NCBI GenBank assembly: GCA_003326205.1
Contig: LWTK01000105.1
Coordinates: 124,001 to 188,000 of the forward strand
Length of the DNA stretch: 64,000 nucleotides
DNA from: Nostoc sp. ATCC 43529
GTDB taxonomy: Bacteria; Cyanobacteriota; Cyanobacteriia; Cyanobacteriales; Nostocaceae
Reading direction: 5' to 3'
Shown: positions 1-64,000 of the stretch, in pieces
How positions within the stretch are numbered: the stretch's first letter is position 1
Layout of the letters: each line of letters begins with the position of its first letter
Program-made: the position numbers and the translations under genes
The notes under the pieces: generated by a model
Database searches by the model: none
What the model was told of the DNA's origin: nothing
The model's input: only the letters and a program-made list of their open reading frames with translations

Positions 1-744
1 CGCTTTGGGAAGTTGATCGAAGCCGCTGACTGGTTGATGATTTACAAATATGTCATCAAGAACGTTGCCAAAAAACATGGCAAAACCGTCACCTTTATGC
101 CAAAACCCATTTTTGGCGACAACGGTTCGGGAATGCACTGTCACCAGTCCATCTGGAAAGATGGTCAACCTCTGTTTGCAGGTGATAAGTATGCTGGTTT
201 GAGTGAAACAGCACTGTATTACATTGGCGGTCTTCTCAAACACGCACCAGCACTGTTGGCAATTACCAACCCTAGTACCAACTCTTACAAGCGCCTAGTA
301 CCTGGTTATGAAGCACCAGTTAACTTGGCTTACTCCCAAGGTAACCGTTCTGCTTCTATCCGTATTCCTCTGTCTGGCAATAACCCCAAAGCCAAGCGGT
401 TAGAATTCCGTTGTCCAGATGCTACTTCTAACCCCTACTTGGCGTTCGCTGCCATGCTTTGTGCTGGTATTGATGGCATCAAAAACAAAATAGATCCTGG
501 TTCTCCCTTAGATAAGAATATCTATGAACTCTCTCCAGAAGAACTGGCGAAGGTTCCTTCAACTCCAGGTTCTTTGGAATTGGCGTTAGAAGCACTAGAA
601 AACGACCACGCTTTCTTGACAGAATCAGGCGTCTTCACAGAAGACTTTATCCAAAATTGGATTGATTACAAGCTGGCTAACGAAGTCAAGCAGTTGCAGC
701 TACGTCCTCATCCCTACGAGTTTTACCTCTATTACGATGCTTAA
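1..744 (+). CDS. glnA: Glutamine synthetase type I, C-terminal 247 residues (5' end outside window)
   Basis: This enzyme makes glutamine from glutamate, ammonia and ATP, the main ammonia-assimilation step in cyanobacteria. The reading frame is open from the first base, so the start lies to the left. Visible family blocks are the ATP-site loop with [12 protein letters not shown], the glutamate-binding stretch around [17 protein letters not shown], the RIP motif (SIRIPL), and the segment around NIYELSPEE that carries the conserved tyrosine of GS-I-beta enzymes. It ends [11 protein letters not shown], the usual C-terminus. A strong terminator follows about 150 bases on. The gene for a likely protein inhibitor of this enzyme (gifA) lies just downstream in the opposite direction. 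The product assignment is secure; only the regulatory region is missing. Confidence 0.98.
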
Positions 745-780
745 TTAGGGGCTTTCAAATAAAAAAACATTCAATTTTTT

Positions 781-835
781 GTGGGGTGGACATCTTACCG
801 TCCATAGTAAAGGGCGGGCGAGACGCCCACCCCAC
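781..835. repeat. Inverted-repeat element, GTGGGGTGG / CCACCCCAC
   Basis: Two arms, GTGGGGTGG at the left and CCCACCCCAC at the right, flank a core containing TCTTACCGTCC and GGGCGGGCGAGACGCCC. It can fold into a long hairpin. This type of element is common between genes in Nostocales. It lies between the glnA stop and its terminator, so it is probably transcribed as part of the glnA 3' untranslated region. Confidence 0.7.
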
Positions 836-897
836 AAGATTGGATAATTTTTCTTGGTAATCCCTTAGTACCGTATCTAACTAAAAGTTTCAATTTT

Positions 898-923
898 GCC
901 ACCTTGAAGGGTGGCTTTTTTTT
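898..923 (+). terminator. Rho-independent terminator after glnA
   Basis: GCCACC pairs with GGTGGC across a short loop and is followed directly by eight T residues. It is oriented for glnA and lies about 150 bases after its stop codon. Confidence 0.85.
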
Positions 924-1048
924 CTGAGCTGAACAGCTATTTTTTACTGTTGGGCATTGGGCGGGCAGGGGCATTGGTCATGGGGCATGGAGTATTGGGC
1001 ATTGATTATTCCCCGCGTCCCCGTGTCCCCGCGTCTCCCCTCTCCCTA

Positions 1049-1249
1049 CTAACTCATAGTGGCATTGCTGCGTCCATAAATCATCCGAGTTGTCGCATCT
1101 ATCTTCCCTTGAATAGGGTTCCAGTAATGAGATGCTTCTTCAGGAAGACCAAGTTCTTGTGCAGCACGCATCAGCATTGATTGTTGGCGATTCTTGACTT
1201 GCTGATGTTCGCGAACCATTAACGCACGAGATTTTTCTGCGATAGACAT
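1049..1249 (-). CDS. gifA: Glutamine synthetase inactivating factor IF7-type protein
   Basis: IF7/IF17 proteins are small, basic, disordered cyanobacterial proteins that bind and inhibit glutamine synthetase when ammonium is plentiful. The 66-residue product has the IF7 core (RALMVREHQQVKNRQQSML, then a C-terminal YGRSNATMS). I choose the ATG at 1249 rather than the one at 1255 because AGAGAGGA lies eight bases before 1249 and almost touches 1255. The gene faces glnA tail to tail, the same pairing I recall for asl2329/alr2328 of Anabaena PCC 7120. Upstream is a perfect NtcA-type site placed where it would block transcription, which fits the known NtcA repression of gif genes. Family identity is from recalled sequence similarity and context. 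Confidence 0.88.
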   Translation of the reverse strand: MSIAEKSRALMVREHQQVKNRQQSMLMRAAQELGLPEEASHYWNPIQGKIDATTRMIYGRSNATMS

Positions 1250-1302
1250 AACCATAGTCCTCTCTGCTTCTGTAGTGAATATATATTTTTGGGTTCTTTC
1301 TT

Positions 1303-1340
1303 AAATCTAATATAACAGAAAAAACTGTAACATAAGCTAC
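1303..1340 (-). promoter_or_regulatory. gifA promoter with NtcA-type site GTAN8TAC (1327-1340)
   Basis: The palindromic consensus GTA-N8-TAC is met exactly by GTAACATAAGCTAC on the + strand. Reading toward gifA, a TATATT -10-like box begins 12 bases after the site. The site would therefore cover about -38 to -25 and clash with RNA polymerase, the geometry of a repressor. NtcA is known to repress gif genes under nitrogen limitation. The base match is seen; binding is inferred. Confidence 0.7.
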
Positions 1341-1621
1341 CGTTTAAGATTATTTTTTGGAGCTATAGATTTTGAATGCCAGTGTCTATTAAATAAAAAG
1401 CTTGTGCGGCAAAGCTTTTAGCAATTTTATTTTTCAAAATTATTATCCAAAAGCAATAACATTATTTACATAAGTTTATATTTTGAAGTCTGATAGTTAA
1501 GTGCAGATTGAGTAATTGGTTTTTTGAACTTTACCCTTTTTCCCTAATCCAGTACGAATACGGCAGTTATAAAAAACTAAGTTAGGATCGAATATGAGTT
1601 TATAAAACTTTATATAAGTTT

Positions 1622-2521
1622 ATGACGGTTACCTACCCACGTAAATTTCAGAATGCTTTTGGTGCGAGGGAAATCTTGAAACGGGTGGTATGCGATCGCC
1701 AGATCCATTTAATTACCCTCAATCGCTACCGCTACAGCGAACAACGCAGTTGTAAAGACCTGACTGACTTAATCGAACAGCTCGATGGACAGCCACGAGA
1801 ACTAGTACGGGATTTGTCTCGTCACATTAGTGATGAAGCCCGTCATGCCATGTGGCTGACTGATTTACTCGTTGAACTAGGAAGCGATGTTGGAACTCCC
1901 CCCGGAACTTCCTATATTGATGAATTCGATCGCCTGCTTGACAAAGACGCCTACGATCCAAAACGTAACTTAGACGACGGCATCATTGCTGCTCTAACAG
2001 CAATTAACATTACCGAAAAACGTGGGTGTGAGTATTTTTCCGCCCACATTTACGCCCTCAAGCAAGCGCCACAAACAGAAGAAAACATTAAAATTCTGCA
2101 AACAATTGAAAAAATTTTGCCAGAGGAAGCAGGACATGTGCGCTGGGGTAACCGTTGGTTAGCAGAACTCGCGCGTAAAAGTCCAGAACATCGGCAAAAA
2201 ATAGAGCAAGCCAAGCGAAAATATACCGCAATTGAACAGGCGGCCTTTGAATCGGGAATGGATATCACCTTGGGAGCCGAACTGCGGCGAGTTGCCAACT
2301 TGCTGGAAGTAGCAAATACCATGCCACTTTGGGAACGTCCTCAGTACCTGATGGAACGCTTACCCCAGACTTTGTTAGCACCTGAGTTGCAGTTTACTAG
2401 AATTCAAGCTGCACAAAAAGCTTGGCAGAGCGATCCACAAGCGTTTTTCGAGAAGTTTGTGCCCATGTTCATCAACGGTATCCAGCGAATAGAAGATAAT
2501 CGCCAGAAAACAACCGTGTGA
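1622..2521 (+). CDS. Ferritin-like (di-iron fold) protein of unknown role
   Basis: The 299-residue protein is almost entirely helical. It shows the spaced metal-ligand pattern of ferritin-like di-iron proteins: a DEARHAMWL motif near residue 75 (E-x-x-H), an ITEKRGCEYF helix near 130 with candidate glutamates, and a PEEAGHVRWGNRW motif near 170 (second E-x-x-H). This suggests a metal-binding or oxidase-type four-helix bundle, but I know of no defined substrate. No signal peptide or membrane segment is visible. It lies alone between divergent gifA and convergent patX, in the position I recall for alr2330 in Anabaena PCC 7120. The ATG start follows an AT-rich leader without a clear ribosome-binding site. 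Confidence 0.65.
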   Translation: MTVTYPRKFQNAFGAREILKRVVCDRQIHLITLNRYRYSEQRSCKDLTDLIEQLDGQPRELVRDLSRHISDEARHAMWLTDLLVELGSDVGTPPGTSYIDEFDRLLDKDAYDPKRNLDDGIIAALTAINITEKRGCEYFSAHIYALKQAPQTEENIKILQTIEKILPEEAGHVRWGNRWLAELARKSPEHRQKIEQAKRKYTAIEQAAFESGMDITLGAELRRVANLLEVANTMPLWERPQYLMERLPQTLLAPELQFTRIQAAQKAWQSDPQAFFEKFVPMFINGIQRIEDNRQKTTV

Positions 2522-3139
2522 ACACAAGGAATGGGGAGTGGGGAGTAGGGAGTGGGGAGATGAGGAGATGGAGAGTGTAGGGAGAATAACCTCAACCGGA
2601 GGCGGAGTTTTCCTTGCTTTGCTCCTAACTCAACTGTCAACTGTCATCAGTTAACAGTCAACACTCCCTGTTTGCCCCATGCCCAATAATTATGTATTGA
2701 TGTAGGTAACCACCTACTCAATCTGTGAGAAAACTTATTTGGGAATAAAGATGAGTTGCCTTAAGGTTGTTCCCCAATTAGCAAAATGTCGTAATTAGAT
2801 GTGTTTTAAATTATATTGATAACCTAAGTAACATCTGTTTCTAAAGCAGTTGAGGGTTGAGACGCAGAGCTTCCCAGAAATACGAGTAACAGTTGTGTAA
2901 CTTTTGAGGAGTTGGTGATGCTGTAGAACGAGGCAATTGATTTGATTTGCCTTTTGATTTCCAGCTTTGATGCCAACTACTGTATACAGCAAATTGCAGT
3001 TGAAATACTAAGCGATCGCTGAAGATTTTCGGATGTTAACTGTATATATCTCTGCCAGAAAAGCTGTGAAAAAAATGTTAGTACAACATTTTGTTTTCTG
3101 GTAATTAATTTTGCAAAAACAGCCACTATTCTACGGTAA
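2522..3139. other. Intergenic region with heptamer filler, no gene seen
   Basis: Bases 2530-2580 are purine-rich filler of repeated GGGGAGT/GGGAGAT units, and 2670-2690 contains CCCCATGCCC filler. The remainder is AT-rich with scattered stops in all frames. One GCGATCGC octamer is present near 3013. I see no RNA gene. Confidence 0.6.
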
Positions 3140-3502
3140 TTAAACAATAGCATAGAAATTTTTGGCGAATTTTTGCATTACTTCTCTGCGCCCACTACCG
3201 CGATGACGTGGCGCATCATCTGGATTTTGGTCAGATTGTGCCGAGAGGAACTGTTGCCAAGCAGGCATAGAAAGCAGCCGATTGTCTTGGAAAGTTGAGC
3301 CACTGCGTTGGACGGGTCTCCCGACTTGTAGCAAGTGGCGTCTGTTTGCCCTTGGTATTGCCGAAAGTCGGCGTAGCTTGAGAAAAGTCGCAGAATCGTC
3401 TACAGACTTTCTGCTTTGTAAGTGATTGTCCATTGCTTGGCAGTTAGAAGCTAAGGGGCCGAACACCAGACTCGAAACTAAAAGTGAAATGGCAGCACGC
3501 AT
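3140..3502 (-). CDS. patX: PatX-type secreted RGSGR protein, likely HetR-inhibiting peptide precursor
   Basis: PatX proteins are small exported precursors whose C-terminal RG(S/T)GR motif can be processed to a peptide that binds and restrains HetR, keeping neighbouring cells vegetative. Here the 120-residue product has a hydrophobic signal peptide (about residues 1-23, ending NCQA) and the motif RHRGSGRRE with RGSGR at 101-105, followed by a 15-residue tail. The middle (about 41-70) is longer than I would expect and contains LLQVGRPVQRSGS, which is the translation of a dispersed repeat also present at 26014-26060. A TCCGGA promoter element lies upstream. The target, hetR, is 13 kb away. I recall patX as asl2332 in Anabaena PCC 7120, in the same glnA-hetR neighbourhood. 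The RGSGR motif is seen; function is inferred from the family. Confidence 0.82.
   Translation of the reverse strand: MRAAISLLVSSLVFGPLASNCQAMDNHLQSRKSVDDSATFLKLRRLSAIPRANRRHLLQVGRPVQRSGSTFQDNRLLSMPAWQQFLSAQSDQNPDDAPRHRGSGRREVMQKFAKNFYAIV
3297..3342 (-). repeat. Dispersed 46-bp repeat inside patX
   Basis: This stretch matches the reverse complement of 26015-26060 at 40 of 46 positions by hand alignment. It is read through in frame in patX and encodes LLQVGRPVQRSGS. Related pieces (GCCAGTTGCTTTAAGCCGAC; CACGCCAGTCGCTA) occur near 58316 and 52478. It looks like an inserted small repeat that the gene has tolerated. Confidence 0.75.
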
Positions 3503-3537
3503 AGCAGATGTCTATTTTGGAACTCTCCACTTCACTG

Positions 3538-3565
3538 ATACTTAGCTTTTCTAGGAATATCCGGA
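3538..3565 (-). promoter_or_regulatory. TCCGGA element and -10-like box upstream of patX
   Basis: TCCGGA at 3560-3565 is the hexamer reported at the -35 position of early heterocyst-specific (DIF-type) promoters. Reading toward patX, a weak TAAGTAT -10-like box lies at 3544-3538, about 15-16 bases on, and the ATG is at 3502. The hexamer is palindromic and short, so chance occurrence cannot be excluded. Confidence 0.5.
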
Positions 3566-3609
3566 CAATTAATCAAAAAGTATTGTGTTTTACTGAAAAT
3601 AAACTTCTC

Positions 3610-5379
3610 TTATCCTTCGTTTAAATGTTCGACTAATAACCAATTACTGAAGTGATTCTGACGACCCCACACAGTAATTAATTGTTGGTCGGGATAAGAG
3701 TGTAACTGTTCGTTGATATGCGATCGCAAAGTCACAAGCTGCCAATTTTGCCCTTGATATGCGGCGGGTGCAGTGACTGTAAATCTGTATTCTTGATGAC
3801 TCAAGCGGTAGAAAATACCTTGAAAATACTTGTTTTCTGGGATTAATACCTTGTCAAAAGTCGATTCAGAATACCGATCCGTAGATGACCTATGGCAATT
3901 ACCACTAGTTGGATAGGCTAGTGGATTATTTAAGTAATACAGTTGGTGATGCAGCCAATCCGAACGATTAGGCGACAGATTAAAAAAAGGTATGATTATC
4001 GCCCTTGAGCAATCGTCTTGTAGTAAAGCGGCTTGTAAATCCCTGATGGGTAGATCCCTTGGCTGGCAGTTTAACTCAACACACATCGCCGCTGCCATCC
4101 CCGCTGCTTGACCAATGCCTATAACCACAGGTTGTAATCTGGTTGCGCCATTGGCAATGTGGGAGACAGAAATATTCTTTTCACAAACCAAGAAACCATC
4201 TGTTGTGGCTGGAATTAGACAACTGTAGGGAATTGTAAAGGGAGTCCCAGTCCAGCGTCCCCCCCATTGGATAGATTTTGGTTGCAGTGGAAATTGAACG
4301 CCAGGATAATGATGGTCGTTGGCGTAATTACCAACAGCGATTGCATCATTAAATATAGATGCAACTTTACCTCCAGCAATTGGCAAAATATCCTGTTCTC
4401 GGACGGTAGTTAGCCCTACTAGACGCCGACTTTCTCGGTAATAGGGATGCAGCGCAAAAGCTGTAGGAGTGTGAGGAAATAGTTGTTGTGCTAAACCATA
4501 GCGGCGGCCAAGTTGATTTTGAATAAAACGGGCAAAATTTTGACTGTGCCAGCGTGATTCTTGGATAAATTCACCTCTGGTCACCTCTGACTTTATCAGC
4601 CGCTCTACGCCTTGGCCGTAGTCATTGCCACAGATTGGCCAATTTATCATGAAGCGATCGCCAGGCAAACGTCCATAATTTAAAAATTTCTCTGCGCCAT
4701 AGCCATCCCAAGCACCTGCAAATAAGCATGGATCGTAATTGGGCGCAGGTGGAATTTCTGGGGCAACGGCTTCACCAAAGTCTTGCATAATCGCCACATA
4801 AGTAGGCGCTTGCACAGGATATCTCTTGGTTAAAGAGTTAAAGCTTACTGGGGCGCTGGGTTCTCCCCACTCAGATTGCAATTCCCAGCCCCAGCGGTAA
4901 GGTATGTCAGCTAAAGCCAACAAATCTCCTAATTCTGTGCCGTCGAGAATAATCTTGGCTGTGACAGCAAAATCAGCAAAGCGCACACCAGTAATAGAAT
5001 CACCTTGCCGATAAACTTCTAAAGGCACTTGTCCAGAAATCCAATGAAGATTCGGCAATTCCTTTACCCAATCAGCAAAAATCTCTGCCCCAATGCGGGG
5101 ATCATAACTAAAAAAGCTTACCCAACAGTTATCTAGTCCCCCTGGTTGTCGATGCCGTAATTCTTGTAAAAACGCACCCCATAAGCCAGTTTGAAAAGCT
5201 TCTAACTCATTGCCATCGGGTGCAGATACTCCCGCACAAGTCAGCATTCCTCCCAACCAAGTAAATTCACTTACAAGGATAGTTTTAGCTCCCCGTCGTG
5301 CCGCTTGGATGGCAGCCGCAGTCCCTCCAGTTCCACCGCCGACGACTAAGACATCAGCTGTATATATCTGATGAACCAT
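3610..5379 (-). CDS. FAD-dependent oxidoreductase of the FAD_oxidored family
   Basis: The 589-residue protein begins with a dinucleotide-binding fold (VLVVGGGTGGTAAAIQAAR, then an acid-ended strand near LVSEFTWLGG) and has the IILDGTELGDLLALA block typical of the FAD_oxidored family. Members are flavoproteins often labelled as xanthan-lyase-like or succinate dehydrogenase-like, but substrates are mostly unknown. No signal peptide is evident. I place the start at the ATG at 5379 because GGAGG sits eight bases before it; a GTG six codons upstream overlaps that ribosome-binding site and is unlikely. The gene stands alone. The cofactor fold is well supported; the reaction is not known. Confidence 0.8.
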   Translation of the reverse strand: MVHQIYTADVLVVGGGTGGTAAAIQAARRGAKTILVSEFTWLGGMLTCAGVSAPDGNELEAFQTGLWGAFLQELRHRQPGGLDNCWVSFFSYDPRIGAEIFADWVKELPNLHWISGQVPLEVYRQGDSITGVRFADFAVTAKIILDGTELGDLLALADIPYRWGWELQSEWGEPSAPVSFNSLTKRYPVQAPTYVAIMQDFGEAVAPEIPPAPNYDPCLFAGAWDGYGAEKFLNYGRLPGDRFMINWPICGNDYGQGVERLIKSEVTRGEFIQESRWHSQNFARFIQNQLGRRYGLAQQLFPHTPTAFALHPYYRESRRLVGLTTVREQDILPIAGGKVASIFNDAIAVGNYANDHHYPGVQFPLQPKSIQWGGRWTGTPFTIPYSCLIPATTDGFLVCEKNISVSHIANGATRLQPVVIGIGQAAGMAAAMCVELNCQPRDLPIRDLQAALLQDDCSRAIIIPFFNLSPNRSDWLHHQLYYLNNPLAYPTSGNCHRSSTDRYSESTFDKVLIPENKYFQGIFYRLSHQEYRFTVTAPAAYQGQNWQLVTLRSHINEQLHSYPDQQLITVWGRQNHFSNWLLVEHLNEG

Positions 5380-5577
5380 ATCCAAATCCTCCACCAAGGT
5401 TAGCTTGCGAACTTTGTTTGCTATCTGATTTCAGTCGATCCTTAGCTGTGTTACTCATCTGTAGAAATCAGCTTTTGTCAAGTTTAAAGTAAGCACTTTA
5501 TTTCTCATGGCTTACCGACAAGCGATCGAAGTATGGAATATTACGTATTTATTTTGACGAATTACGGGATGAGGAAC

Positions 5578-5611
5578 GAAACCCAACATGCTCAGGCATT
5601 TGTTGGGTTTC
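5578..5611. repeat. Palindromic hairpin GAAACCCAACA / TGTTGGGTTTC
   Basis: Eleven-base perfect arms enclose a 12-base loop. This hairpin is a common intergenic repeat in cyanobacteria. The rest of 5380-5746 shows no gene; a TTGACA hexamer at 5676-5681 could be the -35 box of the antitoxin gene that follows. Confidence 0.7.
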
Positions 5612-5746
5612 ACTTCGTACCCCTACTCTTAAGCAAGCTACAACCCAAACTACAATTACCCTTAAGCGAACTGTATTGACATATAATATTTCGTTTATTG
5701 CGTTTATGTAATAAAATTAAAATAAAGCACCAAGCTAACCCTGTTT

Positions 5747-6202
5747 ATGAGTGCCTTCTTATCTAACCAAAATCTGCCTAATGATTCCAGTCTGATTACA
5801 GAACGCGAAGCTAAAGCTATTCAGAAACTTCAGTGCATACTCAATCAGAAAAATAGCGAACTGAAATTAGTAACAGCAAACAACGAAGAAATAACTATTC
5901 CTGATTCTGTATATGTTGTATTACGACAAGTAGTGCAGGTAATGGCATCAGGAAAAAACGTATCTATAGTTACACATAATCCAGAATTAACTACACAACA
6001 AGCAGCTGATTTGTTGAATGTATCGCGTCCCTATCTGATTAAATTGTTAGAGCAGGGTGAGCTTCCTTATATTCTGGTAGGAACTCATAGACGGATAAAA
6101 TTTGAGGATTTAATTAAATATAAACAGCAAAGGGATCTCAAGCGTAGACAAGTCCTACATGAATTAATAACCGAAAGCCAAGAGTTAGGATTTTATGAGT
6201 GA
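5747..6202 (+). CDS. Antitoxin with excisionase-type helix-turn-helix
   Basis: The 151-residue protein has a C-terminal MerR/excisionase-like DNA-binding segment (TTQQAADLLNVSRPYLIKLLEQGELPY, then GTHRRIKFEDL, about residues 83-125). The N-terminal 80 residues are probably partly disordered. Its stop overlaps the start region of a PIN-domain gene, the standard order of a type II toxin-antitoxin operon in which the DNA-binding antitoxin also represses the operon. Because the downstream toxin is interrupted by a stop codon, this antitoxin may now be an orphan. Operon role is inferred from context and domain content. Confidence 0.78.
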   Translation: MSAFLSNQNLPNDSSLITEREAKAIQKLQCILNQKNSELKLVTANNEEITIPDSVYVVLRQVVQVMASGKNVSIVTHNPELTTQQAADLLNVSRPYLIKLLEQGELPYILVGTHRRIKFEDLIKYKQQRDLKRRQVLHELITESQELGFYE

Positions 6203-6780
6203 GTATTATGTATCTTGCTGTGCTAGATTCTTGTGTACTGTTCCCTATGTACTTACGAGATACCTTATTGTGTATGTCTGAGGCTGGGTTATATGTACCA
6301 TATTGGTCGCAAGAAATACTTGATGGTGCAACCCGGAATTTAGTAAATACAGGTAGACTGACAATTACTCAAGCTAGGAGGCTCGAAGGAAAAATTAAAG
6401 AAGCCTTTCCCACAGCATTAATTGTAGTTCCTGATAATATTGTTGAATTAGTGACAAATCATCCTAGCGATGTCTGACGACAAGCCGCTTCGCGTCTACG
6501 CCATGTTCTAGCTGCTGCTGTTGTAGCTAAGGCTAATGTAATTGTCACTTCAAACCTAAAGCATTTTCAAGGTCGTGATTTAGCACCTTGGCAAATCGAA
6601 GCTAAATCTCCAGATGAGTTTTTAAGTGAGTTATACGATCTCTATCCGCAAGAAGTGATTGCTGTATTACAGCAACAGTCTCAAAGTCTCAAAAAGCCAC
6701 CCATGAGTTTTTTTGAACTTTTAGAATTACTTAGTAGAGAAGTACCAAGCTTTATAAGCAACATTAAATCTCAAATCTGA
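6199..6780 (+). pseudogene. PIN-domain toxin interrupted by an in-frame TGA from a 27-bp insertion
   Basis: PIN-domain toxins are Mg-dependent RNases. The frame runs from GTG 6199 (or ATG 6208) and encodes the first conserved acid in VLDSCVLFP, then VTNHPSD, where a TGA at 6475 stops it after 92 residues. The same frame continues without further stops to 6780 and encodes the rest of the domain (HVLAAAVVAKANVIVTSNLKHF and a helical tail ending in NIKSQI). The interruption is exactly a 27-base insert between GCGAT and CGC. Removing it restores SDRHVLAAAV, the usual PIN sequence. The product is probably inactive unless the TGA is read through. The four-base overlap with the antitoxin gene is intact. 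Confidence 0.85.
6472..6498 (+). repeat. 27-bp element inserted into a HIP1 octamer (GCGAT^CGC)
   Basis: GCGAT at 6467-6471 and CGC at 6499-6501 are the two parts of the HIP1 octamer GCGATCGC. Between them lie 27 bases (nine codons) of the GACGACAAGCCGCTTCGCG type, resembling the very small dispersed repeats described in Nostoc. The insertion keeps frame but carries TGA. Confidence 0.8.
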
Positions 6781-6806
6781 TAGCCTAAACTGACATTTAT
6801 CTATAT

Positions 6807-8333
6807 TTATGGCTTGAGTTTTTTTCGATTGTTTAACAGTAAAACTAACACTGCTCCCGAAAATATTCCGCCAAACCAACCCCACAGGCTATTAACTAAT
6901 ATCCACCAACCAGATTGTTCAACTAGTGGTTTTAGTAACAAAGATTGGATAATTCCAACTATAAATCCAACCCACAATATCGAATACTCAGGATGTTCTC
7001 CGCAGATAAGAACAGAGAAACAAGTACCTAAAGTAGTTCCTATAATCCACCATTTTTCAGACACGGGAAGTTGCGGCCGTAGTATCAATAATTGCATAAA
7101 CCCGATTGTCAAACCTATGGTTGCAGCAACAGTCTGGGTGGCGATAATTATGCCGAGTGGCTTGAAAATTTCGTAGGCGATCGCTCCTACAATACTACCT
7201 CCAATTAAGCCCACAACATTAACTAATACCCATTGCAGGTAAAAACCCAGCCCTACTTGTGGAAGTTTGGCTGATACTGGTACTGGCTGGGAAATCTCTT
7301 GACGATACTGGGGTGAAGAAGAAACTGGAGGTTGAGAGTTAATAGTTTGGGGAATCTCTTGGCGATATTGGATGGGAACTGCTGGTGGTGGAGAAGAAAG
7401 TGGAGGATCGGAGTTAATCGTTGGGGGAATCTGTTGATGATATTGGATGGGAACTGTTGGTGATGAAGAAAGCGGGCGATCGGAATTGGTAAGAGGCTGT
7501 GTGGGTAAATAAGCATTTCTCAATTCCTGTAGCGCTGCTAAAGCCTCTGCTGCTGATTGGTAGCGTTGGCGAAAGTCGTAGCGTACCATCCGATCTAAAA
7601 TATCTGCCAGTGCTGGACTTACCTGTGCCAAGTGATGCCAAATAATTTCAGCAGTTTGCACATCTTCTTCCAGCTGATGGGGCATTAACCCTGTTAAAGC
7701 TTGAATTCCGATGGTGCCCACAGCATAAATATCACTGCTTAATCTTGGGCTACCACGGCTTTGTTCGCTAGGCATATAGCCAGCAGTACCAATGCCCACA
7801 GTCATTTTAGTCAAACCTGCACCATTCACTACTTGAGTACCAATCTGTTTCACCGCCCCAAAATCAATTAGCACTACTTTACCGTCGTTTTTGCGTCTAA
7901 TTAAATTAGCAGGTTTGATATCTCGGTGAATCACATTATTTTGATGGACAAATCCCAATGGTTGCAGAATATTTTCTAATAGCGAAATAGTGTAAGCTTC
8001 ACTCAATCTTTTTCCAGGGGTAAGTTCATCACTAATAGGATGACCATCAATAAATTGTTGAACGAGAAAGAATTCTTGATTTACTTCAAAATGTGCCAGC
8101 AGTTGCGGAATTTGATCGTGAGTTCCTAGCTTGTGCAGCAATTGTGCTTCTGATTGAAACAAACGCCTAGCAACTTGTAAAGTCATCGGATCGGTAGCCA
8201 TTGGCTTAAGTTGCTTGACCACACAGAGACTGTTATAAAGCTTTGTGTCTTCGGCAACATAGGTTTGACCAAATCCACCTGCTCCCAAGACTCGAATAAT
8301 TTTATAACGCCCGTCCAGTAACTGACCCAACAT
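6807..8333 (-). CDS. Membrane-anchored Ser/Thr protein kinase
   Basis: The kinase domain occupies about residues 8-270: glycine loop LGAGGFGQTY (16-25), lysine 40 in VVKQL, catalytic HRDIKPAN (136-143) and DFG (157-159), so all key residues are present. A proline-rich linker (about 278-365) holds three imperfect copies of a roughly 23-residue unit around PLSSxPxxVPIQYRQEIPQTINS. Four to five hydrophobic segments follow (about 370-500), placing the kinase on the cytoplasmic side of a membrane. This architecture is common among cyanobacterial Pkn proteins; substrates are unknown. It is transcribed divergently from the zinc dehydrogenase gene. Confidence 0.9.
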   Translation of the reverse strand: MLGQLLDGRYKIIRVLGAGGFGQTYVAEDTKLYNSLCVVKQLKPMATDPMTLQVARRLFQSEAQLLHKLGTHDQIPQLLAHFEVNQEFFLVQQFIDGHPISDELTPGKRLSEAYTISLLENILQPLGFVHQNNVIHRDIKPANLIRRKNDGKVVLIDFGAVKQIGTQVVNGAGLTKMTVGIGTAGYMPSEQSRGSPRLSSDIYAVGTIGIQALTGLMPHQLEEDVQTAEIIWHHLAQVSPALADILDRMVRYDFRQRYQSAAEALAALQELRNAYLPTQPLTNSDRPLSSSPTVPIQYHQQIPPTINSDPPLSSPPPAVPIQYRQEIPQTINSQPPVSSSPQYRQEISQPVPVSAKLPQVGLGFYLQWVLVNVVGLIGGSIVGAIAYEIFKPLGIIIATQTVAATIGLTIGFMQLLILRPQLPVSEKWWIIGTTLGTCFSVLICGEHPEYSILWVGFIVGIIQSLLLKPLVEQSGWWILVNSLWGWFGGIFSGAVLVLLLNNRKKLKP

Positions 8334-8470
8334 AAAGGCTTAAAGGCGATCGCCCACCATGAAGAATGTCTGTATTTTAACCTCAGTCTTACAGATGCCA
8401 AGTATTGAGCATTTTTATTAAAGCTTAAAACAAGCCAAGATACAAAAATCACAAACTTGATAGCCTAACG

Positions 8471-9565
8471 TTGACCACTAATGTTACATCTAGTATCGTT
8501 GAGCGGGCAAAAACCAACGTGAAAGCACAGGTATTTAGAGGCGTTAATCAACTGTCTTACGAAGAGATTCCAGTTCCAACCCTAGAACCAGATGAAGTAC
8601 TAGTACAGGTGCGGGTTGTGGGGTTATGTCAGTCAGATATTAAAAAAATTCGTTATCCACTCTATGAACCACCGCGCATTTTTGGACATGAAACCGCTGG
8701 TACCATCGCAGCAGTAGGATCTCAAGTCCAAGGTTGGCAAGTTGGACAACGGGTAGCAGTTATGCATCACATCCCTTGTATGCATTGCGCCTATTGTCTA
8801 AATGACAATTTTTCCATGTGCGATGTCTACAAAAATATTTCCACTACCGCAGGCTTTAATGCTAGCGGCGGCGGTTTCGCTGATTATGTCAAAGTTCCTG
8901 GTCATATTGTGCAAAACGGTGGGTTAATTCCCATCCCTGACAATATCAGTTTTGAAGAAGCAAGTTTTGTCGAACCCACTAACTGTTGCTTGAAAGCAGT
9001 GAAAAAAGCCCAAATTGCCCCAGGACAAACTGTGTTAGTTACTGGTGCAGGGCCAATTGGGTTAATGTTCATCATGTTGGTCAAGTATTTCGGAGGAAAA
9101 GCGATCGCTACTGATTTACTGCCTTCTAGAATTGAAAAAGCATTGAATGTTGGTGCCCACGCGGCTTTTGATGCTCGTGACCCCGATTTACCCGCCAAAA
9201 TTCATGCCTTAACTGGTGGACTAGGTGTAGACGTTACTCTGCTGGCTGTCCCCAGTGACAAAGCTTTCTTTCAAGCACTTGATTGTACTCGCAAAGGCGG
9301 GAAGATTCTATTTTTTGCTGAATTTCCCGATGAAGTCGAAATTCCCATCAACCCGAATATCCTCTACCGTCGGGAAATTGACTTAATGGGCAGTTATAGC
9401 TCATCTTATCGACTTCAGAATTTGTCAGCTGATATTGTATTTAATCAGCGAATTGATGTGAAAGCATTAATTAGCGATCGCTATCCATTAAAAGATTTAT
9501 CAGCAGCTGTGGAAGCAGCGATCGCACCCACGGCGGAAACTTATAAAATCTTAATTTATCCCTAA
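8471..9565 (+). CDS. Zinc-dependent medium-chain alcohol/polyol dehydrogenase
   Basis: This is an NAD(P)-dependent oxidoreductase of the sorbitol/threonine dehydrogenase type. Visible features are the catalytic-zinc cysteine in GLCQSDIKK, the GHE motif (FGHETAGT), the structural zinc cysteines in CMHCAYCLNDNFSMC, and the Rossmann loop VTGAGPIGLM. The frame opens at TTG 8471. A start at GTG 8519, giving MKAQVFRGVNQLSYEE, would match family N-termini better, and neither has a strong ribosome-binding site. The substrate cannot be named from sequence. It shares a divergent promoter region with the kinase at 6807-8333. Confidence 0.85.
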   Translation: MTTNVTSSIVERAKTNVKAQVFRGVNQLSYEEIPVPTLEPDEVLVQVRVVGLCQSDIKKIRYPLYEPPRIFGHETAGTIAAVGSQVQGWQVGQRVAVMHHIPCMHCAYCLNDNFSMCDVYKNISTTAGFNASGGGFADYVKVPGHIVQNGGLIPIPDNISFEEASFVEPTNCCLKAVKKAQIAPGQTVLVTGAGPIGLMFIMLVKYFGGKAIATDLLPSRIEKALNVGAHAAFDARDPDLPAKIHALTGGLGVDVTLLAVPSDKAFFQALDCTRKGGKILFFAEFPDEVEIPINPNILYRREIDLMGSYSSSYRLQNLSADIVFNQRIDVKALISDRYPLKDLSAAVEAAIAPTAETYKILIYP

Positions 9566-9709
9566 AAGGGAGATGAAGAGATGGGGGGATGGGGGGATGA
9601 GGGAGTATTAAGATTAGTAAGTTGAATATCTGAGTTTCATCGCTGAATATCTGAGCTTCAAATTTTTAGTTGTAATATTTCCTCATCTCCCCCATCTCCC
9701 CATCCCCCC

Positions 9710-11011
9710 ATGCCCTTAACCCTACTTTTCGTCGCCTTACTAGCCTTCTACGTCGCCTGGAATCTGGGAGCAAATGATGTTGCTAACGCAATGGGAACTT
9801 CTGTAGGTTCCAAAGCTGTGACTCTCAGACAGGCACTAATAATTGCTGGGGTATTAGAGTTTACAGGTGCTGTCTTGTTTGGACATCAGGTAACGGAAAC
9901 TCTAGCAACGAAAATTGCTAATCCAGGTTTATTTGCTGCTACGCCCGAAATACTTGTTGTGGGAATGGCAACGGTGCTGGTTTCTTGTGGTGTGTGGTTG
10001 CAAATTGCTACATCGCGGGGTTTACCAGTGTCATCTTCTCACGCGGTTGTGGGTGCGATCGCTGGGTTTAGTTGGGTAGCTTTGGGAGTAGATGCAATTG
10101 ATTGGTCATCAATTGGCATGATTACTGTTGGCTGGGTGTTAACGCCTGTAATTAGTGGTGCGATCGCAGCTTTATTCTACAGTCAAATTAAACACTGGAT
10201 TTTAGAGCAACCCAATCAATTAGTGCAGTTACAAGAATGGATTCCGTGGTTGAGTACTGTACTGATAGGTGTATTTGGTGTGATTGTATTACCTTCGGTA
10301 ACTCAACCACTGACAAATTTTTTAATTGAGCAAGTTGGCTTAAACATACCCACTTACGACATTCCACTTTTAACTGGTGCAGTAGCAGCAGTTGGACTGA
10401 CAATTATTAGTTGGCGGCAATTAGAACAGCCAGAGGACAAACAGACAAGCAAAATAACTCCTAACTCCTCACTCCTAACTCCCCACTCCCCATTTCCCAC
10501 TCCCGTAGAACGCTTATTCGCCCGCTTCCAACTTCTAAGTGCTTGCTTTGTGGCTTTTGCTCATGGTTCTAATGATGTTGGAAATGCGATCGCTCCTTTA
10601 GCTGCGATCGTTTACATTAATAGCACTGGTAACGTACCCACTGATGGAATCGCGATTCCCATCTGGATTTTAATTCTTGGTGGTGCTGGTATTGTTGGAG
10701 GTTTAGCTGTCTGGGGTAAAAAAGTCATCGCCACCATAGGCGAAAACATCATTTCTTTGCAACCTAGTAGTGGATTTTGTGCAGAACTGGCTACTGCTAC
10801 CACCATCCTGATTGCCTCCAGGTTAGGTTTGCCCGTCTCTACTTCCCACGCCCTTGTCGGTGGTGTCGTGGGTATTGGATTGGTGCAAAATATTAAATCT
10901 ATTAAGTTCAAAACTCTACAAGGTATTGCTGCCGCATGGCTAATCACAATCCCTATTAGTGCAGTCCTCAGCGCTGCCATTTTTAGCATTGCTCGGATTT
11001 TATTTCTTTGA
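9710..11011 (+). CDS. Inorganic phosphate permease, PiT family
   Basis: PiT proteins import phosphate with a cation across the cytoplasmic membrane. The 433-residue protein has the two family signatures, NLGANDVANAMGTSVGSKA near residue 18 and AHGSNDVGNAIAPLAAI near 285, on two homologous membrane halves with about ten hydrophobic segments. The central cytoplasmic loop (about residues 248-268) reads NSSLLTPHSPFPTP, the in-frame translation of CTCCTAA/CCCCACT-type filler at 10458-10505. The gene begins within CCCCATC filler, so the ATG at 9710 is unsupported by a ribosome-binding site and the true start could be slightly different. Substrate assignment is by family. Confidence 0.9.
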   Translation: MPLTLLFVALLAFYVAWNLGANDVANAMGTSVGSKAVTLRQALIIAGVLEFTGAVLFGHQVTETLATKIANPGLFAATPEILVVGMATVLVSCGVWLQIATSRGLPVSSSHAVVGAIAGFSWVALGVDAIDWSSIGMITVGWVLTPVISGAIAALFYSQIKHWILEQPNQLVQLQEWIPWLSTVLIGVFGVIVLPSVTQPLTNFLIEQVGLNIPTYDIPLLTGAVAAVGLTIISWRQLEQPEDKQTSKITPNSSLLTPHSPFPTPVERLFARFQLLSACFVAFAHGSNDVGNAIAPLAAIVYINSTGNVPTDGIAIPIWILILGGAGIVGGLAVWGKKVIATIGENIISLQPSSGFCAELATATTILIASRLGLPVSTSHALVGGVVGIGLVQNIKSIKFKTLQGIAAAWLITIPISAVLSAAIFSIARILFL

Positions 11012-11743
11012 AAATAATTAATATTTTTCTAACCTTTACCAATTTACGTCTGATGTGAATTATCCAAATCAACGATAAAACAAGGGTTTTAGCGTCTAAT
11101 TCACATAATGCGTAATTTTGAATTTTATATTTTGCGAAAATCCAAAATTGCTATCACTCCCCACTCCCAGCATAAAACCTAGACTGCAACAACACCAAAA
11201 AAAGGCATTTTTGCAGAATAGCTGCTCATTTATTAGAATGTTGTGCAGGGAATCGCGTAACCTTGAATTTCCACAGAAGGATAATTTAGTCTCCATTGGA
11301 AATGTAAACTGTCACTCAAGTTACATTCCACACAAATTTATAGCTAGTTTCGCAAGTCAGAGAAATTTGTGGCGATCAGGCACTCAATAGCAAGTCTTTG
11401 ATAATAATATTGCCACCGAAACAATAAATATAGGACTTACGCAAATCTTAATTTTGAATTTCCAGACAAATCTGAGACCGGCAAAAAACCGGAGCGCTGA
11501 CTTGGGATGAGCTAGATGTCTCAATCTCTGGCTTTCTCAAATCAGAACAGGAGGTGATTTATAATTTGCCACCAAGGGTTGATGCTTTGCAAACCTTGTG
11601 TCTAGCATGACAGAATTACGTTGAAATGCGGAAGTGCTGTTAAAATTTTTAATTTATCTGACAAAATACAGGAAATTAGTATGAGTGCCAATCAAGTCAA
11701 CGCGAAGCAGCTTTATTGTCAAGGCGTTAGAGGTTAGAAGCTA
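11012..11743. other. AT-rich intergenic region, no gene recognised
   Basis: No convincing reading frame is seen. TAGGACTTACGC at about 11432-11443 is identical to the terminal repeat of the MITE at 52434, but no partner arm is visible here, so it may be a solo end. Confidence 0.5.
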
Positions 11744-14209
11744 ATGGGGCGATTCGAGAAGCAACCAGAAAACCCGCGAGTCAGAGGCGAACTCTCTAGA
11801 GCTGCGGAAAATGCTCTTTGGGCTGTAGTTGAGGATTTAGAAAATCTCCAGCAGAATGTCCTCAGAGCATTACAAGAAGACATCAAGCGGCTTCAGGCAG
11901 AAAAAAATCGATTATCTGATGATATTCAAAGCTTGCAAGAAGAAAAAGAGCATTTACAGCAAGTACGGCAAATTACTGAGCAGCAAGTATTAATTCGTCA
12001 GTTGGCAGAAGTTCTGGCAAAGCATATATCTTCGCAACTGCAATCCTCTCTGGCAAATTTAGCTACGCAAAATATAGAAGGTAAATCTTACGAACAAGCT
12101 GCACTGAAATCTGCTGAAGTGAGCAGCAATGTAGTAAGTGAAATCAATGAAAAAGTCGAACACATGTTTGACAGCCTTGATGACACGGTTACTATCACTT
12201 TTAATTCGCTGCAACAAGAATTAAAGAATTATCAAAGTAATCTTTCCCAACAGCTGTCACGGATGTACAGCCAACAGCAGCAAGGGGAAGCGATTTTGAC
12301 AGAGTTTGTGAATCGGTTGCATGGCCAACTAGAAAAAACTATAGAAGAAAGTTCACGCAAAGCACCAACAACAGGTACACCTACTGTTTTGCAACTGACG
12401 GAACCAGAAAAGAACACTTTTTTGGAGACATCCCCTGAGTTTGGCGAAGTAGTCAGAAATTCCCCTGAGCCAATTTCTACCATCGCTAATCAATTTTCCG
12501 AAAGCGAAATGCGATCGCAGTCTGCTGCTGTTGAAGAACAAACCATCAGCAAAGACTCCCCCCAACATCAAACTCCACCACAAGAAAACACCACTGAGCC
12601 AATTTCTGTTCTCAGCAATGATTTGTCTCAAAGTGAAACTCCATCACAGCCTGCTGTTATAGTTCCACCTCCAAACGAAACTCGACTACAGTCTGCTGTT
12701 ATAGTTCCACCTCCAAACGAAACTCGACTACAGCCTGCTGTTATAGTTCCACCTCCACAAGAAAACCTCACTGAGCCAATTTCTGTTCTCAGCAACGACT
12801 TGTCTCAAAGTGAAACTCCACCACAGCCTGCTGTTATAGTTCCACCACCACAAGAAAATGTCACTGAGCCAATTTCTGTTCTCAGCAACAACTCCTCCCA
12901 AAGGGAACAGCCAGTTCCACCACCACAGGAAAAAGCCACTGAGCCAATTTCTGTTCTCAGCAACGACTCCTCCCAAAGCGAAACTTCATCAGAACCTGCT
13001 GATACATCAGCTTCACAGCAGCAACCAACACAACCATCACTAAAAATTAATGCTCCTGAACTAGCTTCTGTTCTCCGCAAAAGTGTGCCACAGAGCAAAC
13101 TTAAACCCACACCTGTGACAGCACTAGAACCACCGAAGGAAGCAAAAACTTCGACACGGCGATCGCGCAGTTCTTCAGGCTTATCCGCAATCCAAGTCGG
13201 TTTTTTATTGATTGTGTTGTCCACAGTCATATCTTCGCTTTACAACGTAGCCATTAAGGTGATTTTCCACGAAGGTTCCCAGATTTTCGGTGTATTAGAG
13301 GTAGAACGTTTGCTACCACCGACTTTGGGTAATACTTTCTTAATTTTGACGATGCGGTTTATGGTGGTAGTACCACTGATGGTACTGTTGTCGCCTATAC
13401 TGCATCCTAGACTATGGCAAGATTTAGAAAACTTGATTAATTCAGTGCGAGGGAACCCCACACCTACGAATGCAGCTACAAAGCAGATTTTGGTGTTGTC
13501 AATTGTCAGTGGGTGCTTTTTATTTTTGTCTCAAGTGCTAATTTATATTGCTATTGCTCAAGTTCCCACTGGAATTGCCATCGCACTTTTCTTTATCTAT
13601 CCAATGGTTACCGGTTTATTCTCGTGGTTTCTGTTTCGCGATCGCCCCACCATCTTTCGTATAGGAGCGATCGCAGCGATTTGCTGCGGTGAATTATTAG
13701 TTTTAGGAACTTCTTCTAGTACTGGTATTGGTAATACTTCACTAGGAACCAGCGCCGCCATTATTTCTGGCGTAGCGTTTGCTGCTTACATAATTCTGAC
13801 GCGAGTCTGTGCTAGTAAACTACATCCGGTAACTTTTACTTTAATTAACTTCGCCACCATGTTGGTGTTGAGCTTTATTTGCTTGATGTTACCTTTACCA
13901 AGCAATTGGAACTTGCTAATTGACCCCACAAAAATGCTGGAACTGATTTTAAGCGCATTTATTTTGGGCGTGTTGACTCTTGCTGGCTATTTGCTCAACA
14001 ATGCCGGAATTACTAAATTAGGTGCCTCACGTTCAGCCCTCATTGGTGGTAGCATCCCAGTTTTAACGGTGATTTTTGCTGGGTTAATCATTCAAGAAAA
14101 TTTAGATATCGTACAAATTCTAGGAGTATTGTTAGTAACTTTTGGCGCGGCTGCTTTCAGCTTTGAAACAATGCGAAATCAGGTTAAACCCTCTACTCCC
14201 GCCAATTAA
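11744..14209 (+). CDS. Coiled-coil / proline-repeat / EamA (DMT) permease fusion
   Basis: The 821-residue protein has three parts. Residues about 10-80 and 120-200 are predicted coiled coil (IKRLQAEKNRLSDDIQSLQ). Residues about 225-465 are low-complexity and carry repeated TEPISVLSNDxSQSE and QPAVIVPPP units. Residues about 478-810 hold about ten hydrophobic segments matching two EamA repeats of drug/metabolite transporters (VPTGIAIALFFIYPMVTG; YLLNNAGITKLGASRSALIGG). EamA proteins normally lack the large cytoplasmic extension, so this looks like a permease tethered to a scaffold or polar partner, which is inference. The substrate is unknown. The next gene on this strand is hetR, but 2.3 kb separates them. 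Confidence 0.85.
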   Translation: MGRFEKQPENPRVRGELSRAAENALWAVVEDLENLQQNVLRALQEDIKRLQAEKNRLSDDIQSLQEEKEHLQQVRQITEQQVLIRQLAEVLAKHISSQLQSSLANLATQNIEGKSYEQAALKSAEVSSNVVSEINEKVEHMFDSLDDTVTITFNSLQQELKNYQSNLSQQLSRMYSQQQQGEAILTEFVNRLHGQLEKTIEESSRKAPTTGTPTVLQLTEPEKNTFLETSPEFGEVVRNSPEPISTIANQFSESEMRSQSAAVEEQTISKDSPQHQTPPQENTTEPISVLSNDLSQSETPSQPAVIVPPPNETRLQSAVIVPPPNETRLQPAVIVPPPQENLTEPISVLSNDLSQSETPPQPAVIVPPPQENVTEPISVLSNNSSQREQPVPPPQEKATEPISVLSNDSSQSETSSEPADTSASQQQPTQPSLKINAPELASVLRKSVPQSKLKPTPVTALEPPKEAKTSTRRSRSSSGLSAIQVGFLLIVLSTVISSLYNVAIKVIFHEGSQIFGVLEVERLLPPTLGNTFLILTMRFMVVVPLMVLLSPILHPRLWQDLENLINSVRGNPTPTNAATKQILVLSIVSGCFLFLSQVLIYIAIAQVPTGIAIALFFIYPMVTGLFSWFLFRDRPTIFRIGAIAAICCGELLVLGTSSSTGIGNTSLGTSAAIISGVAFAAYIILTRVCASKLHPVTFTLINFATMLVLSFICLMLPLPSNWNLLIDPTKMLELILSAFILGVLTLAGYLLNNAGITKLGASRSALIGGSIPVLTVIFAGLIIQENLDIVQILGVLLVTFGAAAFSFETMRNQVKPSTPAN

Positions 14210-14231
14210 ATGACCATTTCAACCAGCCCAG

Positions 14232-14264
14232 GTGTGATGATAGCTACTATAGCTACCATCACAC
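14232..14264 (+). terminator. Strong hairpin after the EamA fusion gene
   Basis: GTGTGATGATAGCTA pairs with TAGCTACCATCACAC (14 of 15 positions) over a three-base loop, beginning 22 bases after the stop codon. No clear T-run follows, so it may be a terminator or an mRNA-end stabilising structure. Confidence 0.6.
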
Positions 14265-14306
14265 TTCGGCTTGCATAATGACTCAAACAGTGTTGACTGT
14301 TGAGTT

Positions 14307-14453
14307 AACGTGAATTCGATAGACCTCACCCACCCAGCCTCCCTCTCCTCGAAGGAGAGGGAGGAGTAAGGAAAAATGAGGCTTTTTGCTCCCCTCTCCT
14401 TGAAGGAGAGGGGCTGGGGGTGAGGTCAAAATCCTGTACATCGAATTCACGTT
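14307..14453. mobile_element. MITE-like element with terminal inverted repeats and probable target duplication
   Basis: The ends ACGTGAATTCGAT and ATCGAATTCACGT are perfect inverted repeats. Internal arms CCTCACCC/GGGTGAGG and CCCTCTCCT/AGGAGAGGG make it one long foldback. TGAGTTA lies immediately outside both ends, consistent with a 7-bp target-site duplication (up to 9 bp if the GT is counted). There is no coding capacity, so it must be mobilised in trans if at all. Confidence 0.8.
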
Positions 14454-14459
14454 GAGTTA

Positions 14460-17385
<2,926 letters not shown>

Positions 17386-17428
17386 TACAATTGTGCAAAA
17401 GTTCAAATTTCCAAAGGCGATCTAGTAA

Positions 17429-17515
17429 CGTGAGTTCGACAACCTCTCTTCAACTCCTCTCCAACACGGAGAGGAGGATTATAGTTTTTTCTTTTATTTG
17501 AATCACATTACGTTG
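17429..17515. repeat. Hairpin and probable degraded MITE after hetR
   Basis: CTCCTCTCC (17454-17462) pairs perfectly with GGAGAGGAG (17468-17476), followed by a T-rich stretch, so it can serve as the hetR terminator. The left edge TAACGTGAGTTCGA and right edge CATTACGTTGA resemble the ends of the MITE at 14307-14453, suggesting a decayed relative. Confidence 0.6.
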
Positions 17516-17718
17516 AATGTTGAATGTTGACTGTTGAGTAAGAAATTATTATTCTCCTTCTGCTCCCGGTGCCTATTTTCAATCTCAGCGGAAATTCCAC
17601 CCAAATTGTTCGGTTCTACGACTGTTAGGTGTACACAAATGAATATAACCTCTTAGGTAGTAGTGAGGTGTCTACCCTAGACGCTATTCGTCGCTCTTGA
17701 ATTAAGGGGTGAAAACTT

Positions 17719-19188
17719 GTGTACCAGTGGATATTGCCAAGTCTTTTGGAAATCTTGGCACAAAATCAATCAAGTGCCGCTGAATGTTCACCAGCAAAAG
17801 CAGAGCGGCAGTGGCGTGTCAGCCTTGCAGCAACAGAACACTTGCTATTAAATAGTTTAGCAACTGTTTCAGGTGACACGACCCAAGGATTAGTTTTAGC
17901 TGCACCAGCACCTTTATTTAGTCAGCCAAAACTGGCTCAAAGCTTACAGACAGTAACTTTTACAGCAAAACCATTTAACCCTTTGGCGCTGATGCCATTT
18001 CAGATGCCAGATGCGATCACACCTCAAGATTGTGAAGCCGCCCCCTGTGAATCCGTACTTCCCTTACTACCCGCCGATCCATTGGCAGCAGAACAGTTTT
18101 GCTTAGTTTTTACAGATAAATTTACATTAGTACTAGTTTTAGCAACACACAAAAACAGTAAAAAAACCTTTTCATTTTCTTTTGAGCCGGAGGTAGTACA
18201 GCAGGCTTGGCGATCGCTAGGAGCGCGGGTAATGCTGACTAATCCAGAATTTTTTAGCCAACTAGATGCATTAGTACAACAGTATTCTCCACTAGCACCA
18301 GATTACCGCATTGTGGCTCAGTTTAGCCAGCTGTTACTTGCTGAACTAACAGAACCAGAAGAAACTAGGGATTCATTTCTGGGGGTTGGCAACAAAGAAG
18401 ACAAAGAAAATAACCCATGCCCAATGCCCAATGCCCCATGCCCAATGCCCAATCCTGATGTCGAATTGCTCCAAGCCTTTGCCCACGAAGTTCGTACACC
18501 TTTAACAACGATTCGCACCATGACTCGCCTACTCTTGAAGCGGCGGGACTTAGCTAAGAGCGTCATCAATCGCTTAGAAATTATCGATCATGAGTGTACT
18601 GAGCAAATTGACCGTATGGAGTTACTGTTTAAAGCAGCAGAACTGGAAACTTCTGCGCCAGTAAAATCTTCCAAAACTCAACTGACGCCGATGTCTTTAG
18701 ATCAAGTGTTGCACCAAAGCATTCCCCGTTGGGAACAAGCAGCACAGCGGCGTAACTTAACTTTAAATGTAGTTTTACCCCAGCAACTACCAACTGTGGT
18801 TAGTAATCCCAGTATGCTCGATCGCGTACTCACTGGTTTAATGGAGAATTTTACGCGCAGCTTACCTCCTGGTAGCCACATTCAGGTACAGGTTATTCCG
18901 GCTGGAGATCAACTAAAGTTACAATTATCACCGCAACTGTTATCTCAAGATACAAATAAATCTGCTACACCAGCAACGCCACCAATTCGCAAAGCCCTTG
19001 GTCAACTGCTGATGTTCCAGCCAGAAACAGGTACGATTAGTTTGAATATGGCTGCAACGAAACATTTGTTTCAGGCGATCGGTGGCAAATTGATTGTTCG
19101 CCAACGTCCACACTATGGAGAAATATTAACAATTTTCCTTCCCTTGGAAGTTAGCAACAATCAGGGAAAGCTAGGAATTAAAAGTTAG
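17719..19188 (+). CDS. Sensor histidine kinase-like protein with degenerate ATPase domain
   Basis: The 489-residue protein has an uncharacterised N-terminal region (1-230), a histidine phosphoacceptor motif FAHEVRTPLTTIRTM (about 254-268) and a C-terminal region where the HATPase fold is expected. The N-box survives only loosely (LDRVLTGLMENF). I see no DxGxG and no GxGLGL loop; instead the segment reads LSPQLLSQDTNKSATPATPP. It may be a phosphorylated partner of another kinase, or inactive. A linker at about 236-252 (NPCPMPNAPCPMPNPD) is the in-frame translation of CCCCAAT-type heptamer filler at 18414-18455. The start codon is GTG with weak GGGG upstream. The gene follows hetR, 330 bases away, on the same strand. 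Confidence 0.75.
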   Translation: MYQWILPSLLEILAQNQSSAAECSPAKAERQWRVSLAATEHLLLNSLATVSGDTTQGLVLAAPAPLFSQPKLAQSLQTVTFTAKPFNPLALMPFQMPDAITPQDCEAAPCESVLPLLPADPLAAEQFCLVFTDKFTLVLVLATHKNSKKTFSFSFEPEVVQQAWRSLGARVMLTNPEFFSQLDALVQQYSPLAPDYRIVAQFSQLLLAELTEPEETRDSFLGVGNKEDKENNPCPMPNAPCPMPNPDVELLQAFAHEVRTPLTTIRTMTRLLLKRRDLAKSVINRLEIIDHECTEQIDRMELLFKAAELETSAPVKSSKTQLTPMSLDQVLHQSIPRWEQAAQRRNLTLNVVLPQQLPTVVSNPSMLDRVLTGLMENFTRSLPPGSHIQVQVIPAGDQLKLQLSPQLLSQDTNKSATPATPPIRKALGQLLMFQPETGTISLNMAATKHLFQAIGGKLIVRQRPHYGEILTIFLPLEVSNNQGKLGIKS

Positions 19189-19206
19189 GAGTAAATTAGT
19201 TATGTT

Positions 19207-19605
19207 TTAAACGCTGATAGATAGAGCTTGCTTAAAGGTGGCAGCATCTTTAAAGTGAATTTCTGGTTGATCGACCAGAGCTAAATCAATTAATTCTGCC
19301 AATTTTTTCGGAATTGAAGCATCACGTTTGCGAATCGGCACAGCGTTAGTTTGCAGTACTGCTAAAAACGGATCGCCAACAAAGTTACGAGGAAAAGCGC
19401 CAGTGAGCATAAAGTATAAACAGGCAGCTGTCGCCCAAATATCTACTTCTGGTTTGGCATATTTGAAATTAATCACCTGTTGGCGAGGCATAAAAACAGG
19501 TGTGCCTGCGTGAGTACCGCTCATGGTTTGACCACTTAAACCTGCTTGGTCAAATGCTTTTGCTAAACCATAGTCAGCGATTTTTATAATACGATACTCA
19601 AACAT
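19207..19605 (-). pseudogene. C-terminal fragment of a second Ser/Thr kinase
   Basis: The reading frame encodes only the lower half of a kinase domain: IKIADYGLAKAF (an ADYG version of DFG), GTPVFMPRQQVINF, the DIWATAACLYFMLTG helix and the C-terminal subdomain. The glycine loop, lysine and HRD loop are missing. Upstream of the DYG motif the frame passes into the end of the neighbouring WD40 gene read in another frame. It therefore looks like the remnant of a recombination or deletion joining two kinase genes. It is unlikely to make a functional product. Confidence 0.75.
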
Positions 19606-22600
19606 ACTGAAGTTATAGTACCTGTATGTTCTTGAAAAGTTTGAAGACACAGCCCTGTAGATACATCCCATAACTTTACGGTTTTGTCTTTACTCCCAGA
19701 AAGAGCAAAGCGACCGTCAGCACTTAAACATACTGAGGTTATAGTTCCTGTATGTCCTTCAAAAGTGCGAAGACAAAGCCCTGTACGCATATCCCATAAC
19801 TTTAAGGTTTTGTCTTCGCTCCCAGAAAGAGCAAAGCGACTATCAGCACTCAAACATACTGAGGTTATAGTTCCTGTATGTCCTGTAAAACTACCAAGCC
19901 ATTCCCATCTATGTACATCCCATAACCTCAAGGTTTTGTTTTCGCTCCCAAAAAGAGCAAAGCGGCCATCAGCACTCAAACATACTGAAGTTATGATGTG
20001 GTGGTGCGTATAAAAACTACGAAGGCAATGCTCAGTAGCTACTTCCCACAATCTAAGACTGCCGTCGCTACCTCCTGAGATAGCTAAACGATTGTCAGCA
20101 CTCAAACATATTGAGGTTACATCTCTTATGTTTCCTCTAAAAGTTTGTAAACAACGTCCAGTAGCCACCTCCCATAGTTTCAGAGTTGTGTCTCTGCTTC
20201 CAGAAAGAACAAAGCGACCATCAACGCTTAAACATATTGAAGTTACCGCTCCTAGATGTCTTTGAAAAGTACGAAGACAAAGCCCAGAGGCTATCTCCCA
20301 CAGTTTTAGGCTTCCATGTGAAGTTCCACAAATAAGATAAGAGTTATCATGACTGAAGCAGGCTGAGGTTACTCTATCAGTATGAGTCGTAGTAAAAGTT
20401 ATACTTTCCCAAATACCTTGTAGTGATTTCCGAGGTAAGCGAGTATACAGACTCATCCAAAGATTTATGGCTTCTGTGAGACGACTGCATCCTGGTTGCG
20501 ATCTTGCTTCCTGAATATGTATAGCAGCTGTTATATAGTCACCTTGTTCATGAGCTATCTGTGCTTGTTTTAATTTATACTCATAAATTTTATTGCTCGA
20601 AATAGCAATTTCAGTTGTTAATATTTGTGATAAATTTAAAGGAGCTATAAAATCATTTTCTAAACAACCTATCGACCATATTTTAGGTTGATTATCCACT
20701 GAAAAAAAGAAGACATAATATTTATTTTGACTCCAAATTTTTGAATTTATAGAAAGCTTAGGTTCTTCAAAAGTACGAAGACAATTCCCTGTTTGAATTT
20801 TCCATGATTTAATAGTTTTGTCTTTACTGCTTGAAAAAACTATACGACAATCTGCACTAAAGCAGACTGAAGTTATAGTGTCTATATGCCCTTCAAAAGT
20901 ACGAATACAATTTCCTGTTTCAACATCCCATAATTTAACAGTTTTATCTTTACTACCTGAAAGAGCTAGACAACTATCTATACTAAAGCAGACTGAAGTT
21001 ACAGTATCTATATGTCCTTCAAAAGTACGAAGGCAATTTGCTGTTTCAACATCCCATAACTTGATAGTTTTATCTTTACTGCCTGAAAGAGCTAGACGGC
21101 TATCTGCACTAAAGCATATAGAGGCTATAGTTTCTGTATGTCCTACAAAAGAACGAAGATAATAAATATTACCAATATCTCCTATAAATAATTCCCATAG
21201 TTCCAAAATGGCAGATGAACTTTGAAAGAGAATGAAGCGGCTATTAGGACTAAAACATCCTGAGTTTGTAATTTCTACATCTTTTTGAGTGTTGCCGACT
21301 TGTGCAATAGATTGACTACTAGAAACATCAATAATCGGATTCCAATATTCCTGTTTGGCAAAAGTACGTAGACAACCTCTTGTAGATACTTTCCAGAGCT
21401 TTAGCACATTATCAGAACTTCCAGAAAGAGCAAAGCGTCCATCATTACTTAAGCACACCAAGTTTATAAATTCTCTCTCATCATGCCCTCGAAAGGCTTT
21501 TAAACAACGCCCTGTAGATAACTCCCAAAGTTCCAGGATACCGTATGAACATCCAAACAAAACAAAATGACTATTGGCACTTAAGCAGGCTGACTTTACA
21601 TGTTTATTGTTATTAAAAGATTTTAATAGTTTTGTTGAGTAAGGTAAACGTTTTTGAGCTAGTGTAAGTACCGTCTTTATTTGTTTATCATCTATTCCCG
21701 ATCTCTGAATATTCTCCAAAATTTTAATTGCAACACTGCAATCATCCCGTTCTAAATGTATCAAAGCTAAAAGAAATTGAACCGTCCAATCGTTTGGAGA
21801 TGATTCCACTAAACGATTTAACATTTCAAGTAGAGTACCATCATTAATATGACCTGAACGCCATAAAACCAACCCGCGATTGTAAGTAGATTCGGGATGC
21901 TGGGGCTGTACTTGTAATGCCTGCTCCCATAGCTGCAAAGCCTCTTTGTGTTTACCCAAGTCAAATAATGAAACTGCTCGGTTATTGAGGCTATCCGCTA
22001 TGTCTTGACCAGTCTGGGGATGCTGCTGTGGGTATGCTTCCCCCGTGACCTGCTGGTAAATTTCTTGCAATTCATTCGCTACTTCCAGCATATCGTGGGG
22101 GCGCTCATCTGGGTTTTCCCGAAAACACCGCCGCAGTAACTGTGCTAACAGAATCGGCATTTGGGGCAAATGAGGATACTCTGAACCTTGTTGTAGATAA
22201 TATTCCAATGCTCCAGCCGCAACAGTACCATGTCGCCAGGTTAGCTCCCCTTGGAACATTTCTAAAACAGATAAAGCCCAACTCCATAAATCGGTACGTC
22301 GTGTCAGGTTGCTTCTATTTGCTTGTTCTGGTGAACAATACGCTGGTGTCATCGCACCACTACCCGCCACTATGAGAGTAACTTCCGATACAGCGTTTGC
22401 TTGTGCCTGTTTCTCTTGGTAATTGGCAATAAAAGATAAAGTTCGTTTATTGGCTAAACCAAAGTCCGTAACTTTCACTACTCCCTCAGCAGTCATCATC
22501 ACGTTAGCAGGCTTGACATCTTGGTGAATCAACCCTTGTTCATGGGCATAATGCAGTCCCCAAGCAAACTGAATTGCAATATCAAGAATCCGTTTTAAGG

Positions 22601-22961
22601 AAGTTTTTGTTTCTCCTGCGTAAAGCCTGCGGGAGTAAATCCAATCATGCAAACTTCCTCCCGCTACAAATTCAGCGGATACCACAGGATTACCATCAAT
22701 GCGTCGCACGTAGTAACAACTTATCGTGTGGGGATGTAAACCCAAATTTACCCAAGTTTCAGCCTCACGTTCAAAGTTTTCCATACCCCCGGCGGCTTGC
22801 ACGATTTCCGGCTTGGGAATTTTGACGGCTAAATCGATATTCCAACCCTGGTGTCGCACTTTATAAACCTTGCCAAAACCCCCCTCTCCAACAATGTCGG
22901 TTACTTTGTACAAGTCCAGAATTAGATCTCCAACCTTCCATTTGGCAGAATTCTGAGGCAT
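19584..22961 (-). CDS. Ser/Thr kinase with TPR and two WD40 blocks, C-terminus truncated
   Basis: The 1125-residue protein starts with a complete kinase domain (GEGGFGKVYKV at 25-35, Lys48, HQDVKPANVMM, VTDFGLANKR). TPR-like repeats follow (about 325-400, LNNRAVSLFDLGKHKEALQLWEQAL), then WD40 repeats in two sets (about 450-740 and 865-1120). Many repeats are near-identical (TSVCLSADSRFALSGSEDKTLKLWD), which favours copy-number change. The last repeat stops abruptly as HTGTITSVCLSIVL, where the others continue ADGRFALSGS, and the DNA passes straight into a different kinase fragment. The propeller therefore lost its end by recombination. Cyanobacterial WD40 kinases of this design are known but poorly characterised. 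The segment SRRLYAGET in the kinase domain coincides with a CTCCTGCG/CCTGCGGGAG palindrome. Confidence 0.88.
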   Translation of the reverse strand: MPQNSAKWKVGDLILDLYKVTDIVGEGGFGKVYKVRHQGWNIDLAVKIPKPEIVQAAGGMENFEREAETWVNLGLHPHTISCYYVRRIDGNPVVSAEFVAGGSLHDWIYSRRLYAGETKTSLKRILDIAIQFAWGLHYAHEQGLIHQDVKPANVMMTAEGVVKVTDFGLANKRTLSFIANYQEKQAQANAVSEVTLIVAGSGAMTPAYCSPEQANRSNLTRRTDLWSWALSVLEMFQGELTWRHGTVAAGALEYYLQQGSEYPHLPQMPILLAQLLRRCFRENPDERPHDMLEVANELQEIYQQVTGEAYPQQHPQTGQDIADSLNNRAVSLFDLGKHKEALQLWEQALQVQPQHPESTYNRGLVLWRSGHINDGTLLEMLNRLVESSPNDWTVQFLLALIHLERDDCSVAIKILENIQRSGIDDKQIKTVLTLAQKRLPYSTKLLKSFNNNKHVKSACLSANSHFVLFGCSYGILELWELSTGRCLKAFRGHDEREFINLVCLSNDGRFALSGSSDNVLKLWKVSTRGCLRTFAKQEYWNPIIDVSSSQSIAQVGNTQKDVEITNSGCFSPNSRFILFQSSSAILELWELFIGDIGNIYYLRSFVGHTETIASICFSADSRLALSGSKDKTIKLWDVETANCLRTFEGHIDTVTSVCFSIDSCLALSGSKDKTVKLWDVETGNCIRTFEGHIDTITSVCFSADCRIVFSSSKDKTIKSWKIQTGNCLRTFEEPKLSINSKIWSQNKYYVFFFSVDNQPKIWSIGCLENDFIAPLNLSQILTTEIAISSNKIYEYKLKQAQIAHEQGDYITAAIHIQEARSQPGCSRLTEAINLWMSLYTRLPRKSLQGIWESITFTTTHTDRVTSACFSHDNSYLICGTSHGSLKLWEIASGLCLRTFQRHLGAVTSICLSVDGRFVLSGSRDTTLKLWEVATGRCLQTFRGNIRDVTSICLSADNRLAISGGSDGSLRLWEVATEHCLRSFYTHHHIITSVCLSADGRFALFGSENKTLRLWDVHRWEWLGSFTGHTGTITSVCLSADSRFALSGSEDKTLKLWDMRTGLCLRTFEGHTGTITSVCLSADGRFALSGSKDKTVKLWDVSTGLCLQTFQEHTGTITSVCLSIVL

Positions 22962-23389
22962 GATGTCTGTTTTCCTTGATGCTGTTGGCTACCCTGTTCT
23001 AGGGTTTGAGCAAGATATTTGTTTCAAACAAAGTTTAAATGCGATCGCTTTTAGTTTATTTTTCTTTATTAGTGCTTTTTAATTTTTTACTTTTGCCTTG
23101 TTCGGTCAGTCGTCAGAATTCAGTTGATATTCTGTTAATTATCTACAGATTGTGCGGAAACAATTTCAGAATATAAGTATAAAAACCACAGATTTATTTA
23201 CATATATTTACTTTCTGCTGTTGAGGTACAAACCTGCTAGATTTGCAAGGTGAGAAACTCATTGATCGAGATTTTTAACTAAATACCAAATTTATCTGAC
23301 TTGCCATCTGTAAAAATAGATGCCACAAATGTATATAAATTCTGCCTGAGAGCCAAGTATACATTTTGGCAAAAATAAAAAGGAAAATT
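22962..23389. other. Divergent intergenic region, no gene seen
   Basis: It holds the promoters of the WD40 kinase gene (leftward) and the AIM24-family gene (rightward). AT-rich; one GCGATCGC at about 23042. No conserved operator was recognised. Confidence 0.5.
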
Positions 23390-24061
23390 ATGGCAATTTT
23401 TGAAGTTATTGAACGAGAAAGTTTACGTTTAGTCAAAGTAACTTTGCAAAACGAAACAGTAAGGACTGAATCTGGTGCTATGTACTATATACATGGCAAC
23501 ATTCAAATGGAATCTAAAGCTCCTTCAGCAGGTGGATTTTTAAAATCTTTAGCCACGGGAGAAAACATTTTCCGTCCTACATATACAGGTACAGGTGAAT
23601 TATATTTAGAGCCTTCTTTATCGGGCTATCACATCTTAGAATTAGACGGTAATGAATGGATTTTAGATAGTGGTGCTTATTGGGCGAGTGATGGAAGTGT
23701 AGAAGTAGGAGTTGAACGAAACAAATTGGTGTCAGGCTTAATTGGTGGGGAGGGCTTGTTTCAAACCAAAGTCAAAGGTAGGGGTAAAGTGGTGATGGTA
23801 GCACAAGGCCCTGTAGAAGTAATCAATTTACGAAATGACCGATTAGTTGTTGATGGAAGTTTTGCGATCGCTCGGACAACCACTTTAAATTATCGCGTTG
23901 AAAAAGCTACCAAATCTTTTTTCGGTTCAATGACCTCTGGTGAATTTCTTGTCAATACTTTTGAAGGAACTGGTACTGTATTGCTGGCTCCTGTACCTTA
24001 TTGGCAAGTCATGATGCTCCGCCAAATTATAGCCGCTATTCCAACACCTTCTAGCAAATAA
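23390..24061 (+). CDS. AIM24-family protein
   Basis: The 223-residue protein has the beta-rich AIM24/TIGR00266 fold. Visible markers are TESGAMYYIHGNIQMES near residue 25, GTGELYLEPSLSGYHILEL near 70, SGLIGGEGLFQTKVKGRGKVVMVAQGP near 115, and a C-terminal GTVLLAPVP. AIM24 proteins are widespread and lack a settled bacterial function; the yeast relative is mitochondrial. I start at ATG 23390 because AAAAAGGA lies just upstream, whereas the TTG eight codons earlier would overlap it. There is no signal peptide. Confidence 0.85.
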   Translation: MAIFEVIERESLRLVKVTLQNETVRTESGAMYYIHGNIQMESKAPSAGGFLKSLATGENIFRPTYTGTGELYLEPSLSGYHILELDGNEWILDSGAYWASDGSVEVGVERNKLVSGLIGGEGLFQTKVKGRGKVVMVAQGPVEVINLRNDRLVVDGSFAIARTTTLNYRVEKATKSFFGSMTSGEFLVNTFEGTGTVLLAPVPYWQVMMLRQIIAAIPTPSSK

Positions 24062-24092
24062 TCATCATTAAGTTGGAGAAGATAAAGAAAAT

Positions 24093-24283
24093 CCAGAATT
24101 CAGAATTCAGAATCCATTAGTGGAGCATTAACGACCACTAATTGTAAGCCAGTAGATTTATTTTATAGGGAACTGAAACTGAGTTATTCAGAGGTTCGCA
24201 AACACGGCAAACTGCTACTCTATCTGTCAGTCCTACAAAATTTATTCATAATTCTGGCTCCTGAATTCTGAATTCTAAATTCT
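24093..24283. repeat. Possible 190-bp element bounded by GAATTCAGAATTC-type inverted repeats
   Basis: CCAGAATTCAGAATTCAGAATC at the left and CTGAATTCTGAATTCTAAATTC at the right are inverted relative to each other and enclose about 145 bases with no open frame. The same GAATTCAGAATTC filler recurs at 35388-35414. It may be a MITE or two independent filler tracts. Confidence 0.45.
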
Positions 24284-24288
24284 ACCTA

Positions 24289-25818
24289 TCACTCATTTCC
24301 AGTTGCGATCGCTCCTGGACTATCGCTAACACTGGCTAATTGCACTGTAAATGTGGAACCTTCGTTGGGTTTACTTTTCACAGAAATAGAACCACCACAG
24401 CGTAATAGCAACTGCTGTACAATTGTTAACCCCAACCCAGCACCACCATGATCGTCAGCTGCTGTTGTTCGCACGCGATAAAAGCGGTCAAAAATCTTGG
24501 GGATTTCGTTCTCAGCAATACCAATACCTGTGTCACGGAATTCTAATTGCACGCGATCGGCTTGAGTGCGGGCACGCACCCAAACTTGACCACCATTGGG
24601 GGTAAACTTAATACTATTGTGCAGCAAATTAATCACAATTTGCCTCAGCCCACCACTGACACACCAAACAGGTGGAAGTTCCGTAGGTACAGTGTAAGCT
24701 AACATAATTCCTTTTTCCTGGGCTACGGGTTGGTAGGTACTGACAACTCCAGGGACAATATCCGAAAGACGCACTGATTCTAAAGTCGTAGCTTCTAAAT
24801 CACGTTCGAGTTGCACAAGATCTAACAAACCAGTAATTAAGGAATTTTGCTGATCGCACTGGGTATTTAACATCTGTAAATAACGTTGTCGCTGCGGTGG
24901 TTTGAGATTAGGCGAATTCAGTAACGAGAGTGCCGTTTTCATATGCGTCAAGGGTATACGTAGTTCCTGACAGACATTTTTCAGATATTCATCTTTTAGT
25001 TGTTCCTTGTTGTGTAACTCTTGATTTTGCTGCTGTAATTTTGTGGTGCGTACTGTGATAATTTGACGATTAATTTCATCTTGGCGCAGGAGTTGTTTTG
25101 CCAATAATTGATTCATCAATGCAGGTTCAGGCACAGTTGGAAAAATAAAATCAGCAGGTATTATTGGAGACGATTCTGGCGTAAGTGCCTGTTGAATACC
25201 ATTTAATACTTGCTGAATTATTCTCCCCTCAACACTAGTAATGATTAACAACGGCTGATTTTTATTAGTAGTTACTTTCCCAGAAGTTTGATTTTTGCGT
25301 TTTTTCAAAGGTCGATGAGCCAAAATTAAACTACAAAACTGGGGAGACAATACCATCAGAAAATTTTCCCGTCGCAGCTGGCTATTGGGTGGTAGATGAA
25401 CGGGGATATGATGGGGGGATGAGGGAGATGAGGAAGACGCAAAGACTGGGAGAGGCGGTGACGCGGAGAGTTCTTTCTTTGCGTCACCGTGTCCCCGTGT
25501 CACAGTGTCCTCTTTACTCACCGTGTCCCCGTGTCCCTGTGTCCCCACATCCTCTTTACTCTCCTCAATTTGGCAAGTATAGATAAGACTAGATGCACCC
25601 ACCGAGGATTGATAACGGGCTAATTCTAATTGCCAAATTTTTTCTGGTGGTAGCTTCACCCATAAAGTGGCTGCAATTTGCTGCTCAATGAGTAAATCAA
25701 TTTGCGCTCTCACCAGAGATAGCAGAGTAGCTGGACTGAGGGACAATGGTTTAGGAGGCGCTTGCACTCCCATAACCAGTTGATAAACAGACAGATCCTT
25801 AGCCAAAGAAACATTCAT
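24289..25818 (-). CDS. Histidine kinase-like protein lacking the phosphoacceptor histidine
   Basis: The 509-residue protein has an N-terminal sensory-type region (1-250), a coiled-coil (about 258-280), an HisKA-like helix and a complete HATPase domain: N-box INLLHNSIKF, FRDTGIGIAENEIPKIFDRFY and GGAGLGLTIVQQLL. In the HisKA motif the usual (S/T)HELRTPL reads CQELRIPL, so Gln284 replaces the histidine. The protein may bind ATP but cannot autophosphorylate at the normal site. Residues about 85-145 (GTQGHGDTVSKEDTVTRGHG and SSSPSSPHH) are the translation of GTGTCCCCGTGTC-type filler at 25390-25555, splitting the sensory region. The gene stands alone with no response regulator nearby. Confidence 0.85.
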   Translation of the reverse strand: MNVSLAKDLSVYQLVMGVQAPPKPLSLSPATLLSLVRAQIDLLIEQQIAATLWVKLPPEKIWQLELARYQSSVGASSLIYTCQIEESKEDVGTQGHGDTVSKEDTVTRGHGDAKKELSASPPLPVFASSSSPSSPHHIPVHLPPNSQLRRENFLMVLSPQFCSLILAHRPLKKRKNQTSGKVTTNKNQPLLIITSVEGRIIQQVLNGIQQALTPESSPIIPADFIFPTVPEPALMNQLLAKQLLRQDEINRQIITVRTTKLQQQNQELHNKEQLKDEYLKNVCQELRIPLTHMKTALSLLNSPNLKPPQRQRYLQMLNTQCDQQNSLITGLLDLVQLERDLEATTLESVRLSDIVPGVVSTYQPVAQEKGIMLAYTVPTELPPVWCVSGGLRQIVINLLHNSIKFTPNGGQVWVRARTQADRVQLEFRDTGIGIAENEIPKIFDRFYRVRTTAADDHGGAGLGLTIVQQLLLRCGGSISVKSKPNEGSTFTVQLASVSDSPGAIATGNE

Positions 25819-26013
25819 GAGTCAAGCACAATAGGGATGAAGCAAAGAAATAATTCTGTCTTCGATTTTCACCTTTATGTGTGCATTTTTTACAAAATCC
25901 CCAAGGTAAGAAACGTGAACAATGAAAAATGGGGCATGAGGAGATGGGGAGATGGGGGGATGAGGGAGTGAGGGAGTGAGGGAGTGAGAGAGAAATAATA
26001 ACCAATGCCCAAT

Positions 26014-26060
26014 GACGCCAGTTGCTTCAAGTCGGCAGAGCCGCCCAACGCACTGGCTCC
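26014..26060 (+). repeat. Dispersed repeat, second copy of the patX insert
   Basis: This intergenic copy matches the element inside patX (3297-3342, opposite orientation) at 40 of 46 positions. It is embedded in GGGGAGATGG / CCCATGCCCC filler between the histidine kinase gene and murE. Confidence 0.75.
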
Positions 26061-26079
26061 CCCATGCCCCATGCCCAAA

Positions 26080-27573
26080 TTAGCCTAGTCTTGCCTGTAA
26101 AGCTTCGCGTGCGTGTTCTCGGTCATCAAAATGGATTTTTTCAGTACCAAGAATTTGGTAGTCTTCGTGACCTTTACCAGCAAGTAATACTCCATCACCG
26201 GGTTGTGCTTGTAAAATAGCGGTACGAATTGCGATCGCCCGATCGCAAATTACCGTTGGCTGCACTGTTTCGGGAATTCCTGCCAAAATATCTTCTAAAA
26301 TCCGTTCTGGGTTTTCGGTACGGGGATTGTCAGATGTCACTACTGCCACATCAGCTAATTCCGCTGCTATTTTACCCATTTTTGGGCGCTTAGTGCGATC
26401 GCGATCGCCGCCACAACCAAAGACACAAATCATTTTTCCAGGTATAAACGGACGCGCAGCTTTCAACAAATTCTCTAGGCTATCTGGAGTATGAGCATAA
26501 TCTACAATCACGCTAATATCTTGCTTAGAAGTAATTTGCACTCGTTCCATCCGACCTGGAACTCCGGGAAATTCAGGTATCACAGATGCCACTAATTGCA
26601 AATCTAAACCTAAGTGTAAAACTGCGCCTACCGCTGCTAAAAGATTTTCTAAATTATATTGACCAACTAAAGGCGATCGAAAAGGTACATTACCTTTTGG
26701 TGTATGCAAAGTTCCGCTGACGCCATTCGGCTCGTAACTTAAGTCACTCATCCATAAATCAGCGCTGTTGTCGTTGACACTATAACTCCAAACTTGTTCT
26801 GGATTCAACGAACCAATTAAGCGCTGACCGTAGGAATCATCAGCGTTAATTATCGCCCGTCCCTTGAGATAATCAGGGCTAAACAACAACGCTTTGGCGG
26901 CAAAATAATCTTCCATATCTCTGTGGTAGTCGAGATGGTCTTGAGTAAGATTACTGAATACCGCAACTTCAAATTTACAACCCAAAACTCGACCTTGTGC
27001 CAAAGCGTGGGAACTAACTTCCATTACTCCAAACTCATTACCAGCATTTACAGCCTCAGCTAGCTGCTGTTGGAGTTCCACCGCAAAGGGAGTCGTGTGG
27101 ACAGCAGTTTGTTCAAAACCAGGCCAACGAGTGTAGAGAGTTCCCATCAAAGCCGTAGCTAGATTAGCTTTAGCCAGCAGAAATTCAATTAAATGGGTAG
27201 TTGTAGTTTTGCCGTTAGTACCAGTTACACCCACTAACTTGAGTTTTTGCCCCGGATAACCGTAAAAAGCGCTGGCTATCTGGGCACAAGCTTGAGTGAT
27301 GTTACTGGCGCTAATTACCACAGCTTCATCTGTGGGAGGATGTTTTTGTGCTGCTTGAGGAGAGATAATTGCTGCCACAGCCCCAGATGCGATCGCACTA
27401 GGCCAAAATTCCCCACCATCGACCCGCGTTCCTGGCATTCCAATAAACAAATCTCCCACACCACAAGCATGGGAATTCGTCTTCAAACCCCTAACTTCTG
27501 CATCCTCCAAAGCTGGATGGCTAGGTAATTGCTCAACACTGTCTATCGCCGTTAGTAATTCCCGCAATTTCAT
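26080..27573 (-). CDS. murE: UDP-N-acetylmuramoyl-tripeptide synthetase
   Basis: MurE adds the third amino acid, meso-diaminopimelate in cyanobacteria, to UDP-MurNAc-L-Ala-D-Glu in the cytoplasm during peptidoglycan synthesis. The 497-residue protein has the three Mur-ligase domains: an N-terminal UDP-binding part (SHACGVGDLFIGMPG), the central ATPase with VTGTNGKTTTTHL near residue 113, and a C-terminal part with DNPRTENP, the meso-DAP-recognising motif of DAP-type MurE. CGGDRDRTKRP precedes it as in the family. The start MKLRELLTAID is typical. The glutaredoxin-like gene lies just downstream of its start region on the same strand, about 50 bases away. Confidence 0.97.
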   Translation of the reverse strand: MKLRELLTAIDSVEQLPSHPALEDAEVRGLKTNSHACGVGDLFIGMPGTRVDGGEFWPSAIASGAVAAIISPQAAQKHPPTDEAVVISASNITQACAQIASAFYGYPGQKLKLVGVTGTNGKTTTTHLIEFLLAKANLATALMGTLYTRWPGFEQTAVHTTPFAVELQQQLAEAVNAGNEFGVMEVSSHALAQGRVLGCKFEVAVFSNLTQDHLDYHRDMEDYFAAKALLFSPDYLKGRAIINADDSYGQRLIGSLNPEQVWSYSVNDNSADLWMSDLSYEPNGVSGTLHTPKGNVPFRSPLVGQYNLENLLAAVGAVLHLGLDLQLVASVIPEFPGVPGRMERVQITSKQDISVIVDYAHTPDSLENLLKAARPFIPGKMICVFGCGGDRDRTKRPKMGKIAAELADVAVVTSDNPRTENPERILEDILAGIPETVQPTVICDRAIAIRTAILQAQPGDGVLLAGKGHEDYQILGTEKIHFDDREHAREALQARLG

Positions 27574-27625
27574 CTTGCGAACCTCGTCACAAACTTTTCT
27601 TGCGCTTATTCTGCATCATTTTTTT

Positions 27626-27898
27626 CTAATTGGCTAAATACTTACGCAACATTTCCTCCAATTGTTGCACGCTAGCACGAGGAGAAGGACGCGGCAAAAG
27701 TTCCTCCGCGTCCTCTGCGCCTCTGCGGTTCGATAAAAAAAGTACCGGCACCTCATACTGATACGCACCAAACCAATCTTCACGAGTCGTAATATCCCGA
27801 ATTTCCAACTCAAAACTGAGATTTTGGATTTGTTCGAGCTTTTCCTGCAAACCCTCACATAAATGACAGCCAGGTTTACTGTATAAAATTAATCGCAT
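27626..27898 (-). CDS. Glutaredoxin-like thioredoxin-fold protein with in-frame repeat
   Basis: The 90-residue protein begins MRLILYSKPGCHLCEGLQ, with a CHLC redox motif at residues 11-14, and has EVPVLFL with the cis-proline expected of the thioredoxin fold. It belongs to the DUF836/glutaredoxin-like group; a thiol-disulfide role is likely but unproven. The stretch NRRGAEDAEELLPRPSPRASV (split here by its position at about 57-77) is unusual for the fold. It is the translation of the CCTCTGCGCCTCTGCGG dispersed repeat at 27700-27735, apparently tolerated in the C-terminal loop. It lies upstream of murE on the same strand and may be cotranscribed with it. Confidence 0.75.
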   Translation of the reverse strand: MRLILYSKPGCHLCEGLQEKLEQIQNLSFELEIRDITTREDWFGAYQYEVPVLFLSNRRGAEDAEELLPRPSPRASVQQLEEMLRKYLAN

Positions 27899-28071
27899 TT
27901 GCTTGTACTAAATTTCCTGATGTCAAAAGAGACGCGATATCTCTCGTCTTCACAAGTCATAATATGCATATTAGTGATACTATTGCTAATTTTGAATTTA
28001 AGAAAAGTCAGAAACTTCTAGTTTACTGAAACTCAGAACAAGCCGTGATTTTGCACAAGGAGATAACGACC

Positions 28072-28635
28072 GTGACTCAAGTCAAATCTCAAATCACACT
28101 AGAAGAATTCCTTGCACTGCCCGGAGGTGAAGGAGATATCACCTACGAATTAGTTGATGGAGAGCTAAAACCCAAAATGTTACCAAAAAGATATCATTCA
28201 AGGCTAACAGGCACAATCTATACACTCCTAAAACTGTGCGTGGAAAATCGCGGTGAGGTTGGTATCGAGTGGGCAGTTACTCTAAAGCGTCAGGGTCGAG
28301 ACTGGGTGCCCATACCAGACTTACTTTATGTATCTTACTCTCGGCTTAGCAGTGACTTAATTGAGGATGAACCTTGTCCCATACCTCCAGACTTAGCTAT
28401 TGAAATTATCTCTCCTGACCAAACTTTTGGAGAAATGAGTGCAAAAGCCACAGATTATCTGAATGCAGGTGTGATGAGAGTTTGGGTTGTAGATCCAAAA
28501 GCGAAAACAGTCACTATTTTTTATCCTGATGCTCGACCTCAAACAAAAAGTGGTGCAGATATTTTAGAAGATTCGCTGCTTGAAGGACTGAAAATTACAG
28601 CTGAACAAATTTTTCAACAAGCAGGAATTTCATAA
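28072..28635 (+). CDS. Uma2-family (DUF820) putative endonuclease
   Basis: Uma2/DUF820 proteins adopt the PD-(D/E)XK nuclease fold and are greatly expanded in cyanobacteria; their biological role is unsettled. The 187-residue protein shows the family path: TLEEFLALPGGEGDITYELVDGEL, then PDLLYVS, PDLAIEIISP with the acidic core, and YLNAGVMRVWVVDP. I choose the GTG at 28072 because AAGGAG lies nine bases before it; a GTG nine codons upstream lacks a ribosome-binding site. Confidence 0.85.
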   Translation: MTQVKSQITLEEFLALPGGEGDITYELVDGELKPKMLPKRYHSRLTGTIYTLLKLCVENRGEVGIEWAVTLKRQGRDWVPIPDLLYVSYSRLSSDLIEDEPCPIPPDLAIEIISPDQTFGEMSAKATDYLNAGVMRVWVVDPKAKTVTIFYPDARPQTKSGADILEDSLLEGLKITAEQIFQQAGIS

Positions 28636-28725
28636 AGAGAGAATTCACTAATTAAAGAGTCAAAATTGGTGAATTTAGCACTCATCAAGGGATGGAGTTT
28701 TAATCAAGAATAATTTTCAGCAATT

Positions 28726-29685
28726 GTGACCGAATTTAATTTACAAATCCAAGAAAACAGTAATAACGCGGGTGTTCGTCTTGACCGCTACCTTTCGCAA
28801 GAATTACCAGATTTATCTCGTTCCCGCATTCAACAGTTAATCGAAGAAGGTAATGTGCAACTTAACGGTAAAATTTGCACGTCTAAAAAGATTAATGTAA
28901 GAGTAGGCGATCGCATTACTCTAGAAATTCCACAAGCCCAACCTTTAGAATTGCAAGCAGAAGATATTCCCCTAGATATCCTCTACGAAGATGACCAGTT
29001 ACTCATTCTCAACAAACCCGCAGGCTTAGTCGTCCATCCCGCACCAGGCCATCCAGATGGCACTTTGGTAAATGCTCTGTTGGCGCACTGTTCTAATTTA
29101 CCAGGAATCGGGGGAGTTCAACGTCCGGGAATTGTCCATCGCTTGGATAAGGATACAACAGGAGCGATCGCGATCGCCAAAACAGAAGTTGCTCATTATC
29201 ACCTGCAAGCACAACTCAAAGCCAAAACAGCACGTCGAGAATACTTAGGTGTAGTTTACGGCGCGCCAAAAACTGAAAGTGGCACAATTGATTTACCTAT
29301 TGGTCGTCATCCCCAAGACCGCAAAAAAATGGCTATCATACCTGTTGAACAAGGCGGACGACCAGCCCTCACTCATTGGCAAGTACTAGAACGCCTCGGT
29401 AATTACACCTTAATCCACTTTCAACTAGAAACCGGGCGCACCCATCAAATTCGCGTCCACAGCGCCAAAATGGGTCATCCGATTGTTGGCGACCCTGTTT
29501 ATGGTTCTGGTCGTTCGTTAGGAGTAAATTTGCCAGGTCAAGCACTGCACGCTTGGCGACTCAAATTACAGCATCCTGTATCTGGAGAAATGATTGAAGT
29601 CACAGCAACTCCTCCTAGCCAATTTACCAAACTTTTGGAGATGCTAAAAAAACGAAGCGATCGCACTCAGGTACGCAAGATGTAA
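28726..29685 (+). CDS. Pseudouridine synthase, RluD/RluA family
   Basis: The enzyme isomerises uridine to pseudouridine in structured RNA, most likely 23S rRNA. The 319-residue protein has an N-terminal S4 RNA-binding domain (RLDRYLSQELPDLSRSRIQQLIEEG, about residues 18-42). The catalytic domain carries GIVHRLDKDTTG, whose aspartate is the catalytic residue, and the C-terminal GRTHQIRVHSAKMGHPIVGDPVYG block. The start codon is GTG (MTEFNLQIQ). Family membership is certain; RluD is the closest in architecture, but the exact target uridines cannot be read from sequence. Confidence 0.93.
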   Translation: MTEFNLQIQENSNNAGVRLDRYLSQELPDLSRSRIQQLIEEGNVQLNGKICTSKKINVRVGDRITLEIPQAQPLELQAEDIPLDILYEDDQLLILNKPAGLVVHPAPGHPDGTLVNALLAHCSNLPGIGGVQRPGIVHRLDKDTTGAIAIAKTEVAHYHLQAQLKAKTARREYLGVVYGAPKTESGTIDLPIGRHPQDRKKMAIIPVEQGGRPALTHWQVLERLGNYTLIHFQLETGRTHQIRVHSAKMGHPIVGDPVYGSGRSLGVNLPGQALHAWRLKLQHPVSGEMIEVTATPPSQFTKLLEMLKKRSDRTQVRKM

Positions 29686-30044
29686 CTCAAAACCTTATTC
29701 TTGTGTAGCGGGAATTCATATAGACGCCCAGCAACTACTCTGCGAGAACACTTTAGGCGAACCCGCAGGGTATTACCGTTACTTTCGTTATCTTTTGCGT
29801 AAGTCCTGTGCAAAAAAAGCGCGGATGGGTAGGTGTTGGCACGAGACTGAGTACAAAAATGGCTGTATTCTCGTATCTGTAAGCATTTGAGAAGTACCCT
29901 ATTTCTCAACCATCCGCGCACCTTTTCTAGACCGGCTTTCAATCATTTACATATAGCCAAATTACAAACCGTCATGTTATGATTCTTCGATTCGCGCAAC
30001 CGAACCTCGAAAACCAAATAGTACAAAGCTTTCAGACGCAAGCG
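29686..30044 (+). promoter_or_regulatory. Putative CRISPR leader region
   Basis: The repeats end in GATTGAAAC, the usual leader-distal end, so the leader should be this AT-rich 360-base stretch to the left. It includes GCGTAAGTCCT near 29794, a solo copy of the MITE terminal sequence, and an inverted pair GCGCGGATGG / CCATCCGCGC (29820-29829 and 29912-29921). There is no gene; the short leftward frames here are not convincing. Confidence 0.5.
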
Positions 30045-30582
30045 ATTGCAATTAACTAAAATCCCTATTAGGGATTGAAACAAAACGCCGAAGGCACATT
30101 TTATGCCCGTGCGGTCAGTAATATTGCAATTAACTAAAATCCCTATTAGGGATTGAAACGTCATCGTTGAGGGAATTGGGTAAGGCGATAGATTGCAATT
30201 AACTAAAATCCCTATTAGGGATTGAAACAGCGGCTTCAATAGCCATCGTCATACACGTTTTGGGATTGCAATTAACTAAAATCCCTATTAGGGATTGAAA
30301 CGTTATCCTCAGACTTACAAACCTGAAGCCATCCATTGCAATTAACTAAAATCCCTATTAGGGATTGAAACAAAGCCTTGGCTAAGTTGTAGCGGCTTTC
30401 TTCGAATTGCAATTAACTAAAATCCCTATTAGGGATTGAAACGCTTAAGGTAAAGAGTTTTTTACCTTATGGAGATTGCAATTAACTAAAATCCCTATTA
30501 GGGATTGAAACGCGAAGTGGGTTTTATTGCTACCCATTTTACCGAATTGCAATTAACTAAAATCCCTATTAGGGATTGAAAC
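30045..30582 (+). CRISPR. CRISPR array, 8 repeats of 37 bp and 7 spacers, no cas genes in window
   Basis: Eight identical 37-base repeats begin at 30045, 30123, 30192, 30265, 30335, 30406, 30475 and 30546. They start ATTGCAATTAAC, contain the palindrome AATCCCTATTAGGGATT and end GAAAC. Spacers are 41, 32, 36, 33, 34, 32 and 34 bases, all different. The repeat type is common in Nostocales, and arrays with it can be served by Cas proteins encoded elsewhere. All repeats are intact, including the last, and no degenerate terminal copy is visible. No cas gene occurs within the window, so this is an isolated array here. An apparent 98-codon leftward frame over it is an artefact of the repeats. Confidence 0.98.
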
Positions 30583-30619
30583 GCAACATCCTCTAATCTA
30601 TGCATCTAAACAAACGACT

Positions 30620-30703
30620 AGCGTGCATCAGACGTGGGATAGAGTCTGTTTCACTAGTTATACCTAAATGAAACTCCTACGTAACCCAGGACTGATGCAC
30701 GCT
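30620..30703. repeat. 12-bp perfect inverted repeat between CRISPR array and cpcG
   Basis: AGCGTGCATCAG (30620-30631) and CTGATGCACGCT (30692-30703) are perfect inverted copies separated by 60 bases. They could form a large stem-loop after cpcG (leftward) or mark the ends of a small element. No T-run follows in the cpcG direction. Confidence 0.6.
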
Positions 30704-30750
30704 ATGAAATAATCAAACAGATTTACTAGCTAGCCGTCGAGCAAAAATCG

Positions 30751-31518
30751 TTACTTGATTCCTGCCAGTTGGCGATAAGGTACATCCTTGTCGATATCGA
30801 TGTTGAATGACGAAACTCTTTGTGGAGCATTGCCAGTTGCATTGATACTCTGTGCCAAAGCCAAGAAATTAGCTGGATCGCCAGCTTTGGGCTTTTGTTC
30901 TTGGGGGATGAACCGACGTACTTCTACCTGCCAAATAATTTGGGGGAAGCCCAGTTTAGCGCGGTAGTAATCGTCATATCGTGGAGATTTGATATTGAAA
31001 GGCAACTCACCTTCAGCGCGAGATGGTAGGACTCGACGCCGTTGATAAGGTACTGTAGAGTATCCAAAATTGCTGAGGTACTCTTCAGAGTCGAGTATTT
31101 GATCGATGAAACCTTTAATACCCTTGGTAGCAACTACAATTGACCAAGCGATTTTTTCTCGTTCGCTGTATACGTCGCGTCCCAGAACTCTTTGTACTAC
31201 TTGCTCAACAAAGCGGTAGTTGCTGTTGAGGTCGTAAAAGCTTCTCTTAAAGGTATTGGAAAGTACCAACCCACGAACAAAGTCCCGCACTGTAATTTGT
31301 CCATTACGGAGTTGAGACTCTAAGTATGTTTCGCGATCGGCAGCAAACGCATGGAAGAAAATTTGACGATATGCTGCTTCAATCAAAATATCGAAATCTG
31401 AGGGAGAAAGCAGATTGTCTGTAGAAAAAATTCTGGGCTGTTCATCACCCGGCACTTCATACGCAGCTACACGCTGGTTTTGACTTGAAGGTGCGTATGT
31501 TAACAGAGGAATTGCCAC
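30751..31518 (-). CDS. cpcG: Phycobilisome rod-core linker
   Basis: CpcG joins phycocyanin rods to the allophycocyanin core of the phycobilisome on the stromal face of thylakoids. The 255-residue protein begins [17 protein letters not shown], the typical CpcG N-terminus. It carries a phycobilisome linker domain (about 35-165) with [29 protein letters not shown] and a [21 protein letters not shown] end. The start is GTG at 31518 with GGAGG seven to eight bases upstream. The C-terminal region lacks an obvious membrane helix, so it is the CpcG1 rather than the CpcL type. It points away from the phycoerythrin genes and ends near the CRISPR array. Confidence 0.93.
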
Positions 31519-32122
31519 TCTAAAGCCTCCATGTTCTTAATTAAAGTTAACAACTTTAAATCACATATTAAGGGACGTAGTTGGATCAGAACCTGAGATT
31601 CTGATAAAGTTTCACGAAACTTAACCAAGAGTGGTTCAGTATTCGTAAGAAATAGCGCTGAGCTTGCTGGATTCAGCCCACTGCTAGCTTCAGCGACAGA
31701 GTGCAGCTTCGAGCTTTCCGGACTTGCTTGACATCTCCTACACTGTGTGCAAGGCATACGGTATAGGTTTCTCAGCGAATCCAGCTATTATTTAGGATAT
31801 GCTGAAGCTCACTTTCAAGTCCAGGAAATGCCGTAGGGCAGATTATAAAATTATTACCCGATCGCGTTTTTTTGAATTTAGCTAAATTAAGTAGAAGCTT
31901 TGTTCACATAATTCAGATTAGGAGATTCAGTTTCACTTTTTTGAACTAAGGCAATATTTTTTAATATTTTGCAACAGAAATTAATGAAAAATAGGGCATT
32001 GGGCATTGGGAATGGTGTAAAGGGAAAACGTTAAATTTATCCCTTTTCCCTTTAACCTTCTCCCCTGCCTCCTCATCTCCCTCATCTCCATGCCCCATGC
32101 CCTATGCCCCATGCCCTATGCC
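31519..32122. other. Intergenic region upstream of cpcG with heptamer filler
   Basis: Bases 31990-32140 are GGGCATTGGGCATTGGG and CCCCATGCCCTATGCCC filler. The part nearest cpcG contains GCTGGATTC and GAATCCAGC inverted arms (about 31668 and 31777) that may structure its leader. No gene is seen. Confidence 0.5.
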
Positions 32123-32677
32123 CTATTCCCCACTCCCTTTACCTATCCAAAATTCCAGGGGATCTATAGTTGACTGACAGTAAGGCCAGCTACGCAAGGT
32201 TGCTTCCATTCCTGCTTCCCATAATGGTGGTTCTAATCCGAGTCCTAAACACAGATGAGACAGAATTTTAGCAAACTGCTGATTGTGACCATAGTCTCCT
32301 AGATGAGCATGAGCATATTCATGGACGACGATACCGAACCAGTCTTTGGGAGCAACTCGACCGACATCTACCAAAATGGTGATTGGGTTTGTCAGAATGT
32401 TGCACAGACCGTCAATACCGAAAGATTGAGCGATGGGTACTGCAAAAATTTGGATGTGGCGGCGTTCTTGGGGATGAAAGCACTGATGACAGGCTTCCAA
32501 ATAGGTGTTGATTGTAGCGTTAACGCTGTTAATGTTTTTGCCAATCCAAGTGCAAATGGCAATGCGATCGCGTAGGTTATCGAATACATCCACCATACCT
32601 GGTTCTAGGGCAAATTCCTGTACCAAGTGTAGATAATCTCGCCCACGAGTAAAAGCATCGGTCTGCTTGAGAATCAT
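32123..32677 (-). CDS. Putative zinc metallopeptidase (HExxH) coupled to cpeS
   Basis: The 184-residue protein contains VVHEYAHAHLGDYGHNQQFAKIL (in two parts, HEYAH near residue 117 and GHNQQFA near 127). The HExxH plus downstream histidine pattern resembles zincins of the SprT/WLM type. There is no signal peptide or membrane segment. Its ATG directly follows the TGA of cpeS with no gap, so translation is probably coupled. That placement suggests a job linked to bilin attachment or phycobiliprotein turnover, but I know of no characterised relative. The HExxH motif is seen; peptidase activity is inferred. Confidence 0.7.
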   Translation of the reverse strand: MILKQTDAFTRGRDYLHLVQEFALEPGMVDVFDNLRDRIAICTWIGKNINSVNATINTYLEACHQCFHPQERRHIQIFAVPIAQSFGIDGLCNILTNPITILVDVGRVAPKDWFGIVVHEYAHAHLGDYGHNQQFAKILSHLCLGLGLEPPLWEAGMEATLRSWPYCQSTIDPLEFWIGKGSGE

Positions 32678-33274
32678 TCACCAGCCTAAAACGGAATAAA
32701 ACTGTTGTTTAGAAGTTACCTCTTGTGTATTGGAAACTTCTAAAGAAGACTCAATGCGGCTTTCAGTACAAAACGAAGCTGTGCTGAAGCCACCAAACCG
32801 TTTTACTGTACTGCTTCGCAGTCTAATATTGGGTCCACCGAACCAAAATCGCTCAATGGAACTCATTGTTTCGTATTCTGTTGTCAATACGAGTCCATCT
32901 TCATCATCCATGTGAAAAAGACCGACGACAGGTACTATTTCCGCGTAGCCTCTTTCGCGGAGTAATTTGCCTTGCCTTGGGTTATCGGCATCAGGCACGA
33001 TCGCAAATATGGTTTTCCCTTGATGATTTTCCTCATCTTCTCTATCCCAAGACATTGTACCTAGCCAACGCACCCGCGACCCCCCCACAGAAAGGGTAGG
33101 GTCAATCTGATGATACTGGCACAGTTCAATGATTTCTGGATGATCGGCTGCCAGAGTTTCCACTTCTATATTTGATTCTCCCGTCTCTGAGCGCTTGAAC
33201 GCGAGGTGATGAGTTACGCGTTGCGATCGCCATTTGCCAGCACTTAGCTGAAAAAATTCCATTGCGTCTATCAA
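32678..33274 (-). CDS. cpeS: Phycobiliprotein chromophore lyase, CpcS/CpeS family
   Basis: CpcS/CpeS lyases are lipocalin-fold proteins that attach bilins to cysteine 82 of phycobiliprotein beta subunits. In phycoerythrin-containing strains CpeS loads phycoerythrobilin on CpeB. The 198-residue protein begins MEFFQLSAGKWRSQR-THH and has the EIVELCxxH-type and SSIERFWFGGPNIRLRSS-type blocks of the family. I use the TTG start at 33274 because GGTAGGAG precedes it at eight bases; an ATG four codons later has no ribosome-binding site. CpeS is the likely type given cpeBA and cpeZ nearby, but a CpcS role on phycocyanin cannot be excluded. Confidence 0.82.
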   Translation of the reverse strand: MIDAMEFFQLSAGKWRSQRVTHHLAFKRSETGESNIEVETLAADHPEIIELCQYHQIDPTLSVGGSRVRWLGTMSWDREDEENHQGKTIFAIVPDADNPRQGKLLRERGYAEIVPVVGLFHMDDEDGLVLTTEYETMSSIERFWFGGPNIRLRSSTVKRFGGFSTASFCTESRIESSLEVSNTQEVTSKQQFYSVLGW

Positions 33275-33415
33275 TCTTCTGACTCCTACCTTTGACTCCT
33301 GCGGATGATGTTTACCTTGCTTTTTGTTTTTAAAGTTATTGGTATATAAACATTCTAAACATTACATCCATCAGTGCTTAGCTTCAATAAACTCCTGACA
33401 AAGGAGGAGACAAAC

Positions 33416-33445
33416 ATGTTTTTTAATGATTGTAAAATTTTGTAA
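33416..33445 (+). other. Nine-codon mini-ORF with strong Shine-Dalgarno upstream of nblA
   Basis: AAAGGAGGAG is followed after six bases by ATG and the frame MFFNDCKIL-stop. The purine tract can also pair with CTCCT just upstream (CTCCTgacaAAGGAG). It lies 150 bases before nblA on the same strand and could be a leader peptide or a gene remnant. Confidence 0.35.
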
Positions 33446-33595
33446 TATTAATTTCTCATGACTTGACAATGTAGACATTTTAATATCTCAATGCTAGACT
33501 TGTACAAAGTAATGTATACAACAGGCTATCACTAAGCCTTCACAGTACCAGTAACAACAAACACCTTCGATTCAGTCAACTAGAGGAGTGAATCT

Positions 33596-33763
33596 ATGGA
33601 ATTCCCCATCGAATTAACCTTAGAGCAACAGTTTCGCTTACAAAACTTGAAAGACCAGGTAAAGAATTTGAGTCAACAAGAGGCTCAGGAATTCTTGCTA
33701 GAAGTTTTACGGCAGATGATGGTAAAAGATAATTTGGTCAAACATCTGCTCAAACAAGCCTAA
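33596..33763 (+). CDS. nblA: Phycobilisome degradation protein NblA
   Basis: NblA is a small helical adaptor that binds phycobiliproteins and delivers phycobilisomes to Clp protease during nitrogen or sulfur starvation. The 55-residue product MEFPIELTLEQQF...LSQQEAQEFLLEVLRQMMVKDN...LLKQA has the family pattern: an N-terminal (P)IELTLEQQF, a central (S)xxxAQEFLxE(V/L)xxQMM helix and a C-terminal LLK. AGAGGAG lies eight bases before the ATG. It sits between the divergent cpeS gene and cpeB, inside the phycoerythrin cluster. A terminator follows, so it is probably a separate transcription unit. I found no perfect NtcA site immediately upstream. Confidence 0.93.
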   Translation: MEFPIELTLEQQFRLQNLKDQVKNLSQQEAQEFLLEVLRQMMVKDNLVKHLLKQA

Positions 33764-33788
33764 GCCACGAAAAAAAGAATATTTTTCC

Positions 33789-33828
33789 TTAAGACTTACG
33801 CTGTGGCTGCATAAGTCTTAATTTTTTT
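33789..33828 (+). terminator. Rho-independent terminator after nblA
   Basis: TTAAGACTTA pairs with TAAGTCTTAA (10 bp) across a 13-base loop and is followed by seven T residues. The core resembles the TAGGACTTACGC repeat ends seen elsewhere in the window. Confidence 0.85.
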
Positions 33829-34695
<867 letters not shown>

Positions 34696-34768
34696 TAGCT
34701 CACAGTTAACGGCTATTTAGCCAAACGAAGTGAAATCAAAACCCGATCAAATCCCATCTGGAGTATAA

Positions 34769-35269
<501 letters not shown>

Positions 35270-35311
35270 TAGACGGATTGACTAGCCGAGCGATCGTTGC
35301 ACTCTAAAACT

Positions 35312-35370
35312 AGGGACTCTGGGTCTATTGCTTTGCCTAGATTAGGTTGAGCGATGGACTTAGAGTCCCT
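35312..35370 (+). terminator. Hairpin after cpeBA
   Basis: AGGGACTCT and AGAGTCCCT are perfect 9-base arms separated by 41 bases. There is no T-run right after the stem, so it may end or stabilise the abundant cpeBA message rather than terminate fully. Filler AATTCAGAATTC follows at 35388-35414. Confidence 0.55.
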
Positions 35371-35511
35371 CAGTTGTTATTGAAAGAATTCAGAATTCAG
35401 AATTCTGAATTCAAGAGTTAGGAGTGATACTAAGTTGCGTTCAAATAAAATATTTATACTTCCTACTCGCAGCCTAAATTACTATCTTTGACTGGAACTT
35501 AAGTTTTTATT

Positions 35512-36120
35512 ATGACGACAGATTCTCTATTTGAACAATTAAAACATCCTAACCCAAATCTGCGGGAACGAGCTATGTGGCAACTAGCCGAAGTCCGCGA
35601 TGAAAATACTATTCCTCGATTGATGAGTATTTTGGATGATGAAGATGTGACCTATCGTCGAGCTGCGGTAAAAGCCTTGGGTGCTATTGGTGTAGATGCT
35701 GTACCAGCATTGGTAGAGTCATTGCTCAACAGTGATAACGCAACGGTTCGGGGCAGTTGTGCTAAGGCTTTGGCGCAGGTGGCTGCCAACCATCCAGACG
35801 TACCTTTTCCAGAAGAGGGCTTGCAGGGATTAAAAACAGCACTCAACGACCCAAATGGTGTTGTATATATTGCATCTGTAATGGCTTTGGGTGAAATTGG
35901 TTCTCCTGCCTTTGAAATTTTAACTGAAGCTTTGAAAACCACAGATAATGTTGCGGTAGCTGTGGCGATTGTAAATGCACTCGGTTCAATGGGTGATGTC
36001 CGAGGGGTAGAAGTGCTAACAGCATTGACTAACGATGAAACTGTCGATTCCTATGTTCGGGAGTCAGCGGTGAGTGCCTTACCTCGATTAGATCAGGTGA
36101 TTAAATATAGCAGAAAGTAG
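35512..36120 (+). CDS. cpeZ: CpeZ-type HEAT-repeat protein, phycoerythrin lyase chaperone
   Basis: CpeZ is an E/F-type lyase relative that assists the lyase CpeY in loading phycoerythrobilin on CpeA and stabilises phycoerythrin. The 202-residue protein is built of HEAT-like repeats (TYRRAAVKALGAIGVDAVPALVESL; VYIASVMALGEIGSPAFEIL; VAVAIVNALGSMGDVRGVEVL). It closely follows the CpeZ sequence I recall from Fremyella. The usual partner cpeY is not in this window. It lies 240 bases after cpeA and has its own strong terminator, so it may be a separate unit. A cpeE/cpeF-like lyase is the alternative identity, but length favours CpeZ. Confidence 0.87.
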   Translation: MTTDSLFEQLKHPNPNLRERAMWQLAEVRDENTIPRLMSILDDEDVTYRRAAVKALGAIGVDAVPALVESLLNSDNATVRGSCAKALAQVAANHPDVPFPEEGLQGLKTALNDPNGVVYIASVMALGEIGSPAFEILTEALKTTDNVAVAVAIVNALGSMGDVRGVEVLTALTNDETVDSYVRESAVSALPRLDQVIKYSRK

Positions 36121-36225
36121 CGATCGCCAAGCTTGCTGTACTACTTCTGGCTCAAAAAAAATGAAAAGGTTTTTTTACCGTTATTGTGTGTTGCTAAAAC
36201 TAGTACTAATGTAAGAACTAGGGAG

Positions 36226-36262
36226 AAGCCCCTAGTGCATTCAGACTAGGGGCTTTTCATTT
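36226..36262 (+). terminator. Rho-independent terminator after cpeZ
   Basis: AAGCCCCTAGT pairs with ACTAGGGGCTT (11 bp, 8-base loop) and is followed by TTCATTTT. Confidence 0.85.
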
Positions 36263-36323
36263 TCCAATATTTTTTCTTTCTGATGTAACTATCCATCTTT
36301 TTGGTAGATGCTTGGATATTCAA

Positions 36324-36755
36324 CTAAGCTACTTCTAAAAAATCTCTGTCTAATGGATTCTCTGGGAAGAATACAGCAGGTGAAACATTGAAAAATTCTG
36401 CAAGCTTTTGAATGTGTTCAACTGTTAATTTACGCTTGCCTTTAAGTACATCAGAAACAATTGACTCCATTTTAAAAATAGGAACTAAATCCTTTTGTTT
36501 AAGATTCGATTGGGCAATTAAAACTTTGAGAAGTTCTACTCCATAAATATCTGGAACCAAATTTTGTTTTGATTCGTATTCATGAATTAAAAGTCCCAAT
36601 AAGGTAATATAGTCTTCTTCTGACTCTGTTAGTTCTCCTTTATCAAGTAGACTATCGACAACTGCTTGAGTTTTTTCTAAATCTTCTTCATTTTTTATCG
36701 GGCGCGGCAGGAAATATGTAAGTAATTCTTTGTAGCTGGTGTAATGATATAACAT
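36324..36755 (-). CDS. HigA-type XRE antitoxin, apparently without its toxin
   Basis: The 143-residue protein has the layout of HigA antitoxins that follow HigB RNases: an N-terminal helical part with EEDYITLLGLLIHEYES and a C-terminal helix-turn-helix (GVELLKVLIAQSNLKQKDLVPIFKMESIVSDVLKGKRKLTVEHIQKLAEFF in segments, about 75-125). The usual upstream HigB gene is absent: only 150 bases separate its start from the divergent SDR gene and no RelE-like frame is visible. It is therefore either an orphan antitoxin or an autonomous regulator. Confidence 0.8.
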   Translation of the reverse strand: MLYHYTSYKELLTYFLPRPIKNEEDLEKTQAVVDSLLDKGELTESEEDYITLLGLLIHEYESKQNLVPDIYGVELLKVLIAQSNLKQKDLVPIFKMESIVSDVLKGKRKLTVEHIQKLAEFFNVSPAVFFPENPLDRDFLEVA

Positions 36756-36905
36756 TTCTTCATTATGGAATTAGTTGCTTAATTATTAAAACTAAGATTG
36801 GTAAGATATCAATCTTAGTCTTACCTAATCGATCGACTAATTGGGCGTACATGATACTCATAGAACTCACGTTAGATTAACAATAGACTATCTCAAGACA
36901 ACTTT

Positions 36906-37727
36906 ATGACTTCTTTGGAACCGTCAGTTAAGGATTTGGTGCTGGTTGCTGGTGGTACTGGTGGAGTGGGGCAACTGGTAGTAGGTAAACTGCTGGAAAA
37001 AGGTGTCAGGGTTCGCGTTCTGACACGGGATGCCGCAAAAGCTGAAAAAATGTTTAATCGGCAAGTGGAAATTGTTGTTGGTGATACCCGCCAGCCCGCT
37101 ACACTTGGTGCTGCAACATCAGATGTCACCCACGTTATATGTTGTACTGGAACCACAGCCTTTCCCTCTGCCAGATGGGAGTTTGAGGAATCCCCAAACT
37201 TGATTGAATGGGGTTTAACTTTTCTTAACCCCCAATCTAGCCAAGCAAAAGCAAAGAATAGTCCAGCAAAAATCGATGCCCAAGGTGTCAGCAACCTAGT
37301 AGCAGCAGCGCCTCAGAATTTGCAGCGATTTGTTTTCGTCTCCTCCTGCGGCATTCTCCGTAAAAATCAGTTTCCTTTTAGCGTTCTCAATGCATTCGGT
37401 GTCTTAGATGCCAAACAGAAGGGCGAGGAGTCCATCATTAATTCAGGATTACCCTACACTATTATCCGTCCAGGACGCCTCATTGATGGGCCTTATACTT
37501 CATACGACCTCAACACCCTCCTGAGAGCAAAAACCGGCGGCAAATACGCTGTGGTACTCGGCACAGGGGATACACTTGTAGGTGATGCCAGCCGAATTGA
37601 TGTAGCAAACGCTTGTGTCGAGTGTCTTTTTTACCCAAGTACTTCCAGGAAAATTTTTGAAATAGTCAATAAAGGACAAAGACCAGCTGCGATCGACTGG
37701 GAGAGCCTTTTTTCTGAGCTTGGGTGA
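36906..37727 (+). CDS. Atypical short-chain dehydrogenase/NAD(P)H-binding protein
   Basis: The 273-residue protein starts with a dinucleotide-binding loop (VLVAGGTGGVGQLVVGKLL, TGxxGxxG type). It then has RVRVLTRDAAKA, the VVGDTRQPATL acid strand, RFVFVSSCGIL and YTIIRPGRLIDGP, the pattern of NmrA/Ycf39/Tic62-like atypical SDRs. The canonical YxxxK active site is not evident. Such proteins often act as redox-sensing or assembly factors in photosynthetic cells. The substrate is unknown. The start is the first ATG in frame, close to the divergent HigA-type gene. Confidence 0.82.
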   Translation: MTSLEPSVKDLVLVAGGTGGVGQLVVGKLLEKGVRVRVLTRDAAKAEKMFNRQVEIVVGDTRQPATLGAATSDVTHVICCTGTTAFPSARWEFEESPNLIEWGLTFLNPQSSQAKAKNSPAKIDAQGVSNLVAAAPQNLQRFVFVSSCGILRKNQFPFSVLNAFGVLDAKQKGEESIINSGLPYTIIRPGRLIDGPYTSYDLNTLLRAKTGGKYAVVLGTGDTLVGDASRIDVANACVECLFYPSTSRKIFEIVNKGQRPAAIDWESLFSELG

Positions 37728-38218
37728 GTAGGGAGATGGGGAGGCTTTTGAGGCAGGGGAAAAGGTTAAAGGTTAAAGGGAAAAGGAATAAATTTAATCT
37801 TTCCCCTTTCCCCATGCCCAATGACTAATGCCCCATGCCCAATGACTAATGACTAATGACTAATGACTAATACCGTAATTTGTTACCTCTAAAGACGGCA
37901 AACACCACTCAGATGTTACGGTTCACCCTAATTACTGAAAGTATTAATTCTCATACATTAGACGAAGTAGAAGCAAATCAATCCATGAATTAACTTAAAA
38001 ACTATTGAGTTAGTTTAACCGCCCCAACAAAGGTTCGGTAAACCACCCTTCATGGATCTCAATATATATATCAGCATAGTCTGGAGTCTTAACACCCAGA
38101 AAAAGCCAAATTAAGGTATTAATGCTGAACTGGCTGATTTCTTGACCCTGTTGGTTGAAAATTTAGTCCTTTATATTCTCATTCATTCATTTGTAGTTAT
38201 ACGGAGCCAGCACCTAAA
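37728..38218. repeat. Intergenic heptamer repeats (TAATGAC)n and CCCCATGCCC filler before dnaK
   Basis: AATGACTAATGACTAATGAC repeats run at about 37840-37872, preceded by GGTTAAAGGG and CCCCATGCCC filler. These belong to the short tandem heptamer families of heterocystous cyanobacteria. The last 300 bases presumably hold the dnaK promoter. I see no CIRCE operator (TTAGCACTC-N9-GAGTGCTAA). Confidence 0.7.
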
Positions 38219-40120
38219 ATGGCAAAAGTAGTTGGAATTGACTTAGGTACAACGAACTCCTGCGTGGCAGTGATGGAAGGTGGTAAACCCACAGTTATTG
38301 CTAATGCGGAAGGTTTTCGGACAACACCATCAGTGGTTGCATTTGCGAAAAATGGCGATCGCTTGGTTGGTCAAATCGCCAAACGTCAAGCGGTGATGAA
38401 CCCCGAAAATACGTTTTACTCTGTCAAGCGCTTTATTGGACGCCGCTTTGACGAAGTTACCAAGGAGACTACTGAAGTTTCTTACAAAGTTCTTGGCAGC
38501 GGCGGCAATGTCAAGCTAGACTCACCAGGCGCTGGTAAGCAATTTGCTCCAGAAGAAATTTCTGCACAAGTTCTCCGCAAACTGGTTGAAGACGCTAGCA
38601 AATACCTGGGCGAAACTGTAACCCAAGCAGTAATCACAGTTCCAGCATACTTCAATGACTCGCAACGGCAAGCGACAAAAGACGCAGGTAAAATTGCCGG
38701 TATCGAAGTTCTACGGATTATCAACGAACCTACAGCCGCTTCTCTAGCTTATGGGTTTGATAAAAAGAGCAACGAAACAATTCTAGTATTTGACCTTGGT
38801 GGTGGTACCTTCGACGTATCCGTGCTAGAAGTCGGCGATGGAGTTTTTGAAGTGTTAGCCACATCAGGTGATACCCACCTTGGTGGTGACGATTTTGATA
38901 AAAAAATAGTTGACTTCCTAGCTGAGAAGTTCAAGAAAGACGAAGGTATTGATTTACGCAAAGATAAACAAGCTTTACAACGTTTGACTGAAGCCGCAGA
39001 GAAAGCAAAAATAGAACTTTCTAGCGTCACCCAAGCAGAAATCAACTTACCATTTATCACCGCTACTCAGGACGGGCCTAAGCACCTCGACACAACCCTG
39101 ACTCGCGCTAAATTTGAAGAACTTTGCTCTGATTTAATTGACCGTTGCCGTATCCCTGTGGAAAACGCTCTCCGGGATGCCAAGTTAAGCAAAGACGCTA
39201 TTGATGAAGTAGTGTTAGTTGGTGGATCTACCCGCATTCCCGCAGTACAACAGATTGTGAAGCAGGTATTGGGTAAAGACCCCAACCAAAGCGTTAACCC
39301 TGATGAAGTTGTGGCAGTTGGCGCAGCAATTCAAGCAGGGGTATTAGCTGGTGATGTTACTGGCATCTTGTTGTTAGATGTAACACCGCTATCTTTGGGT
39401 GTTGAAACATTGGGCGGCGTAATGACCAAAATTATCCCCCGCAACACAACAATTCCTACCAAGAAATCTGAAGTTTTCTCCACCGCTGTGGATGGCCAAA
39501 CCAACGTAGAAATTCACGTCCTCCAAGGCGAACGCGAATTCTCTACCGATAACAAGAGTTTGGGAACCTTCCGCCTTGATGGAATTCCTCCCGCACCACG
39601 TGGCGTCCCCCAAATTGAAGTCGTGTTCGACATCGACGCTAACGGTATTCTTAACGTCACCGCCAAGGACAAAGGTACTGGTAAAGAACAGTCCATCAGC
39701 ATCACTGGCGCTTCCACACTGGATAAAAATGACGTTGACCGGATGGTCAGAGAAGCCGAACAAAACGCTTCAAGTGACAAAGAACGACGCGAGAAAATTG
39801 AACGCAAGAACCAAGCCGACTCTTTGGCATACCAAGCCGAGAAGCAGCTACAAGAATTGGGCGATAAAGTTCCCGCTGCTGACAAGACCAAAGTCGATGG
39901 TTTGGTGAAAGAACTGCGGGAAGCAATTGCTAAAGATGACGATGAGCAAATCAAGAAGCTGACCCCAGAATTGCAACAAGCACTATTCGCCGTTGGTAGC
40001 AACATCTATCAACAAGCTGGTGGCGGTGCTGCACCTGGCGCTGAACCTCAAGATGGCAGTTCCTCCTCCGCTGGTAGCGGTGATGATGTAATTGACGCTG
40101 ATTTTACAGAAAGCAAATAA
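38219..40120 (+). CDS. dnaK: Hsp70 chaperone DnaK
   Basis: DnaK is the ATP-driven cytosolic Hsp70 that binds unfolded segments with DnaJ and GrpE. The 633-residue protein has the full set of signatures: [19 protein letters not shown] at the start, [20 protein letters not shown] motif near 200, [14 protein letters not shown] near 338, the substrate-binding domain and a C-terminal lid ending in [12 protein letters not shown]. It resembles the essential housekeeping DnaK2 paralogue of cyanobacteria. No dnaJ or grpE lies next to it here. Confidence 0.97.
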
Positions 40121-40165
40121 TTTTCCTATTTCTTCGGGAAGATTATCTTGTTTCACCTGATATTG

Positions 40166-40201
40166 TCCATCCAAGGTTTTTCTTGGGTGGGATTTTTTTT
40201 T
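40166..40201 (+). terminator. Rho-independent terminator after dnaK
   Basis: TCCATCCAAG pairs imperfectly with CTTGGGTGGGA around a T-rich loop and is followed by nine T residues. CTCCTCACTC-type heptamer filler occupies 40205-40320. Confidence 0.8.
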
Positions 40202-40328
40202 AGAAGTTAGGAGTTAAGAGTTAAGAGTTAGGAGCCAGAAATAATAGTGCTAATTTTTAACTAGAAATTTTAAACTTTATTTTTAACTCCTCACTCTTGA
40301 CTCCTCACTCTCAACTTCTAACTTTCTT

Positions 40329-40961
40329 ATGCCTTATCCTCAAGCACCTTGGACACTGCAAGGCTACGCTATCCAAACTCTGCATTTAGTGAATATTGAC
40401 CGAGTGCGCCCTTTAATTCCCTCAAAATTAGAAATTATTTCTGTGTGGCCTGGTCAAACCATTGGTAGTGTGTATTTGGCTAATTATGGGTCAGGGTCGG
40501 TATTGGAGTACAACGAGTTAATTATTGCCCCGGCTTTGGTTTATCACCAAACGAAAATCGGCCCTTGGATTTCGCACATTTATGTGGATAATGCTGATTC
40601 TGTAGCTGGTGGTCGAGAAATTTGGGGGCTACCGAAGGAACTAGCTGAGTTTACCCTGGAAAGAGAATATGCTAATGTGCATCAGGGAAACGAGAAGCTG
40701 TGTAGTTTTAACTATAATCAACGAAGCTGGGTATGGCCTGTGCAATTAGGCGCGTCTGCTTTCAGCGCCAAGGGTAGTGATTTGCTCATATTCTCTGCTG
40801 AATTTGAGTCTTTCTTGGGCTTGATTAGTTCTCAGTTAGAAATCCCTGCTGCAAGTCCTTTTTCTGAAATAGGTTTAGATAGGCCTTTGTTAACTGTGCG
40901 TCATCAGCAGATGAATTTACGAGTTCATGCGCCAAAAGCCTTTCTTGAAATAGGCAACTAG
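40329..40961 (+). CDS. Acetoacetate decarboxylase-like protein
   Basis: The 210-residue protein has the fold markers of the acetoacetate decarboxylase superfamily: YGSGSVLEYNELIIAPALV and GGREIWGLPKELAEFTLE. The lysine in LPKE corresponds to the Schiff-base lysine of the enzyme. Cyanobacterial members are not tied to acetone formation and their substrates are unknown. The gene stands alone between dnaK and the defence region. The ATG is the first in frame and follows AACTTCTAAC-type filler. Confidence 0.8.
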   Translation: MPYPQAPWTLQGYAIQTLHLVNIDRVRPLIPSKLEIISVWPGQTIGSVYLANYGSGSVLEYNELIIAPALVYHQTKIGPWISHIYVDNADSVAGGREIWGLPKELAEFTLEREYANVHQGNEKLCSFNYNQRSWVWPVQLGASAFSAKGSDLLIFSAEFESFLGLISSQLEIPAASPFSEIGLDRPLLTVRHQQMNLRVHAPKAFLEIGN

Positions 40962-41209
40962 GCATTTCAAAATTCAGAACCGCAGCCAGCCAATGTTTGA
41001 CAACAAGTTGTTTTTAATATATTTCGGCCAAAATCCGGACTCCTGTATTTTGATTGTGTAGCTCTCTACATAGCCAAAACAACAAACAGAAGGTAGTCAC
41101 ACGAAAATTTAAGGGAGAAATTATATTATCTATCAAATCTAACAATTTTTAAAATCCAAATATTTCCTCAATTAACAAGCTTGAGAAAACGACACAATCA
41201 ATTAACTTG

Positions 41210-41240
41210 CCCTACCGTTAATTAACAGTAGGGTTTTTTA
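41210..41240 (+). terminator. Rho-independent terminator with no gene in front
   Basis: CCCTAC and GTAGGG enclose the palindrome GTTAATTAAC and are followed by TTTTTT. The nearest gene on this strand ends 250 bases earlier, so this may mark the end of a small RNA or of a long 3' tail. Confidence 0.65.
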
Positions 41241-41306
41241 TATTTATTAGATAATTAACTGGTTATTATACCAATTTGAAAAAAATGCGATAAATACATT
41301 GGATAG

Positions 41307-41330
41307 TGGCGCACAGCTAGCTGTGTGCCA
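41307..41330. repeat. 24-bp near-perfect palindrome
   Basis: TGGCGCACAGCT and AGCTGTGTGCCA are inverted copies with one mismatch and no loop. It lies in the 600-base gap before the 476-residue hypothetical gene. It may be a protein-binding site or an element end; no matching partner was found nearby. Confidence 0.55.
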
Positions 41331-41559
41331 ATACAGCTCGTCGATGTCTTGCAAATTAGTAATTTACCCAAAAGATATTTGCAAGCGCACACCACTAAAG
41401 ATGATATCGACAATTTTTAGTAAAGTATTTAAAATCACTATATTATATTAGTTTACTTGATAAATTGTTAATTACACTAATAAAATCAAGTGGAAATAAG
41501 TTAACAGATAGGGTAGATTATCTGATGTCGCTTCCAGAGTCAATTCAACAATTCATAAA

Positions 41560-42990
41560 ATGAGTAATATTTGGAGAAATACTAAATATAATTTAATAGA
41601 AAAGATTATAAGACGCTATCCAGATTTACAGGATGTTTTAGAAACATGTGATTTTGAGCCTTCAATTAAGCGAGAAGATTATCGCTTGGTTGTTGTGCAA
41701 CCGAAGGTAGCGATCGCCTGTAATTTACCCAAAGCTTTTAGAGAAGGTAATTGTGAAATAGACTTCAGCAACATCATTTTAAGAGGTCTGAAAATTAGTT
41801 TAAATCATCAAGATATTTTGGGTCAACTAATGACTGGGTTAAACACCCAACCATATTGGAATTGTCGTCGGTTTTTGAAACAGCTAGATCAAAATTATTT
41901 TGAAGTAAATTTAGGTAAAACAACACTTATTTTATCTGAGCCAGAGGCATTAGATTTGTGTTTTTGTGTTGATGCAGTTTGCCAAGAATATAAAAAATCA
42001 ATAATTGAATTTGAGAATTCTCTAGAAACCTGGAATTTTGAAATTGTAGATATTGCAAATATTCGAGGTTTTATCCTGTTTTCTGTAGGGCAAAAATTAT
42101 GGAAATTAATGCAGCAGTTTGCTGATGAATTTGATTATACTAAAGGCAAGTCTGAATGGCATTTATTTCATAATGAAGATAGCTCAATTCGAGTGAGCCG
42201 AGGAATTCGCGACCATGCATTTATCTTGCCCAAAGTTGATAGGAATTTATCATTAGGTATTAATAATAAAATTAATATTATATATAAAATTAATCATGCT
42301 TATTTAGAATGCCTTGAAAGAGGGAAAGTTACTTCTTGGCAGCAAGATATCGGAGTAAAGGGAACCTGGACAGCTAGATATACTAAGCAGTGGTTATTAG
42401 AAAAATATATTCCTCAAGCGATTAGTTACTATTTAGATAAATTTCAATTATCTGAAGCTGAATTACTAGCTGAGATCGTAAATTATAAAAGCGATGCCTA
42501 CGGCGGTAAGCTACGCTTACAGATAAAACAAATTAATGAAATTAAAGATCTACTACCTTATCTTCGCGATATCCAGTCTTGGTTACATCTATATAAGGAA
42601 AATATTGCTGCTACACTCTTGCAATCTTATTATCAAACATTTACAGATTTGATACGCAATACTGATTGCTTTATAACAGGGATAGACTATATTATGAGAA
42701 ATTTGCTTGCTGTTAAATGGGAGAATACACAAGCAAAGATTCCTTATAACTATACGCAGTGTAGTTTTAAAGATGCTATAAATTGCTTAGATGAACAAGT
42801 AGCAAAAATAAATAATAGCAAATATGAAAATAGTTTCAAAGCAGACTTAATAACTAGGACATATATTTGGATAATAGAAAACGGAAAAATTAGATTCTCC
42901 CAAGCTCAGTTAAATGCTGCTAAACAAGCTTTGCAGCCGCTTTGGGAAGACAGTCGCTTTGAAATGCGCCATGTGTTTGTTAATCAATAA
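41560..42990 (+). CDS. Hypothetical protein in the defence region, 476 residues
   Basis: I do not recognise this protein. It is mostly helical with mixed charged and aromatic residues, no signal peptide, no membrane segments and no evident nuclease, ATPase or HTH motif. Base composition is AT-rich with many AAA/AAT/TTA codons, like the Argonaute genes that follow and unlike dnaK. Residues around 312-320 (KSDAYGGKLRLQ) include an 18-base in-frame insert inside a HIP1 octamer; without it the sequence would read KSDRLQ. It is convergent with a Uma2 gene two bases beyond its stop. Confidence 0.7.
   Translation: MSNIWRNTKYNLIEKIIRRYPDLQDVLETCDFEPSIKREDYRLVVVQPKVAIACNLPKAFREGNCEIDFSNIILRGLKISLNHQDILGQLMTGLNTQPYWNCRRFLKQLDQNYFEVNLGKTTLILSEPEALDLCFCVDAVCQEYKKSIIEFENSLETWNFEIVDIANIRGFILFSVGQKLWKLMQQFADEFDYTKGKSEWHLFHNEDSSIRVSRGIRDHAFILPKVDRNLSLGINNKINIIYKINHAYLECLERGKVTSWQQDIGVKGTWTARYTKQWLLEKYIPQAISYYLDKFQLSEAELLAEIVNYKSDAYGGKLRLQIKQINEIKDLLPYLRDIQSWLHLYKENIAATLLQSYYQTFTDLIRNTDCFITGIDYIMRNLLAVKWENTQAKIPYNYTQCSFKDAINCLDEQVAKINNSKYENSFKADLITRTYIWIIENGKIRFSQAQLNAAKQALQPLWEDSRFEMRHVFVNQ
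42496..42513 (+). repeat. 18-bp element inserted into a HIP1 octamer (GCGAT^CGC)
   Basis: GCGAT at 42491-42495 and CGC at 42514-42516 flank GCCTACGGCGGTAAGCTA, six codons in frame. The split point is identical to that at 6472-6498. Confidence 0.8.
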
Positions 42991-42992
42991 AA

Positions 42993-43580
42993 CTACATAA
43001 TATCCTCTAAATTCAACACAAATCTAGGTAGAACATCCTCCCCTGATAAACTAGTAGGATTGTTTAATATTTCTATATCTTTATCTGGACGATAAATTTC
43101 TACTCGCTTGTTTTTACGGTCGATTAACCAGCCTAATTGAGCGCCATTTTCGATATATTCCTGCATTTTCTCCTGCAAATCTTTTAAAGAATCGCTAGGA
43201 GAACGTAATTCTACTACAAAATCAGGAGAAATCGGAGCAAATTTTTCTTGTTTTTCTGGAGTTAAAGCATTCCACCGCTCAATTTTTACCCAAGAAATAT
43301 CAGGAGAACGTTCTGCACCATTGGGTAGGGTAAAGCCACTTGAAGAGTCAAAACCTTTGCCTAGTCTAGTCTGTTTATTCCAGATTCCTAACTCAACAGC
43401 CATATCAAAGTTACGGTTGCCAGTATCACTACCTGTAGGTGGCATAATTAATAATTCCCCTGATGCTGTACGCTCAAATCGATAATCGCGGTTTTGTTGG
43501 CAGATTTGGAAAAATTGGTCGTCAGTTAAGTCAATTTTCAATTTGAGGGTAGGAGGTAAGGCGACTGTAGTAGCTTTCAT
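42993..43580 (-). CDS. Uma2-family (DUF820) putative endonuclease
   Basis: The 195-residue protein shows the second common form of the family: LTDDQFFQICQQNRDYRFERTASGELLIMPPTG, then RSPDISWV, PDFVVELRSPSD and ENGAQLGWLIDRKNKRVEIYRP. The acidic PDFVVE and ELRS core matches the PD-(D/E)XK fold. It is a distant paralogue of the gene at 28072. It lies between the unknown 476-residue gene and the ImmA/IrrE gene but has its own spacing (about 90 bases), so any link to the defence module is only positional. Confidence 0.87.
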   Translation of the reverse strand: MKATTVALPPTLKLKIDLTDDQFFQICQQNRDYRFERTASGELLIMPPTGSDTGNRNFDMAVELGIWNKQTRLGKGFDSSSGFTLPNGAERSPDISWVKIERWNALTPEKQEKFAPISPDFVVELRSPSDSLKDLQEKMQEYIENGAQLGWLIDRKNKRVEIYRPDKDIEILNNPTSLSGEDVLPRFVLNLEDIM

Positions 43581-43669
43581 AAACTTATCTCGACATCTTA
43601 TTTTCTAGTTTAGTAGGGTGCGATCGCTACCAAGAAATGATGGAGAGCGATCGCACTTTATTTCAATCT

Positions 43670-44326
43670 TTATTTTTTCCGAATAGGCGCAGCCTTACCC
43701 AAATAAATTGTCTTGTCACCTGGAGGAAGAATAATCCAATTTAGCTGTACTAGACGAACTTTAAGATTAGTTATTGTGACACCCAAATCCTTTTGCATTG
43801 CATAAAGATGAGACCATTTTGTTAAATCACGTTCTGTTGCCATTTGTTCTAAAATAGAATGAGGCATCAGTAAATAACTCGCAAAACGTTGAGCTTGCAA
43901 CTCCATTTTTTGCAGTTGACCACTAACAGCACGGCATAAAAAAGGCTGCATATCTATTTCACTTTTACCACCCTGCTTCATCAGTTCTTCAAACTGACCA
44001 GCCGTCTTTTGGTCAATATGTAGTTCCCAGTGTCCCAGCTCATGAGCTAGCGTTGATTCTTCAAACCCTTTGGGAAGTTTCAAAATATCTTCATTGATTT
44101 CAATTAAATGCTCCAATGGCAAAATCCTCGCTGCTATTTGTCCTTCAGCATCAGGCGGTATCCTATCCCAAACAACATTCAACCCTAAAAACTCTGCCAC
44201 ACGAGTTGCATCTAAAGGCCACTTGGGAATATATTTGGGTGTTTCCTGCATACGCTTGAGAATATTATTAGCTCTAGCCTCAATTTCGCTATCAGGAATA
44301 TAGCGATACCGCTTGATGATACTCAA
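43670..44326 (-). CDS. ImmA/IrrE-family metallopeptidase
   Basis: COG2856 proteins cleave a partner XRE repressor when activated, as ImmA does with ImmR in ICEBs1 and IrrE with DdrO in Deinococcus. The 218-residue protein has STLAHELGHWELHID (HExxH zinc site, about residues 85-95) and an ASYLLMPHSILEQM block typical of the family. Its TTG start overlaps the stop of the XRE gene by four bases, so the two are translationally coupled. The pair is divergent from the Cas4-like/Argonaute operon. Proteolytic control of that operon is an inference from arrangement and operators. Confidence 0.9.
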   Translation of the reverse strand: MSIIKRYRYIPDSEIEARANNILKRMQETPKYIPKWPLDATRVAEFLGLNVVWDRIPPDAEGQIAARILPLEHLIEINEDILKLPKGFEESTLAHELGHWELHIDQKTAGQFEELMKQGGKSEIDMQPFLCRAVSGQLQKMELQAQRFASYLLMPHSILEQMATERDLTKWSHLYAMQKDLGVTITNLKVRLVQLNWIILPPGDKTIYLGKAAPIRKK

Positions 44327-44679
44327 CCTTGCTTCTCCTCATTTTCTGGTTGTGTAGCTTCTCGAAAGACTCTTTTTGCAAAATCAGGATTCTCCTGCAT
44401 TCGACGGAACAAAGCAGGCATTGTCTTGTAATGTTGCTTGAGAAAATCTTCGTCACGCTGGGGAATACGACCAGCTGAAAAAATTAACTCTTCCTCATTT
44501 AAATCGAGATGCCGTGCTAGAGAACGAATGACATCTTCTTTTGGAGGATAATCCGCGCGATCGTTCTCTAATTTAGACAGATAAGTGAAATCTAGCCCTA
44601 TTAGTTTTGCTAGCTCACGCTGACTAAATCCCTTATCTTTGCGGGCTTCACGGATAAGCTGACCAAAACTTTGATTCAC
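44323..44679 (-). CDS. XRE-family repressor paired with ImmA/IrrE protease
   Basis: The 118-residue protein has a classic N-terminal HTH_3 domain (FGQLIREARKDKGFSQRELAKLIGLDFTYLSKLEND, read here in two parts at residues 5-40) and a helical C-terminal tail that could be the dimerisation and cleavage region. A sigma-70-like promoter for it lies at TTGATT (44731-44726) and TATCAT (44707-44702). The -35 box falls within the first of two TTGA-N8-TCAA repeats, which suggests autoregulation. The divergent genes are the nuclease and Argonaute. Confidence 0.9.
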   Translation of the reverse strand: MNQSFGQLIREARKDKGFSQRELAKLIGLDFTYLSKLENDRADYPPKEDVIRSLARHLDLNEEELIFSAGRIPQRDEDFLKQHYKTMPALFRRMQENPDFAKRVFREATQPENEEKQG

Positions 44680-44715
44680 TTTTTTTCCTACTTAACTAAA
44701 CATGATAACAGAGTG

Positions 44716-44764
44716 TTGACTAAAAAATCAATACACGTTAGGGTGTAGTTGAATAAAAAATCAA
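44716..44764. promoter_or_regulatory. Paired operators between the XRE gene and the Argonaute operon
   Basis: TTGACTAAAAAATCAA (44716-44731) and TTGAATAAAAAATCAA (44749-44764) differ at one base. Each is a TTGA-N8-TCAA dyad, and they are spaced 33 bases apart, about three helical turns. They fill the 108-base divergent intergenic region, overlap the -35 box of the XRE promoter and precede the nuclease gene start by 24 bases. This is the placement of a repressor switching both directions. Confidence 0.75.
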
Positions 44765-44787
44765 CAAAGCTAATAAGGATATAAATT

Positions 44788-45603
44788 ATGGTGTGGCGGC
44801 CGTATGTGAGTTTTAACATTTGGTCACAGTTCGCTTCATCTGTTGGACAAGAATATTTGCATTGTGATATGAAACGAGGTTTTTCCAGAGCGCGAAAAAA
44901 AGAATCATTAGTTAAAGCATTATTGGAGCAAGACACTATTCCTCAACATATCGGTTTGCATGCACAGAAGGGCATTTACGAATTTCACCAAAATATTCAA
45001 CTTTTGAACCAATCAAATGGTGTAGAGATAGTAGCAGAGAAGCTGAAATTAGACCAAGAGCCTGTCGAAGTTAAGCAGCGAATTATTAAAATTTTGACCA
45101 ATTACTATCAGGAGCCAATTCTCTCTGGAAAGAACATCCTTAAATTTAGTCGAGGTGATGAGGGAATTCCAGAACCAATCCTGATTCAGCAAGGTCATTA
45201 TTTTTTTAACTTGTTTGTAGCTATTGATTGCATTTTTATTGAATCAGACAGCAGACTGCAAATTTTAGATTTTAAAACAGGCACATCTAATTTTGATAGG
45301 CGACAAGCATTTGTTTACCTGTTGGCAGCTACTTATATGTTCCCTGGACAAAAAGCTGTTGCTTCATTTTATAACTTAGAAACTAGCAAATGGTCTGAGC
45401 CTATTACTGCTACAGATATTCAACTCAAGGCAATTCAAGCTAAATTAGCCCAAATAGCACAAGAACATCAAAAAGAACTACGTCGTTACAAGCAAAATAA
45501 ATCTGCATTTGCTGAAATATTTCCTGCTAATCCTGGAATAGCCTGTCGAAATTGTCAATTCACATCGATTTGCCAATTTAATTCATTGGAGGTTTCTGCA
45601 TGA
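44788..45603 (+). CDS. Cas4/RecB-like PD-(D/E)XK nuclease associated with Argonaute
   Basis: The 271-residue protein has the RecB/Cas4 nuclease core: an acidic residue in AIDCIFIES, the LQILDFKTGTS motif (D-x-K) and a following QAFVYLLAATYMF helix with the conserved Q and Y. Cysteines are placed one near the N-terminus (EYLHCDM) and three at the C-terminus (CRNCQFTSIC), the pattern that binds a 4Fe-4S cluster in Cas4 and AddB. AAGGA lies eight bases before the ATG. Its stop overlaps the Argonaute start (ATGA). Cas4-like nucleases are known neighbours of some long prokaryotic Argonautes. A role in generating or processing guide or target DNA is inferred. Confidence 0.85.
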   Translation: MVWRPYVSFNIWSQFASSVGQEYLHCDMKRGFSRARKKESLVKALLEQDTIPQHIGLHAQKGIYEFHQNIQLLNQSNGVEIVAEKLKLDQEPVEVKQRIIKILTNYYQEPILSGKNILKFSRGDEGIPEPILIQQGHYFFNLFVAIDCIFIESDSRLQILDFKTGTSNFDRRQAFVYLLAATYMFPGQKAVASFYNLETSKWSEPITATDIQLKAIQAKLAQIAQEHQKELRRYKQNKSAFAEIFPANPGIACRNCQFTSICQFNSLEVSA

Positions 45604-47813
45604 CTATTGCTATTGCATCTTCCCAAATTTCTACCTCTTTTAGCGAAGTTTTCCCAATCACAACTTCACAACTTAAGTTGATGTGTTTTCGGCTAACACC
45701 TGAGATTGATAAAAAAGATGGCAATCGATTGAGCTATCATTTTAGTCGAAAATTACCTGAGACTGTTGTCATCTGGTACAAGCCTTATTTTTGGGTTTTG
45801 GCAGCATCTCATAAAGATTTACCTAGTAAAGAAGAATTACAAGAGGCACTAAAAAACATTCAAAATGAAGTAGAAGATTTTAAGGAACGCTTATTCGGTT
45901 TCCAAGCAGTACGCCAGCCTCAACCCACACCTTTTATTCATTCTCTGCTATCTCTTCAGATTTTGAATAAAACTAAATTTAATTCTCCAGTTGTTCTGTC
46001 TGATAATGGAGTTATAGTCAGAAGAGAACCAGATTTTTGGTCAGAAACGATCGAATTACAAGGTGAGTTACAGCCTGCTCTTAGTTTGACAGTGTGCAGT
46101 AGCATTGTCTTTCGTGATAATTTAGCTGAGTTCTACGAAAAACATCCTCAACGGCAAAACTCAGAACAGCTTTTAATTGGTTTAAAAGTTCAAGAAATTG
46201 AACGAGGTAGTAACGCAACAATTGTCGGTATTATTGGAACTATCGAAGAGCATAGAGATGAACTATTAGCAAAAGCTACCGGTTCAACTAGTAAACAAGC
46301 ACTACGAGATGCCCCAAACAATCAACCTGTTGTTGCTGTACAGTTCGGTAAAGATACAAAACAGTTTCACTATGCTATGGCAGCTTTACGTCCCTGTGTT
46401 ACATCTGCCACAGCCGATCAATTTGAAGTTGAATACGGAAAGCTACTTAAGGCTACTAAAATTTCCCATCAAGACAGAACAAGTCTGTTGACATCTTATA
46501 AAAAAATAGCAGCAGACGCTTTAAGTATTTATGGAATTCAACTAGAACGTAGTATCAATAGCATTCAACATCCAAATTTATTCTGGAAACCTGAATTTCC
46601 TATAGAGGAAACTGCTCTACTTTTTGGTAATAACTTTATAACCAAAAGAAGTGATGTTCTAAATGGTCTTAAAAAAGGTGGAGTTTATCGCCGTCACATT
46701 GATTTTAAAGATAAATCCAAAGTTATTCAGATTGCAGCACTAAAGCTTTGTGATTTAAAAGTAGATCCGTTTCTGAATTTACTTAAGCAGCGTCTGGAAC
46801 TATATGGATTTAAAAGTGAAGTTATTACTAAGCAAGCTTTGTCACTGAATAATCTGACTAAGACTGAGGCAAGAGCAGAAGTTGAGAAGAAAGTCAATGA
46901 ATTAATTGAGATACCACACGACATTGTTGTAACTTTTTTACCTCAAAGCGATCGTCATGAGGATGATACAAATGAGGGAAGTTTCTACCATCAAATATAT
47001 TCTTTATTGCTCCGTCGTCAAATTGCTAGCCAAATGATTTATGAAGATACTTTGAATAAACCTGGAAATTACCAGTATATCTTGAATCAGGTAATTCCAG
47101 GAATTCTAGCAAAGTTAGGCAATTTGCCTTTCGTTCTAGCTGAAGACTTAAAAGATGCTGATTATTTTATTGGCTTGGATGTTTCTAGAATTTCCAAAAA
47201 AAGGCAAGCAGGTACAAGAAATGCCTGTGCTAGTATACGTCTCTATGGCAAACAAGGGGAGTTTGTTCGTTATCAACTAGAAGATGATTTAATTGATGGT
47301 GAAGAAATACCACCTAAACTATTGGAGCGATTATTACCTGCTGCTGAGTTAGCAAACAAAACAGTCTTAATTTATCGTGATGGTTCCTTTGTTGGAAATG
47401 AAGCTGATTATTTAGTAGATAGAGCTAAGGCAATAGGAGCTAAATTTATTTTGGTGGAATGTAAAAAATCTGGTATTCCGCGATTGTATGACTTAAAGCA
47501 GAAAGCTGTCATAGCACCTTCACAAGGCTTAGGACTTCGTTTGTCATCTCGTGAAGCAATTTTGGTAACAACTAAAGTTCCTGATAAAGTTGGTTTGGCT
47601 CGTCCTATACGTTTAACAATTCATGAGAAAGGACACCAAATCTCAATAGAAAGTGTTTTAGAAACCACTCTAAAACTTACGTTATTGCATCATGGAGCTT
47701 TAAAAGAACCTCGCTTACCTATGCCATTATATGGGTCTGACCGCATGGCTTATCTGCGTTTGCAAGGTATTCGTCCTAGTCGCATGGAAGGCGATCGCCA
47801 GTTTTGGTTATAG
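45600..47813 (+). CDS. Long prokaryotic Argonaute with intact catalytic tetrad
   Basis: pAgo proteins use small nucleic-acid guides to cut or bind invading DNA. The 737-residue length fits a long pAgo with N, PAZ-like, MID and PIWI regions. The MID domain (about 435-515) has the 5'-phosphate pocket residues in FYHQIYSLL, LRRQIASQ and ILAKLGN (Tyr463, Gln478, Lys505). The PIWI domain has Asp527 (GLDVS), Glu561, Asp594 (YRDG) and Asp714 (YGSDR). Spacings of 34, 33 and 120 residues match the DEDD tetrad of active pAgos, so cleavage is likely retained. GGAGG precedes the ATG. It is cotranscribed with the Cas4-like nuclease. Synechococcus elongatus Ago is the nearest characterised cyanobacterial type I can name. 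Confidence 0.93.
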   Translation: MTIAIASSQISTSFSEVFPITTSQLKLMCFRLTPEIDKKDGNRLSYHFSRKLPETVVIWYKPYFWVLAASHKDLPSKEELQEALKNIQNEVEDFKERLFGFQAVRQPQPTPFIHSLLSLQILNKTKFNSPVVLSDNGVIVRREPDFWSETIELQGELQPALSLTVCSSIVFRDNLAEFYEKHPQRQNSEQLLIGLKVQEIERGSNATIVGIIGTIEEHRDELLAKATGSTSKQALRDAPNNQPVVAVQFGKDTKQFHYAMAALRPCVTSATADQFEVEYGKLLKATKISHQDRTSLLTSYKKIAADALSIYGIQLERSINSIQHPNLFWKPEFPIEETALLFGNNFITKRSDVLNGLKKGGVYRRHIDFKDKSKVIQIAALKLCDLKVDPFLNLLKQRLELYGFKSEVITKQALSLNNLTKTEARAEVEKKVNELIEIPHDIVVTFLPQSDRHEDDTNEGSFYHQIYSLLLRRQIASQMIYEDTLNKPGNYQYILNQVIPGILAKLGNLPFVLAEDLKDADYFIGLDVSRISKKRQAGTRNACASIRLYGKQGEFVRYQLEDDLIDGEEIPPKLLERLLPAAELANKTVLIYRDGSFVGNEADYLVDRAKAIGAKFILVECKKSGIPRLYDLKQKAVIAPSQGLGLRLSSREAILVTTKVPDKVGLARPIRLTIHEKGHQISIESVLETTLKLTLLHHGALKEPRLPMPLYGSDRMAYLRLQGIRPSRMEGDRQFWL

Positions 47814-47850
47814 AATTAACAGGGTACTATTTCAAAATGCAAACATCAAA

Positions 47851-49842
47851 TTAAGAAATAGGCACTGCAACCGGAACCGTAAAATGAAACTCGCTACCCT
47901 GATTTTTTCCTAGAGACTCAGCCCAAATTTTACCTCCCAAATTATCAATAATTCGCCGACAAATCGCCAAACCAAGTCCCGCACCACCTACAGTGCGTTG
48001 CAAAAATCCTTCTTCCTGATAAAAACGCTCAAAGATAGTTTCTAGTCGGCTCGGTTCAATCCCTCGACCTGTATCTGCAATAGTAATTTTTAACACAGAT
48101 GTTTTCTGTAATTTTCCTAAAGCTGGGTCAACTTCTTTTGGATTCAAGAGGTCTGCACGAATGGTAACTTGTCCGCTCTTGTCAGTAAACTTACAGGCAT
48201 TATCCAGTAACTTTGTTAAAACTTCAATCAGCCCTTCTCCATCTACCTGGATTGGCGGTAAGTAATGCGGTAATTCTACGACGATTTTAGGCAATTTCTG
48301 ACGGGATTCGAGTCCGCTGAGGGCTAAATCTAGGTATTCTTGAAGGGATATTGGTTCGATTTGCCAGCGCACCAATCCGCCCTCTAAACGAGATAAGGTA
48401 ATAAAATCTTGGATTAGTTTACGTAACCGATCCGCATCGTCTAAAGCCGCTTGTAACATGGTTTGCTGCAAGTCGAGCGGCATTTGTGGTTCTGTAATTA
48501 AACTTTCTAAGCAAACGCGGATGGTAGATAAAGGAGTACGTAGTTCATGTCCAACGATCGCAATTAAGTTACTTTGGGTGCGCTCCAAGTCTACCAGTTG
48601 ACGATTCAAAGTTTCTAAGTTGCTGTAAGCTTTTGCTTGCATTAAAGCAACTCCAACCTGTGTGGCGATCGCCTCTACTAACGTTACATCATCTTCTGTC
48701 CACAAATGAGCCTCTGGCTGATGCAGTTCTAACATTCCCAGCCAAGTCCCCTGATAGCAAATCGGTACCAATAAGCAAGCACGGATCTGCCAACGCACCA
48801 ATTGGGCTTTTAATTCTGGATGGGATTGTAAGCCAAAATCCTGGTTGATATCAGCAATAACTATAGTTTGCCATCGGTTTTCGTCCTGAGTTTGACTTGG
48901 TGATAAAGCAGTTTGAAATAGCGGGTGGCTTGCTAATGACCAAATTTCTCCCTTTAAAGATGCCAATCCTAAAGGTATTGATTCATAAACAATTGGCTGT
49001 TGTTGACTATTTGGTTGATAAATATAAACTAAACACCGACATTCGCTAAAAACTTCACCTAGTTCTTTAACAGTAACACTCAGAATCTCTTCTGGATTCA
49101 AAGAGCGGCGAATAGTAGTAGCGATCGCATTAATCAAACGCTCTTTTCGCTCTTTGCTAGCTATAGTACGATAAGCTTTCAGCAGCCTGTATTGACTAGC
49201 TTGTAGATATGTGACTAAGCGGTTAGCAAATAGTCTAAAGTCAATTCCTAGTGTTTTATTTCTTGATATCTGTACTTGCGATTTTTGCAAAAGTCGATAA
49301 CGTCTATGCGCTCGCTGAATTTTAGGAGCAAGTTCTGGTCGATAAGTCAGAATTCGCTCCAATAATAGGCGGGCAGCCTGAATAGAAACTTGGGGGTCAA
49401 ATGTCCAAATCCCCTGAAATTGCCTTGCTTGGTCTAGGGATGCTGAATCTACCGATGAACGATGTTCTCGACAAATTAGGCACGCTGAATATAGCTGACT
49501 AATTACAATCAAATGCCATTCCTGAGCTAATTCGTCATTAGGGGCAAAAGGAATGGTTGTGTAAGGGGTTGAAACCATACCAAAGTCGCTCTCTGGTGCA
49601 GCTAATACATAAACCTGGTCTGTATGCTGAGCAATTTTTTCATAGCGAGGAATCTCCTGGCGATAAAAACGCTCCTGCTGAAAATTCGCAATCACTAGGG
49701 GTTGATCTGTCGCTCCCAGTACCAGGTCTTCTATTGCGTGAGAAAGAGCTGTTAATGAAGACTTGAAATAGATTTGAGGTTTTAGATCCGGTAGGACTTG
49801 GCACAAATCTTCTAACAAGGAATTGGAATTAGAAACAGTCAT
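47851..49842 (-). CDS. Sensor histidine kinase: DICT-GAF-HisKA-HATPase
   Basis: The 663-residue protein has an N-terminal DICT-type sensory domain (about 20-150: YFKSSLTALSHAIEDLV, FQQERFYRQEIPRYEKIA, EWHLIVISQLYSACLICRE), a GAF domain (about 235-400), and a complete kinase core: GHELRTPLSTIRVCLESL with the phosphoacceptor histidine, DNACKFT, ADTGRGIEPSRLETIFERFYQ and GGAGLGLAICRRI. It has no transmembrane segment, so it is a cytoplasmic sensor. The gene at 55871-57880 is a full-length paralogue. No response regulator is adjacent. It is convergent with the Argonaute gene, with 37 bases between stops. Confidence 0.92.
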   Translation of the reverse strand: MTVSNSNSLLEDLCQVLPDLKPQIYFKSSLTALSHAIEDLVLGATDQPLVIANFQQERFYRQEIPRYEKIAQHTDQVYVLAAPESDFGMVSTPYTTIPFAPNDELAQEWHLIVISQLYSACLICREHRSSVDSASLDQARQFQGIWTFDPQVSIQAARLLLERILTYRPELAPKIQRAHRRYRLLQKSQVQISRNKTLGIDFRLFANRLVTYLQASQYRLLKAYRTIASKERKERLINAIATTIRRSLNPEEILSVTVKELGEVFSECRCLVYIYQPNSQQQPIVYESIPLGLASLKGEIWSLASHPLFQTALSPSQTQDENRWQTIVIADINQDFGLQSHPELKAQLVRWQIRACLLVPICYQGTWLGMLELHQPEAHLWTEDDVTLVEAIATQVGVALMQAKAYSNLETLNRQLVDLERTQSNLIAIVGHELRTPLSTIRVCLESLITEPQMPLDLQQTMLQAALDDADRLRKLIQDFITLSRLEGGLVRWQIEPISLQEYLDLALSGLESRQKLPKIVVELPHYLPPIQVDGEGLIEVLTKLLDNACKFTDKSGQVTIRADLLNPKEVDPALGKLQKTSVLKITIADTGRGIEPSRLETIFERFYQEEGFLQRTVGGAGLGLAICRRIIDNLGGKIWAESLGKNQGSEFHFTVPVAVPIS

Positions 49843-50070
49843 CGGTAAATAGGTCGGTGAGAATAAACGGTTACTAATTCAAGTTAGTTAGTTAGTTATG
49901 AAGGAGAAAGAAATTTATGGCAGGCAATAGCCAAAGAAAGCCTTTTGGTGTCCAGATTTTCTGAGCAGTTCAGTTTATGTCTTACCTAGCTGACAATTGC
50001 TAAAGCTTGCTTGTTTGCAGGAGTACGAAGTAATTTTTAATCTAAAATTTAAAATCCAAAATTGCCACGA

Positions 50071-50715
50071 TTAACTTGTCTTCATCAAACTCGGTTCGGG
50101 CAAAATAGCTCCCTTGAGGATGCAGTGATGGAAATCCACGTCAGTCAGGTTTACTTCGGTGAAATCAACGTAACTCAGATCGGTTTTAAACAAAATGGCT
50201 TTGGTGAGATTGGCATAACTCAGATCTGTTTTGCTTAAGTTGGCTCCAGTCAGGTTGGCGCCGGTGAGATTTGCCTTAGCTAAAAAAGCGCCACTAAGGT
50301 TGGCATAGCGCAAGTCTGCTCCAGCTAAGTTTGCACCACTGAGGTCTGCATCGCGCAAATCTGCCAAGCGTAAATCTGCTTTCACAAGGTTTCCTTTGTG
50401 CAAGTCTGCTTTCTGAAGAGTTGCTCGTATCAAATTAGCAGCCTTGAGGGTTGCCCAGATAAGATTCGCTCCACTCAGGTCAGTTCTCCAGAGAGCCGCA
50501 GCAGTCAAATTTGCTTCTATCAAATTTGCTCCGCGTAAGTTAGCGTGAGATAAAGTAGCGTTAGTCAAGTTAGCTCTATCTAAATTGATTCCAGCTAGAC
50601 ATACCTCACTGAGGTTTGCCAAGTGCAAGCTTACCTGAGTAAAATTTCTCTCTCCTGCACAATAGCGCTTGAGTATTTGATCGGCATCCATATAATCCGT
50701 CTTCCCAGTCTGCAT
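50071..50715 (-). CDS. Pentapeptide-repeat protein
   Basis: The 214-residue protein consists of about 30 A(N/D)Lxx pentapeptides (LANLSEVCLAGINLDRANLTNATLSHANLRGANL and onward), which fold into a right-handed square beta-helix. Such proteins are abundant in heterocystous cyanobacteria and have diverse or unknown roles. A short N-terminal lead (MQTGKTDYMDADQILKRYCAGERNF) precedes the helix and resembles that of other cyanobacterial members. A second ATG (residue 9) is possible. No signal peptide. No function is assigned. Confidence 0.9.
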   Translation of the reverse strand: MQTGKTDYMDADQILKRYCAGERNFTQVSLHLANLSEVCLAGINLDRANLTNATLSHANLRGANLIEANLTAAALWRTDLSGANLIWATLKAANLIRATLQKADLHKGNLVKADLRLADLRDADLSGANLAGADLRYANLSGAFLAKANLTGANLTGANLSKTDLSYANLTKAILFKTDLSYVDFTEVNLTDVDFHHCILKGAILPEPSLMKTS

Positions 50716-51029
50716 TTCTCACCTGAAAATTAGAGTATCCAATTGATAAATTGCTGGAAATATGTCTCAAAACAATTTTGGATTTTGCGAAAAGTCACTA
50801 GCGTCTGTTTCCAGCAAAACTGAGCTAAGCCGAGTCTGCGATCGCCAACTCAATTTTTTCCAAGACAACTAATATGGGAAAATATCACAACCAAATCTAA
50901 ATTGGATTAAAAGTGTTAATTAAAAAGCTGTTATGTGAAATTTCAAACAATACTATTTAAGGTTGTTATCTTAAGGAGACTTTTAAAAAGTCTAGACCAA
51001 GATTAAAAACAGATTAGTTACTTTCAAAA
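50716..51029. other. Intergenic region, no gene seen
   Basis: AT-rich with one GCGATCGC near 50838. It contains the promoter of the pentapeptide-repeat gene. Confidence 0.4.
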
Positions 51030-51070
51030 GTGGGCACTGTTTATACTTTTAGATTTTAGGCAGTGCCCAC
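51030..51070 (-). terminator. Rho-independent terminator after the OCP gene
   Basis: GTGGGCACTG and CAGTGCCCAC are perfect 10-base arms. Read leftward, the stem is followed by TTTT, and it begins about 30 bases after the OCP stop codon. Confidence 0.75.
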
Positions 51071-51098
51071 CCTACGCAGCAACGACTAACCTAGTACT

Positions 51099-52061
51099 CT
51101 ATTTACGTACTAAGTTCAGGAGTTCTTTAGGAGAAGCCAGCAAGTCAATTGCTACGAAGAAGATTTTGCCTTGGGGATCTAACAAAAACCGCCATGCAAT
51201 GTTCATCCCTACACTTGCACCGAACCAGGGGGTTTGGACTTTGCCGGTCACTTTAACTTGGGTATAGCCATCTTCTACTGGCTCAGATATACCCCGTTCT
51301 GGCATCATCTTCAATCCTTGGCATTCTTCACGCATATAGCTGCGGATTGCCTCTTGACCAACAATTGGTCTTTCAAAGGGAGGTTGCAGGGCACCTTCGG
51401 AGGCAAACAGAGCAACCGCAGCGTCAAAGTCATTGGCATTCATGTTGTTGATGTAGCCAAGCACAGTAGCATTGTCGATACCCTCGATGGTGACCTTAGT
51501 CCGAAATGCTTGTGCAATGGGAGGAGCCACAGGTACTGAGACTTTTTTGTAACTACCAGGAGCGTTCGGATCGAATCCCATACTGACTACGGCGTTGCGT
51601 AGGATGGTGATTTGTTGACCTGCATCGGCGCTTCGGATTGCTTGCAGCACTTGAGCAGCTTTAGGAGAAAGCTTGTAACCCGGTGGTATTGGGGCGACAA
51701 TTCCCTGAGCCATCCATTCTCCTAACTGATACCAGAAACCCAATTTGATGTTTACGGTGAAGGATGCATAGGAACGGCAGATGGGAGTATCAGCACGGTT
51801 AGCCAAATCGTACATTACTTGGGTCTGAACATCAAAAGGCATCTGCTTAATTTGTTCCAAAAGCCCTTGGGCGAGGATCATGTTTGCAGCACCCGGAGCA
51901 GCAACGGTAATCGTTTTACCCATTTCGGTGTACGCAAACCAAAGTAATGCTAGTTGGTCTTCAGCGTTGAGCTGATTAAAAGATTCAATGGTAGATGGAA
52001 CAATGTCAGCAACTAGGGTGCCGGGAAAAATACTTTGAGCCGACTGGAGGGTAAAAGACAT
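51099..52061 (-). CDS. ocp: Orange carotenoid protein
   Basis: OCP binds a ketocarotenoid and, in its red light-activated form, docks on the phycobilisome core and quenches excess energy. The 320-residue protein has the N-terminal helical domain (residues 1-165) and the NTF2-like C-terminal domain (about 195-315). Carotenoid-contact residues are conserved: Tyr44, Trp110, Tyr203 and Trp290 (Tyr201 and Trp288 in Synechocystis numbering). The position of Arg27 in Synechocystis OCP1, implicated in dimer contacts, is Ser27 here. That may indicate a different OCP subgroup or regulation. No gene for the fluorescence recovery protein is adjacent. A hairpin terminator follows. Confidence 0.96.
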   Translation of the reverse strand: MSFTLQSAQSIFPGTLVADIVPSTIESFNQLNAEDQLALLWFAYTEMGKTITVAAPGAANMILAQGLLEQIKQMPFDVQTQVMYDLANRADTPICRSYASFTVNIKLGFWYQLGEWMAQGIVAPIPPGYKLSPKAAQVLQAIRSADAGQQITILRNAVVSMGFDPNAPGSYKKVSVPVAPPIAQAFRTKVTIEGIDNATVLGYINNMNANDFDAAVALFASEGALQPPFERPIVGQEAIRSYMREECQGLKMMPERGISEPVEDGYTQVKVTGKVQTPWFGASVGMNIAWRFLLDPQGKIFFVAIDLLASPKELLNLVRK

Positions 52062-52433
52062 AGCAGAAATTCCAAAAAGAAAATTACAGTTCTATCAAAT
52101 GTGCAAACAAGGAAAATGCCTTGAGCTACTAGCAAAGATACTCAATACTAACGACTAAACAGTTAAAGTTGCGATCGCTCTACCAAAGGCACAGCAATTG
52201 CTTATGTTGTCTTGGATACTTGAATTTCAACGCCTATTGAGAAGGTGTTGCTCAAGTTTTGGGCATTTTTTGAATTTATGTCTTTATGTAAAGAAATATA
52301 ACAATATCGTTACAAATAAGCAAGACTTTTCTCAGTTAAGTTTTAATAGTTTTTATTTATATAAAAAATAATTTTTACTTATCTAAATTAGATGTAATTA
52401 AGAATCGCCTGCGATGTCTAACTTGCTAACAAT

Positions 52434-52592
52434 TAGGACTTACGCGCTGAAGCCTGAAACCTAGATCCCCCCAACCCACGCCAGTCGCTAATGGGGGAAA
52501 CCCCCAAGACCGCGCTGGCTCCCCTTAAAAAGGAGGGAACTTGTGAAGCCCCCAAGGATCGGGGGTTGGGGGATCTGAGTGCGTAAGTCCTA
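52434..52592. mobile_element. MITE-like element with 12-bp terminal repeats and 5-bp target duplication
   Basis: TAGGACTTACGC (left) and GCGTAAGTCCTA (right) are perfect inverted repeats. Subterminal AGATCCCCCCAACCC and GGGTTGGGGGATCT extend the foldback. ACAAT lies on both sides (52429-52433 and 52593-52597). The interior carries no usable reading frame. Solo copies of the end sequence occur near 11432 and 29794. Confidence 0.85.
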
Positions 52593-52597
52593 ACAAT

Positions 52598-53569
52598 GAT
52601 GGGTAGAGGCTTCACCAAGAATTAACGGGTGAATTCAACTGGTTTTGGTATTGAGCCGAAAGTTTTGTGATAAAATTCCACGGGCTAGATTTACGGAATA
52701 TGCTGAAAAGCTCAACGAGTATTTAGCGATGATTGGTATTGTCTGACTCATAGGGGTGGAAGTTTTTACCAGACATGGTTTAGTTATCTGGCTAATAAGC
52801 CTTTAAATACACTTTAAATTTAGGGATTTTCCTCAATTGACGAATAGAACCACTTAGAGGCATAACTAGGAAAACAGATTTTAATTACCTGGAAAAGACT
52901 TAATTGAACAAGTTGTTTTGAATCTTACTTTCAACAACTTTGAGTCCGTTAATTTAAATCAGGACTAGCCATTGTTTTTCACTGCTGGTGAAGACGATAA
53001 ACCTCTGGCACAACAAATTGAATGAGGTTGCTTTTTAACTAGCCTCTTAATTGCTGCAATAGTAACTGAAATTATTTAGACAATTTACTTCAGTTACTCA
53101 GCACTAACAAGTTTGTTGGCTTATTGTCTGTAGCAACTTCAAATGAAGTCTTGGATTTTCATACTCAGACTTCTTTTATATATCAAATTCATGTAAAAAT
53201 TTATGTTAATTTCGGAAAAAATTTAATGTTAATTGGATTTATAAATCTTCCCAATTTATCGCGTTACTGTGGATACGTAGGTCTAGAAGTAGCAGAGATT
53301 GTTGCCAAATACCTTGCAGTTCAAAGTAAAACTTATGTAATTCAAAATAGAAGGATACTAATATATCAACTTTTAAAGTCCGGTCTGGATTCTCATACAG
53401 CCAATAGAACAATTACTGTATTGATATCAAGTCCAATCTTACAATCAACTAACATAAATCAGTGTGCCATTCATGAGTGCTGAGTAGGGGAGATGGGGGG
53501 CACAGGGGAGAATAATAACTCTTAACTCCTAACTCCTAACTCCTAACTCCTAACTCCTAATGACCAAAT
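52598..53569. other. Intergenic region with one doubtful 119-codon frame and CTCCTAA repeats
   Basis: A frame at 53124-53483 could encode 119 residues (starting TTG) but has no ribosome-binding site and no family I recognise, so I do not call it a gene. Bases 53518-53560 are five tandem CTCCTAA heptamers preceded by GGGGAGATGG filler. The rest is AT-rich. Confidence 0.5.
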
Positions 53570-55099
53570 TTAACGCAAACAACGAATCGCTTCTAATAAA
53601 CCTCTCGCTTTATTGAGTGTTTCTTCGTATTCTTTCTCAGGTTCAGAATCAGCCACCAAACCTGCACCAGCTTGGACGCTGACCGTATTATTATGGACGA
53701 CCATTGTGCGAATTGCTATAGCACTATTTAATTGTCCTTCAAAATCATAATATCCGTAAACACCAGAGTAAACACCGCGACGACTAGGCTCTAATTCGTG
53801 GATAATTTCCATTGCCCTAATCTTGGGTGCGCCGCTGACTGTACCTGCTGGGAAACAGGCTTTGAGTAAATCCCATGCTGTTTTATCAGATGCTAATTTA
53901 CCTACAACATTACTGACAATGTGCATTACATGGGAGTAGCGTTCAACTACCATTAATTCATCAACTTTGACGCTACCACTTTGGCAAACACGCCCTAAAT
54001 CGTTTCGCCCTAAATCAACAAGCATCACATGTTCGGCAATTTCCTTAGGATCTTGCAGTAAATCCTCAGCAAAAGATGTATCTTCTTGGGTGGTTTTGCC
54101 CCGTGGACGTGTCCCTGCGATTGGGCGTAGAGTTGCGATCGCTCCACCATTTGGATCGGTTTCGGCTTTCACCATCACTTCGGGACTGGAACCGATGATT
54201 TGCCAATCTTGGAAGTGAAAATAAGCCATGTAAGGCGAAGGATTTATCTGACGTAGAGAACGGTAAAGAGCAAACGGGTCACCTGTGTATGTTGTTGATA
54301 ATCGCTGGGAAATAACTACTTGGAAGATGTCACCAGCTTTAATATATTCTTTTGCTTTTTGCACGCTTGCACAAAAATCAGGGCGAGTAAAGTTACTCTG
54401 ATACTCCTCTGCTCCTGTGCTCACTTGTTCCTCTGCTTTTCTGCTCCCTGGTGGCTTCCATTCCAGCCGAGTTTTTTGTGGCGATAGCGGGAGAGATAGC
54501 TTTTCGAGCATTTGGGTAACGCGATCGCAAGCTTTTTGATATGCTGCGTGTAAATCAACTTGCGGATCGCGTAAATCAGCATAGGCGACTGCCCAAATTT
54601 TCCGCTTCACCTGGTCAAAAATCAACAGGTGGTCTACCTGCATCCACAGTCCATCGGGGATATTTCGCTCATCTGGTGGATGAATTGGTACGCGCGGTTC
54701 AATCCAGCGAATCAATTCATAGCCCCAAAACCCAAATAAACCACCAATTCCTGGGGGTAGCTGTGGCAATTTAACTGGGTGATAAGGTGCTAGACATTGA
54801 GCTAAAGCTGTAAAAGGGTCGCCTGCAAAAACTACCTGAGAACCATCGCGGTTGATTTGAGTTGTGCGATCGCCTCTTGCTTCCAAAACCCACAAAGGAT
54901 CGCAACCCACTAAACTATAGCGCCCCAGTTTTTCTCCACCTTCTATGGATTCCAACAAAAAGCTATAAGGCTGACCTGCACAGACTTTATACCAAGCAGA
55001 TACTGGCGTATCTAAGTCTGCCACCCATTCCTGGTATACAGGAACGAAGTTGCCTTGTACAGCTAGCTGTGAAAATTCAGAAAAATCGGGAAACACCAT
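53570..55099 (-). CDS. trpE: Anthranilate synthase component I
   Basis: TrpE converts chorismate to anthranilate with ammonia supplied by the TrpG subunit, the first step of tryptophan synthesis. The 509-residue protein has the feedback motif FLLES near residue 50. The chorismate-binding domain follows with GDIFQVVISQRLS, PSPYMAYF, LRPIAGTRPRGKT, DLGRNDLGRV, FPAGTVSGAPKIRAMEII and GYYDFEGQLNSAIAIRT. I start at ATG 55099. The open frame extends 19 codons further, but that extension ([15 protein letters not shown]) is the translation of CCCCAGT heptamer filler. No trpG is adjacent. Confidence 0.94.
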   Translation of the reverse strand: MVFPDFSEFSQLAVQGNFVPVYQEWVADLDTPVSAWYKVCAGQPYSFLLESIEGGEKLGRYSLVGCDPLWVLEARGDRTTQINRDGSQVVFAGDPFTALAQCLAPYHPVKLPQLPPGIGGLFGFWGYELIRWIEPRVPIHPPDERNIPDGLWMQVDHLLIFDQVKRKIWAVAYADLRDPQVDLHAAYQKACDRVTQMLEKLSLPLSPQKTRLEWKPPGSRKAEEQVSTGAEEYQSNFTRPDFCASVQKAKEYIKAGDIFQVVISQRLSTTYTGDPFALYRSLRQINPSPYMAYFHFQDWQIIGSSPEVMVKAETDPNGGAIATLRPIAGTRPRGKTTQEDTSFAEDLLQDPKEIAEHVMLVDLGRNDLGRVCQSGSVKVDELMVVERYSHVMHIVSNVVGKLASDKTAWDLLKACFPAGTVSGAPKIRAMEIIHELEPSRRGVYSGVYGYYDFEGQLNSAIAIRTMVVHNNTVSVQAGAGLVADSEPEKEYEETLNKARGLLEAIRCLR

Positions 55100-55289
55100 A
55101 AAAAGCAGGGGGTTGGGGATTGGGGACTGGGGATTGGGGACTGGGAATTGGGGCATGGAGGTTAGGGATTAAGAATTGGGGGTTGGGGACTGGGGATTGG
55201 TTATTCTCCTTATCTCCCCATCTCCTTATCTCCTCATCTCCCTAGTCCTCAGTTCCTAGTCCCCAGTCCCAATACCCAGTAACTAGTCC

Positions 55290-55709
55290 CTATGCATCGT
55301 AGGTAGCTGTACCACTGAACTTGAGTTGTGCCGGATTGGGGTTTTCCCCGATGCGGCGTGCTACGAAACGCACTTTTTCACGGCCTTCATTCACTTTTTC
55401 GGGGAAGACACCATCAGCTGGGTGAATTGCAGTAGTTTCTCCGTTGGGTAAAATCCGGTAAATTCTGTAATCTGTAATCTTGAATTTCCGGAGTTGACCA
55501 CCTAAAGCGATGCCTTGTTCTTTCCGGGCCAAGTACAGCAGGTTTTCGCCTTTGACCATAGTGGCAGCACCACCTGTAGGCAATTCAAATACTTGGTCTT
55601 TCGGGCTAGTCCAGGTGATAGCGTACTTTTCTTCCACTTCTGCTTTAGAAAGCAAGCCGCCAGTGTTGCCAGCAAATCGTGGTGTTTGTCCAGAGAGTGT
55701 TTCAGCCAT
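55290..55709 (-). CDS. psaD: Photosystem I subunit II
   Basis: PsaD is the stromal subunit of photosystem I that docks ferredoxin. The 139-residue protein starts [20 protein letters not shown] and has the typical [35 protein letters not shown] and [13 protein letters not shown] blocks. It ends GTATYDA. I choose the ATG at 55709, five codons into the open frame, because MAETL is the conserved start and GAGAG lies just upstream. Single-gene unit flanked by heptamer filler on both sides. Confidence 0.98.
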
Positions 55710-55796
55710 AAAGTGTTCTCTCAACGTTTTTAGGGCATACTAACATCGTAATAAGGATCATATTGCGATCGCGTTATAGACTGTAACAGTTTTTAG

Positions 55797-55870
55797 TGAT
55801 TGGTCATTTGTCATTAGTCATTGGTCATTTGTTTTTCCCCGCGTCTCCACGTCTCCCCATCTCCCCATCC
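55797..55870. repeat. TTGGTCA-type heptamer tract
   Basis: GATTGGTCATTTGTCATTAG and following units are tandem copies of TTGGTCA and close variants, followed by CCCATCTCC filler. This matches the STRR2-type heptamer known from Nostocales. Confidence 0.75.
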
Positions 55871-57880
55871 CTACTTCGTCTTAACTTTCGCCCGCTTTTC
55901 CTCTTGACTACTCTGAACAATTGGGATGGTGAAGTGAAACTCACTCCCCTGGTCTTTGCCAGCTGACTTAGCCCAAATTTCTCCACCCCAGCCATTGACA
56001 ATTTGACGACAAATTGCTAATCCCAGTCCAGTTCCGCTGGTGGTGCGTCGGAGCGCTCCTTCTTCTTGATAGAAGCGGTCAAAAACGATTTCTAAACGAT
56101 TTGGTTCAATACCGCGTCCTGTGTCAGCCACAGTGACCTCGACCATTTGATGGCTGTTGCGAATCGCGTTAATGGTTATTTCTCCTTGGGGTGGCGTAAA
56201 TTTACAAGCGTTGTCTATGAGTTTTGCCAGTACTTCTACTAACCAATCACCATCAGCTCTGACCAAAGGTAGGTTTTGGGGAATTTGAGTTTGGATTTGG
56301 GGGGGTTTTTCTGTTGAGGAGCGAGTACGAAGGCGGCTGAGTGCTAAATCTACACACTCTTGTAAAGTCAGGGATTCTGGATGCCATTCCACGCGACCGC
56401 TTTCTAAGTTGGAAAGCGTGAGGAAATCTTGCACGAGTTTCCGCATTCGTTCTGAGTCAGCCAAAGCAGTGTTGAGCATTACCTGTTGCAATTCTAAGGG
56501 CATATCTGGCTCGGTAGCCAGACTTTCTAGACATACTTGAATGGTGGATAGGGGAGTACGCAGTTCGTGTCCGGTAATGGCTATGAGGTTGCTACGGGTA
56601 CGGTCAAGGGCTTCTAGCTGTTGGTTGAGTTCTTCTAGGTTGGCGTAAGCTTCGGCTTGGATGAGAGCTGCTCCTACTTGGGTGGCGATCGCTTTGACTA
56701 AATCCAATTCCCCTGGTTGGCACTCGTGCGGTGGCATCTGGCAGTAGTGTAACTCAACAATGCCCAATAAGCGTCCTTGATAAAATACTGGTTCCATCAG
56801 CCAAGAACGGATGGCAAACTTTTTGGCAATTAAGGAAAGCCCCGCCGAATTCGTAACACGAGGATCGCTGAGTGTATCGCTGATACAAACCCCTTCTCCT
56901 TGTTGGATAATGTCCCGAAATAGCGGATTTTTCTCTAATTCCCAGGTTTGCCCGCGAATAGATAAAACACCAGCAGTCAAAAATTCATGTTCAATGATCG
57001 CTTGTTTATCTATGGCTTGAGCGCGGTAAATTAAACAGCGACAAGCATTGAGGTGCTGTCCTAATTCTTGTGCTGCTATCTGGAGAACTTCATGGGGATC
57101 GAGCGATCGCCGAATGGCAGTACTAATCGTATTGACTAATCGCTCTTTTCGTGCTTGAGCAGTAATTGAGCGGTAGGCTTTGTGCAATTTGTACTGACTA
57201 GCTTGCAAGTAAGTCACCAAGCGTTGGACAAAGGGATCTGTGTCAATGTCACAAGCATATTCGCTGATTTGTTCTGCTCCAAAGTAGGTTCTCGTCTGTC
57301 CAATGCCAAACCTCTGACGTGCCCGCTCAATTTTGCTGGTCAGTTCTGGTCTATAGACTAAAATCCTCTCTAACAATAATTCGGCGGCTTTGAGGCTAAC
57401 TCCCCTTTCTGATGTCCAAATACCCTCAAATCTTCGTGCTGTATCCATATCCAGACTGGGGCTTTGCTCTGGTACTTGCTTGTTTTTGGCTATAGAACCG
57501 AGGTTTTCCCGGCAAACCAAACAAGTCGCGTAGCTGTCAGCAATCACAACCAAATGCCACTCTTGACTTAAGCCATCCTCTGGCTCAAAAGCTACCTTTT
57601 CGTAGTGTTCCGAACTGTTGGCAAAATCAGTTTCCGGAGCAGACAATACGTATATTTGATTACTTCGCAATGCAAGCCGTTCGTAGCGATGAGCTTCTTG
57701 GCGGTAGAATCGCTCTCGCTGGAAACTAGCAATTATAAGGGGTTGAGCTAAAGTCGCAGCCAAAACTTGATCTTCCATTGCGTGGGAGAGTGCCGTTAGT
57801 GAAGCCTTAAAATATAGCTGGGGCCGCAAGTACGGTAAGGACTTTAGCAGATCACTCAGCACAGAAGTCGAAATGCTCAT
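55871..57880 (-). CDS. Sensor histidine kinase: DICT-GAF-HisKA-HATPase, paralogue of 47851-49842
   Basis: The 669-residue protein has the same domain order as its paralogue: DICT (FKASLTALSHAMEDQVL, FQRERFYRQEAHRYERLA, EWHLVVIADSYATCLVCRE), GAF (about 240-410), and a complete kinase core (GHELRTPLSTIQVCLESL, DNACKFTPPQGE, ADTGRGIEPNRLEIVFDRFYQ, TGLGLAICRQI). It is cytoplasmic. An extra insert (KNKQVPEQSPSLD) after CRE is absent from the other copy. The duplicates are 6 kb apart with OCP and psaD between. Signal and partner regulator are unknown. Confidence 0.92.
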   Translation of the reverse strand: MSISTSVLSDLLKSLPYLRPQLYFKASLTALSHAMEDQVLAATLAQPLIIASFQRERFYRQEAHRYERLALRSNQIYVLSAPETDFANSSEHYEKVAFEPEDGLSQEWHLVVIADSYATCLVCRENLGSIAKNKQVPEQSPSLDMDTARRFEGIWTSERGVSLKAAELLLERILVYRPELTSKIERARQRFGIGQTRTYFGAEQISEYACDIDTDPFVQRLVTYLQASQYKLHKAYRSITAQARKERLVNTISTAIRRSLDPHEVLQIAAQELGQHLNACRCLIYRAQAIDKQAIIEHEFLTAGVLSIRGQTWELEKNPLFRDIIQQGEGVCISDTLSDPRVTNSAGLSLIAKKFAIRSWLMEPVFYQGRLLGIVELHYCQMPPHECQPGELDLVKAIATQVGAALIQAEAYANLEELNQQLEALDRTRSNLIAITGHELRTPLSTIQVCLESLATEPDMPLELQQVMLNTALADSERMRKLVQDFLTLSNLESGRVEWHPESLTLQECVDLALSRLRTRSSTEKPPQIQTQIPQNLPLVRADGDWLVEVLAKLIDNACKFTPPQGEITINAIRNSHQMVEVTVADTGRGIEPNRLEIVFDRFYQEEGALRRTTSGTGLGLAICRQIVNGWGGEIWAKSAGKDQGSEFHFTIPIVQSSQEEKRAKVKTK

Positions 57881-58308
57881 GAATTATCGTTAAACGCCCA
57901 ATCTCAACAAGATCCACGTCACAGCTGCATTGTACAAATTCCAAAGGACTCTCAAGTTAAATAGACAGTTTCAATATGTAAAGAACGCTAAAAAGCACTT
58001 TTCGCTTAAGCAAATGCAACACTTTGTTAACAATTAGTAGGAGTGCGTGCAGCTAGCTTCCTTTACAAAATTTTAAAGTATTGAGTGGTAAATAGAGCAA
58101 TAGCGGCAATGCATTCGTCTTTCGCAGCTTAGTGTGGCGTAGTCATTCGCCACGATCGCTTTATTCTTAACTCAAGTCTTTTTATCCATTGGCTGACATT
58201 GTGATGTTTTAAATAATAAACCACTAAGCCCAATATACATTCTCGATCGCCTTTGTTATCACCGAACAAGACAAAAGTAAAAAACTATATGCGATTTCAC
58301 GTTGAATG
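57881..58308. other. Intergenic region, no gene seen
   Basis: AT-rich; contains TGGCGTAGTCATTCGCCACGATCGC-type palindromic filler near 58134. No RNA gene was recognised. Confidence 0.4.
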
Positions 58309-58587
58309 TTAAGAGCCAGTTGCTTTAAGCCGACCCGCGTTGTCTTCCAAAATTAATCGTTGAGTACCTGTCCCATGTCCAGAAAAATGTACGATTTGCG
58401 GCTTATAGTCTAACAAAGCCCGTCGCAAGTCATCAGGACGTACTGTCCGAGAGATAATTTCAAACAGATCTCGCCTGCGTGTCCTTTCTAAGCCTGCTTG
58501 AATTTCTCGTACCTCTTCATCTAGACGTAAGCTATTCGTATCTTTGGGATTGGCTGTGAGAATCAGAATTTTTTCACTAGGCGATAC
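58309..58587 (-). pseudogene. Fragment of a CHAT-domain (caspase-like) protein
   Basis: The leftward frame encodes about 90 residues: EKILILTANPKDTNSLRLDEEV, REIQAGLERTRRRDLFEII, PDDLRRALLDYKPQIVHFSGHG and LEDNAGRLKATGS. This is the first half of a CHAT peptidase domain including the catalytic-histidine motif HFSGHG. No start codon is present in frame (the frame opens after TGA at 58588), and the frame ends within a dispersed repeat (GCCAGTTGCTTTAAGCCGAC) before the cysteine half. It is a remnant, possibly of a CHAT/TPR or CHAT-effector protein, truncated at the repeat. Confidence 0.8.
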
Positions 58588-58935
58588 TCAGAGCATGACA
58601 ATGTACAGAGAATATATTTTACATCTCTCAGGTATGTGAGGAAGTTTATGTTATTTTTTATTCATTAAAATTCAGGTAGGTAATGGCAATGGGCAATAGA
58701 GAAAAGAACTTGCCCGAATAATCGAACTTTTTACCTTTAATTTGAATTCTGGACAAAATTAAACATTTGAAACGAGTCAGCTTGCCATGATATGTTAATA
58801 CGTCCTTTTGAAAATTTCCTAACTTTAATTATCCGCATTCCCCTATTGCTCATTGCCTCTTTGAGAATGTATTGCACCCAATCGAGAACAGCTATAAATA
58901 ATACGATCGCCAAAATATAGACGGAACTTTGCCTA
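58588..58935. other. Intergenic region upstream of the debranching-type enzyme, no gene seen
   Basis: AT-rich and without convincing frames. It should carry the promoter of the gene at 58936. Confidence 0.4.
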
Positions 58936-61224
58936 ATGACACCAGATGCACTCATGACCCCGGAAAAAATTTTAGTTGATGGAAAAACTTTTATTGCTGC
59001 CGATCAATTACCTATTCCAGAGTGGCCTTGTGTTGTCAGTGAAAGACCACAGCCAACACTGACGGTTAAAGATGACGATTTATTTTTAGTCACAGATACT
59101 ATAGGGAACATTTCTGGCTGTTCCCTCAATGATGGCAATCCTAGCATGGGGCTGTTTTGCTGTGATACGCGATTTCTCAATCGTTTGGAGTTGCAAATTG
59201 AAGGGCGATCGCCTGTACTCTTGAGTAGTACTGCTGAAAAAGGGCTTTCACTCTCAGTTTTGTGTACCAACCCCAGAATCGACGAACGCCTGAAAGCCGA
59301 AACTGTGGGAATTCGTCGGGAAATGGTGCTAAATGGCGCACTATTTGAAGAAATCGAGGTATCTAACTACAGCACAACCACCGTTAGTTTTGAACTCAGC
59401 ATCAGCTTTGACGCGGATTTTGTTGATTTATTTGAAGTCCGAGGTTACGACAGAGAAAAACGGGGTAGACTTTTACGCCTAGTGGAGCCAACGGCTGAAG
59501 ACGGAATATTTTCTCTGGTGAATGGTGTTTCACCTGTAACCAAACTACACGCCTCTAGGGAAGAATCTTTAACACTCGCCTATCAAGGTCTGGATGGCTC
59601 GGTGATGGAATCGCGTCTTATATTCCAGCATCGGCAACCAGACTATTTCAAGGGTTACACTGCGGTTTGGCAGTTAGAGTTGGCTTCCCACGAAACCCAA
59701 AAACTTGGCTATCGGCTGAACATGGTGACCAACAACAAGTCCACTTCAACTGTCAGCGCCCCCGCCACCTTAGGACAGGCGAAAGCTGCTGAGTGGATGG
59801 AAGAACAACACTGGGTACAACAAATTACACGCATTAGCTCAGACAAAAGCATCTTCAACCGAGTAATTGAAAGGGCTGAGGAAGATATGTATTTGTTGCG
59901 CCAGTCTTTTGGCAAGTATAAAACTGTTTCTGCCGGAGTACCGTGGTTTTCTACATTGTTTGGCCGGGATTCGTTGATTACAGCTTCCCAAACTCTGATG
60001 TTAAACTCGCAAATCGCCAAAGAAACCCTGATACTACTTGCGACATACCAAGGTCAAACCGACGATGAATGGCGGGAAGAAGAACCAGGTAAGATTTTAC
60101 ACGAGTTACGTTTGGGGGAAATGGCTCGGTGTCAAGAAATTCCCCATACACCCTACTACGGTACAGTTGATGCCACTCCTCTATGGTTGATGCTATATGC
60201 TGAATATTATGCCTGGACTAACGACCACGAACTCCTAGAGCTACTTTGGCCAAATGCTATAGCAGCAATGGAGTGGATCGATCGCAATACCCAACAAACC
60301 GGCTACCTCAGCTATTACTGTAGATCTAAACGCGGTCTTGCTAACCAAGGTTGGAAAGATTCTGGTGATTGTATTGTTGACCACAAGGGAGAACTAGCCA
60401 ACGGCCCCATCGCCTTGTGTGAAGTGCAAGCTTACGTCTATGCGGCAAAAATGCGCTTAGCAGAAATAGCCAGGATGAAAAAGCGGCTTGATTTGGCAGA
60501 CCGTTGGCAAGAAGAGGCAAAAAATCTCAAGGTACGTTTTAATCAAGATTTTTGGATGGAAGACCAAGATTTCTGCGCTTTGGCTTTGGATGGAAATGGT
60601 AAGCGAGTAGATAGTATTACCTCAAATCCCGGTCATTGTCTGCATTTGGGGATCTTCACACCCGAAAAAGCCTACAGTGTGGCAGAACGCTTGCGGGCAC
60701 CAGATATGTTTAACGGTTGGGGCATTCGCACTCTGAGTAGTTTGTCACCTGCTTATAATCCAATGGGCTATCACATTGGTTCGGTGTGGCCCCATGATAA
60801 CGCTTTGATTGCAATGGGATTGCGATCGCTCGGTCTTATCGATCAAGCTTTGGAAATTTTCCAAGGTTTATTTGACATGACCAGTCAGCAGTCCTATCAA
60901 CGTCCTCCAGAACTTTTCTGCGGCTACGAACGTAACGGCGATAATGCGCCTGTGCAGTATCCAGTCGCCTGCACTCCCCAAGCTTGGGCTACTGGTAGTA
61001 TCTTCCAACTACTACAAATGATGGTTAACTTAGTGCCTGATGCTCAAAATAACTGTTTGCGAATCATCGACCCGGCTTTACCAGAATCCATTAATCGCCT
61101 GTCCTTTCACAATTTACAAGTTGGTACTACGATCCTAGATTTAGAATTCGAGCGTTCCGGTGGTACCACTGCTTGTCGCGTTGCCAAAAAACGCGGTAAT
61201 CTGCGGGTAGTTATCGAAGCATAA
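58936..61224 (+). CDS. Amylo-alpha-1,6-glucosidase / glycogen-debranching-type protein
   Basis: The 762-residue protein has an N-terminal beta-sandwich of the GDE_N type (about 35-240: GNISGCSLNDGNPSMGLFCCDTRFL, FEVRGYDREKRGRLL). An (alpha/alpha)6 barrel follows with PWFSTLFGRDSLITASQTL, PYYGTVDATPLWLMLYAEY, GWKDSGDCIVD and HIGSVWPHDNALIAMGLRSLG. These motifs are typical of bacterial amylo-1,6-glucosidase-like proteins that act on alpha-glucans; exact substrate (glycogen, sucrose-derived or other) is unknown. There is no signal peptide, so the protein is cytoplasmic. Two ATGs (residues 1 and 7) are possible starts. Confidence 0.87.
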   Translation: MTPDALMTPEKILVDGKTFIAADQLPIPEWPCVVSERPQPTLTVKDDDLFLVTDTIGNISGCSLNDGNPSMGLFCCDTRFLNRLELQIEGRSPVLLSSTAEKGLSLSVLCTNPRIDERLKAETVGIRREMVLNGALFEEIEVSNYSTTTVSFELSISFDADFVDLFEVRGYDREKRGRLLRLVEPTAEDGIFSLVNGVSPVTKLHASREESLTLAYQGLDGSVMESRLIFQHRQPDYFKGYTAVWQLELASHETQKLGYRLNMVTNNKSTSTVSAPATLGQAKAAEWMEEQHWVQQITRISSDKSIFNRVIERAEEDMYLLRQSFGKYKTVSAGVPWFSTLFGRDSLITASQTLMLNSQIAKETLILLATYQGQTDDEWREEEPGKILHELRLGEMARCQEIPHTPYYGTVDATPLWLMLYAEYYAWTNDHELLELLWPNAIAAMEWIDRNTQQTGYLSYYCRSKRGLANQGWKDSGDCIVDHKGELANGPIALCEVQAYVYAAKMRLAEIARMKKRLDLADRWQEEAKNLKVRFNQDFWMEDQDFCALALDGNGKRVDSITSNPGHCLHLGIFTPEKAYSVAERLRAPDMFNGWGIRTLSSLSPAYNPMGYHIGSVWPHDNALIAMGLRSLGLIDQALEIFQGLFDMTSQQSYQRPPELFCGYERNGDNAPVQYPVACTPQAWATGSIFQLLQMMVNLVPDAQNNCLRIIDPALPESINRLSFHNLQVGTTILDLEFERSGGTTACRVAKKRGNLRVVIEA

Positions 61225-61396
61225 GGGACTTCCAAGGAATAAAATCACCAGTTGTCAGAATAATAATCATTGTTAGGGGGTAAGGAGAAGTAGCCATCGC
61301 CTGCTTCTCCTTTGGGGAGTACGATCCTTAAGGGACATAATGGTAAAGGTGAACAGAACTTCAAAGATTAAAAACTCTCTTAAGAAGAACAAAACT

Positions 61397-61517
61397 AGTG
61401 GTCTATCGCATTAATTTTGAGAGATAACTACGTTTGTAGTCAGGACTTTAGTCCTATAATGTTCAAGCACGCTTTGTGCTTACTACGAACCTCTCAAAAC
61501 TTTTGGGACAGACCACT
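61397..61517. mobile_element. MITE-like element with imperfect terminal inverted repeats
   Basis: AGTGGTCTATCGCATTAATT...GAGAG at the left and its counterpart CTCTCAAAAC...AGACCACT at the right form imperfect inverted repeats of about 27 bases. The interior (TAGTCAGGACTTTAGTCCTA) is further palindromic filler. Its right end supplies the stop codon of the Clp-N gene. No clear target duplication could be defined. Confidence 0.7.
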
Positions 61518-62553
61518 AATCTAGTAGAATAATTGCTGAACTACCACAGATATCACACTCACAAGGACGTATAATCGAAATCACTTCATGACTACAGTAC
61601 GTACATTTGTAGATAGGCTTATTTAGCCTCGTCCCATCTCTTGTTCTAGTTCCTAAACTTGAAACTTCCAGCATACTGATTACTTTTGTTCGCATCTTGG
61701 CAATATTTATATTTAGAATTTCCAATAATTTAACGGCACCATTCTCGCCTCCGGAAGTTAATCCTAATAACAGATGTTCCGTACCGATATAATTGTGCCC
61801 TAGTTTTTGTGCTTCTCTTAATGACATTTCTAAGACTTGCTTTGCTTTAGGCGTAAACAATAATTTAACAGGAACAGAATTAAAACTTTGACCAACAAGC
61901 TTTTCAACTTCAAACTGAGTATCTTTAAAATTAACACCCATAGACTTCAATACTTCGGCAGCAACCCCAGTTCCTTCTTGAATCACCCCTAAAAGAATTT
62001 GCTCTGGGCCGACAAAATCATCTTTAAGGCGGCGTGCTTCTTCCTGAGCAAGGATAATTACTTTAATAGTTTTGTCTGTAAAGTATTCAAAACCAGGTAA
62101 GCTAGAAACTTCTTCAGTTGTTTCCTTGAGCATAAGGATTATTTGCGCTCGAACACTTGGAAGAGAAACGCGCAAATTTTCCAAAACTCTAACAGCTACC
62201 CCTTCCCCTTCCCGAATTAAACCTAAGAGTAAATGTTCTGTACCGATATAATTGTGTTCTAGTTGACGTGCTTCTTTTAGTGATAACTCCAAAACTCTTT
62301 TAGCTCTTGGAGTAAATGGAATCTCCGCCGCAACAAAACCAGAACCACGACCAATAATTTTCTCTATCTCTATTCTTGCATTTTTTAATTTAACTCCAAG
62401 CGATCTTAGTACCTTGGCGGCAATGCCAGTACCCTCTCCAATTAAACCTAAAAGTATCTGTTCGGTACCAACAAAATTATGCCCAAGACGACGTGCTTCT
62501 TCTTGAGCGAGCATAATTGTTTTAATTGCTTTTTCAGTAAAGCGTTCAGACAT
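61516..62553 (-). CDS. Tandem ClpC-type N-domains with C-terminal zinc ribbon, no ATPase
   Basis: The 345-residue protein starts [20 protein letters not shown], identical in style to the N-terminus of ClpC. It contains two complete Clp_N domains (about 1-145 and 155-295, each with two [20 protein letters not shown] helices). There is no AAA+ module. A C-terminal zinc ribbon follows ([10 protein letters not shown] and CECDICGSS, about 312-340). ClpC N-domains bind adaptors and substrates, so this could be a decoy, adaptor or sensor for Clp proteolysis, which is inference. I choose ATG 62553; the open frame extends 15 codons further, into the preceding gene. The zinc ribbon is a close copy of that at the start of the neighbouring gene. 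Confidence 0.85.
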
Positions 62554-62594
62554 ACAATTATAGAAATAAAAATCAATTTTTCTTAATGGCTTGC

Positions 62595-63164
62595 TCAATC
62601 ATGACTATTTAGCATAGATTGAATTGCCTGCTCAAATTGTTCGCACTCTTCAACGAGCCAAGCAATGACCTTAGCAAAATAGTTAATATCAATTAAACTA
62701 ATTTCTGCATTATGCATTATTGAAAATATATAACAACCAGCAATTTCTTGTATGCACCAAAAACCCAATGTATATTTAGTATTTTCTTTAAGAAGAAATG
62801 TTGAAATCCAGTGGAAGTTTTGTGAATATTTTTCTACAGGAAATCTAATAAGGCTTGGGCAAAATAACTCTAAAATACTTCTATGTTGATAAATGAACAA
62901 TGTTTGAACGGAACCTGATTCCATATCAAACTGCAAAATAGCATGATCGTCATCTATATCGCTTATCTTCCAGCCTAATTGATTGCAGTAACCTTGAATA
63001 GTTGCAATAAATTCTTTATCATTAAAAATAACCTTATCCCCATTTTTCGCATAACCAGTACTATCTAGTATTATTAAGTTAGAACTACCGCATATCTCAC
63101 ATTCAGAAGGATAGAAGCCAGAAATTACTTCGTGACTACAATCTCTACACTTAAAGATTGTCAT
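62595..63164 (-). CDS. Zinc-ribbon plus YbjN/T3SS-chaperone-like domain protein
   Basis: The 189-residue protein begins with a zinc ribbon ([25 protein letters not shown], residues 4-28) almost the same as the C-terminal ribbon of the next gene. The remainder (about 45-185) has the YbjN-like alpha/beta pattern: [40 protein letters not shown] and an end with [25 protein letters not shown]. YbjN-like proteins resemble secretion chaperones and often sit in regulatory or conflict gene sets. Its ATG lies two bases after the kinase stop, and its stop is about 40 bases before the Clp-N start, so the three genes form one operon. Confidence 0.75.
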
Positions 63165-63166
63165 AT

Positions 63167-64000
63167 TTATCGCTTCAAATTCTTCCCAAAAATAAGTTTT
63201 GTTTTGGCTACTTCTGATTCTTTCATTGTGTCTAGCTTTGGTAATCCTCCGTGATGAAAAAGATGTTTTAGACTTTGATGTACTTCTGAAATAGATAAAC
63301 GAGCTTCTGGCTCTGAGAGCAGCATTTTTTCTATTAGCTGTCTAATTCCTGCACTAGTTGGATCTGTATCATCTGGAGTAACAGTAGTAATAGTTTGAAT
63401 GAGAGTTCCTTTCAAACGAGAAGCTTTGGGTGCTTCAGTTTTTGTTTCTTCAACAGGTTTACTTGGAATAGATAGTTTTTTTCCTTTCAGAATAGCCTCA
63501 TATACATAGTTGTAGCTGGAAGGGAAAACAGGTAACCCACCAGTCCAATATCTGCAAAAAATTAAACCTAGCGAGAATATGTCAGATTTTTTAGTGGGTG
63601 GAGGGGTTTCTCCAAAAGTGGCAATATGTCTAGCAAATTCAGGTGAATAATAAACAGGATCGCCTACAAGCATTTCAGATTCAATAGACTCTCCTTCGAG
63701 CATACTGCTATCAAAGTCAATTATCTTTGCAATTAATCTACTGCCATATTCCTGAATTAAGATGTTGTCAGGTTTGAGATCGAGATGAATAATGCCATTT
63801 TGGTGAAGTATCTTCAATGCTCCTGCGGCTGTCAACATTACAAACAGCCTTTTCTTTTCATCTAGAGTATGAACTTTATTTGATAGAGAACTCGTGTCAA
63901 CCTTTTGAGAAACCTTGAAGTAGTGTTCTCCATATTCATCACCGTGCTTAAAGCAATCTATAGTTCTCACTACTAAACCACCATCTCCGCAAGCGGATAG
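63167..64000 (-). CDS. Ser/Thr protein kinase, N-terminal part outside window
   Basis: The frame is open to the right edge of the window, so the glycine loop and lysine lie outside. Visible parts are the helix KKRLFVMLTAAGALKILHQNG, catalytic HLDLKPDNILI (HxD with Leu instead of Arg), IIDFDSSML (DFD in place of DFG), GDPVYYSPEFA and KSDIFSLGLIFCRYWTGG, then a basic tail without membrane segments. An internal GTG at 63970 could be mistaken for a start but lies within conserved sequence. It is the first visible gene of an operon with the zinc-ribbon/YbjN-like and Clp-N genes. Confidence 0.87.
   Translation of the reverse strand, partial: LSACGDGGLVVRTIDCFKHGDEYGEHYFKVSQKVDTSSLSNKVHTLDEKKRLFVMLTAAGALKILHQNGIIHLDLKPDNILIQEYGSRLIAKIIDFDSSMLEGESIESEMLVGDPVYYSPEFARHIATFGETPPPTKKSDIFSLGLIFCRYWTGGLPVFPSSYNYVYEAILKGKKLSIPSKPVEETKTEAPKASRLKGTLIQTITTVTPDDTDPTSAGIRQLIEKMLLSEPEARLSISEVHQSLKHLFHHGGLPKLDTMKESEVAKTKLIFGKNLKR

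Follow-up and report, generated by a model that had tools for sequence, protein, structure and literature searches.

The window, a 64,000-nucleotide stretch of the Nostoc sp. ATCC 43529 genome, contains two divergent gene pairs, one encoding an XRE-family protein and an ImmA/IrrE-type protease, the other a Cas4-like nuclease and a long prokaryotic Argonaute (pAgo) (Table 1). This arrangement, proposed by the first-pass annotation together with a four-base overlap in each pair and a 108-bp gap between them, was borne out by the ORFs and by profile searches. The XRE stop codon overlaps the TTG start of the ImmA gene, the TGA of the nuclease gene overlaps the ATG of the pAgo gene, and the gap between the XRE and nuclease genes covers positions 44680-44787. 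No NCBIfam model reached its cut-off with any of the four proteins.

Table 1. Genes, candidate operators and predicted promoters of the pAgo locus (positions in the window).
Feature	Position	Strand	Details
ImmA/IrrE (M78)-type metalloprotease	43670..44326	-	218 aa; HELGH at 95-99, downstream E142
XRE-family repressor	44323..44679	-	118 aa; N-terminal HTH and three short C-terminal helices
Predicted XRE promoter	44702..44731	-	-35 TTGATT in operator 1 (other strand), 18-bp spacer, TATCAT
Candidate operator 1	44716..44731		TTGACTAAAAAATCAA
Predicted nuclease-pAgo promoter	44716..44744	+	-35 TTGACT in operator 1, 17-bp spacer, weak -10 TAGGGT
Candidate operator 2	44749..44764		TTGAATAAAAAATCAA; arms GTTGA/TCAAC at 44748-44765
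Cas4-like PD-(D/E)XK nuclease	44788..45603	+	271 aa; cysteines 26, 253, 256, 262; D147/D161/K163
Long pAgo	45600..47813	+	737 aa; DEDX tetrad D527, E569, D594, D714

The protease exceeded the curated cut-off of the Pfam model Peptidase_M78 (32 bits, cut-off 22) and matched PADLOC capP (57.9 bits), with H95, E96, H99 and E142 forming the HExxH motif and downstream Glu of the peptidase. Among the 74 aligned ImmA rows, window included, HExxH is kept in 73 (L117 has HEIGY), as is the downstream Glu (the exception, L068, has its gene split by a stop); 69 of the proteins are 205-251 aa long. The capP profile matches the window protease at positions 13-153 of 242 only, leaving its C-terminal third unmatched, and the CapP chain 7t5t_A has 291 aa, the part past the peptidase core being missing from the window protein. 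Judged by length and profile coverage, the protease leaves no space for a GAF-like domain at its C-terminus. Its predicted structure (five rows, pLDDT 47.5) gave no Foldseek match under E 0.001; in the ranking obtained with this low-confidence model selecases came first and CapP 14th.

The XRE protein matched HTH_3 (48.7 bits) and PADLOC capH (45 bits, with HTH_VI close behind at 43.2). Its predicted model (pLDDT 82, 5+3 helices) superimposes on the N-terminal domain of CapH (7t5u; TMt 0.88, rmsd 1.5), as it does about equally well on many HTH proteins. The nuclease scored 40.3 bits with PDDEXK_1 and 468 bits with PADLOC Aga_Cas4-like_Nuc, and its four cysteines and D147/D161/K163 are all present in 72 of 72 rows, window counted. 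The pAgo matched Piwi (49 bits) and PADLOC pAgo_II (1258 bits), and over residues 11-737 it aligns at 913 bits with 9iad, to which it is closely related. Its tetrad, D527, E569, D594 and D714, was located by aligning the protein with pAgos of solved structure and using the known catalytic positions. At these positions 74 rows, window included, have D (74), E (70), D (74) and D (67, with H in 6), and by this alignment the window pAgo keeps an intact catalytic tetrad.

Within the gap, operator 2 lies just downstream of the predicted nuclease-pAgo promoter. A consensus promoter scan of the gap did not pick up this promoter, whose own -10 is weak. The predicted XRE promoter has 9 of 12 consensus bases, and since the scan gave 2 matches against a shuffle average of 1.8, this match alone proves nothing. 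The pattern TTGA-N8-TCAA is not enriched in the window (3 matches, two of them inside the gap, against 2.64 expected). In the whole genome (8.46 Mb), TTGANNAAAAAATCAA occurs 3 times, twice in the gap (5 times in the backward-read control), and GTTGA-N8-TCAAC is found at 16 places, one in the gap (backward control, 35 per strand). The longer form is thus not enriched in the genome either, and on these counts a genome-wide set of such sites was rejected for this genome.

The genomic context of pAgo relatives was read at 85 loci. The nuclease gene lies upstream in 76, and 54 of these 76 also contain the divergent XRE-ImmA pair, which is kept beside pAgos as little as 47% identical to that of the window. 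The linkage between XRE-ImmA and nuclease-pAgo is neither a matter of chance nor local; the first-pass annotation had named unlinking in related genomes as evidence against itself, and most loci show the opposite. The sample comprised 80 places fetched from the match rows, with short fragments, distant matches and also some near-full-length matches (e.g. G539, G556, G586, G625, G432, G547 and G609) left out, and the 85 loci are not independent (L037 and L086 are apparently the same locus, L034 and L035 nearly identical). Pairwise distances of pAgo correlate with those of ImmA (r = 0.73 over 44 loci), in favour of co-inheritance, and of the nuclease (r = 0.82); none of 1000 permutations gave as high a distance correlation.

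The pair is dispensable, since 21 of the 76 nuclease-pAgo loci lack it at the score limit used. One of these is cut by a contig end and four are decayed: L081, L090 and L123 have scored XRE or ImmA pieces, and L082, with upstream DNA like that of L081, was classed by eye. ImmA relatives occur in 182 of the 388 genomes of the order and pAgo relatives in 88, so at least 94 genomes have ImmA without pAgo; together with 20 standalone loci this rules out a pair specific to pAgo. The whole module was also found on pCENA543b, a plasmid of Nostoc sp. CENA543 typed as mobilizable. Nothing pointed to carriage by viruses: the viral_contigs set, where single-sequence queries reach close relatives only, yielded no confirmed relative of P0001 or P0004, and the phages set yielded none of P0001.

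The wide occurrence of the pair without pAgo, the pAgo loci without the pair and the mobilizable plasmid would all suit a passenger next to pAgo, namely an autonomous module, of mobile-element or toxin-antitoxin type, whose regulation extends to no genes but its own. The intergenic DNA of the relatives argues against this. Sites of the form TTG[AG]-N8/9-[CT]CAA number 135 in 75 regions, where 3.2 would be expected and none of 100 shuffles gave more than 8. One or more are present in 50 of 55 pAgo-linked and 19 of 20 standalone regions. The loci L069, L080, L085, L089 and L100, as well as the standalone L155, have the pair and no site by this pattern. In 51 of 69 operator-bearing regions a TAnnnT follows the operator TTG hexamer by 16-18 bp, whereas local shuffling gave 12 such regions and never more than 22 in 200 rounds, and in the window the two operator-like sites cover the -35 and then follow the -10 of the nuclease promoter. 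Sites are present at 32 of 33 loci with XRE (gaps of up to 230 bp) and at only 2 of the 16 that have neither XRE nor remnants of the pair (Fisher 2.5e-9, with no correction for relatedness). On a tree of 65 of the 74 ImmA rows, drawn after 7 near-copies and 2 proteins not within 150-330 aa had been dropped, pAgo-linked and standalone proteins cluster (2 changes, against 17 when shuffled), and the standalone pairs also lie opposite divergent operons, from which they are separated by DNA with these sites. A mere passenger is therefore improbable. In many relatives the first site is 34-40 bp from the XRE start.

The claim of the first-pass annotation that the XRE-ImmA pair governs the pAgo operon is thus retained in part: control by XRE is strongly supported by conserved, promoter-overlapping sites that tend to be absent where XRE is absent, whereas the pair is not specific to pAgo. 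The repressor would bind two palindromic operators in the gap (one to four elsewhere). Operator 1 would supply the -35 in both directions, for nuclease-pAgo on one strand and for XRE-ImmA on the opposite one, and operator 2 would sit just beyond the nuclease-pAgo -10, so that one repressor could shut both directions. Upon activation, the co-translated ImmA/IrrE-type protease would inactivate XRE, probably by cutting its C-terminal region, and the nuclease-pAgo operon would be induced. The sequence evidence makes it very probable that the pAgo operon is under repression by XRE, which the protease would lift. Sites over a -35 and just past a -10 are typical of repression. Alternatively, XRE could be an activator or basal fine-tuner, with ImmA as a structural partner and not as a protease of XRE. 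For XRE-IrrE pairs there is a proposal in which repression ends because oligomerisation is blocked, the repressor staying uncut (PMC12584617, accessible portion); the position of the sites and the near-universal HExxH nevertheless make such a role of the two proteins quite improbable.

The standalone pairs bear on the signal to which the repressor-protease switch might respond. At L195-L197, XRE-ImmA lies opposite five genes whose kinds are ordered as in the arh operon, the fourth and fifth encoding coiled-coil proteins, and at the A1+B1 loci L154, L156, L159 and L161 a related XRE-ImmA with the same operators faces a five-gene operon. The small-protein and coiled-coil genes are both present in only 4 of the 20 standalone loci. 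These operons apparently correspond to arh, as judged from gene order and number, not sequence. According to the available text of the Limnospira studies, gamma rays raise expression of arhA-E (ARTHROv5_10467-10471) 8-30 fold, and the authors consider control of these genes by the divergent XRE gene arhR very likely (PMC8400943); the XRE gene itself is raised 2.55 and 2.78 fold, and a sixth induced gene, the PstS-like 10472, is counted (PMC4398503). Nitrogen deprivation or a light/dark change did not induce arh (PMC4550399, same limitation).

Since an arh-like operon lies opposite close relatives of this XRE-ImmA pair that share its operators, the switch would most likely be triggered by DNA damage or by a DNA signal coming from an invader, damage being the likeliest by this comparison. 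The switch could be real and yet respond to something else, such as a partner protein, a metabolite, or the nitrogen, metal or redox state. The ImmA of ICEBs1, for instance, answers to RapI as well as to RecA, and the window protein, like most of its relatives, has no room for a GAF-like domain. PprI needs such a domain for ssDNA binding and activation (PMC10904395, available part), so the sensor of the 218-aa protease may differ from that of PprI. Moreover, in Anabaena the XRE protein NsrX, whose partner is a protease with an IrrE domain, binds to promoters of nitrogen and heterocyst genes (PMC12584617, accessible portion). Set against this is the behaviour of arh, apparently under close relatives of the pair and induced by gamma rays but not by nitrogen deprivation; a signal other than damage is on balance unlikely, if less so than the two preceding alternatives. 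As a whole, the evidence is probably best explained by XRE holding both promoters and the protease releasing them, with damage or invader DNA as the likeliest trigger. The facing genes and the repeated candidate sites, present in many cyanobacteria, suggest that the pAgo operon is normally off and comes on under stress, for example when DNA is damaged.

The spacing of the candidate operators appears, from the alignments, to follow a recognition-helix residue of XRE. Where F precedes (T/S)YLSK, the spacer is N8 in 30 rows (N9 in 2, no site in 3); with Y it is N9 in 32 (N8 in 1, both in 1, none in 3), and with H it is N9 in 3 rows. Three F or Y rows break this rule. Four independent pairs on supported branches were available for a covariation test, of which on average 2.9 agree and none disagree (sign test 0.25). 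A second ImmA is encoded elsewhere in 0 of 6 F/N8 and 11 of 26 Y/N9 genomes (Fisher 0.07). This table was compiled by hand. It does not include G413, G465 and G560, where F goes with N9 or with no site, or G568, G585, G589, G628, G651, G652, G654 and G683, which have no site, N8, mixed spacing or an H instead of F/Y; the idea that spacing insulates two copies is for this reason only a lead.

More broadly, and tentatively, the compact GAF-less XRE-ImmA pair and its TTGA-N8/9-TCAA operator might constitute a cyanobacterial LexA-independent, PprI-DdrO-like damage response that runs arh in some lineages and nuclease-Argonaute, an old association, in others, its copies being insulated by spacing. 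Guided DNA-cutting immunity would then be deployed only when the DNA of the cell is broken or the cell is invaded, and in two-copy genomes 16 bp with Phe versus 17 bp with Tyr would keep the copies apart. To our knowledge, little is known about the regulation of pAgos, and a host runs a risk if DNA-guided cutting is constitutive. Under a conserved repressor-protease switch, this pAgo would be an induced defence against invaders. Such a switch would explain why the pAgo may look inactive in unstressed cultures, and would connect the radiation response of Limnospira, so far unexplained, with immunity by pAgo; deletion of XRE would offer a direct handle for turning pAgo on.

Several known systems resemble parts of this locus. 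PprI (IrrE)-DdrO of Deinococcus shares HExxH and the downstream Glu, whereas the window protease lacks the GAF-like domain and the genes of the pair adjoin their putative client, with no sign of genome-wide sites in the window's genome. In Limnospira indica PCC 8005, an XRE gene (arhR) is likewise divergent from a gamma-induced operon, arhABCDE, whose five-gene layout is that of the operon opposite close relatives of the window pair (by gene order only); its client genes, however, are neither pAgo nor nuclease, and the available text on ArhR does not mention an ImmA partner. Long-A pAgos with a catalytic tetrad and Cas4-like nuclease partners have been noted before, and the accessible parts of these papers describe no XRE-ImmA control of them (PMC2743648, PMC6299218, PMC10653904), though lambda-repressor-like proteins are listed among pAgo-operon orthogroups (PMC6299218). 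The closest parallel is CapH-CapP, where an HTH repressor gene beside an M78-type peptidase gene also adjoins an operon of immune-type genes (the pAgo operon being immune by family resemblance). CapH and CapP are the best PADLOC matches of the window pair, and CapP (7t5t) is the best, if weak, PDB sequence match of the protease (E 0.025 for the single sequence and 2.8e-4 when a five-row profile was used). In contrast to CapH-CapP, the client here would be a pAgo-nuclease operon, the C-terminal third of the capP profile has no counterpart in the protease, ssDNA-activated cleavage is hypothetical, and several other HTH proteins match the XRE fold at least as well as CapH does. The first-pass annotation knew of no described case of such control for a pAgo. 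None was found in the literature searched (preprints outside it, subscription journals sparsely covered), but control of CBASS and other immune operons by CapH-CapP has been published (PMC13373217, available part); the kind of switch is therefore known, and pAgo as its client is, as far as searched, new.

Reading of the ORFs bore out the first-pass annotation, which had described a Cas4-like nuclease gene and a long pAgo gene divergent from a coupled XRE repressor–ImmA/IrrE-type protease pair: the positions of all four genes, both overlaps and the 108-bp divergent gap were as reported. Family scans assigned the products to ImmA/IrrE (M78; PADLOC capP), XRE (capH), Cas4-like nucleases and class II pAgos, while an NCBIfam scan of all four module proteins returned no model at the cut-off. 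The catalytic tetrad of the pAgo is intact, and the nuclease retains its PD-(D/E)XK residues and all four cysteines. The genome holding the window (8.46 Mb) is cyanobacterial, judging by Mojavia, Atlanticothrix and Westiellopsis as its nearest named relatives.

Relatives of the pAgo were detected in 40 of 388 genomes of a class sample, in 88 of 388 of an order sample (the samples overlap) and on four named contigs. In total, 85 loci were read (80 fetched from relatives, the four named ones and the window), and in 76 of these a Cas4-like gene lies upstream of pAgo on the same strand. Conservation of the four genes together, proposed earlier as a check, was found in relatives: divergent XRE and ImmA genes, counted as present at ≥80 bits for each protein, lie upstream in 54 of the 76 nuclease–pAgo loci. 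One further locus (L102), counted apart, contains XRE, with the ImmA match just beyond the fetched piece; in 21 the pair is below the limit or absent, including L039, truncated where its contig stops, and L122, whose pAgo is distant. For pAgos of ≥500 bits (n = 75), the corresponding numbers are 54, 1 (L102) and 20. The distance correlation across 44 loci was 0.73 for pAgo–ImmA versus 0.82 for pAgo–nuclease. A Nostoc plasmid of mobilizable type also carries the whole module, and its own annotations list an ImmA/IrrE endopeptidase, HTH regulator, PD-(D/E)XK nuclease and Piwi protein.

The XRE–nuclease gap contains two candidate operators (palindromes of the TTGA-N8/9-TCAA type). This pattern by itself shows no enrichment across the 64-kb window. 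Palindromes of this kind recur in relatives, with 135 sites in 75 regions versus 3.2 expected (maximum in 100 shuffles, 8), with at least one in 50/55 pAgo-linked and 19/20 standalone regions (XRE-ImmA without pAgo). Where the gap is short and XRE is present, 32 of 33 loci have a site, versus 2 of 16 loci lacking XRE or its remnants; among the four loci whose pair has decayed, three retain one. In many relatives the first site is located 34–40 bp from the start of XRE. The TTGA end of the site matches the −35 box of a predicted promoter directed towards the nuclease, and TAnnnT follows 16–18 bp after this end in 51 of 69 regions (12 in local shuffles). In the window, the opposite strand of operator 1 matches the −35 box of the predicted XRE promoter. 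Since operator 1 thus overlaps the predicted −35 boxes of both directions, one bound repressor should close both promoters, neither of which is strong taken alone in the window sequence. Site spacing tracks a recognition-helix residue (F, 8 central bases; Y, 9); of the F and Y rows having sites, three are exceptions and one is mixed. The covariation is suggestive, since few independent changes back it. It is very likely that XRE represses both the nuclease–pAgo and XRE–ImmA promoters, and that the co-translated ImmA-type protease would relieve this repression.

Coordinates and distribution of features in the window and in loci of relatives (L-numbers)
Feature	Position or loci	Sequence	Context
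Candidate operator 1	window 44716–44731	TTGACTAAAAAATCAA	XRE–nuclease gap
Candidate operator 2	window 44749–44764	TTGAATAAAAAATCAA	XRE–nuclease gap
Uma2-family putative endonuclease	window 42993–43580		neighbour, outside module
DICT-CHASE6-GAF histidine kinase	window 47851–49842		neighbour, outside module
Example operon	L195:2982–6873		opposite a standalone XRE-ImmA pair (among L144–L163, L195–L197)
A1, coiled-coil protein gene			12/20 standalone loci
B1, small protein gene			10/20 standalone loci
B2, ~240-aa protein gene			8/20 standalone loci
A1 + B1 + B2 together	L154, L156, L159, L161		4/20 standalone loci
MMADHC-like gene (193–223 aa)	L065, L066, L067, L069, L070, L072, L073, L074		between XRE-side operators and nuclease–pAgo
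~73-aa conserved protein gene	L085, L087, L088, L089, L091, L093, L095, L097, L098, L099, L100, L102		directly upstream of Cas4-like gene, 12 loci

In L126–L129, a divergent gene for a 491–492-aa protein stands in place of the XRE-ImmA pair. The L126 product, the one scanned, has a weak PD-Lambda-2_B match and contains an HTH and, judged by eye, an HELWH motif. The DNA before the nuclease carries, again by eye, repeats of another kind, ACACAACGA and TTGT; in L127–L129 a nucleotidyltransferase-like gene (by eye) adjoins the HTH gene. Some other loci have a first gene behind the operators. The MMADHC-like protein of L065, the only one scanned, matched PF10229 (43.7 bits), and the ~73-aa protein is possibly a pAgo accessory protein. 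Nucleoside kinase-like and MazG-type-like genes (by eye) precede nuclease–pAgo on the same strand in L125 and L133, where XRE is absent. The more distant pAgos of L120 and L121 have the Cas4-like gene downstream, and in L089, L091, L100 and L108–L110 a single ORF matching both XRE and ImmA lies beside a separate ImmA gene.

ImmA relatives occur in 182 of the 388 order genomes, and from this list twenty standalone loci were picked; ImmA is paired with XRE in all 20, and 19 have an operator. On the unrooted ImmA tree, pAgo-linked and standalone contexts require 2 changes versus 17 in shuffles; by this measure, therefore, neither context changes readily and ImmA seems to have been associated with pAgo for a long time. 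Gene content opposite the 20 standalone pairs differs between loci, and L152 and L163 have none of A1, B1 and B2 in the fetched stretch. A longer read of L195–L197 (L197 and L161 are one genome) revealed five consecutive genes, for a small protein, proteins of ~240 and ~100 aa and two coiled-coil proteins, followed in L195 and L196 by one further same-strand gene. Four proteins scanned from operons facing standalone pairs matched nothing in PADLOC and no Pfam model above its cut-off. A gene for a UvrD-like helicase follows the operon in L144 and L145.

This five-gene layout equals that of arhA-E of Limnospira indica PCC 8005, and we infer from gene order, not sequence, that the operons correspond. 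In the arh reports (PMC8400943, PMC4398503, PMC4550399), the five genes, presumably co-transcribed, are divergent from an XRE gene that "very likely" controls them in the authors' view, and gamma rays raise their expression 8–30 fold; SMC likeness is ascribed to the last two genes in one paper and to just one in another. The arh data, and the precedents of CapP and PprI, favour DNA damage as the probable signal; against it, PprI requires a GAF-like domain for activation by ssDNA (PMC10904395), and the window protease lacks such a domain.

Control of immune operons by CapH-CapP is already known (PMC13373217); the literature searched held no report of XRE-ImmA or CapH-CapP controlling a pAgo, which as a client is new within that literature. 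Because the window protease has no GAF-like domain, and because the capP profile aligned over only positions 13–153 of its 242, we class the window pair as similar to CapH-CapP but not as one of its members.
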